From NCBI GenBank assembly GCA_030248295.1, contig JASANH010000497.1, positions 62,001-126,000 on the forward strand: DNA of 64,000 bases, given 5' to 3'. The stretch's first letter is position 1, and each line of letters begins with the position of its first letter. The stretch is from Mesodorylaimus sp. YZB2_4. Its lineage: Eukaryota > Nematoda > Enoplea > Dorylaimida > Dorylaimidae. Position numbers and translations under genes: made by a program. The notes under the pieces were generated by a model. That model saw nothing but the letters and a program-made list of their open reading frames with translations. It was not told the DNA's origin and searched no databases. Positions 1 through 64,000 of the stretch are shown piece by piece.

Positions 1-2615
1 AAGAGTAGTTATTTAAATACAGAAAAGTGGAGATTGTTCTCGTCAAGTGTTCACATCTAGATGCGAAATGCTTTATAAGGAAAAACTGAATCATTTAGTT
101 AAATTCAGTTGACTGAATCTTTTGAGATACAGTTAACTGTAACTGAAACTGAATCTATTCGGAGATTCAGTTAACTTAACTGAAAGTGAAACTGAATCTT
201 TTTTCAAAACTGTATCAACGCTAGTTCGTTCCACGGACCCGCCTGATTGAATGATCTTCGCTCCAAACCTTTCCCGTGTTAATGCGGGGTGTCGATCGAA
301 TGCGTCCATGGACATCCTGCTGTGCAGAAGGTTCTACCCACAGAAAAGACGATTCCGCGCAAAAAGAGCGCAAAGATTCAGGAGATGTATAGGCGAAAGT
401 GAGCAAGCAATTTGTGGTTGATGACTATTAATATCGTTCGTTGTCCAGTTTGACTCTCGACCCAAACATCTCGGACTCAAAGTCAAATAAGTCATGTTAG
501 ATCTCGCTGTGTTGAACGAATGCGCACAATCACGGGTGCCATCAACCATAAGCTCGAGCAGTCGTGAAAAGAAGGATGAAATCAAAGAGCGAGCAGCTGC
601 CACGAAAGATGCGACATTGCCGCTCCACAATCGATTTGTCAGCCGGCTTCAAGGCCCCAATAGCCTATCACAATCCCTCAAGGCGCACTTATAGTCGACA
701 AAATTTCTACTCCCCGACGAACGGGAGCACACTTACGGATCAAACTGATGAGAGCTGGCGCGTCGCAGCGGCACAGTGTGCCAGTGTGCCATTTCGTTGC
801 AGTCGCGAAGCTTGTGTGCGCAGTGCCGCCCAAAAAATTCAAACAGTTGAAGATACACACGGCATTCTAGCTTTGGGGGAATTTTGCTGTCAGTACAGAC
901 GGATGAAAGCAATGTCTTTCGTGAGGATAGCTCTTTCATTTGCGTTGTCTGCAAATTTTTTGCATCGGCGTTTTGATAAGAAATAAAAAATTGCAAACAA
1001 CGGACAATTTAATCGACTAGAAATGATAACCTTTACCTACCAGTTTGTACCATATCAACAAAACATAAAATCTGCTTGAGCTAGATCAACAAATTCACAC
1101 TCCACCACTTATATTCTTTGGAGACACAGCAACTGTGGATCTGCTCATCGCATTCGCCCAGGCATTCTTGCTGCTCCCTCGTCCCTTCTACGAGCTAGTC
1201 ACTCCACGAGTATCAACAAACAAGTTCCCCATCGGTCAGGGTCCAAATCAGATTCTTGTTTAATTCCAAAAAAAAATAAATTATATTTACTTGCGTTCTT
1301 TCGGGACGCGCCTTTTTGCCAGCGAAGAGAAAAGACGGGGCACTGCTTATTTTGAAAAATTCAATGTTGCAAGGATGTCGTTGTTTTTGGGAACAAATCA
1401 TCGCCCACTCGTCAGCGTGGTCCGGGCTTGGGCAGACTCCCACTCGCTCCTCCACCATGAATCAAAGCCTCGAATGTGGCTATCGGTCGGGCGGGACACC
1501 ATTTAGCGGGCTCCAAGCGAAAGGGCATAGACGGAGTGAGAGTTCCGATGCCAAAATGGGACCCATTTTGGTGAGATTGATCGTGAGCATCACATTTTCT
1601 CGACTGATACTTGAAAGTATTTTTTAGTCTCTCCGTGCCTTCCCGCCCCGACCGATGCCCAAAGTCGGGGTTTTGATTTTGTGTGGAGGCACCTGAAAGC
1701 TAGTGCGAGTTTACCAGGGCCTGGAAGACGCTGACGAGTCGATCAGGTCTTCGTCTTCAGTGCCAGCAAGCTCTGGATCGCCACGTGCGCCACCAGCCTC
1801 GGCCTGACTTTGGCCTTGATCCCTGGCAGGTACCCTCCTGATGCAATCATGCCAGTGGGATTCACGAGTCGTTCACTCTGATTTTGTCAGTCAGTCGAAT
1901 GTGTACATTTGTGTTCGGCGTTCTCTTAATCTGCGCCCCGTCAATCCGTGCCCTGTCCACACGACCCCTTTCAATCCGTGCCTTTTCAATCGACTGAATC
2001 TCCAGACTGTCCGGGCGTAACAAGAGCGACACAAGAATGCTTATTGAGCGGGTGAAATTCAAATATTCGACAAGTTGCTCAGAGCGTCTGCGTCAGCGCC
2101 TTAGCTTCCCATAGCTTCCTCTGCTTATCGCGAAGTTACACCTGGTTCCGTCGTCTAATTGCACAGAAACATGGTTTAAGTCAAAGTATGGCGTACACGC
2201 CCGTGCCATCAATCTCCCCAAACATACGTAGGTTGCTCGCTGCTCACCTGCATCTCTCTCACGCCTAAGCGGACGCGGCGTTATGATTGAAAATGAACAA
2301 ACAAGTAATTTGGTTCTGATCGGTCACCTTTTTGAGCGTCTAATTAGATAGGCTCCGAGCGAGCACCTAATTTAGTGTAGCTCGTGCACTGATTGCTCTC
2401 CTCGCCCCAGCAGACCGAGCCAACTTATTGTCGGCAGCTAGCACCGAGAATCATCTGCTCTAATGTGCGCGTGAGACGGACAATGGTCGGTGTTCGAGAG
2501 TGGTCTCCTATCGATTTGATAATCGAGACGTTGAAAAAGTGTCATTTTTGAAAAACCAAGTCCAATTTCTTATGCTATTCGGACAGTTTCTTTAGAATCA
2601 CGGGTTAAGCGTAGA
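1..2615. other. No supported gene; short CAGTTAACTGAATC-type repeats at left end
   Basis: No open frame here has coding character or convincing splice context. Positions 96-206 hold several copies of a short motif (TGAATC, CAGTTAACTG) in both orientations, a small simple-repeat patch. The stretch just before 2616 probably contains the promoter and 5' UTR of the downstream zinc-finger gene, but I see no recognisable core promoter element. Confidence 0.4.
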
Positions 2616-5600
2616 ATGGCTGCGGGAACAGGTTCTTCATGGGCCGTCTTAGGAGAGCCGAATAAACATGGAGACACTTACCCTCAATTACATAAAAGGA
2701 CGGTGAGGAAGCTTGACGAGCCATTAGGCAGCCGAGAGTCAGAGCAGAGGGCGATTCTGATGACGACGGGTATGAGCACACGCTATAGTGCCCATTCCAT
2801 CGAGACCATATTGGCTATGAGACGACCGGATATCACACTTTATGGACACGGGGCCCGTGGTCCGGTCAACGCGGCTTGGAACTGGCGCTCGGCTTGCGAC
2901 GATTTTTGGCCAATCCAAGGAAAGGATCGCGTGGGTGCAAGCGTGGCCATGCCGCACGTTTGGTACAATCAGCAGCCCTACTGGCCCCACCAGTGGACTG
3001 GAATGAGTACGAAGGGGGCGCGTGTGATCCCTCCTCTAGGTCCACCCCTTTCAGATCCATTCGATTGCGTGCTGCCGATGGTTCCCTACCCATTATGGAC
3101 CCCGCCCGCCTACGACAACACAGCCGTATCGGGCTCCTCGACCAAATTCTGGGCGCGACCGAATGAGTCGACGATGGGTGTCGCGAGATACCGACAAATG
3201 ACGGGGCCGAAGCTGGAGTTGGAAAGACCTATAAAACAAGAAGAGCCATGCTTTCGGCCATCGCTGCACCGGATGATTCCTCAATTGAAAAGTGAATCGA
3301 TATTTCGGGCAGCGTCGGAGATGGAGGTAAGCAGCCCAGTCAGTCAGAGGAGCCATCCGCTTCTTCTAAATCGCACAAATTGATTTGAATGTGCTTACAC
3401 CAAAATCATTGATAGGAAAAACCTATAGTTCACATCCGAGTACACTAGTTTCCACTAGTGGTCGGGGTCTGTTCGAGGGGATGGTTGTTTCCACGAAGGT
3501 GCTCAACTCTACATGTAGCATACACATATACAAACGGCACTCGCCCCGCCCATCTGACGCTAGCCCGCACTCACTTGTGAAAAGTAGCTCATATTTGATT
3601 CCCATCCACAACCAACTGCCACAATTCCTAGTAACACACTCTCCCCCATGGGGGGCTGCTATTCGAGGGATCACCCGAGTCGAGCATGGCAGGCCGAGCG
3701 AACAGTGCACCTCAAATACATACGACGGCTGGCTGGGCTAGTATTCGAGGAAAGCAGTACTCGCTTCCCCGAACTCTTGGACGGACACGAGAGATGGCTC
3801 ATTTGTACTCTTTCTGATCGTGACTTTTGTCTTTTATGTCCTATCACCTCGAATGACCAACTCCCCCCCCCCCCCCCCAGCCTGTGTTTAGCAAAGTACG
3901 TGCGATACGCATTGCAAACTAAACTTGCTCTCAGGCTATTCTGCACATGATCGGCTCGTGATGGAATATTGAAATCGTAACAAAGTAGCTGTGTACAGCT
4001 CGATTCTAAAAGTGTCTCCATTGTGCCCTTTTGGCAGAGTGTGACCCGACTTCCGCAGCGAGGCTTTTGAGCAAACATGATAATTGCTAGGTACTGAACG
4101 AAATGACGGCGCAGGTATGTCAGCTGCTCATGTTTGTGAGATGTGCACTTCCAACTCGATGGTACTAGGCCGTGCCATGGCCTGCACTGCCCCCCCCCCA
4201 GGTTTGTCAGATCAGTGGGTCCCTTCGCAGTGGCATATTGTTCTGATCCGCCCTTTTCAGGTCTCTGATCGCCGGGACCCTCCTACTTTGGAAAATGTGG
4301 ATCGAGGTGAGAACGAGGTGAAAAAAGCAAGTGGAAAGAAGGAGACGCAGGCGTGTGAGAGCAAGCCATTCGTGTGCGACCAATGTGGCAAGGCATTCAA
4401 ACGTTCTTCAACCCTGACCACCCATTTGATGATACATTCCAACATCAGACCGTAAGTGCCGTCACTGCACTCGCTTACCTCTTGGCTCGAGTGAGAGGAT
4501 GGGAGACTGAGGCGGGTCGGGTGCGTCAAAGAGCAGTGTCTGGAACAAACATGACTGGGAAGTGGAACCCCGCCCAGGATGCTTACTGGCTGTGTACACT
4601 TCCAGGGCACCCGCGGTCTGTCAGTGCTGGCAGCAGATACTGATTCCGAGTCACCCGCTGCTCTGTCACAAGACGGGAGACATTTCCTTTCAGGTTTCAA
4701 TGCCCGTATTGTGAAAAACGTTTTCATCAAAAATCGGATATGAAGAAGCACACGTTCGTGCACACAGGTAACCACGCGCATGCACTCTGCACGAGAGTCA
4801 ACTTTAGCAGTCACATGTTGAGTGCAAAAAAGATCCATCAGAACTTTGAAGAAAAGTCCAAAGTGCAACCTTTTTGTGTACTTAATCAGAAAAAACGCAA
4901 GATCTATACGTTATATTGATTCTTAAAACAGAAGGCGCGAATTTTAAATTTGCCACATGATATGTTTGGTCAAGTATGAAGATGAGTAATAAGTTTTAGA
5001 TTGGCGCGCTCCGATCTAGGAATGCACATATTAGGGTAAGGATGCCATTAACGGCATTACTGTTTGGCTGCCCGGGAAAGGATTGGTTCATAGTTTGTTC
5101 AATTGTGGCATTCTTCTTCCGAAAACTTGAGATCATGTCATGACTCAGGGGAAATGGTGCATGTTGCCGTGGACTGAATCTGCAACTAGTCTCGCAGCCT
5201 GCATGGTGTAGCGGTGAAGGGCGTGCCACAGTTTGCTCGGCGGACGTGGAACCTGGTCGTCCCCGAGTTCAACTCTGGCAATCAGGGAACTTGGTCATGT
5301 TGCCTCTGCGTATCGCACGCCCCGCGGTGGGGACTCGCCCTCCCGTAGAGGCCTTGCGGGGTGGGGGCTCACGGGGCACGGGCCGGTATGGTCACCCCAC
5401 GGGGTAATCCCCCAAATCGCGGAGCAGCGACCAACACCCGCTCTTGCCCGCATGCATCCCGGATGGGTAAAGGGCCAGAAAACGACCATCCCCTGGACCG
5501 ACCAGGATGGGTGACAGGCGGCTGTTTTGACTAGCATTCATAGCAGTACCCCAGAGCCAGGCGTGCACGGCCACCGATGGACTCACCCTCGCTGGGGACC

Positions 5601-6324
5601 CTCTGGGAAGCCTCGATCACTGTCTCCCTCTCGCCACGGCCAACCTGGCGCCAGAGTTACAGAAATGTCCCGCCCTTGAGCAAAAAAGGTTTTCTGGGGG
5701 TTTTGGGGGTCAGGATTCGGCTTTTGAAAAATGGGTTTGGGGTTGGGTTTTCGGTTGAACTTTGAACCCATTGCACAAACCCCAACTGAGCCACCGCGGC
5801 TCCTTACTCGCGATCAAATACAGTTTCAAAGTATACAAAGCTCAGTTAGTGTGTGCGTTTTCGCATATCCATGTGCCACGAAAGCATCTTTTACTTCAAT
5901 ACTGAGTCACACTCGCTAGCGCGCGTGGGTGCACTAGCCACGTTTTCTATGTCGAGACTGTAAAAACTAATTGCTCGTTAAAGGAACGTGCGGATGTTGC
6001 AGCCAGGTGTGCAGTGTATGCAAACTGCAGGCTAGCTAGGCGAGGTTGAGTGCAGTGTACACATCGAGGTCTACTCGGCTCATACAGTATGCTGCACACA
6101 CCCGCCTTTCATTATTTTCAGGCGAGAAACCGCACAAGTGCAACGTGTGCGGAAAATCATTTAGTCAGTCTTCAAATTTGATCACCCATAAACGAAAACA
6201 CGCCACCCAAGGTTTACGACCCGCTTACTCGTGCGCAGTATGTCAACGCGCGTTCCAACGCAAGGTCGACCTGAGGAAACATCAAAATCGGGAAGGCGAT
6301 CATGTGAAGCAGACGACGGCGTGA
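2616..6324 (+). CDS. Gfi-1/senseless/PAG-3 family C2H2 zinc-finger transcription factor
   Basis: Nuclear DNA-binding factor, by homology a repressor involved in neural or sensory cell fate. Exons 2616-3326, 4261-4451, 4694-4767 and 6122-6324 join in phase to 392 codons plus TGA. Four C2H2 fingers match the last four of Gfi-1: [14 protein letters not shown] in finger 1, [20 protein letters not shown] spanning fingers 2-3, [14 protein letters not shown] in finger 3, [10 protein letters not shown] in finger 4. The 237-residue N-terminal exon lacks the vertebrate SNAG start. It has an eh1/octapeptide-like HSIETIL at residues 60-66 and two possible sumoylation motifs (IKQE, LKSE). The start ATG is the first in a long open frame. 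The finger exons are certain. The link to the N-terminal exon rests on a GTAAGC donor, a CCCTTTTCAG acceptor and phase 0. In finger 4 the zinc-binding histidines are six residues apart. Confidence 0.9.
3866..3879. repeat. Poly-C tract
   Basis: Homopolymer of about 14 C in intron 1 of the zinc-finger gene. Similar G/C homopolymers occur near 4191, 11829, 39371 and 56541. They are likely polymorphic in length and are weak points for assembly. Confidence 0.8.
5198..5290 (+). repeat. tRNA-derived SINE-like head
   Basis: Contains an A-box-like TGGTGTAGCGGTGAAGG and, about 60 bases on, a B-box-like GAGTTCAACTC, the internal pol III promoter arrangement of tRNA-derived SINEs. The intervening sequence does not fold as a canonical tRNA. 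A GC-rich body follows to about 5560. It lies in intron 3 of the zinc-finger gene. Confidence 0.5.
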
Positions 6325-6535
6325 TTGAAATATTCTTCAAACGGTAAGGCCACAGATTCATTCAATATGACATTTTTATTGCATTATCGATATTTTATCC
6401 GATCTTCTTTTTCTAGGCATATAAACCACCGTTAACAGCCAAGGAAAGCCTTTGTCTGAAACCCGCTTTCACACCCTTTTGCCATTAGATGACCATGGCT
6501 ACACTAGCGGACTTTGAGGGCACCTGCGACTGGCT

Positions 6536-6698
6536 GGGCCCAGTTTCACCGAGGCACTGACAGTGTCATGAACATTTCAAGTAACCTTGTCCTACTCTCA
6601 CCAAAAAACTCCTCGGGCCAGCTGAGGGGCGCCTATCAGCCTTCCAGTGCCAAGCAACCAGTCACTTGTGGGATTGTAACTTGGTGAAACTTGGCCCC
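6536..6698. mobile_element. Short TIR element, hAT-like ends
   Basis: The left end reads GGGCCCAGTTTCACC and the right end GGTGAAACTTGGCCCC, a near-perfect inverted pair 163 bp apart with no coding capacity. The ends resemble those of the larger fold-back at 15071-15356, whose CAGTTTCACC-type termini suggest the same superfamily. No clear target-site duplication is visible. Confidence 0.5.
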
Positions 6699-8109
6699 GT
6701 TTAGTTGGCTGGAGTCCAGCCAGCGACCAGTTCATGTTCATATTGCAATGGGGAGCGCGTGTGTGCGGTCGGGTAGTTTGGTTTTTAGTGCCGAATTATC
6801 TCTAATATTTAAATCTCTTACGAAATTCAAAAATAGTCTCTTTTTTTGGAACTGAAGCATGACCAAGCTGCCCGACCCTTTGTAAGCTTACACGTGCGCT
6901 ATGCGTCGAAATACGAACTATTAGGGTGTTCAACCGGGGGAGGACGACTGTCCTCATATTCTACTACTTGAACTGGCTTGACCCCAGCTGGCTGAACTGG
7001 TTTCTAGTTGTTTCAGGAGCCCGTTCGAAGCCTTGAGTGTAGCCATGAGTAATAATGGCATTTTGGGGGTCTCTACTGTATGTGCCCTGTTCACATGTGC
7101 TAGTTTTTGGATACATAAATCCCAAATATCTCATTAGTCTGGTGGTGGAGGGGATTAGAGGGCTGATATTGTAGAGCGGCCTGTTTGATTTTGACATGGC
7201 ACAATGAAGCAACAAGTGTGTGTAAAATATAGTTTCAGACAGCGGTCTCAGGCAACAGGCGAAGCAACTGCGGCATTGAAGCAACTATGCATCTTAGGCA
7301 ACTGAGGAATCGTCTATCAGACACTGAATTTTTCACACACTAGCGAGATAATGTAGAGGATGACTGGTTAAGTGATGAGCACGATTACCTCACTTGAAAT
7401 CCTAGATCCCCTTACTTGCATCCCCAGGGGTGAGACTGATGTGAGAAATATTGTATGCATACTCGTAAGATTCGTGCAGAGTACCCGCTGATTTTCTTCT
7501 CAACTTGTCATTCTATATCATTTTTATTGCCGCTAATAAAAGCCTGATAAACACTTTTCACGTGGACCTGAAAGTGCCTTGACCTTAAGTCCTCACTTGT
7601 ATCCCCGAATCCCATCTTTTGAGGTCGTAGGGTCCGTGGGGCAACAAGTGACCATCTTCTGCAGCTATTGACACTCCCCTGTACCAAACCCACTGTTCTG
7701 ACCCTGGAATAGTCGAGTAACCCCTGATCGTTGGGCCTGTTTCCTGAAAACCATTTTTGTTTCCTTGTTTATCCAAGAAGGGTCTGTTCTGCCCTTTTCC
7801 AGCGGGATCTGCCATCGACCCAGGTTCAATCAACTTTTTCGTTGAGTCGTTTGATTACTGTTCGATAAGATATCGATATGTTTCATCGATAAATATTGAT
7901 ATCAGGCGATTCGAACTTTAGTCTGGTCATTCGACTGCGGGTGACTCCCACAAATAAGACCGGGAAAATCTGCACATAAGCATCTATGATGCATGGAACA
8001 ACACATGGTGACAGTCTCCTCACTGGAGCACACTTTTCAGTCATACAGCTTCTTGAAACTTTTAAAGAAGATGCTTCTAAGGAGTTGCAAACATAGAGAA
8101 TTTTTGTGT

Positions 8110-8380
8110 GTTTTTGTGTTGCCCACTTGAGCGGGACTCGGTTTCGCCCATGGAGCACCTGCGCGCGAGGGCATCCCGGACTGGGCCAGCTGGGAAGCCT
8201 GTCAGTGTCGGGCTTCTGTGTCCATTGGGAGCACCTGGACGGTGGGTACAGGGGGAGCCATCTCGGGCCAGCGAGGGTTCATGGGTTTCTAAACTGACCT
8301 GAGCAGGAATTGAACTGGGGGCTGGCCCAGACACTTTCCACCAAGCCCATTAGCCATGCCAAAGGCCAGGCAGTGCCCTG
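8110..8380 (-). repeat. tRNA-derived SINE-like element
   Basis: Read on the minus strand it has an A-box-like TGGCTAATGGG and a B-box-like AGTTCAATTCC at tRNA-like spacing, followed by a GC-rich body. This is consistent with a tRNA-derived SINE, not an active tRNA gene. Confidence 0.45.
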
Positions 8381-8397
8381 GTTGCTAGGTATCATTT

Positions 8398-8704
8398 CTT
8401 AAACTCAATTTTACACACCCCAGGCGAGACTGCTCTTCCGATGATGCCACGCAACACTGCCGTTTCGACAAAAAGGGGCTACCAATCGGAGGGGCTCGCA
8501 TGACTTTATGCCCAAAATCACTGGCTCGCACCGACACGAGCGCCCCCTGGCGGAAGGAAACACTGGAAATCTATCATGAATCGTTATTGGACCAAATTAG
8601 CTGCCTGCTACGTCCAGCGTCCGTGCCAGGCCAGTTCCAGTGCTGCATATTGGCATCATGGGCAGATGACCAGTCTTGCACGTGTGTGTAAAATACGGTT
8701 TCAG
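8398..8704. mobile_element. MITE, TIR family A
   Basis: Non-coding segment bounded by degenerate family-A inverted termini: a left end like CTTAAACTCAATTTTACACA and a right end GTGTGTAAAATACGGTTTCA. The consensus terminus CTGAAACYATATTTTACAC recurs at 24861, 32817, 38394 and 50778. This copy is more diverged and longer than the 149-159 bp copies. Confidence 0.5.
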
Positions 8705-8915
8705 ACGAGGCGTTGATTAGCTGGTAACGGTGGATGTGATCACTCATAGGCGACCTATTATCCGTATATTATCTCAGTCAGTAGTCAATATTCAGTTGTT
8801 CTCTAGACGATAGGAATTGTGTGTGCTGTAGTGCATTTTCTGTTATCTGTCATTGGTGTTGTCTCGTGTAGCACCGTCCAGTAAACTGCACCAATCTGGT
8901 CATACCTGCCGGCAG

Positions 8916-9008
8916 CCCCTCATTTATTTAAAAAAAATGCGCAGAAAACCGTTTCATAAAATGGCCAAATCGAAAAACCCGAACCCAAAATCGTATATAA
9001 ATGAGGGG
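8916..9008. mobile_element. Small TIR element
   Basis: A 93 bp AT-rich segment with inverted ends CCCCTCATTTAT and ATAAATGAGGGG. It is too short to code and is probably a MITE fragment. It lies immediately downstream of the stop of the secreted-protein gene and may be in its 3' UTR. Confidence 0.45.
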
Positions 9009-9033
9009 GCAATGTAGGAAAAAGTTACTGAAC

Positions 9034-11215
9034 TCATGAATGCCGGGTTACAAAAAAATGAAAACTAAAGAAAAAGGTGAAAATGGGAAAAATATTGAAT
9101 GATATTCTGGAAGCTGCGGATGTTGTTGAGGTTTGATAGGAAGGGGCGCCTGTGCCATCGAAACGTTCTTCGTTCGGTCCATCCGCATCGTCGCGTCGTC
9201 TGGCCTGGGTGGTGGTTGCATTATGGAGCTCGCTCGAATCCCACTCGATCAGTGTCTTGTTGGTGGCCGTGCGAGATGGTACGAAAACGGATGGAATCCC
9301 GCGGCCGATCGTGTTCATGAACGACTGGCAGTCGGGGACGAGCGAGGCGATCGTCTGGTCGTCGACAGCCAAACGGATGCTGGCGAACGAGGCATTGGCG
9401 ATGGATCGGATCAAGTCGTAGGGAGCGTCACCGCACGTCTGGCGAACCAGTGGGAACAAACAGAATAGTTGCACATTGGACATGCTAGAATTGGAAAGAA
9501 CGCATCAGGTTGCGGACTGTGTTCGAGTCCTAGTCTATGCTATTATCTGAAGTTTGAGGCAAATGAGATTTGAAAGGGGGATGTATTGAGAGAGCACTCC
9601 GAAAGTGGGAGTGAGTAAAAGCTGGTTGCGGCTAGAAAATATGCTATAGGCATACGATTGGAGAAGACCTCGAGCTTGCCTGCAGTATTCGTTCAAAAGT
9701 GTATAATTGAGAGTGGCTGGCGCTATCAATCGAGTCGCAGACGCCAATGCATTTTCATTATCCGTCATGCACACATGTTGAAACATTTCTGTCTTTTTGA
9801 TCAAACAAGGAAGCGATTCATCGAAATCTAAAAACAGAAGAGTCGAAATTAGGGCGATTCGAATGTGATATCTTGTACGATGTGTAAAAACTAAGCGCCC
9901 AGAGGCGTGGGTTCGACTCCCACTCAGGACTGAGGTTTGCTTGGCTATTAGGCTGGCTTAGGCTAATATTAGGCCTATCCCTGCCGAGGCCTGGGAACAA
10001 ATTTCTACTCCTAATTTCATGTTTCACATCTTCCTCCTCGATAACTGATCAAAGTGATGAAATACTTACCAGGCTGCCTATGAGTGCAGACCTCGGTGAA
10101 TACGGGCGAAGCCTCCAGCGCCGCTGCGTTCATGTCGTTGCTGGCTTGGCACCCTCGCAAGCATTTGCTGTAACCGGCGTACAGGCTGCAACAAAGAAGG
10201 TTCTTGGTGTGTAGTCCACCAATGAATTATTTAGTGATAAGGAATTTACCTGCAACTACATGTTAGACCTATCCTATTCCAGAACGCCTTCACTGCCGGG
10301 GTCACAGAGCAGGGCAAGCAGGTGTTTAGGTGCACTGCTTATGCCTGTGGTACTCCATGAATCCATCGTGGATCCACTCCATTTCAATTGGACTCCAAGA
10401 GCATTCCACTCGGTACGTCCAAGTTTTCAGGTGCACTGGTGATATTGAGAGTGGCAGTCATGGAGACAGCAAGAAACCTAGGGACCTACAGACGGACGTT
10501 GGGCTCATCATAGTGCCCCGCATCAGTATGCTGTCCTATGATTGTTGGTGAGTCAGGCTGGTTCCTCAAAGTTAAGGCGTCTCCTCAATGTCATCCCACA
10601 TCAGTGCACGTCCTGGGAAACGGTCCCTGATCCTGACTCATGTTTTGACTGACAAGCCCCAAAGGCCCAGAGTAGTTTCCTATGGGCAACTAGAAACTAT
10701 AAACTGACTTACGAGCACATGATGTTGAAGATGGTCTTCTCGCCCATGATGATCGCCTTGATCATGTTCTCAGTCGGCACACCGAAGCCGATTGTTTTGC
10801 TCCACGCTTGCGCCTGCGACAAGATGCATCGAACCGGGCATGTCGTGTTCGACGTGAACGGTAGATCGGACGGCCCTGGCAACGTCGGGATCAACGTCGA
10901 ATTCATTGCATCAGCTTGTCGCCGATATCGGAGTGGCTTAGCGCATGCGACAGCCATCAACGCTAGAAAAGAAAGATGGGTATAACCAGTGTCCAAGCAT
11001 GGTGGGGGTGCGGACCAAGTGATCAGATTGCGAGGAGCTGTGAATGTCACCCGTCAGGATGATGTTTCAGCCATGCCAGGAATTTGGGTGTAGCGCAAAA
11101 GCTCGACAGGTGGCGGGGTGGAAGTCACTCCCTCCACTAGTAGCAAGCAGAGATTACAGGCCCAGCAGACCCGCGTCAGCTTACCCACAAAAAAGGTGAA
11201 GAATCGGCAAATCAT
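9034..11215 (-). CDS. Secreted, Cys-containing orphan protein with probable GPI-type tail
   Basis: Five exons (minus order 11215-11185, 10962-10713, 10185-10070, 9827-9680, 9484-9034) join in phase to 331 codons plus stop. The first two exons encode a textbook signal peptide, MICRFFTFFVALMAVACA, cut before KPLRYRR. The body has paired cysteines and N-glycosylation sequons such as NSTL and NTTC. The Cys spacing (CPVRC, then CLRGC, then a Cys-poor helix-rich tail) is loosely like nematode chondroitin-proteoglycan-4 domains, but I do not assign it. The end is SAAS followed by a long Phe-rich hydrophobic run, as in GPI-attachment signals or a tail anchor. Intron 4 uses a GC donor (CAG/GCAAGC), the only choice that keeps the frame. 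Function unknown; probably extracellular or cell-surface. Confidence 0.75.
9890..9935 (+). repeat. tRNA B-box-like remnant
   Basis: GTGGGTTCGACTCCCACTC is a strong T-arm/B-box motif inside intron 3 of the secreted-protein gene. No complete tRNA cloverleaf can be drawn around it, so it is read as a SINE remnant. Confidence 0.4.
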
Positions 11216-11504
11216 GGCTCGATTGACTGGACCAGACGTAGCTCGAATGACTGCCCAAACACACGGTAGACGATGGAGTAGAGTATGGCCAACAGCCGAA
11301 CGAGCAACCCAGCCGACCAGCACGACGAACCGAACGTCTAATGAGTAAGGAATGGGCGAGTTGTCATAGGTCGATTCGGAAAAACCAGTCAAAGACTGGA
11401 ACCGGTCTCTCGAGCCGCCAGAACAAAACATTGCTCAGTCTGATTTTTTACCTTGCAAGTCAAAAGGGCAGGCGATTCTTTGAAAGAGCATAGGCAAATA
11501 GTCA

Positions 11505-11661
11505 TCAGTGTGACTGGACCAGACATGACCTCCTAGCAAACTCATGTGATTTGCATAGATCTAGTAGGTCGATACGAATGAGTGGAATGAATGTGGTGAC
11601 AGAGTCGATCATGCTGCACATTGTGTTTGGAGAGGACCATGAAATGTTGCCTGCGTACATT
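11505..11661 (-). CDS. Possible terminal exon of an unidentified gene
   Basis: On the minus strand a TGTGTGCAG acceptor is followed by 51 codons with protein-like composition (YAGNISWSSPNTMC, then FIPLIRIDLLDLC) and a stop. No partner exon could be found upstream. It may be the 3' end of a second small secreted protein or a chance frame. Confidence 0.2.
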
Positions 11662-12289
11662 CTGCACACAAAAACAAGGTCATACCAAGAAAAACAATCC
11701 TCATCGTTATCATATTTTATTCTTGCGCAAACGCGTGTGAGCACTAGAAACATAAAACACAGCTCACGCGTTGAAAAGATACTGCTGGCCCCTGAATGCA
11801 AAGACGGAGAGGATGCCTGTTGGTTTAGGGGGGGGGGGGGTCGACCTGGTGCCGTGCTGTGCCATACTTGTGTGAAACTTGCACGTACCAAAATTATCCA
11901 TTGCCTCACCTTGACCTCCTTGCTTACATTTTAGCGTATGCCTACGGCACGTGGTAGGCGACCGCCGGAGACTGTGCATCCGATTTCGTTGCAATCGCGA
12001 GCAGTCGAAGCAGAGCCAGAAAGGCCAGTCTCCCAAAGCATACTGGTCTCAACGTATGCCCACCACCCTGACCATATCAGGTCATGTAAAAATCATCAGC
12101 GAGCAGCACGATCTCAAAACGCACTGAATCTGCAGATACTTGCGCTGTCAACCAGCCCTTGGTGCGTAGGCGATGTGGCTACACATTTGTGTTGCATTGC
12201 ACACTTCGTTTCTCTGTCTCTCACCACTCGAGTGCAAGAATTTGCTAACAGTAAGCGACGAGTAACCCATGACTGGACTGGTGATTACA

Positions 12290-12325
12290 GCCAGGGGCGC
12301 GGGTTCGATCCCCCCTCGGAGATCA
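12290..12325 (+). repeat. tRNA B-box-like remnant
   Basis: GCGGGTTCGATCCCCCCTC resembles a tRNA T-arm. It sits in sequence without a complete tRNA fold and is interpreted as a degraded SINE head upstream of the dynein light-chain gene. Confidence 0.35.
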
Positions 12326-12689
12326 TTTTTTCATTGTTTTCACTTCATCCCAATCTGAGTGAGTCATTTCTCCCACTCTTATTTCTCCAGTTTGAAAGTG
12401 CTGTTTTTACATGACTACTTTGCTAGGGTCTGGACTCTGGTGGATGTCGCTGCATCTGGTGCCTGCTAGGATTCTCCGTAGTCCGAATAAAATTCTTGCC
12501 CTTCAGGATTACGGTAGCCGCTCGGCTTATGGGCAGTGTGGCCGCAGCTTTGTTTCGAAAAGGCGTCGCAGAACCCGCCGCCGTCAGTCATACTGTAGGC
12601 ATCCCTTGTTGCCATGGCAACCTTGGTCAAAACTGTTTTAGAAGTCCCGAAGTGGAAGTTCAACAGTTTTACCCCAGTTCCAAAAACTG

Positions 12690-14248
12690 ATGTCTGCTTT
12701 GAAAGCCGTGCATTCTCTGGCCAGCGAGGCCACCACGACCAGTGGTTATGTAATCAGACCGAATTTTCAGAAAAAGTGAGTTCCAAACAGGAGATTTTTC
12801 TTTTGCTGATCTGATAACCACGTTATAGGTTTCGTGCAGCCGTAATTAAACCTAAAATTCGTGATGTTCTGGCCGAGCAGTTGGGCGATAAGGAATACGA
12901 TGCGAAAACAGTCGACGAACTGACCAAAAGTGTGGCCGATGCCATCAGGACCATGCTGAAAGGTGACCAAATTTCTGTTGGTCCTTCCATTTGCATGTGC
13001 TGTCTGCACCACCGAAACCTGACATTATCAATTGGTATCGTAATCAATTTTTTGGCTGCCTTCGCTCGTTTGCACAGCACGGCTAACAGGAAAACATACA
13101 CAGGAGAAAACAGGGTTTAAAATGTGTAGTCGCCATGAAATATCTGGAGCGGCTGTTCTAGACGAGCAAGTTGCAATTGAGCAAATTCTCTCTGAAATAT
13201 ACGCTCAAGGTATGAAAAACCGACTCCTACCATGCATGGAGAGAGGGTGCAGGGGGGAGGAAGGATCCAGCGGCTATGAAGTTGGGCCGTAGGCTTCCCG
13301 CATGTTCGATTCCCGGCCCCCGAGCAACTTGTGTCGGGGAGATGAAATGTATACAATTAACAGACCAAAGTCCAAAACATCAGGGCCTTGTCGCAGTTAT
13401 CTGATCTGTCTTGTTTGTCCATGCTTGCTTTTGTAACCCTCTCGCCTGGCTGCGGCGGGTGGCAGAGATTGATTGATCCCGCTGGCTGAAAAACGTCAAC
13501 CCGCCTGGTTGATGTTTCAGCCGCAGGTGTAGCCGCATGACTTTCCTGCTCCAGTTGGAGTTGGAGAGATTCGTCCTAGGCATTGCAGGCTTGGTTATAC
13601 GTTACCGCGCCACTGCACCCAGAAGGATTGTAGTCCAGTCTGGAACTCAATTCTCTGCAGGTAGCTGCTGCTGGACACGCCAGCCGTCAAAGTTATGCTT
13701 CAGCTGTAGTCTGTCATGGACTTGGTGTTGCATTCCGTCCAGTAGGCCCCAGGGTGCACGGACCTGTCACAGTAGAGTAGGTCTGCATCAAATGACATCT
13801 GGTCACTCGCCAATGCCTAGCACTACACCAATCTGCAGTACTGCGCAGTAAAAAGTTGTGCATGGTGCACACTGCAGGTGCAAGTATGCCTTGCTGCGGA
13901 CTTTGTCCGCAGACTTCGGTCGGCCACAATCCTTTGTACGCCTGCCAGGCTCGGTTCGACTTGTTTGCAGCCACGCAACAAGCACAAGGCCACCAACTAC
14001 TTTTCTGTATTCAGATTTGGACCTGGCTCGGTACAAGTTCATTGTGCAAGTCGCCATTGGCGAGCAGCGAGGCGAAGGTGTCAAGTAGGGTGGCAGTGGG
14101 CGCTGACCCGCTGGTTTCAACCATCCTCCATTTCAGGATGGCGTGCAGGTGCTCGTGGGATGCAGACACGGACAGCTACGCCAATGAGATCTTCATGAAC
14201 AACTCCCTGTTCTGTGTGGCCACAGCGTATGGCATATTCTACTACTAA
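12690..14248 (+). CDS. DYNLT2B: Tctex1-type dynein light chain (DYNLT2B/TCTEX1D2-like)
   Basis: Cytoplasmic or ciliary dynein light chain; in its family this subtype supports retrograde intraflagellar transport through dynein-2. Exons 12690-12775, 12829-12962, 14015-14084 and 14137-14248 join in phase to 133 codons plus TAA, close to the usual family length of about 140. The Tctex1 domain fills nearly the whole protein. Diagnostic stretches are YVIRPNFQKKF at the N-terminal edge, the KEYDAKTVDELTK helix, the core strand YKFIVQVAIGEQRGEGVK, the CSWDADTDSYAN turn and the terminal SLFCVATAYGIFYY, typical of TCTEX1D2. The start ATG is the only one in frame upstream of the conserved region. The long intron 2 contains palindrome-cored repeat copies. 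Confidence 0.93.
13400..13600 (-). repeat. Palindrome-cored dispersed repeat (family C)
   Basis: The core reads CGTCAACCCGCCTGGTTGAT followed by GTTTCAGCCGCAGG. It matches, in inverse orientation, copies at 14380, 24170, 25380 and 38150 that share flanking AAACTCCRACTGGAGC-type sequence. It sits in intron 2 of the dynein light-chain gene. Probably a non-autonomous retroelement. Confidence 0.5.
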
Positions 14249-14379
14249 ACTTGGCTGTCTCTTTTGCTTGTGATCTGCGTGCTAACTGCGCCCTGCAGTA
14301 TGTTGTGGCAGCGAGGGTTGCATGCAGTACTAATCACAATATCATCGCCCATCGCGTTGACTCACTTGTACAACCGACA

Positions 14380-14600
14380 GGTGTAACCAGCGCGCCCAGG
14401 CGGCGGGAGATAGTTGAGACTGAAGTATCTAAAATAAATACCCCGACTGGAGGCAGGTTAGTCTCGCGACTATACATGCCCTAGAAACATCAACCAGAGA
14501 GGTTGATGTCTCCCAGCCAGGGAGAGTATCGATCTCCCGACCGCCCAGGAATGCTGGTTACACAGGTGCATGTCAAACACACGGCTAACGGACGCAAGTC
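14380..14600 (+). repeat. Palindrome-cored dispersed repeat (family C)
   Basis: The core GAAACATCAACCAGAGAGGT continues into TTGATGTCTCCCAGCCAGGG, an imperfect inverted repeat around a 6-base centre, preceded by CCGACTGGAGGCAGG. A second, oppositely oriented copy lies at about 14740-14960. Confidence 0.5.
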
Positions 14601-15070
14601 ATAACAGAGCAGCATAAAAATCACTGATCTCTGTGATCCTTCCCAGCCGAAGCCCGTTTCGCCTAGCTGGCCACCAGCCAAACCTTATACGCAAGGCGGA
14701 CCAGCACGCAGCAGCGTCCCTCAGCGCCTCCACGCCATGGCATCCTCGATTGGACACCGACGTCCTCGGACTGTAGCCACCTCCACTGGCTGGGAGACGT
14801 CAACCTCTTCGGGCGTGTATAGTGGCGAGACTAACCCGCCTCCAGTCGGAGTTTTTGTCCCAGATACTTCGGTCTCTCACTTCTCCCGCCGCCCGGGAGC
14901 AGCCCTGGCGTGCAAGCTCAGCAAGGTTTATAGCTCGCAAACCGACCTCCATCACCGGGAATCGAACCCGGGACGAGTCCAGTCACTCGCCGCAGCACTG
15001 TGGTTGGTCTCTGACCTTGCGTGTGATGTCACAAGCTACAGTCAGCAAGCTAAAAGTCAAAACTTCTCTC

Positions 15071-15356
15071 CAGGGGACTGTTTCACCAAAAAGCGATTAG
15101 CAATGCTTTTAGCCAACCGCTTTAGCAAACCGCAAAATTCATGGCTAATTCGTTGAGATTTTAGCGATGTTTCTTGCTAGCGCGGCATACTGTAGTTTTT
15201 GGTGAAACGCGCACAGCGATTCTCGATGCTAAAATCGTTGCTAGACTAGCAATGGCTACTGCTAGTGGCATGATTTTAGGTGAAACACAGATACGTTGCT
15301 TTTAGCGAGAAACATTGCTTTTAGCATTGCTAAAGCTGTGGTGAAACAGTACCCTG
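15071..15356. mobile_element. Fold-back DNA transposon, hAT-like termini
   Basis: The ends CAGGGGACTGTTTCACC and GGTGAAACAGTACCCTG are inverted repeats. Inside them further inverted motifs (AGCAATGCTTTTAG / TTTAGCATTGCTAAAG) let most of the 286 bp fold back. CAGGG-type termini are usual for hAT elements. The flanks are CT-rich on both sides (TTCTCTC and TCTCTC), so a target duplication is possible but ambiguous. No transposase is present. Confidence 0.65.
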
Positions 15357-15547
15357 GTCTCTCAAACATGCGCAGTCCAGAGTTGGAGCCACCTTATATT
15401 ACGATGTCACCGAATAAAGCATGACTGAATGAACGGGATGCTCTCTGTAAGCTTGAAGATCTCAAGTTGGCTAGCACTCAGCGCGAGACTAACCTGCATG
15501 AAGGAAGGTCAGACCCACACAGCCTAAACTTAGGTGGACCGGTCTCG

Positions 15548-15700
15548 TGGCCTGGCGGGTTAGGCCCTGTCGCGCCAGGTGCGCAGTCACGGGCGAGTGT
15601 TCGACTCGCGGCCGGTAAATAAATTCTTGTATGATGTGTCCCTTCGCCCTCGAGTGCGCTGTTTAGCGCTTGGTAATGTGGTAAAACAGGAGCAGGTGGT
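15548..15700 (+). repeat. tRNA-derived SINE
   Basis: Starts GTGGCCTGGCGGGTTAGGCC and carries a B-box-like GAGTGTTCGACTCGCGGC, then GGTAAA and a body containing TAATGTGGTAAAACAGG. The element at 48290-48400 shares this order and the ACTCGCGGC...GGTAAA segment, so the two are copies of one SINE family. Confidence 0.55.
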
Positions 15701-16209
15701 TTGACTGCTGGCCAGCTCGGGGCAAAACGAGCTTAGGCGCGGAAGAATTGAGGGGCTCCATGCATAAAGGTCACATGCGACAAATTTTGAGATTTGGAGT
15801 TGAAAGGTGTTTAGTGAGTTTTCGAGTGCGCTCTTTCTGAATAAAATCGCCATTTGTGCGCAGGTCTAACGGCTTGGGCATGCAGGATGGTCACATGTGC
15901 AGGAATTTCACAAGGCTCGGGTGGAAAAGGCTAATATGTGACGCAATGAACAAATAGCAATAGAAAATAGTCTCCGCATGTCTGCAACCTCTTGGTAACT
16001 TTGCGAAAGCTGTCCAATCTGTGGGCAATACTTGGTTTCTGTTTTTGATTTATCAAATTTTGCAAAATAGGAAGGGATTCAGATTATGATTAGTGCATGA
16101 GTACACGTATCAGATCAAGGAACATACTGTATGGCATGCATCTGCGGCTAGTGACGACTCACAATGTTCCTCTATACCGACAATGTTTTCCTCGCCAGTG
16201 AGGCCAGAG

Positions 16210-16470
16210 CAGCGACCCAGAGGAATACCCGATCGGTTGGACGAATATGGCCTACAGCTAAACACCCAGACTGATGGCACCATCACCATCGATAATGAAG
16301 AACTGAAGAAGACTGGAGAATTCTGGTTCGTGGGTTCAATCATCAGCCAGGACCGAAGTGTTGTAGCTGACGTTCGAGCAAGAATACAAGCAGCCTGGAT
16401 GAAGTGGCGCCAGTTGACAGGTGCGACTGATGGATCATGGACAAGGTCAGAATGCTGGCCTGCTTCATCC
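16210..16470 (+). pseudogene. Truncated LINE reverse-transcriptase remnant
   Basis: The + frame encodes DRLDEYGLQLN, a TDGTITIDNEELKKTGEF segment, VGSIISQDRSV, then DVRARIQAAWMKWRQLTG. This is the thumb-side region of non-LTR retrotransposon reverse transcriptases (the FRYLGSxIS...DVxxRIxxAWxKW pattern). The catalytic YADD region and the rest of the ORF are missing and the frame degrades near SECW, so it is a dead 5'- and 3'-truncated fragment. Confidence 0.8.
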
Positions 16471-16494
16471 GCCCATGAGCAGGCCCTCAACACT

Positions 16495-16670
16495 GTTGAG
16501 GCTCGACTAGCAGTCGATACTGTGCACGGAGCTGGCAGCTGGGTGCGTCACCCTTCAGGGAGACTAGGTCGGAAAACTTGGGGCTTCCCTGGGTTTCTGG
16601 CTGCCGTGGTGCAAAAGCTCCGCCGGTCACTCCCCTCAGTAACTCGTATCACAACATTATGGAGATGCGG
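16495..16670 (+). repeat. Dispersed repeat family D
   Basis: Begins AGGCTCGACTAGCAGTCGAT and includes GTCACCCTTCAGG and a CCTGGGTTTCTGGC segment. Recognisable copies occur at 27560-27725 and 50265-50430, with TGATGTTTCAGCCATG-like cores that may link it to family C. It directly abuts the LINE remnant. Confidence 0.45.
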
Positions 16671-17984
16671 ATGCTCCGGTGAAGCTTGAGTATCACGTGG
16701 TGGGGTCGCAACATGACATTTCCAATGCCATATCCAATTTCAGATTTCGATCACCTCAGGGGAGGAGATTTGGATCCTACTGTGAAAGTGGATCTCATGA
16801 CATCCGACGTTGCCATCGAATCAAAAAGCGAAAGTTTAAGATTCAAAAAACAAAGTGCCCTACATCCTGCAAATTCACCATGGTATTTGCAACAGCGTCA
16901 CTGAAACTGATGGGAGCAGAACCGCGGTCTTTGTTGCTGCAAGTGACGATGATGATGAATTCTGCTTGCTACCTGAGAATTTTGATCATTTTTTGGAGAA
17001 AAACAGCATCAAATTTAGGGAATAGTCACATGTTACCGTTATGCACCCGGAAGATGCAGAAAATAAAAAGGTTATATGTGGGACATAGAACCTATGCGCT
17101 GGGAGTCAGTGGAGAGTAAAGGTCATATGTACGTTTGACTGGCTAATTAAAAGCCCGGAGTACATTGAATCGGCATGTTAGGGCTAAAAACCTTTAAACC
17201 AGTTAGGAACTGGAATAATTGAATTTAAAGTCATGAGCATCTTCGTTTCTGTAGCGGCGGTCATTAAAATTTGGTTGCAATTATCTCAAAATCAGGTTTT
17301 TGTCACGTATGACCGTTATGCATGGAGCCCCTCAGGCCAGTGATTGCTTATGCTGCTCTGATACCACTCGCCTTCCTCCGTGTACCTGCATGCGGTGTAA
17401 TGCAAGCACAGCTGCTCATGTTTGGCGTTTTACCTGACCGACCTGTGCTGCATCTGCTGCCAGCTTCTAGTGCCTGCATTGATTCCCGTGCCGTCTGCAG
17501 TTGCACAGTCGAACAGGCCGGAAAGTCACGCTCCTTCCCCACAGGCACGCCAATTACATTTTGTAGCACATCTTCAAAAATGCAATGTAATCTCATCGAG
17601 GACACACCGACTTTTCGATCCTTTAATGGCGCACATTATTTGCATAGGTAGAGCGAAAGATCCAAAACAGCACAGCACAGATACTGTAGGAAAAAGCCAA
17701 ACTATGCAATTCAAAACATGAGAAACTCGTCAAGAAAAATTTGGCAACGGGGTTGAGAAATGAGACATTTTGAGCTAAGCCTCGTTGGGATATTATCGCT
17801 AATAATTAAGCATAAAGCGTCAGCTAAAGTTCAAAGCAGCACAATGCTAAAGGACGACCAACTAGAAACTGTACATTTTGATCACAGCCGAAATACTTGC
17901 GTTTTTAGAAAAATCTATGCCTAAATTTGGAAAAAATATTTTACAGATCGTTGTAGTAAAGAAATATGCGAATACAACCGGGCG

Positions 17985-37185
<19,201 letters not shown>

Positions 37186-37246
37186 GATAGAGAATTAGTG
37201 ATGAGGGGGGTGTAATGCAGTGATAATGACAAGGAATCCAGTGACT

Positions 37247-37465
37247 TATTGCTGTTTCGAGCGGAGACGATGCTCGAGTTCTTGTCGCTTCGACGACAGC
37301 CAGTAATCAGTCTCTCCAGCGCAAGAAAATGTGGGGAGAGAAAAAAGAAAGCTACTCGTCGATGTCCGATTTAGGTGGCCATCGAGACGGTGGAGGTATT
37401 GGGTCGTAGGTTGGCGACACTATTAAGGGGACTGGCGGCGGGCCCTGGCGACCACGCTTTCGCTC
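37247..37465 (-). CDS. Possible C-terminal exons of an unidentified upstream gene
   Basis: Two adjacent minus-strand frames look coding. One (37352-37465) is Pro-rich, includes VSPTYDPIPPPSRWPPKSD and stops with TAG. The other (37247-37317) includes TDYWLSSKRQELEHRLRSK and stops with TAA. They could be alternative or consecutive 3' exons of the gene that includes the 39468-39871 exon, but no phase-perfect splice between them was found. Located just upstream of the Cav2 start. Not recognised. Confidence 0.3.
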
Positions 37466-38149
37466 CGTTGCGTTTCCGCTTCTCGCTTACTTTCAGCCGA
37501 GCGAGACGAGCCCGGCCTAGGAGCCGGAGTTAAGACGAGGGAGGAGGGGGGAGGGGCGAATCTATAGGAGCCAGCGGTTTGGTCATTACGCCAGCGTATT
37601 TGTCACCAGTATTGATGAATTCTAACTCAATCGAAAAACTGCCGCCAGTCGTGGCTAGCGCGCGTAAAGTGCATTTTCGAGAAACGTTTTCCTGCGTCTA
37701 TTGGCCGAGAAAGAGATTATTATGCTGGCCAGAAGGCGCTGATCGATTTCGAGTCGCGACGTTTTGTCCATCTAAGCCGGACGCCTAGGAGCAGGTTTCG
37801 AAAAGCCTCTGCCAATAAGCGACGGGCACAAATCCGGATCAACAAGGCCGCTGTCATAACGAGTCAGCTAATCATAAGGCGTCCTACCTCGCGGCACCCT
37901 CCAACCCTCAGGCCGCGAGAAGAATCGCCTCATTTGTGCACCCGTCGCCGATGAATGAGATGTCCTTGGAAAACACGAGTGATCATTTGCTCGAATTTCC
38001 AACCTTTTCCATGGGCACCGGCCAGCTTTACTGAGTATGGCACGCATAAGGTGGCTGGTCATGCCCAGCAAGTCCTCAATGACAGGTCTTGCAGTCTGAT
38101 CGTGTGCGTGCTGGCTGACTCTGAGTGAGACTGGCTTTGGTTCAGAATG

Positions 38150-38300
38150 GAGTCAAGACCTGTAACCGAGCCTGGCAGGCGCGGAAGCGAGTGTGCGGAA
38201 CGAAAACTCCGACTGGAGCAAGGCGAGTCTTGCTGCAGAAACATCAACCCGACGGGTTGACGTCTCCCGGCTAGCGGAGATCAATCATTCAGACTGAGTA
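38150..38300 (+). repeat. Palindrome-cored dispersed repeat (family C)
   Basis: Contains GAGCCTGGCAGGCGCGGAAG, AAACTCCGACTGGAGCAAGG and the core GAAACATCAACCCGACGGGT followed by TGACGTCTCCCGGC. This is the best-preserved copy of the core. Confidence 0.6.
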
Positions 38301-38393
38301 GTGGTCGAGTGGGTGGGCGTCCGTTTGGTGGGAAAGCTTCGACTCCAGCCCGGGTAAGCCTCTAGTCCATCTGGCGGGCGGATTCGTCTCCAT

Positions 38394-38582
38394 CTGAAAC
38401 TATATTTTACACATCCTGTGCAGGAATGTGGCATTTCTTGGCTGTCGAGAGACAAATGGAAGGTTTGTTTGGGTTATTTGAGAGAAAATTCTAAAATAGC
38501 TTCGCATGCCGAGCATCCTGCGAATAGAAAAGGGCAAAAAAGTGCCACATTACTGCACGGGGTGTGTAAAAGTTAGTTTCAG
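38394..38582. mobile_element. MITE, TIR family A
   Basis: Ends CTGAAACTATATTTTACACA and GTGTGTAAAAGTTAGTTTCA, 189 bp apart, non-coding. Confidence 0.7.
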
Positions 38583-38785
38583 ATAATGGCGGTTTTATCC
38601 TAGGTGGTATAAGACCTACGATTTCAGACATCGGTAGCCACAATATAGAAGATGACTCGTGATTACAAGCCGGAGAACAAAAGATTTGATGAGCTTTGCA
38701 ACAATACGCGCCAAGTAGGGCCCCTTTGAAGAAGCCCTGTGGCAAATTCAACGAAGCTCAATCTAAGGGACAAGAATTCTTGTTT

Positions 38786-38955
38786 TCCTGTTAGCCGTGC
38801 CCCGAAGTCCCACTTCCGACCCCGCCACAAGCTGAAATCTGATCGAGTGGAGTCATTATGACATGAAAAACTGATAGTGCCAAGCACTTGCTTTTTGTTG
38901 ACTGCCGCTCGGCAAGAATACAGCGGGTATTCGATAGGCACGGCTAACAGAAAAT
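38786..38955. mobile_element. MITE, TIR family B
   Basis: Ends TTTTCCTGTTAGCCGTGCC and GGCACGGCTAACAGAAAAT, 170 bp, non-coding. Confidence 0.6.
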
Positions 38956-39467
38956 GTCAAACCCGACACGGTGTAATAATTTGGCAACCAAAAACTACTG
39001 ATCGGATCACAATAACTGGGGACCGTCGATATTTTGTTAGCCATCCTATGCCTAGTGTTTGAGTGACCAAACAATTCTGAGGATGTTCCAACTTGTGAGA
39101 AACCCGTCCGAAGCTCCCTGCTGGGATTCTACCACACCGATTGTGACAACCCACCTCAGTCGTTGGTATTTGAAGAAATAATAATAATTCAGAGCCTGTT
39201 CCCTAATAGCTTCTGAAAATGTCATCTTGGAAAACTGATCCGGTGAACTAATTGTAGAACCGCTCGTGGACCCGAGGGACTAAGATTTGATTTAGAGGGA
39301 TGGCACGGGGCGCAGTGCAGCCATTAGCTAAGTGGTCCACGCAAGTTAAGGGCTAGTCCAAACTCTAATTAGGGGGGGGGGGGGCAAGCACGTTGCTCCG
39401 ATGGACATCCGGTCGAAATGTCGGTTCAGATTTGGAAAATGCACAGAAACTGGTCCCACTCACGTAC

Positions 39468-39871
39468 TTTGTTGGAACGGCAGCGATTCGGACAATGTTC
39501 CTGAGGCCTTCCTCGGGACTGAATATGGCGCCGTGATGACTAGGCGAGTCGGCATCGATCGGCCCGTCGGGATCGCTCGAACATTTCGGGCCATCAGAGC
39601 CCAGGAATTTTTGTAGGAGAGCGGGTTTCTTGTGATCGGCCAAAATGGTGGTGGCGTAAACAGTGCGTGTCGGGTGTGCTTCCAGGCCGCTGTCGCTCTC
39701 CGTTTCCCACTTGACATTGTTGCGGACACGATCGATGGGTTGTGAGTGGGGTGCTAGTATTTGCTGCAGAGGCATGGTGTTGGCTGGTTTCAGCATGGAT
39801 CCATACGAGGAGATGGAAGACGAGGAGGCGGCGGGAAGGCGGCCACCAACGCGCACTACCGCACGAGGCAT
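39468..39871 (-). CDS. Putative first coding exon of an unrecognised protein
   Basis: A 134-codon open frame starting MPRAVVRVGGRLPAASSSS. It is preceded in frame by a TAA with no acceptor between, so the ATG is the probable start, and it ends at the strong donor CAAA/GTACGTGAG in phase 2. The composition is Ser/Pro-rich with a hydrophilic middle (KKPALLQKFLGSDGPK). No family is recognised. Continuation exons are uncertain; 37247-37465 is a candidate. The GATA-motif minisatellite starts directly upstream. Confidence 0.45.
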
Positions 39872-39874
39872 GGT

Positions 39875-40520
39875 GATAAGGTGATAAGGAGATTACTCTA
39901 ACTGATTGGCCATATCAGCTTGATTAGTCCGCGCGGTGTGATAAGGTGATAAGCAGCTGCAGTACTTCTGATAAAGTGATAACAGAATGCACCGCGGTCC
40001 CCTTGTGATAGACTGATAAGAGCATGCCGTCCAGTCCACTTCAGTGAACTGATAAGATGTAGTCCAGTCCGATCCTGATATACTGATAAGAATACGCCGC
40101 ACAGTCCACTTCTGATAAAGCGATAACAGAATGACAGTCGCTGCGGAACACGTGACCTGATCTGATAAGAGGATAGAAAAGTGCAATCGACCAGTCCACT
40201 TTGTCAGATACAGACTTATAGCGAAGACCACCTCTCTGATAAGCTGATAAGAGTCAAATTAGGTGCGTCCACTTCTGATAAAAAAGAGTGAAATTCTCTT
40301 CGTTCAATAAACTGACAAAAGAGTAATTGCTGAACTGAGTCCAACTTATAACCTGATATGGAAGTGCAAATGCCCAGTCCGTCCGCCTACTCTGATAAAC
40401 TGCTAAGAAATCAGCTGCCAGTCGAGAATGTCATCAATAATAAGATGGGGTCAGGGATAAGGCCGAGTGTGCAAGCCATCTGGCAGTGGTGATATGACTG
40501 GTGATAAGTACTCATTCTGG
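39875..40520. repeat. GATAAG-pair minisatellite
   Basis: Repeated pairs of the form TGATAAGNTGATAAG (two WGATAR sites about 9 bp apart), recurring roughly every 50-70 bp with a linker of the type CAGTCCACTT. Examples are at 39872, 39937, 39970, 40010, 40230. It lies immediately upstream of the ATG at 39871 on the minus strand. Confidence 0.75.
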
Positions 40521-40924
40521 CCTCGCGCACAGCCCGTCGCACCAATTAGTTCTAATAGCTGTGTACTTTGGGCGAATAATTTTCACGAAAATATCATTTG
40601 GAAAATATCAAAATTTTCAAGCATACCATCCGGAAATAAGGTTTTGGTGGAGGGAAGAAGCAGTAGGTGCATAAAGGGCGAGTGAGGAGGAGAGCAGTTG
40701 TGCTCATTACGAATAACAAAGAGCGAGCCGCCACCAAGCTCGTCCGTTTTCAATTAACCTTCTTTCATTCCCAGAGGTGAGGCGGAACGAAAGCGGCATT
40801 TTGTAATTGTTTTTCGTCTTTCCTACTCAAAGAACACGAAACCATAGGCTCGTCGGCGCGAGCAGACTCGGGCAAAAAATGGACGAGCTGCTTCAGAAAT
40901 GAAGCCTTCTCGCTCATTGAGCTC

Positions 40925-41733
40925 CTAATGAAATCTTGGTGGAAGATGACTAGGAAAGGAAAGAAAGCCGTTAAAGCCGTAACCGAATTCTTCGATGCTA
41001 CTCGTTGCCGCCGGCTGGCCGGGGACGAGGCTAGAACCAACGAAGAGGGTCTTCATTTATGGCAGCCACCAAGAAGCACAAAAAAGACCAAACTCGGAGT
41101 CTATCTTCTTGGCTTTTGATTCGTCACGGGATTAAGGCTGGTCGGAGGAAGAATAGCGAGGAGACGCGTCCAAGCATGGGCCAGCATCAGGGACGGGCAT
41201 GGACTGGTCGAAGAGGATCAATGCGAGCAGAGATAGCCATGTCGAGTGATTGCAACAAATGATAGGGCTGGCGGGAGGCTGGCTCGTAGATGAGTGCTTC
41301 GATTGCTGCCGCAAGAGCAGTCAATGAGCCGAGCGAGAAAGAGAGGCTATCCTGGTCGACAGGAAACCATCACTTTTTGCACGCCTTCAGAGCTAGATGA
41401 TCTGAGTGCATTGCATACTCTGAGTTTGTATTTCTATTTTTAGAGACAAATTATTTGAGTGGAATAATTCACTTTTTCACCAAGCACCTCGAACTTACTT
41501 TTCGGATCCCGATGACAAAGATTTCGATTTTGGTGCATCGCTGGCACTGGAACGCGTTTTTGAGCGTTCAGTTATGGTGGATAAGGATTTGGAATTATCG
41601 TTGCTGGATGAGGATTTTTGTTGAAAATGGTGATGAGCGATCCTAGAGCACAGGGAATATAATTTAGGGTGGGCTCAGGCGAGTTTTGGTCCTACCGATG
41701 CTGGCGTCGATGAATATGCGAGGAGAATGCCAT
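40925..41733 (-). CDS. Small Ser-rich orphan protein, 3 exons
   Basis: Exons 41733-41696, 41642-41499 and 41030-40925 join in phase to 95 codons plus TAG. The start MAFSSHIHRRQHR is preceded directly by an in-frame TAA. Exon 2 is Ser/Lys-rich (SLSTITERSKTRSSASDAPK). Exon 3 (SSIEEFGYGFNGFLSFPSH) ends in RFH. Donors are GTAGGA and GTAAGTT, acceptors CTCTAG and TTCTAG. No signal peptide, no membrane segment, no family recognised. Exon 2 could instead belong to a larger gene, because the exon at 47692-47917 ends in the same phase. Confidence 0.4.
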
Positions 41734-41999
41734 TTATGGACATAAAATGAGCCGCGGCTGAGATTGTGGTCGGAACAAAAGAGCACTATTCGAAAGAGAC
41801 CCGACTAAAGAGCAGAAATGAGCTGAATCGAAACAAGTTAGGTCGGTTTGTGCCACAGGGGACAGATTATGGCGCTTCGAGTCCGAAAATGGGGACAATA
41901 ATGGTCCTCGGTGGACGGGGTCAATGCCGGCGTGCACGAACTGCCAGTCGAGAGTCGACGAGGTAGGGAATATTGGAGACGAGGAGGAGACGCCGCGTG

Positions 42000-42949
42000 G
42001 AGCAAAGCTAACAGCAATGTTGACCATGTAATTCGATCCGAGGACATTACTATGCAGAACGATTAGCATATTGTCAACTTATGTAGACTTGACGAGGTGA
42101 AAGTGAGTCCACGTCAGCATGGCAGACTGCACCCATCTGATCGTTTGTGTTTGGTTTTGGCATTGTAGCATACGACAAGCGCAGAATGCGCTGCATGCGA
42201 GTCCCAGGTCAGCAGGTAGGGAAGCAAGACGAGCCAAACAAATAGTCATGCAAAGACGTGTGAGGGCAGCCCATCCAGTTTTACCAAGCAGCACACACCC
42301 GACTCGAGAAGGAGGCTAGAACTCGATGCCGTGAGTGGGCACTCGACTGCGAGATGTGAGAACAGGCAACCTCGCTGCGTGGGAAGATGGCTATATCTGG
42401 CCGACGGCACCTCGCCTAGTGTGCCACAGACAAGAATAATTAAGGCCGATGAGGAACCGAATTCATGTGTACACAACATTCGATCTCTCCGCAATATTAG
42501 GCAGAAGGCAGAGAACTTCAAATTTCCCGCCTTTTTTAATAAAACGAGACATTGGGCGGACGTGTAGGACGTCAATGACCTGCGTGACGAGGCCAGTAAT
42601 TGGTGGAAAGGGGGAACTGACTGAGTGGGAAGCACAGGGAGCAGCAAATACAGTTTTTTCATTGGCGGGAAATTCAAAATTTGTCAATTCGAAAACCGGC
42701 GGGTAGAAAAGGAGGGAACCACGCTACGGAGGACGACTGCGGCACGATAGACTACCTGCAGAGGCTGAAACGCAACTAGTAAGATAGAAATTTCATGATT
42801 ATCGATCGTCAGGACAAGAAAAACTACGAGGCGTCACGAAAATTCATTGCAATTTCATAAAAGCCATTCACTTTAAACTAGTTTGGTTTCATGAACTTCG
42901 CACTGGGATTCGGCGACGTAGAAACAGGCTTTATCGACTTCGAGGTGGT
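42000..42949. other. No gene seen; 3' flank of the vWA/TSP1 copy 1
   Basis: The part from about 42750 aligns with 45497-45600 downstream of copy 2 (shared GGCTGAAACGCAA and a later AGAAAAACT), so it is 3' UTR or flank included in the segmental duplication. Nothing recognisable is seen from 42000 to 42740. Confidence 0.4.
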
Positions 42950-44495
42950 TTACGTCAATTTTCGACTCGCGCTCGCCATCGCAGCGCTTTCTGAGATCGA
43001 CAAGTCGACCATGACTTCCGACTGAGCACCCGGCCTGGTGGCACTGGTGGCAGCGTCACTGCTCGTTTTCAGCCTCGAACACATCGCAGCTTTCTTCGTC
43101 AGTTGCTGCTGTCTTCTGGTTGTGACCTTGTTCTTATTGACCAAGACCACAGTTGTTACGATGATCGCGACGATCAGGATGAGAGCGGCTACAGCAACGA
43201 TCACGCCGATAAGCATCATGCTCATGCCGTCGCCCGTCTTCTCATCTTCTCTGACGTTTGGCTTTGCGACTTCCCCAGTTGAGGTGACTCCGCCATCCTT
43301 TGCAGATGTACTTGATGCAGCCATTTTTCCCGGAGTCGTTTTCTCAGTCGTCGTCTTCGACGGGATCGCGGGCGTCGTGAATTCAGTAGTAGTTCGTATC
43401 GCACTTGCGGCAGTGTCTGTCGAGATCGTCGTCGAGATCGCAGTATTGGCGGTGGTGGCAGTTTTAGAAGCTGCCGAGACAATTAGCGTTGATGTCGCCT
43501 CCAGCGTCGTCGTAGTCGTACTCGTTGGGCACGGCTCGCAGTCGATGTGGTGCAGGCAGTTTTCCATTCCTGGAGGCGCTTGACTGGCGGGATTTCTCTC
43601 GATCCTACCGCAGGCGCCTGTGCAGTTGGGCTGTCGTTCCCAAGGCCACTGGCGATCGCACTCCTTCACGCAATCCTTCTCGCCGCACGTCAGGACGTCG
43701 CTCGGAGTCACAGTCTGACACTTGGCATTAGAGTCGCCAAAAGGGTCGGGCGTACTTCCCTGACGACGCGCGTCGGGCTTACACGTTTTTCGATCTTTAT
43801 CCTGGAATCGACAGATGGTGCACACGTCTTGCGTGATGAGATCCTTGAATCGCCAGGCTTCCTCGACTGTGCTGTTGAACAGATTACTGTGTGGCACGCC
43901 CCTGTTCCTCTTCGGAGCGAAGGTTTGAGAGTAATTTTTCACATCCTCGGCGTCTTCCAAGTAAATGACGTAGTGAAAGACGCCCATTTTCTGCATCCTG
44001 CAGAAATTTCTGCACCGCTTTCTGCGTTTTTTCCTAATTGCTCGTGAAATGTTCAAAGTAGAGGAATACCAGCTTTGATCGGTCCTGCTTGAAGTCGAAT
44101 ACGTGTTCTCGAAGGTAGATTAGAGCGATATCTTGGCTCTGAAAGAGTGGGAAGCGCCATGGCGGGAAGTGGTCGATGAAGGCCTGGTAGTCGTTGACGT
44201 CACCTGAAAGATTGAACCAGATTGTCGGTGGGTCTGGACGAGATGTATCTCTGGCGTCAATGATGGCAACTCGCACTTTGTCTTCGCCCAGCTCGAAATA
44301 GTTTGGCAGTCGCGACAGCGAAGACTTGACGTAGTCGTGGTAGTGCTGAGCATGAGATTGAGTGACGGTGATGAAGGCAACGTCCAGCTTGCCACTGATC
44401 TTTTCAATGTTTGAGGTGCGGCTGAGCGATATGGCAGCCATGACCAGCATGTGGACGACCAGAGAAGACGCAGAATTGGAACTAGATTGGGCCAT
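42950..44495 (-). pseudogene. Disrupted copy of the vWA-TSP1-mucin membrane protein (copy 1)
   Basis: Close paralogue of the intact gene at 45672-47252, same strand, single-exon. The reading frame opens at 44495 (MAQSSSNSASS) and runs 153 codons to a TAG at 44034-44036, where copy 2 has TGG (Trp). About 20 bp further on, 15 bases including a perfect 16-bp palindrome (TGCAGAAATTTCTGCA) replace 5 bases of copy 2, a net +10 that shifts frame. After that the frame is intact through vWA end, TSP1-like repeat, Thr-rich stalk, TM helix (MMLIGVIVAVAALILIVAII) and tail to a stop at 42950. An unrecognised intron removing both lesions seems unlikely. Near-identity in the ectodomain suggests recent duplication or gene conversion. 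Confidence 0.75.
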
Positions 44496-45031
44496 ATTTA
44501 GTTTTCGCAAGTGCAAGTCGTGAATCTCGATTCAGGTTAGGATCGACAACGCAGAGAGCGTTAACCGATGCCAGAACACGCAGCGCGAGTCGACAGACCA
44601 AGTGAGCACAGCGCACTCTGGGATAACAGTTCTGAAGGACAGTTTTCAGTATGAGAGGGCCGCACTTTACAATGCTCATCTGCTTACGTGATGTCTGTCG
44701 CAATGAAGCGCCATGGATTAACGCTCACATTACAGCCAAGGAGAAGCAGCTTCGATCCACGACTTTGCGATATGTTCTCCTTCTCATGCCAAGTAAACGG
44801 TCCTCTGTGGCTCACTCTTCGTTTCTGTTGCTGACACCAGCAGTTCTGCTACGCTTGTCGCGAAGGCAGTAAAACACAGCTTGTGCCATGCTGACGATCA
44901 GTCGCTCTTCGTCAGCCAGCCAGAGCAGCCGCTTGTCCACATGCTCTTTCACAAAGTATAATCTCGCCATATGCCATTTTGGAGATGGCCTGTGAAGCCC
45001 CTTAAATCAAGTGCATATTTCTCTTGCTTGA

Positions 45032-45074
45032 AGCCTTGAACCTGAAGATCACTGTGATCTTCAGGTTCAAGGCT
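45032..45074. repeat. 43-bp near-perfect palindrome
   Basis: Left arm AGCCTTGAACCTGAAGATCA and right arm TGATCTTCAGGTTCAAGGCT are exact reverse complements of 20 bp around the 3-base centre CTG. It lies about 540 bp upstream of copy 1. Upstream of copy 2 only one arm is present (near 47483-47500, TGATCTTCTGGTTCAAG), so the inverted duplication is specific to copy 1. Confidence 0.9.
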
Positions 45075-45671
45075 AACTGTAGTGACACGCAACTCATTGG
45101 CTCGAAGCAAGATAATGTGAAGCAGATCAAGGCTCATCCGAATTGGCTGCGTCTGAGAGTCCCGCTAGCAAAATGACGTTTGTGAAGAGCTACAGTAACA
45201 AAAAGGCGAGTGGAAAGGGAGGGATTTGGTGATCACGAAGCTGGCACATCCGGATTGTAGGGACCACAGCTGAGGCTAAAAACGGGGTGAAAATTGTCGA
45301 TTTCTCCCATGCCTCTTCGATTTCGCCAGCGAGAGTGGACTGACAATGAAAACGAAGCATAGGCTGGTTCATTTAGAATTTAAAAGTTGGCTGTTTAATG
45401 CGAACGATTGCTGTCAAAGTTCAAAAACTGACTTGTGGAAAACGAGGGGTACATGCTAGAGTATAAACCAGCATCGACGACTTATTTGACTCAATAGACT
45501 TCTTGCACAGGCTGAAACGCAATAAGCATGATTGGAATCCATAGATCAATTAGTCATCAAGACCAGAAAAACTGTAACTAAGAGAAAGTTACACGCAGAC
45601 TCATGACGATTTCTTGACAAAGACTATTTTTCAATAATCACTTTCATCAAGTTTGATGAAATCGAGTCACT

Positions 45672-47252
45672 TTACGAGTTTGGTTTCATGGATTTGGCAC
45701 CAGGTTTCATCGACATTCGACTATGTTTCGTCGACTTGCGATCGCGGCTCATCATCGCTGTGCTTTCTGAGATCGACAAGTCAGCCTTGACATCCGACTG
45801 AGCACCACCCACCCTGGTGGCACCAGTAGCAACTTCATGGCCCTTTATCTGCTTCGAAGACATCGTAGCGTTCTTCTTTGTTATTTGCTGTTGTCTCTCA
45901 GCCGCAGCCTTCTTCTTCTTGACCAAGACCACAGCGGCGATGATCACGACGATCAGGATGACAGCGATCACAGCAACGATGATGCCAATAAGCATCATGC
46001 TCATGCCGTCACCTGTCTTATCATCGCCTGTGACGTTCGGCTTCGCGTCCTCTCCACTTGTGCTCGATTTGTCCATTTTTCTAGGAGCCGTTTCCAGAGT
46101 CGGCGTCGAGGTCGTTTCTTGGGTCGTGGGCTTGGTGGTTGTTGGCATCGTACTCGCGGCTGTGAAGGTTACAGCGGCGGCTGTCGAAGTCGTCGTCGGC
46201 GTTGGCGTTGATGCAGCAGTAGTGCTGGTGGTCGCAGTTTCTGTGGGCGTCCATAGTGTTGACATCGTCGTCGTCGTAGTCGTACTCGTTGTTGGGCATG
46301 GCTCGCAGTCGATGTGCTCCAGACAGTTTTCCATTCCTGGAGGCGCTTGACTGGCGGGATTTCTCTCGATCCTACCGCAGGCGCCTGTGCAGTTGGGCTG
46401 TCGTTCCCAAGGCCACTGGCGATCGCACTCCTTCACGCAATCCTCCTCGCCGCACGTCAGGACGTCGCTCGGAGTCACAGTCTGACACTTGGCATTAGAG
46501 TCGCCGAAAGGGTCGGGCGTACTTCCCTGACGACGCGCGTCGGGCTTACACGTTTTTCGATCTTTATCCTGGAATCGACAGATGGTGCACACGTCTTGCG
46601 TGATGAGATCCTTGAATCGCCAGGCTTCCTCGACTGTGCTGTTGAACAGATTACTGTGTGGCACGCCCCTGTTCCTCTTCGGAGCGAAGGTTTGAGAGTA
46701 ATTTTTCACATCCTCGGCGTCTTCCAAGTAAATGACGTAGTGAAAGACGCCCATTTTCTGCATCCGTTCCACCGCTTTCTGCGTTTTTTCCCAATTGCTC
46801 GTGAAATGTTCAAAGTAGAGGAATACCATCTTTGATCGGTCCTGTTTGAAGTCGAATACGTGTTCTCGAAGGTAGATCAGAGCGATATCGTGGCTCTGAA
46901 AGAGTGGGAAGCGCCATGGCGGGAAGTGGTCGATGAAGGCCTGGTAGTCGTTGACGTCACCTGAAAGATTGAACCAGATTGTCGGCGGGAGTGGACGAGA
47001 TTGTCCTGCAGCGTCAATAACGGCTACGCGGACGTTGTCTTCGCCAAGCTCGAAATAGTTTGGCAGACGCGACAGCGAAGCCTTGACGTAGTCGTGGTAG
47101 TGCTGAGCATGAGATTGAGTGACGGTGATGAAGGCAATGTCCATTTTCCCACTGATCTTTTCAATGTTTGAGGTGCGGCTGAGCGATATGGCAGCCTTGA
47201 CCAGCATGTGGACGACCAGAGAAGACGCAGAATTGGAACTAGATTGGGCCAT
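45672..47252 (-). CDS. Type I membrane protein: vWA-like domain, TSP1-like repeat, Thr-rich stalk, TM helix
   Basis: Intronless, 526 codons from MAQSSSNSASS; the frame stays open upstream to 47498, but copy 1 supports this start. A weak hydrophobic leader (SLVVHMLVKAAISLS) is followed by about 190 residues with the vWA pattern: MDIAFITVT strand, NVRVAVID strand, helix DIALIYLREHVF, strand KMVFLYFEHF, VERMQKMGVFHYVIYL. The MIDAS DxSxS and TDG motifs are absent. A Cys cluster and a TSP1-like WPWERQPNCTGACGR...PPGMENC follow, then about 90 residues of Thr/Ser/Pro mucin-like stalk, TM helix GIIVAVIAVILIVVIIAAVV, stop-transfer KKKK and a basic Ser-rich tail. Likely a heavily O-glycosylated surface adhesion or receptor protein; ligand unknown. 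The architecture resembles apicomplexan TRAP adhesins, presumably by convergence. Confidence 0.75.
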   Translation of the reverse strand: MAQSSSNSASSLVVHMLVKAAISLSRTSNIEKISGKMDIAFITVTQSHAQHYHDYVKASLSRLPNYFELGEDNVRVAVIDAAGQSRPLPPTIWFNLSGDVNDYQAFIDHFPPWRFPLFQSHDIALIYLREHVFDFKQDRSKMVFLYFEHFTSNWEKTQKAVERMQKMGVFHYVIYLEDAEDVKNYSQTFAPKRNRGVPHSNLFNSTVEEAWRFKDLITQDVCTICRFQDKDRKTCKPDARRQGSTPDPFGDSNAKCQTVTPSDVLTCGEEDCVKECDRQWPWERQPNCTGACGRIERNPASQAPPGMENCLEHIDCEPCPTTSTTTTTTMSTLWTPTETATTSTTAASTPTPTTTSTAAAVTFTAASTMPTTTKPTTQETTSTPTLETAPRKMDKSSTSGEDAKPNVTGDDKTGDGMSMMLIGIIVAVIAVILIVVIIAAVVLVKKKKAAAERQQQITKKNATMSSKQIKGHEVATGATRVGGAQSDVKADLSISESTAMMSRDRKSTKHSRMSMKPGAKSMKPNS

Positions 47253-47691
47253 ATTTAGTTTTTGCAGGCGGAAGTAGTGAATCTCGATTTCGACGCTGAT
47301 CGACAAAGACGATGAGACTTTGAGAAGGAGCGCGCAGGAAGCGTTGCGCGATGACAATAAACCCAGAACGAGTCGACAGGGCGAGTACACAGAGCGCATA
47401 CATGAATGACTGTTTCTAAGCATGCTCGAGCTTGAGCGGCTGTACTTTACAATTCGCATCTGCCCAGTCCCCGTCCACTGCTTGATCTTCTGGTTCAAGA
47501 CTTACTGTAGCGATATTCACCACATTGGCTGTGTCTGAGAATATGCTAGCAAAGATGACGTTTGAGAGCGCTAACAAGAAGGCGAGGGAAAGAGAGGGAT
47601 TTGGTGATCGGGAAGCCGATCTGGTCAGCCATAGCGCACTGCGGATATGACAGCTGAATCATTGAACATACGGGGTCGTGGGCAGTCTTAC

Positions 47692-47917
47692 CTGTGCTCG
47701 TAATCACCCTCGCCCGACTCCTCATCACGGCCGAATAAAGTATTCGAGGCGAAGAAGATGCTCGGACGACTCTCCCGTTTTCGCATACTGCCATAAGAAT
47801 GTGGCTCAGATTCTGTCAGTTCCACAGAATTGAAAAGCATGGTGGATCGTCGCCGATCTCCGTACCCATAAGTACTCGGTCGTCGACTCGAGCCGGCAAT
47901 AAATATGGAGGCCCTGC
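47692..47917 (-). CDS. Internal coding exon of an unidentified gene (Ser/Arg-rich linker)
   Basis: Bounded by acceptor CTTTCAG and donor CACAG/GTAAGACT, it encodes 74 codons in one frame: RASIFIAGSSRRPSTYGYGD, then RRRSTMLFNSVELTESEPHS and RPSIFFASNTLFGRDEESGE, ending phase 2. It looks like a phosphorylatable cytoplasmic linker (RRxS sites) of a channel, transporter or scaffold. No neighbouring exon is certain. The phase matches the exon at 41499-41642, which would place the vWA/TSP1 pair inside an intron of this gene. Confidence 0.5.
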
Positions 47918-48284
47918 CTGAAAGCGAGGTGGAAAATGTGATTAGGGCGGAGTGACTGGCGTGTCATCTTAGATTCATGCGGGAGTAAATAACTTAATGC
48001 AGGCGGCATTCGAACCCCTGCCAAGCAAGATGGAGACCTTGGCCACAGCCCGTGAACTGGAAGAAGAGATTGATCTTGCATGCCAGCATGCTGATTAGTA
48101 TATCAGTAAGGCACCGTGCACTCTGCGCAGGCATCAGATTTTGTAATATGCTCAGTCGAGGGTGAAGGGACTTATCACACATGATATGGGGCGGAACAGG
48201 ATTTCTGAAGCCAGTACTAACCAGCTGAGGTGTTTTATAAAAACTACCTGCTGAAAAGCTAAGGCCAGTACTCTGCCTGTATCT

Positions 48285-48400
48285 TACTGGTGGCGCAGTG
48301 GGTAAATCGTCTGTCTCTCACGCAGCTGCCAGCGAGTGTTGGACTCGCGGCAGGGTAAACCATTCTGAGCACTGTGTTGGTGATGTGGTTAAATAGGGAC
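48285..48400 (+). repeat. tRNA-derived SINE
   Basis: A-box-like TGGTGGCGCAGTGGGTAAAT and B-box-like GTGTTGGACTCGCGGCAGGG, then GTAAAC and GGTGATGTGGTTAAATAGGG. The same architecture as the 15548-15700 element. Confidence 0.55.
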
Positions 48401-48489
48401 AAGAATGTGAGATTCGGCAGGACAATCAGTGAATACAGTACGCGGTATTAGAGTACACCAAGCAGCTAGAATTCCTAAGGCACTAAATA

Positions 48490-48600
48490 AAAAACGCGCC
48501 TTCAGCAGGATTTGAACCCGCACCCGGGATCAGCAGACCATTTCACTGCCCACCACAGGTCTGCTTTTGTCCGCAAGTGAGGAGGGATTGCTGGCCATAA
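48490..48600 (-). repeat. tRNA-like element with pol III terminator
   Basis: On the minus strand, an A-box-like TGGGCAGTGAAATGG, then GGTGCGGGTTCAAATCC (B-box) and, just after, a T6 run that would stop pol III. The arms do not form a clean tRNA cloverleaf, so it is called a SINE or tRNA pseudogene. Confidence 0.4.
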
Positions 48601-49625
48601 ACACCCTCCAACCTGCTGCAGTGAGTGCCCCCGGTGGTGGCACTCCATCGAAGCACACCTGCGGCCCCCTCTCCGTGAAACAGAGATTGTGCGCCAGCAA
48701 GACCCCTCCCTACTCACTTCCTCTCCTCGTGTGCCTCCGCCAGTGGGCAGCCGGGTAAGCGAACATGATCAACAATTGTAGTCACCGAGACACCGTGGTT
48801 TCCAAAAAGCTAGGCCACTTTTAACCAAACGCGCCCATGTTCCTAAAACCACTCCAAGAATGACAAGAATTCTGAGCCAGCGAAAAGAAGTCTAATTCAT
48901 GGATGACTGATGGCAACAAGCCCCCAGTTTGGTATAAAACAAGCCGGCTATGCGCTCGGGCAAACGGAAGGCAGTCGTTTTTTACAACTCGAGCCAGTAG
49001 CTTTATTGGCGTGCAGGCGGGCGAAGCGATGTGCACTAGGCAGCTATAAATGCTCAAATTGGCCAGCCCCATTGCATATGCGGTTACTGATTAGAAAGCC
49101 TCGCTGGCTGACTGGCCGCGGGAGGAACGAGGGGCAGTTTTGACTAATGCCGACATTCGAATAGGCCCTCCACGCTAATTAATTCCATTCACTAATAAAA
49201 ACTGGGCCCGAGCAAAGTGCATGGCTAATTTAAGTGGACAAGGCCTTATCTAAACGAGAGGCCAGCGCAGAACTGTCAGTGCGGCTTCCTGCCCTTTGGC
49301 TTCTCGACTGAACCAATCCCCCGACAAGCCTCCAAAAATACGGCATGTACTCTCCATATCAGACCCGTATAACGGCCAGTTTTTCCACAGGAAACTATAA
49401 AATCAATATATTGATCGATATTATCACTGGGCCAGTAAAAGTGCATAGTCACCTAAAACATATCAGCTCAGTGCCAAGCTCACGAGCAGCTCATAAATTA
49501 TATAAACTCGTTATTACAGCTCTGCTACAGGTAGATAAAACAATTTCGTTTCTCCGGCGTGTGTTCATCCAATCTAAAAAAGACCATACTCGCAGCGTGT
49601 TGTCAAACAAACACACCCGACTTAC

Positions 49626-52600
49626 CTATCGTAAATGACACCATCCAAACTGGCCTTTTTCATGAACTCAATATTCTTCGTCTCGTCCAAATCATCGCCC
49701 CATACGAAACACACCAACCCGCTATTCCGCGCCTTCTTGATCAAATCTGGTGTTCGCAAGAGTTCTTCGCTATGAAAGCAAACACCCTAAAAAACGAAAT
49801 CAATCGATAAGAAGGAAAATTGAGAGATGACATTCAACTTACCAAAAGACCTTCGCTCAAGGCGAATTCGATAGCCGACTCGGACGATTTGGCCAACGGA
49901 TTCATGTATTGGGGATAACGCTGGGTGACTCCTTGAGTCAGGAACAGCGTCGGGTACTTGTTCTGTTTCATGTTAAGCCTGCACAAAATTGTTTCGTTGA
50001 GGATAGAAATCATTGCAACAGGCTGCATGGCCGTGGATTGGAGTGGATGGCCTCGAAGCTCTCCAGGCGCAGGAGCCAGAAACATCAACCCGACAGGTTT
50101 CTGCCTCGCCTGCAGGGCCAACGAAGGCGAGCCACCAAACTGCTCTGGGTACGAGGCGGCCAGTCAGGGTAACTAAACACACAACCTCCCCCACAGGCCA
50201 AACACACGGTTACACCATTACTCGCTGTCAGTTGGGGACTATCGCTACAGTAGGCCTCATAAGAATGTGTTTGCAGGCTCGACTGGCAATCGATACTCTC
50301 CGCGCAGCCGGCAGCTGCGAGCGTCACCCGTCAGAAGATGTTTCAGCCATGAACGAGGTCGGCTGCCCTGGGTTTTGGCGTCCACAGGTCACATTCTCCA
50401 GCAGACGGACCCGGCCGCATTACATGTGGCCTCTATTTATCTTGTAAAAATCTTACTTTTTTCCTTGCCAGCTAGTTTCTTCTATCATCTATGTACATCT
50501 TGCGCCTAAGCAGTGTTGCAGTGGGGTGTCACCTGCGATCAGCGACCCTATTTCGGAACACTGGCAGGATGTGTTCTCCAATGCTGTATTTTAGAGGGAA
50601 AAACCCGTCGGGTTGATGTTTCAGACTCCTTTGACATAGGCAGAAGTCTTGGATTTCCTGATCCTACCAAATGAAGGCGCCAATGTAGAGTGCGGCCATC
50701 CAGGCTCCCGCAGCGACGCCAGCCCCTCCTAATGAACCTCCACGAGCTTTATAATTTATCCTTAGTTGAAACATAACCTGAAACCATATTTTACACATTG
50801 CAGGAACGTGCCTCCTGCATTTTGTAGAGCGTGCGGGTGTCATTAGCACAAACATTCCCAACTTGCATCTAGCTTTATTCACTACCAAACCGAAAACACG
50901 GCGTTCTTTCGCGGAATGAGTAAAATATGGTTTCAGATCACGGTCCCCTCAGCTGTAAGCCATGCATCTGCGTCCTCTTCTCATCTGATCTACATGACTT
51001 ACATCATGCATAGTTCGGGGCAGAACGATGAGAAAACGACTCGGCGATCCTTGGCATTCGTCATTACATCCTCCAGAATACGATCAACGTACAAGTTCAT
51101 TTCGAAAAAGTCTTCACATTCCGACTTCCCGTCCTGAAACACATGGGATCATGCGGCACTGCACTCTTCATACAGTGTCAGTCACCGTGGCCAGAGTAGT
51201 CTGCCATCAGTCGCAGGCCCATCTCATTAGCAAAATGGGGGCTGCACTGCGCTGAAAGGCTCCAACGCCGCCTGAAATAACTTCTGGCACCATGTCTGTC
51301 ATCATGAATCCCTGGCAGCCCTGCAAAACTATATTGCAATGCGCCTGTGCGTGGCTTGCTACTTCTGGTGTCATAAACTGCGGCCACCAAGACTGAACGG
51401 GCGACCGCAACAACACCCACCGAGTGATCAACAGGTGCACAGAAAACGCGGGAGATTCAAAATTTAAATCGCAAACTGCAGGCTTTTCTACTTCTCACCC
51501 CCGGAATGCAGACATTTGCTTACCTCAGTACGCAAGGGATACTTGATCTCCACATTGAATCCCAAACAAGGCGGCATCGCATCGAACGTTTCCGACAACA
51601 ATGGAAACGCGCGTTTACTCGGATCAGCTTTTTCCTCGTCTCGATCGACCATGGGCATGGAACTACGTTTTTCCGGCTTCAGTAAATCGTAGGCGTGACG
51701 AATCTGAATTGATGAAAACCAATAGCTCTCCTGCAGGTGCACCACAACTTGCCAACCACAATCGACCAAAACAGCCATTTCCACTCGACTTACCTCCAAT
51801 TTCCTCAATTGATCCAAGGTGAAATCTTTGAACGAGTATTCTTTCAAAACACCATTCTCTTTCAAACAAACTTGGAAATCGTGGAAAAGAACGGGCACGT
51901 GATCTTTCGTTAATTGTACATCGAATTCCACAAAATCAGCTCCCTCAAATTCATAAATGACCCTGCTGAAACTGGATCAAATCAATAATCTTACTTTTTC
52001 GAATGCCGTAATCAAAGATTTCAATGTGTTCTCGCGTTCAATAGCTTCCCTGAAAAATTTCATTCCAAGCATGCGGCCATTTTTAATCAATTCATGTTTG
52101 TTAAGATTGATCGACTGAATTGATTTTGAATGATTAAATCAATCGATATCGATCGATCGTTCGATTGAATTGATTTGACCATGATCAAATCAATCAAATC
52201 AATCAATATCAGTCGTTTGATTGAACTGATTTTGAATATGATCAGATGAATCGATACTCATCGATCAGTTAAACTGATTTTTACTGGGATCAAACCAATC
52301 GATTTCAAACACGATCGAATCAATCGATATCGACTTAGTTCAGAGTGGAGAAATCAATATTAAGCAGATCACAAGATCTGATCTGTCGCGAATGACCAGT
52401 TTACCGGAATTTGATCAATCGATATCCACTCGATCTATATCACATTGAGGTTTCGATTCTAATTAATCGATTGATCAGATACCTCGATATGTTCAAATAC
52501 CGAATGTTGACAGATAAGGAACAAAAAATGACCAAAAAGCTAATCGATCGTTCAAAAACTCTGTATTTTCGATCAGAAATAATCGACTGATCGAGAGCAA

Positions 52601-55600
52601 AGATCAAAGCAAACCGATTGACGTCGACTGACCAGAAAGCTAGGTGCTGTGATCAGCCCTTGGTCAGAGACCATTGCTCTGAATGAACCAGTCAACGGCT
52701 TGACACCAGATCGTCAGGTCTTCTGTGATCGATCGATGCGATCAGTATTTATCCGATGATATCCAATCACAAATCGATTGATTACTGTGTCGATTTGTGA
52801 TCAGATATCAATCGATATCGTGTCGCTTAGTGACAGCTATCGATTGATATCTGATCACAAATCGACACGGCAATCGATCGATATCGATTATATGACCACG
52901 CATCGATCAATGCAATCAATCGATATCGATTTTCTGATCACAAATTGATCAATGCAATCAATCTATATCGATTAATAACTGATCACAAATCGATTCTATT
53001 GAATGATTTAATTATAGCCGATGTTTCGTCATGACGGACCCGTATGGTCGCTTACTTGTTGTACGACCTGCCCATACCACGATGGCCAACATCCAAGGGC
53101 GGACGTCGTTTCCAGTGCTTGGCGTAAGTCTTCTCCAATGTGCAACATTGCAGCACCGACTGCGTCGACGGGCGCATAATCAGGTACCTCACTAAAAAAC
53201 AGAATTTTTATTGTAGATGTTTGGCGTGAAATTCAAATTTTCCCGCCATTTTTAAATTTGAATTTTCGACGGGAATGTGGTTTTGGTGCCTGACGTTTGG
53301 CAATTTGTCTAATACTCGGCACACGGACCTTCTGCAAGTTACGCATCTCATGGGTCGGATATGCCCACCTGACATGACCACAGCGGGCGGCTACAGTTTG
53401 CGCACAAATGCACAAGCTATCCGAAAGGGAGCCATTTCCGCTGTGTGTAAGCAGTAGAAAGCGCGCGAAATTTAAAAAATGCGTTGGGCGGATACTGTAT
53501 ATTTCACTGTATTTCACTCAAACGTGTTTAGACTACATAGAAATAAAAAAAAGTCATCTGATCTTACCGCTTAATTTTCCGATCAACGATTTCTTATTCC
53601 AATCGATCAAATCCACAGTTGCTAGACCAGCAGTAAAATCGATTTTCACAAATTTAACATCGGCCACTGCGAGAGCCGATGGCGATCGACCATCGCGAAG
53701 ATGAAATCGGAAAATCTGAAACGAGAACAAAATTTTAGGCGCAGATTAATTTAGTAAAATAACGAAAAATACCAATTTATCCAATTCATTCGAACTTTGC
53801 ACTCGGAGACACACTAAATCTTCGCCGAGGACGTACGACCCGCTCGGTGTGTCCGTGTCCAGCAGCGGCCTGTACTGGCGATTAGCTTCGTTATTGATCA
53901 CCTAAGGATCAAATATTCTCTACGGTTAGGCCAGAATGCCCATTAAAAGTTTCCCGCCAATTTCGAAATTTGAATTTTTGATGAAAAATTAACAGTTCAT
54001 AGTTAATAAAAGTTAATAGTGTATTCGTGGCCTGCACGGACGCACATTCAAAAGCCGTTGCTCCTGAGCATCTATGAGCGGGAAATTCAAATTTGGCCAT
54101 TGGTATTCGGGAAATCGGGACCCGTGAGATAAAAGAGAAACAGGCGCATTAACTTACGCTGCCCAGAGTCAGTGCGCTTCGGTCGATAATTGGCTGAAAA
54201 TGAAAGATGATTTTAGGCAACAACTGATGAGATAAGATAAATTGCACACCTCCTTGGTTTCTTCCTTCTTGATCAAAGTTTTCACAGAAATTTTAAACGA
54301 CGATGATGCGAAATCGGTCGTAGGTTTGTAGAATTCGACACACGATCGGTCGAAGAGAAAGAATCGGATTTCTGTGAATTTTGGGTCCGATAGCCAGCCA
54401 TCGCCGATCGAAACGATACCGTCTGAAAAGGAAGAACAGGCAGCGATAATGCCTGGAGGCATGTATGGCAGTCCTGGAATTTTAGTCCCGGAGACCACGT
54501 GCCGCCTGGGTGCGTTGGTTACATAGACATGGCGACCCACCGACTGATACCTGACGGTCAGGAGACAGCACTTGCTCGGAATCGGACGTGTCCCAGATAA
54601 GATCCCTGCCAGACCGCACCCAGAAGGTGGTGCAACCACCGCTCCACCATTTTGGCCACCCCGCCCTATCCGGGTTCCGCAGACGGCCCCCACCCCGGCC
54701 TGAGGCCGCGCTATGGCAAGAGGGTAGGGCATCGGGTGACACAAGGGCGGGACACAGCACGCACAGCCATTCATAAGCCTGTCTTGTCTTCAGCCAGCTC
54801 TACCCGCTACCAATACCTCAGGAGAGATAAGATGCAGGGACCAGCAACTTCGGGTGTCTCCCATAGTGATGGACCGAGGACTTACCAATGAGTCCAAATT
54901 CCTCGGCGTGGCCATTATCCGAGCGCAAAGTACGTGGTTTCAGCGATGTTTCGTATTTTAAAACGCGGATGGTCGACGAGTCGTGCGTTTCCGGGCAGCG
55001 TCCGACAAAGTATCGATATCGAACATCAGTGACGAACGCACCCAAATGTTGAAAATCGACAGTACACGACCAGAGGGTGGAGACTTGATTGCTGAAAAGA
55101 TATTCTGGGTTTGACACGTAATAAACATAACGTCATGACAAACTCCGACAACAGCCGCGCCCACAGAAAACCTGCTGAGTTCAAAGTCCAAAAGTGTAAG
55201 GTCGAGGAAAAATCTCAAGTCGAAGAGCTCAATGTGCAAAACTTGGGAAAAATTAGGAAAAGGACCGATAAAACATCAGCATAACGGGTTTCAGGCAATC
55301 ACTGATTGTCTAGCAGCCCAACTGGACTAAAAAGACCCGTAAAAAAAACGTAATGGGTTTCAAGCATTCATCGGTTTTCTAGAATTCCAATCGGACTACA
55401 GGGGCTAAAAAAACATTGACTTGACGGGTTTCCGGCGATTATCGATTTTCTAGCAGCCCAATTTTTAGGACCCCGATGGGACTAAGAGGACCGCCAAAAC
55501 ATCAAAGCAACGGGTTTCCGGCAGTTATTGATTATCTGGCAGCCCGATCGGATTAAAAAGACCCATGGAACATCAACGTAACGGGTTTCAGGCGGTTATC

Positions 55601-56204
55601 GATTATTTGGCACCCGATCGGACTGAAAAGACCCATGGAACATCAACGTAACGGGTTTCAGGCGGTTATCGATTATTTGGCACCCGATCGGACTGAGAAG
55701 ACCCATGGAACATCAACGTAACGGGTTTCAGGCGGTTATCGATTATTTGGCACCCGATCGGACTGAAAAGACCCATGGAACATCAACGTAACGGGTTTCA
55801 GGCGGTTATCGATTGTTTGGCACCCGATCGGACTAAAAAGACCCATGGAACATCAACATAACGGGTTTCAGGTGATTATCGATTTTCTAGCAGCTCGATT
55901 GGCGCGTCGTTACAAAAAATCACTGAAAAAAGGCCAATGACATGAAATCGCGACTGAAATTGATTTTTATTCGACGCAATTAGTATTTTGAAATCTTTAT
56001 ACAACAAAAATACCTTTCTCGACTGGGTTCCATTCGAACGGCCTTTGATGGATTCCAGTCGCCCAGAGCGTGGCCACTGCCAGCCACGTAAACTGATGTG
56101 GCATCATCGAATAAATAACCAAATGTGGCGTCCATTTTGACCACAAATTTTGTCTTAGAATGGTCTTTGACCGGACTTAATTGTGGATCTTGCGATGAGG
56201 CCAT
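49626..56204 (-). CDS. GPCPD1: Glycerophosphocholine phosphodiesterase GPCPD1 (GDE5)
   Basis: Cytosolic enzyme that by homology hydrolyses glycerophosphocholine to choline and glycerol-3-phosphate. Thirteen exons join in phase to 610 codons. Minus order: 56204-56014, 55091-54886, 54422-54250, 54193-54158, 53901-53773, 53715-53568, 53191-53056, 52049-51995, 51943-51794, 51703-51524, 51133-51003, 49978-49843, 49786-49626. An N-terminal CBM20-type starch-binding domain (SVYVAGSGHALGDWNPSKAV) is followed by a linker and the GDPD domain: catalytic PPLDVGHRGMGRS (HRG), EAIERENTLKS (E-N), GADFVEFDVQLTKDHVPVLF (ExD), GFNVEIKYP, VVFSSF, PTLFLTQG and GLVCFVWGDD. After VIYDR a GTAAGTC donor leads to a last exon of a few codons that is not certain. 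Introns 1 and 7 contain satellites. The human protein has 672 residues, so the length is normal. Confidence 0.95.
50265..50430 (+). repeat. Dispersed repeat family D
   Basis: AGGCTCGACTGGCAATCGAT, GCGTCACCCGTCAG, AGATGTTTCAGCCATGAACG, GGTCGGCTGCCCTGGG and GACCCGGCCGCATTACA, in the same order as the copies at 16495 and 27560. In GPCPD1 intron 11, near fragments of the family-C core at 50085 and 50604. Confidence 0.55.
50778..50936. mobile_element. MITE, TIR family A
   Basis: A 159-bp element, ends CTGAAACCATATTTTACACA and GAGTAAAATATGGTTTCAG, within GPCPD1 intron 11, about 65 bp from exon 11. Confidence 0.75.
52080..53010. repeat. ATCAATCGATATCGAT-rich block
   Basis: About 900 bp in GPCPD1 intron 7 dominated by ATCAATCGATATCGAT and TGATCACAAATCGAT words in both orientations, with no fixed period. 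Many are self-complementary (ATCGAT, TGATCA, GATATC). The same words dominate 23330-23580 and 57230-57450. Confidence 0.8.
54480..54790. repeat. GC-rich dispersed-repeat-like insertion
   Basis: A GC-rich island in AT-rich GPCPD1 intron 2 (CACCCCGCCCTATCCGGGTT region) with base composition unlike its surroundings and weak similarity to the SINE body at 5330-5560. No coding potential consistent with the host gene. Confidence 0.35.
55250..55890. repeat. 70-bp tandem repeat
   Basis: Units beginning ACCCATGGAACATCAACGTA start at 55561, 55631, 55701, 55771 and 55841, exactly 70 bp apart and nearly identical. Diverged units extend back to about 55250 (marker ACGGGTTTCAGGCRRT). Located in GPCPD1 intron 1, ending about 120 bp from exon 1. 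Confidence 0.9.
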
Positions 56205-56467
56205 GACTGGAATAACAGCCGGTTCAAACTGGACTGGAAGAGGCGAAGGCGAGACTGCGAGTCAGATGGCTGGTTGCGGCACGGCTAATCGAAGAATGGG
56301 GGGAACGAGGCGTGGCCGTGAAAGTGATGTGAGCGACTGTGAGTGAATGCGCAGGGAAGGCAGCCGCGTTGGAACAGGGCCAAATGGAAGTGGAGAGGGG
56401 TCGAAGTACAAGTGATCTGCAAGAAAGATGGATGCAAAGGGCCTGTGAAATGGCAGATTGGGTGTGT

Positions 56468-56887
56468 TTAGACTGCATGGATTCCTCCGCTGTCTGGGCG
56501 CCCTGCAATAATCCACTGGCCTATTGCACGGGTGTGTCCCTGGGGGGGGGGGGGCACCCTGGCGAGGGGTAAAAGGGACCGTCTCCAAATCAGTGCCAAC
56601 TCGGAAAATTCTATTCTCTTTCGCACGTGACTCAAAATCGCAGGACTAGCAGGCTTTTCAAACACAATGTTACTAATGCCTGCTTCTTTCAGTTTTTGTG
56701 TCACTGACATTTCCCAGTGCCTTCTTGGTGCGAAAGAATGTTGGATTTTGGACTCGTCTACCTCTTCTTTTTCCCGAAGCCTATCGCTCCCAGACGGATG
56801 CGCAGTCACAAAATGTCGTTTTTGCTTTAGCAACCAGCCAAACAAATTCTTGTCAGTCGCTGTAAATCCAGTCGGCGCACAGTGAAG
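56468..56887 (-). CDS. Possible exon of an unrecognised gene
   Basis: Following a TTTTAG acceptor at 56888 there is an open frame with protein-like content: HCAPTGFTATDKNLFGWLLK, then RREKEEV-like charged helix KEEVDESKIQHSFAPRRHWE and KLKEAGISNIVFEKPASPAI. The last 35 codons look like intron or UTR read-through. An upstream frame (MLTKFEVPVSRSS, 57003) could supply a first exon but in another phase. Lies between GPCPD1 and flotillin. I do not recognise the family. Confidence 0.3.
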   Translation of the reverse strand, partial: LHCAPTGFTATDKNLFGWLLKQKRHFVTAHPSGSDRLREKEEVDESKIQHSFAPRRHWEMSVTQKLKEAGISNIVFEKPASPAILSHVRKRIEFSELALIWRRSLLPLARVPPPPQGHTRAIGQWIIAGRPDSGGIHAV

Positions 56888-56889
56888 CT

Positions 56890-57849
56890 AAAACGTTAGA
56901 CGCTGAAACGTCATGCGCAGGATTGTAGCGCAATGCAGTATAGCTCGCGCGAACACCCGTTTTTGGTGTCGAGGAGCGAGAAACAGGAACTTCGAATTTG
57001 GTAAGCATAACAATTGTGTTTATTCGTGGGCAAATTTTTTTTCGGGTTGCTACCAAGGAGAATCGTGTTGAAAAGAGATGTTTTCAAAAATAGTAAAATT
57101 GCGGGCCTCAGAAAGGGTGGATGGAAAAATTTTGGCGGAGCCTCTGTCGAAATAAAATTTTAGTGAAATTGGCCAACCAATAGTGGCAAATTTTTCCAAC
57201 CCGCTTTTTTAGCGAGGGGTTTTCTCCAAATTAAAATAATTTTATCGATCGATCGTTCGATTAAGTTACAGAAAGCGCAGAGGATGCGCAATTTGTCCAA
57301 TCAGTTTATCGATTCGATTCTGATGATCGATCCGATCGATTGGTGTTAATTATTGATTAATCGAATCGATTATGTTGTAGCCATCGATCGATTGTGCGAA
57401 TGTGCCTACCTCTGATTTATCGATTGATCAGCGCAATCGATAGAGTTGCATGCTCATGCATAATTCTTTTGTGTGTCCAATCACCTGGGGCGCCTGGCCG
57501 AGTCATTTGAAAGAGTGGTGTGTTTTGTGCAATAACAAGTTTCGTATGAGAATTGGTAGGAAAAGAGGGTTTTGAGCGGGTTTGGGGGATGAGTGCGGTC
57601 GACTCATTTGCATTCCTCGCCCGAACTTGATCAATAATGGGCAGCTAGGAGGGGCAGTTGCTCGACGAGGAGGCCAGTGGCGGAGGCCGAGGCCACGGCA
57701 ACAGTTCTAGACATAAATAAGAATGGACAATTGCGGAAAAGAATAATAATTTAAAAAAAATTTTTTTTCAGGGTGATAAAAGTGGACACTTTTAAAAATT
57801 TATGAAACTTTGAATTTTTTTGCATTTGGTTGAATTAATATTTCTGAAA
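56890..57849. other. Intergenic interval upstream of flotillin
   Basis: Presumed promoter and 5' UTR region of the flotillin gene. It contains an ATCGATCGATT-rich stretch at 57230-57450 and AT-rich sequence up to the ATG. No core promoter element is asserted. Confidence 0.4.
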
Positions 57850-60800
57850 ATGCCTTTTCATACATGTGGTCCTAACGAGGCTATGATCGTGTCAGGTAAG
57901 AGGACTGAATTTTGTGGCTGACTTTGCGAGTGCATGCATTGCAAACATAAAATGGGCAAGAAAATGTGAAAAATCTGTAAATATTACAGCACCTTGACCC
58001 GGAACGGGCTGCTTCTGAACCCAAAACATGCAAACTGAGACATGCAATGCGCAAGAAACCATCAGAATGCATTTTGACCATGACCCCACGACAAATTCAA
58101 GAAGGCAATAAAGGGTGTCAGAAAGTGTTCAAATTCTAATTTTTACATCTTATAATGCGTAGAATTTTAAGAAAATGATTCCTGAAGAAATTAGCGGCGT
58201 TATTGCGTAGATGCTGCCATTTTTTCTTAATTCCTGTAGCAAATGGCGCGAATTGTGTATAAAAATCGCCGTTTACTGTATTTTTCGTGGTAAGGTTGAA
58301 ATCGCAAAATCAAATTTCAAATTTCGCGCCATTTGTTATAGGACTTGCGAAAAGTGGTGGTACCTACGAAATAACGCGCTCTTATTTTCTAACGTGATTT
58401 TCTCGAAATAGTGCGCATAGAAATGAGTGAAATTCGGAATTTGCGCATAGAATCTATGGTACAACTCAAATATGCCCCGAGTGGGTTTGCAGGATGTTGC
58501 TACACGAGGCCGTTCATGGTGGCCGGTGGTCGGGTATGGGCCTTCCCGTACATTCAACAAATCCAACGGATCAGTCTGAACACCATGACGCTGATCGTGG
58601 AGAGTCCCAAGGTGTACACCAAGCTGGGTGTGCCCGTCTCGGTCACTGGCATCGCCCAGGTGAGATTTCGTGCGCAGGTTGTCCAAGAATGTCAAGGTTT
58701 ATGCAGCAATTGAGTTGTTTTCAGGTGAAAATCCAAGGCAGTAACAAAGACATGCTGGCGGCGGCGTGCGAACAATTTTTGGGGAAGGCGGAGAAAGAGA
58801 TTGCGATGGTTGCATTGGAGACATTGGAAGGCCATCAACGAGCAATCATGGGCTTGATGACTGTGGAGGTAAGATGGCACTGGAGGTCGCAAATGGTATA
58901 TGTGCAGCCAAAAATGTTGAAACGCTTGTTTAAATTCAGTGAGTTGAAAATTTGTGGGAAATTCAAAATTCATATTACCGCCTTTTTGGTTTCTGACAAG
59001 TCAACAGGGGCAGCCAGCCTGCAGGGGACGCTGCTGATGTGTGTGATACAGTGGCCCCTGCAGAATACTAGATCTGCCCTCGCAGCTTGGTAGTCCCTAA
59101 GCCCACTGCGGCGTGGGTCAGCGCAGACAAGCTGCAACCAGCAGCAGCACTCATAAGCCAGCAGGTAGCAGGGGCGGTAATTTGAAAGATTGGCGGGTTT
59201 GGGAACACAGGCGAACCTTTTGTGGTGTGCGCCAGCAGAGCCCGATTTGTACCACTTAGGGGTACCCTCCGAGAGAAAGGGCCCGCCTGTTTCAGTCTCA
59301 CAATAGAAGTGTGCCCGCCAGGTAGCCTGGGGACGCATGAATCGAGCCTGTACCCTGCCTACCGAAGTGGTGCCTATGTCTACTGCAGCAGCTGCCAGGC
59401 TGCCAGTGGAGGAGACACGGGTCAGGGACCTCCCGATCCATGAGCCGGGACTGGGCGAGGCTGTTTGGTGGTGAGAGGTGTGCCACTTGAGCAGGGTCAG
59501 TGGATATTCCAGTGTTGTCTCACGTCAGGATGGGGCAGTGTTCGACCCTCTCCTGGGTAAAAGAGCTCTTTGGTTGCTTCGAGTGGTCAGACCCCAGTTT
59601 CGCACGGGTAAACACGGGGTAGACTATTTGGCCGGATGCAAGGTGCATCGCGCATGTGACCCTGGTCTAAACTGGCTTTCACCAAGGGTCGACCGGCCAA
59701 GGGAGAATGTGATTATTGCAGGAAATATTCCAAGATCGTAAAAAGTTTTCTGAGAAAGTATTCGAAGTAGCGTCGTCTGATCTGGTCAATATGGGCATAA
59801 CTGTGGTCAGTTACGTGCTGAAAGATGTGCGAGACGAGGAGGTAAGAGTGCCGCTGCGACCACTTGTGGGTGTGCGAGGGCCAAGTTATTGTTGCAGGGT
59901 TATTTACAATCGTTGGGGCAATCGAGGACGGCCCAAGTGAAACGTGATGCTCGCATTGGTGAGGCCGATGCTAATCGAGAGGCCCAAATCAAGGTCAGGC
60001 TCAGCTTGGGTTGGGTCAGGACTAGGTGTGGTCAGGACATCGTCTTGAGCTATCTCTTATCAGCAGTCAGAACATGATGTGATATGATATCACATTGAAC
60101 CTGCCCTTGTGATAGCATATCAGTGACCTATGTGATAGCATATCAGTGTGATGGAAGAGCTAAAGTGGCATCATATCAGGCGGGCAGTCGTGACATCATG
60201 TGATATATCACATTGAACCTGCCCTTGTGATAGCATATCAGTGTGATGGAAATGCTAAAGTGGCATCATATCAGGCGGGCAGTCGTGACATCATGTGATA
60301 TATCACATTGAACCTGCCCTTGTGATAGCATATCAGTGTGACGGCAGTGCTAAAGTGGCATCATATCAGGCGGGCAGTCGTGACATCATGTGATATATCA
60401 CATTGAACCTGCCCTTGTGATAGCATATCAGTGTGACGGCAGTGCTAAAGTGGCATCATATCAGGCGGGCAGTCGTGACATCATGTGATATATCACATTA
60501 AACCTGCTCTTGTGATAGCATATCAGTGACCTATGTGATAGCATATCAGTGTGACGGCACTGCTAGAGTGGCATCATATCAGGCGGGCAGTCGTGACATC
60601 ATGTGATATATCACATTGAACCTGCCCTTGTGATAGCATATCAGTGTGACGGCAGTGCTAAAGTGGCATCATATCAGGCGGGCAGTCGTGACATCATGTG
60701 ATATATCACATTGAACCTGCCCTTGTGATAGCATATCAGTGTGACGGCAGTGCTAAAGTGGCATCATATCAGGCGGGCAGTCGTGACATCATGTGATATA

Positions 60801-63509
60801 TCACATTGAACCTGCCCTTGTGATAGCATATCAGTGTGATGGCAGTGCCAAAGTGGCATCATATCAGGCGGGCAGTCATAACGTCATGTGATATGATATC
60901 ACATTGAAACTGCCCTTGTGATAGCATATCAGTGTGATGGCAGTGCCAAAGTGGCATCATATCAGGCGGGCAGTCGTAACATCATGTGATATATCACATT
61001 AAACCTGCTCTTGTGATAGCATATCAGTGACCTATGTGATAGCATATCAGTGTGATGGCACTGCTAAAGTGGCATCATATCAGGCGGGCAGTCGTGACAT
61101 CATGTGATATATCACATTGAACCTGCCCTTGTGATAGCATATCAGTGTGACGGCAGTGCTAAAGTGGCATCATATCAGGCGGGCAGTCGTGACATCATGT
61201 GATATATCACATTAAACCTGCTCTTGTGATAGCATATCAGTGACCTATGTGATAGCATATCAGTGTGACGGCAGTGCTAAAGTGGCATCATATCAGGCGG
61301 GCAGTCGTGACATCATGTGATATATCACATTGAACCTGCCCTTGTGATAGCATATCAGTGTGACGGCAGTGCTAAAGTGGCATCATATCAGGCGGGCAGT
61401 CGTAACGTCATATGAAATGATATCACTTTGAAACTGTCAAGGTGATAGCATATCAGTGTGATGGCACTGCTAAAGTGGCATCATATCAGGCGGGCAGTCG
61501 TAACGTCATGTGATATATCTTTTTGAAACTGCCCTGGTGATAGCATATCAGTGTGATGGCACTGCTAGAGTGGCATCATATCAGGCGGGCAGTCGTAACG
61601 TCATGTGATATATCTTTTTGAAACTGCCCTGGTGATAGCATATCAGTGTGATGGCAGTGCCAAAGTGGCATCATATCAGGCGGGCAGTCGTAACATCATG
61701 TGATATATCACATTGAAACTGCCCTTGTGATAGCATATCATTTTGAGAAATGTTATATATCGCATTAAAACTACCCCTAGTGATGGCTTATCACTGTGTT
61801 TTGCGTTCAGAAAGCACTGGCCGAACAGCAACAAATGGCGGCTCGTTATGTGAACGATGTGCAAATTGCCAGAGCGAAACGAGATTACGAATTGAAGAAG
61901 GCCGTTTACGACCAAGAAGTGCAGACGCAGAAAGCCATCGCCAATTTAGCATATCAATTGCAGGTGAGTCCTCAAAAAATAATCTCTGTTTTTATGTGAG
62001 TGCTGATAATTTGTTTTTCAGGCAGCCAAACAGAAGCAAGAAATAAAATCCCAAGAAATGGACGTTGTCGTAATTGAACGAGCGCAGGAGATCGCCATTC
62101 AAGAACAGGAGATTGCGAGGAAAGAGAAAGAGTTGGATGCGAATGTGAGACGACCCGCTGAAGCCGAGCGATACAAGTTGGAGAAATTGGCCGAGGCTGA
62201 ACGACAAAGGATTATACTCGAGGCGCAAGGAATCGCGGAGGCGGCTAAAGTAAGTCTTTTCCATTAAGCCCGGGAATGGAATCGATTTGGCCCTCCCCTG
62301 CGGAATGGCCTAGTTGAGTGCTGGTTTTCGAGGGACGGACTACTCGGGCCGTGCAGTGTTGCCGAGTGTGTGTAACAGATTGCAACTTAGCGGGCGCAAG
62401 CAGCCAGAATAGGCAGGGCAGGCTGCACTAGGATCGGGGTGTCTCTTCGCGTGGGTCACTCGACATTCAAACTCACCTGTGAACACATCAAAACTGTGAA
62501 AACTTCATGTCATGTTATCGCACTGCGCACTAAGGAACACATATTTGACAATCTTGTCACTCAGGCGGGGTCATCTGAGTGCGCACTTGACCGCTAGGCC
62601 ACGACGCGCAACCGCGGCACTCGACCGTCCGAAGTGATGGGGGAGGTCATCAAGTGATATGTGAGTCAGGGGCAGCCTCTGTTTTGCATCAATCCACTGC
62701 CTGGTGGGTTGCGTGATCCCCACTGGCTGCCAGGCGTCAACCCTTCAGGTTGATGTTTCAGCCGCAGGCGGGTGTCGTTGCAAGACTTGCCTTTTACCTG
62801 CGCCTGCGAGGCATGGCTGCAGGGCCTTGGTCAAGATTGTGGCAGAATAGTGTTGAGGCTCTTTGATGATCGGCAACTGAGGATGTCCCTTCGGTCAGTA
62901 ATGTCTCAGCAATGGCGCAGGTCGAAATACGTGGTCCACTTGTGGGCTGTCCGCAGGGAAATGCATTAGACCAGTCGGTTTGATCTTTCCAGTCCGCCTG
63001 CTACTGTTCTGAGTGTGTGTCAGTTCGGATTGGGGTCTCGTATCTCCCGCCTACCGGGTCTCTGGTCGCGCTGCAGTGGCGCGCCCACCCAGGTGGACTA
63101 AAGCTGTGTGTGCAACCAGGGCGATAATGACTCTTGCCTGTTTTCAGCTAAAAGGCGAAGCGGAGGCGTTCGCCATCGAAGCCAGAGCCAAAGCCGAGGC
63201 GGAGCAGATGTCGAAGAAAGCGGAGGCGTGGAGAGAATACAAGAATGCGGCCATGGTCGACATGGTCCTCGATGCACTGCCCAAGGTGCGTTGGCTGAAC
63301 TGGGGTTCCGAGGGCAGATTCAAGCGTGTTTGGGTGTTTAGGTGGCGGCCGAAGTGGCTGGCCCGTTCGCGCAAGGCGTCGATAAGATGACCATGGTGTC
63401 GACCGGACGGGGCGAGGTGGGCGTGGCCAAACTGACCGGCGAAGTGATGGATATCGTGGGCCGAGTTCCAGAACTGGTCAATAAAATGACCGGCGTGGAC
63501 ATCGCCAAG
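57850..63509 (+). CDS. FLOT1: Flotillin-1 (reggie-2), C-terminal codons outside the window
   Basis: Membrane-microdomain scaffold, inserted in the inner leaflet of plasma membrane and endosomes, forming homo- or hetero-oligomers with flotillin-2. Exons 57850-57895, 58493-58659, 58725-58868, 59722-59841, 59898-59993, 61811-61963, 62022-62249, 63148-63285 and 63342-63509 join in phase to 420 codons. The N-terminus [16 protein letters not shown] matches flotillin-1 rather than the MGxC start of flotillin-2. The SPFH domain has [57 protein letters not shown]. The flotillin coiled coil follows, with [35 protein letters not shown] and RGEAEAFAI-like [20 protein letters not shown]. The tail reaches [15 protein letters not shown]; flotillin-1 normally ends within about 10 more residues, presumably in an exon past 64000. 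Cys17-18 are candidate palmitoylation sites. Confidence 0.96.
59150..59640. repeat. SINE-like segments in flotillin intron 3
   Basis: GC-rich segment with a B-box-like AGTGTTCGACCCTCTCCTGG near 59540 followed by GGTAAA. Its composition differs from the surrounding intron. Confidence 0.35.
60061..61765. repeat. 95-bp satellite array in flotillin intron 5
   Basis: About 17 units. The marker CGGGCAGTCGTGACATCATG starts at 60181, 60276, 60371 and 60466, exactly 95 bp apart. Each unit contains three inverted-repeat cores: TGTGATATATCACA, TGATAGCATATCA and the GGCATCATATCAGGC segment. Some units carry an extra TGACCTATGTGATAGCATATCA duplication. Copies degrade toward the 3' end (61400-61765). It ends about 45 bp before exon 6. 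Confidence 0.95.
62690..62780 (-). repeat. Palindrome-cored dispersed repeat (family C), fragment
   Basis: TGCCAGGCGTCAACCCTTCA continues into GGTTGATGTTTCAGCCGCAGG, matching the core at 13493 in sequence and orientation. In flotillin intron 7. Confidence 0.5.
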
Positions 63510-64000
63510 GTGAGTTGGAATCGTGTCTTGGCCAGTCGGGTCCTTAGCAGTTGGCCAGGGGTAGTGCCCTAGGCTGGGCCAATGATCAGACAGACAGGAG
63601 GCTCAACAAGCAAAATCAAAAAATTGGTGCCCTGGGCGGGAATCGAACTGTTTCCTCGGTCAAATATGCTACGTCCATGGATGGTACACACTCCGGGAGT
63701 GGACGGAGGTGTCGCTCCCCCCCACGGTATACATGGCACAGTGTATGGGTGGATCGTAGCACTCATGACCAGACGGTCAGAAGGGTGGAAGGATGGGGTG
63801 ACTCGTTTCAGAGTATCAGAAAGTAAGGCTGGCTTGGTCCCTGGCGACAGCGTGGATGGATGGTGAACCTCAGTGTTCTGGCCTGCCGAGTGTGCATTGT
63901 GAGCGAAGGTGGCTTCGAGTTGGCTCTATTCATATTACTGGCGTGTGCTTGGTTCAGCTTTCGGCATTCTCGCTGATCTGGTCGTGTCGTGTCGTCAGGC
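63510..64000. other. Flotillin intron 8 with tRNA-like fragment; window edge
   Basis: No terminal flotillin exon was found here. At 63636-63670 the minus strand reads a T-arm-like CAGTTCGATTCCCGCCCAGG followed by GCACC, resembling a tRNA 3' half, but no 5' half is present; it is probably a SINE fragment. Confidence 0.4.

Follow-up and report, generated by a model that had tools for sequence, protein, structure and literature searches.

In the apicomplexan adhesins TRAP and MIC2, a vWA domain with a MIDAS is followed by a TSR, a stalk, a transmembrane (TM) helix and a short tail, which is acidic and carries a terminal Trp. Proteins of the anthrax toxin receptor type combine a vWA head with a second extracellular module and a TM helix. 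Diversified surface families, such as the RIFINs of Plasmodium, occur in many copies and have a variable exposed region and a conserved membrane part. We know of no nematode in which vWA domains form the basis of a diversified repertoire of surface receptors.

The window analysed here, a stretch of 64,000 nucleotides from the nematode Mesodorylaimus sp. YZB2_4, contains an intronless gene and, next to it, a broken copy. On balance, and judging from the sequence, we read this locus as a tandem pair (gene and pseudogene) from an extensive nematode family whose members are type I membrane-type proteins for adhesion or recognition, with a diversified vWA head. In the window, the only frames longer than 350 aa from stop to stop are family frames. 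The length of the gene's frame, its alignment with 47 other family frames and mostly purifying selection exclude a chance origin.

The genome has 133 matches to Col_cuticle_N, which mark it as that of a nematode; Chitin_bind_4 had no match anywhere and therefore rules nothing out, and neither SL1 nor its controls gave a hit, so that SL1 does not bear on the clade of the worm. As a lone query, the window protein gave 109 matches in the same genome (145 Mb), and four queries together gave approximately 173 family loci. The locus counts were merged by hand from match tables (302 rows reduced to 156, plus 20 more from the fourth query); 8 of the 20 added rows were weak (E 1.8e-5 to 3.6e-10), and two of these eight, L071 and L073, were read in sequence and are both members, L073 with a stop. 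By the table, about 95 loci have an open single frame of at least 350 aa, and 48 were checked in sequence; the figure derives from 94 loci, minus C97:180222 (L070), which is broken, plus C533:16633 and C199:25687, open loci that had been merged with broken neighbours. As far as they were examined, the family genes appear to be nearly all unspliced. The earlier note had recognised no family for this protein, which holds for its Cys module, but the gene itself belongs to a large native family. Among the matches listed in the literature search, we found no description of this family.

Candidates for alignment were frames of at least 380 aa from stop to stop, which gave 50 references. Alignment A1 (48 rows) omits L002, which represents half the pseudogene, and L043, whose start is uncertain; L039 has no ATG in place. 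A2 (47 rows) omits L051, A3 comprises the 31 of the 47 A2 rows picked for having the Cys module, and A5 (44 rows) was made by removing the branch with the MIDAS-bearing rows (L047, L055, L060). The features of the window gene are as follows.

45672–47252, minus strand: single-exon gene, whose 526 codons and stop form one open frame that aligns with 47 other open family frames
47172–47252, minus strand: hydrophobic leader, residues 1–27 (best N-terminal 9-mer KD 1.92)
46614–47144, minus strand: vWA-like head, approximately residues 37–213, MIDAS residues replaced (profile A2 against the PDB, profile A5, MIDAS columns)
46287–46589, minus strand: Cys module, residues 222–322, with WPW and CG..R motifs and of no known family (alignment A3)
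46008–46286, minus strand: Thr/Ser-rich stalk, residues 323–415 (from the sequence)
45912–45995, minus strand: TM helix, approximately residues 420–447 (KD 3.78 over 19 residues)
45675–45911, minus strand: basic tail, residues 448–526 (net +13, no Trp)
47444–47451, minus strand: element TGTAAAGT in the upstream region, 199 bp ahead of the gene's start codon

The order of parts given in the earlier note (hydrophobic leader, vWA-like region, Cys-rich region, Thr-rich stalk, TM helix and basic tail) was recovered, except for its TSP1 repeat. Scripted checks of the 48 aligned family rows found an N-terminal 9-mer with KD ≥ 1.8 in all 48 and a very hydrophobic TM helix in 47. All 48 rows had a tail with net positive charge, a value that is meaningless for L057 (no TM helix) and carries little weight for L053 (6-residue tail). 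An Rfam search of the window gave no match, and a scan for bacterial-type promoters gave matches no commoner than chance.

Two adjacent intronless genes had been proposed. Only the frame at 45672–47252 is open; the other, described below with its associated features, is broken.

42950–44495, minus strand: tandem pseudogene copy, its frame cut by a stop that follows codon 153 and, immediately beyond it, by an insertion of 10 bp
44664–44671, minus strand: upstream element TGTAAAGT belonging to the broken copy, 176 bp ahead of its start codon
46507–46765, minus strand: stretch of 259 bp identical in both window copies, probable gene-conversion tract (permutation p 0.0002)

The remaining frames of the broken copy have 153 and 348 aa. 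The suggested tandem duplication was borne out, with a unit of approximately 2.77 kb. The longest identical run averaged 41 in the permutations, compared with 259 bp in the window pair, and this stretch is probably a gene-conversion tract. Moreover, the pairs L025/L026 and L028/L029 are mosaic; family copies exchange sequence.

By profile comparison, the family head is a vWA domain, also when the MIDAS-bearing rows are left out. The A2 profile matched vWA domains of integrins, collagen VI and PTMP1 in the PDB, with E 2e-20 for PTMP1 and a colinear match of E 2.8e-9 to the integrin alpha-1 I domain; A5 matched PTMP1 (8.6e-13) and integrin alpha-2 (6.4e-6). The window protein alone matched Pfam VWA with E 0.009, below the cut-off, and 22 of the 48 members matched it at E ≤ 0.1. 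The vWA-like head of the earlier note is thus supported by both the 47-row and the 44-row profiles. The similarity to animal vWA/I domains (collagen VI alpha-3, mussel PTMP1, integrin alpha-1 and alpha-2) is colinear across the domain; however, the family has one domain copy per protein in another module context, and 45 of 49 rows, the window protein's among them, have lost the MIDAS motif DxSxS. Among these 49 rows, the MIDAS is complete only in L060, L071 and L072, whereas L055 retains all of it but the Thr.

The apicomplexan TRAP and MIC2 share with the window protein the order of vWA head, Cys-rich module, stalk, TM helix and short tail. Nevertheless, the window protein has neither a MIDAS nor a recognisable TSR, its tail is basic (net +13) and lacks Trp, and it is encoded in an animal genome with native relatives, so the TRAP-like character claimed earlier applies to the rough layout only. 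Proteins of the anthrax toxin receptor type are likewise type I membrane-type with one vWA head and gave a weak profile match (3e-5 with A2, 0.013 with A5), but the present family has lost the MIDAS, carries another Cys module and is large. In copy number, variable exposed region and conserved membrane part the family resembles RIFIN-type families, to which it is unrelated; its weak RIFIN matches fall on the stalk and TM helix only.

The Cys region had been described as a TSP1-like repeat, for which the sequence gave no support. In a Pfam search of 31 Cys modules, none matched TSP_1 at E ≤ 5, and a whole-genome TSP_1 search returned at least 122 matches (150 of 214 candidates scored), none of them at a family locus when compared by eye. 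With hhalign, the whole module scored 23% and its second half 39% against TSP_1, over 21 columns; two properdin TSRs, used as a control that is lenient in that other properdin TSRs sit in the profile, scored 97% and 95%. As TSP_1 profiles do not recognise the module, TSP1 membership was rejected at the sequence level. The module itself had no match in Pfam, where four unrelated weak names appeared among the 31 members, and one non-significant match in the PDB (E 0.76). The names TMEM154, EVI2A, Protocadherin and RIFIN (Pfam, NCBIfam) were taken as composition matches and lay, where the stretch was shown, on the stalk or TM helix. The module has fewer than eight Cys in L038, L051 and L062, and 37 of 48 rows carry W[PKR]W.

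Upstream of the frames, an element of the TGTAAAGT type is common to 39 of the 48 aligned members, with a model score above all 48 control segments, the model having been trained on 32 sites from the same sequences on which it was tested. A 13-base form occurs at 37 places genome-wide and its reversed control at 10. Five of the 37 places were read (four stretches, L074–L077), and no aligned family member matched there at E ≤ 0.01; we therefore draw nothing from these counts, nor anything on other co-regulated genes.

In the clade of the window protein, variation clusters in the former metal-face loops. Over its 24 rows, entropy was 2.71 bits in these loops, 0.86 in the opposite-face loops and 1.05 in the strands (permutation p 5e-5), with loop and segment boundaries set after viewing the alignment and then held against an integrin alignment. 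In the 21 other rows the contrast was weaker (3.01, 2.14 and 1.89 bits, respectively). Over ten pairs, pN/pS was 0.77 (0.67–0.88) in the metal-face loops, 0.41 in strands and helices and 0.33 in the Cys module, which is conserved and subject to purifying selection; the ratio stayed below 1 in every segment compared. Such a large family with a metal-less, variable head suggests a diversified recognition or adhesion system. Its proteins would stand at the cell surface, with the Cys module and Thr-rich stalk holding the head off the membrane, and the variable face may bind a range of ligands with no need of a metal ion; the family would then act as a diversified repertoire for recognition or adhesion.

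The heads could instead be merely structural parts of a mucin-like coat, with loops drifting under relaxed constraint and copy number setting the dosage. A pN/pS below 1 everywhere means that relaxed constraint is able to explain the variable loops, whose own ratio lies in that range; helix a5, which is not a loop, is comparably variable (2.17 bits, ratio 0.82), the stalks vary as well (2.01 bits), and loss of the MIDAS fits too. However, the strong conservation of the opposite-face loops in the 24-row clade implies that drift is not tolerated in loops generally, and purifying selection on the Cys module also speaks against a mere coat. We consider this explanation rather unlikely.

Two other explanations are special cases of the recognition reading. 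Nematode major sperm protein genes are largely intronless and clustered, and the family might by analogy encode sperm or egg surface proteins from intronless, clustered, co-regulated genes under sexual conflict. One upstream element for most aligned members points to a single expression programme, as this explanation would have it, but to our knowledge that element is not known from sperm genes; we find a reproductive role as doubtful as the coat. If the worm is parasitic, the family may consist of variant surface adhesins or antigens at the host interface. The large family, the variable head and the mosaic copies agree with such a role, which we regard as unlikely.

With regard to origin, the diversified recognition family that we favour would have spread by DNA-level duplication together with the promoter region, by birth-and-death evolution and by gene conversion. 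Its relatives L071 and L072, encoded in the same genome, combine an intact MIDAS with an intron of 55 bp, at one site (deduced from the frames), which the 48 aligned frames lack. This absence could mean that every copy arose by reverse transcription of spliced mRNA. The upstream element shared by 39 of the 48 members indicates, on the contrary, that the copies spread as DNA and not by repeated retroposition (the earlier note had suggested retroposition as one possible origin), and the two copies in the window resemble each other in the flanking sequence on both sides. Moreover, one ancient loss of a single short intron, which is possible, would suffice, and the intron may just as well have been gained in the line of L071 and L072. 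A retrogene family is in our view very improbable. No relative turned up among viral contigs in a search sensitive to close relatives alone, and a viral origin was rejected within that reach. Horizontal acquisition of a TRAP-like gene, e.g. from an apicomplexan, had also been raised and is the least credible origin: the rough domain layout agrees and A2 also matches the MIC2 vWA domain (E 8e-6), but the animal vWA domains (collagen VI, PTMP1, integrins) match A2 better, MIC2 drops to 0.0087 with A5 where integrin alpha-2 holds its value, no TSR is recognised, the tail is basic, and intron-bearing, MIDAS-bearing relatives in the same genome make such a transfer unnecessary.

Returning to the recognition or adhesion family, we tentatively put forward, as a possibility, that it is a large germline-encoded recognition repertoire of this nematode on a metal-dead vWA scaffold. 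Its metal loops would have become hypervariable, its intron would have been lost and a dedicated promoter element gained, and some 170 loci would exchange heads and tails by gene conversion. We know of no receptor repertoire of this metal-dead vWA kind in animals. The family is a concrete candidate, open to testing, for the recognition of self versus non-self, of mates or of pathogens. It would also offer a worked case in which a metal-dependent adhesion fold loses its metal and its loops then diversify, while MIDAS- and intron-bearing relatives persist in the same genome.

The window, C150:62001-126000 of the 145-Mb genome G000, carries two copies of the gene:

45672-47252, minus strand: open frame of 526 codons, read in the sequence
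42950-44495, minus strand: neighbouring pseudogene copy, with an in-frame stop that follows codon 153, and with a 10-bp insertion

The likeness of the two copies spans the gene and its flanks, which agrees with the adjacent paralogues described in the earlier note. Its tandem pair of intronless genes stands only in part: the frame at 45672-47252 is single and open, whereas the stop and the insertion make 42950-44495 a pseudogene. The copies are 87% identical (1513 aligned bases). Gene conversion between them is pointed to by one identical run of 259 bp (mean longest run after shuffling the differences, 41 bp; p 0.0002) and by uneven dS along the pair (0.13, 0.03, 0.34 and 0.96 in four stretches). 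Between both copies lies a perfect hairpin (45032-45074, 20-bp arms, 3-base loop), and two more family fragments occur on the contig outside the window, C150:38895-39981 (with stops) and C150:209390-209863. Elsewhere in the window, a frame at 17985-19001 (-) ends in SEQEDWC, as Cav2 calcium channels do at their C-terminus; the frames 22246-22752 and 34395-34949 (-) resemble calcium-channel exons.

Genome searches with the window protein and with the members L054, L057 and L060 returned 109, 89, 104 and 74 matches, respectively. The first three queries, merged by hand, gave 153 loci on 68 contigs, of which 94 (about 95 after corrections) had a frame open over 350 aa or more, with the match free of stops; L060 brought about 20 further loci, 8 of them weak. 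These counts cover the best-scoring candidates only, and the true family number may be higher. Contigs C11 and C55 carry 16 loci apiece. Five VWA-matching places (frames of 241-513 aa) within 27 kb at G000:C312:68385-95488 may extend the family, perhaps as another intronless branch. Col_cuticle_N, a nematode cuticle collagen family, had 133 matches above the cut-off in the genome, which on this and on the SEQEDWC frame is taken to be a nematode's; SL1 RNA gave no hit, in a search whose controls gave none either. The alignment takes in 48 open frames (387-787 aa from the chosen ATG) and has 11 nearly invariant columns, 8 of them cysteines. By script, a hydrophobic N-terminus was found in 48/48 frames, a C-terminal TM helix in 47/48, and a net basic tail in 48/48, the last being uninformative in L057, which has no TM, and barely informative in L053, whose tail is 6 residues long. 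L057 (1375-2565, +) lacks a normal TM helix and ends in a short hydrophobic C-terminus that may act as a signal for a lipid anchor; contig C55 holds many of its closest relatives.

Sequence profiles support the vWA-like head proposed earlier. The 47-row head profile matched collagen VI alpha-3 in the PDB (1e-67 summed across repeats, best single repeat 1.8e-8), PTMP1 (2e-20), integrin alpha-1 (2.8e-9), MIC2 (8e-6) and anthrax toxin receptor 1 (3e-5). As this profile includes MIDAS-bearing rows, it was rebuilt without L047, L055 and L060, and still matched collagen VI (2.6e-47), PTMP1 (8.6e-13), integrin alpha-2 (6.4e-6) and MIC2 (0.0087). Pfam VWA was matched at E ≤ 0.1 by 22/48 members (top 1.4e-26), whereas the window protein alone reached only 0.009. 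Of 49 rows, L060, L071 and L072 have the full MIDAS, L055 lacks only its Thr, and DxSxS is gone in the other 45. The window protein thus belongs with vWA proteins by profile, differs from MIDAS vWA domains in having lost the site, and, judged from its residues, is a metal-dead vWA.

Sequence comparison did not support reading the Cys module as the TSP1-like repeat of the earlier note. The module is not universal (fewer than 8 Cys in three rows; W[PKR]W in 37/48). The TSP_1 profile matched none of the 31 aligned modules, and its 122 matches across the genome included none at a family locus when coordinates were compared. Pfam gave no match to the module of the window protein, and four unrelated, weak names, none a TSR, to the 31 modules. 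In the PDB, the module profile matched one sequence (E 0.76) and no TSR, unlike a single human TSR, which weakly matched the TRAP and CSP TSRs. Aligned with a TSR profile by hhalign, the module matched in the PW..C..CG..R stretch only, scoring 23% as a whole and 39% in its second half, versus 97% and 95% for two properdin TSRs, a lenient control because the six TSRs behind the profile include three more from properdin. The module may still be a strongly diverged TSR; since the intron-bearing relatives keep the cysteines and lack WPW and CG, the TSR-like motif may instead have arisen within the family. With neither a MIDAS nor a recognisable TSP1 repeat, the window protein is not a member of the TRAP adhesins. 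No description of such a family was found among the open-access papers listed, which is weak evidence of novelty. TSP_1 repeats do occur in very long uninterrupted frames of G000 (C83:379886, 1649 aa; C83:413929, 1394 aa; C63:238768, 1524 aa; C18:1009731-1012274, 939 aa), so long single-exon surface-type genes may be more general in this genome.

The intron-bearing relatives, L071 (C182) and L072 (C101), combine a head with complete MIDAS, the Cys module and a TM helix. Judged by their reading frames, both are interrupted by a 55-bp intron (GT-AG, phase 0) whose position, between head and module, is shared. They group against the other 47 rows (support 100/99), where the root was placed; the intron was either lost in the large, intronless branch or gained in the small one. 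Whichever polarity holds, the family is native to the genome and close to spliced genes, which argues against the horizontal acquisition suggested earlier. The tails of L071 and L072 are long and Tyr-rich (with motifs such as NYIKLP and GYLKLP in L071), whereas those in the large branch are basic.

Retroposition, the other suggested origin, is disfavoured as the way of spreading by an upstream element present at most aligned copies. In the last 260 bp ahead of the ATG, TGTAAAG was counted 33 times over 51 segments, taken from the 48 members and the pseudogene copy plus short stretches of L071 and L072 (2.54 per kb; present in 31/51 segments). The interval from -1000 to -300 has it only twice (0.06 per kb), and the word was seen 8 times in antisense. 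With a 17-column model (consensus GCAGTGTAAAGT.GAG), 39/48 members outscored every one of 48 control segments, a partly circular count as the model was trained on 32 of the tested sites. The element is absent from L047, L055 and L060, the branch of the full-MIDAS L060, and from L006, L032, L035, L054, L057 and L062. TGTAAAGT occurs three times in the whole window, twice upstream of the two copies; the third, at 19658, is close to the frame ending in SEQEDWC. Because the element is common to most members, the copies seem to have moved as DNA together with their promoter region. Stretch L074 holds a single frame of 350 aa (212-1264, +) that resembles an alpha-1,4-glycosyltransferase.

In the window protein's clade, variation is concentrated on one face of the head, loop faces being assigned from vWA topology and the integrin alignment. 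In ten pairs picked for no overlap on the tree, pN/pS was 0.33 for the Cys module and 0.41 for the strands and helices of the vWA domain, against 0.77 for its metal-face loops (Fisher p 4e-6, loops versus core). Within that clade (24 rows), entropy was 2.71 bits in metal-face loops, 0.86 in opposite-face loops and 1.05 in strands (permutation p 5e-5); helix a5 was the exception (2.17 bits, ratio 0.82). The values in 21 other rows were 3.01, 2.14 and 1.89 bits. In L025/L026 and L028/L029, the heads have diverged (dN 0.12 and 0.35) and the Cys modules and tails are nearly identical. The location of the variation hints at diversifying selection. In the ten-pair analysis, pN/pS was ≤ 1 in every segment; single pairs had stretches above 1, in the leader (up to 5.2, 12-27 codons) and in the head of L025/L026 (1.08). 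A plain coat with drifting loops appears to us rather improbable.

The sequence establishes the architecture, the family, the metal-site loss, a variable face in one clade, a common element and exchange between copies. The proteins would be exposed on the cell surface, the stalk would have a role of its own, and the head would bind without metal. We lean, by a little, towards a family of diversified recognition proteins, of which a sperm/egg or host-interface role would be a special case.
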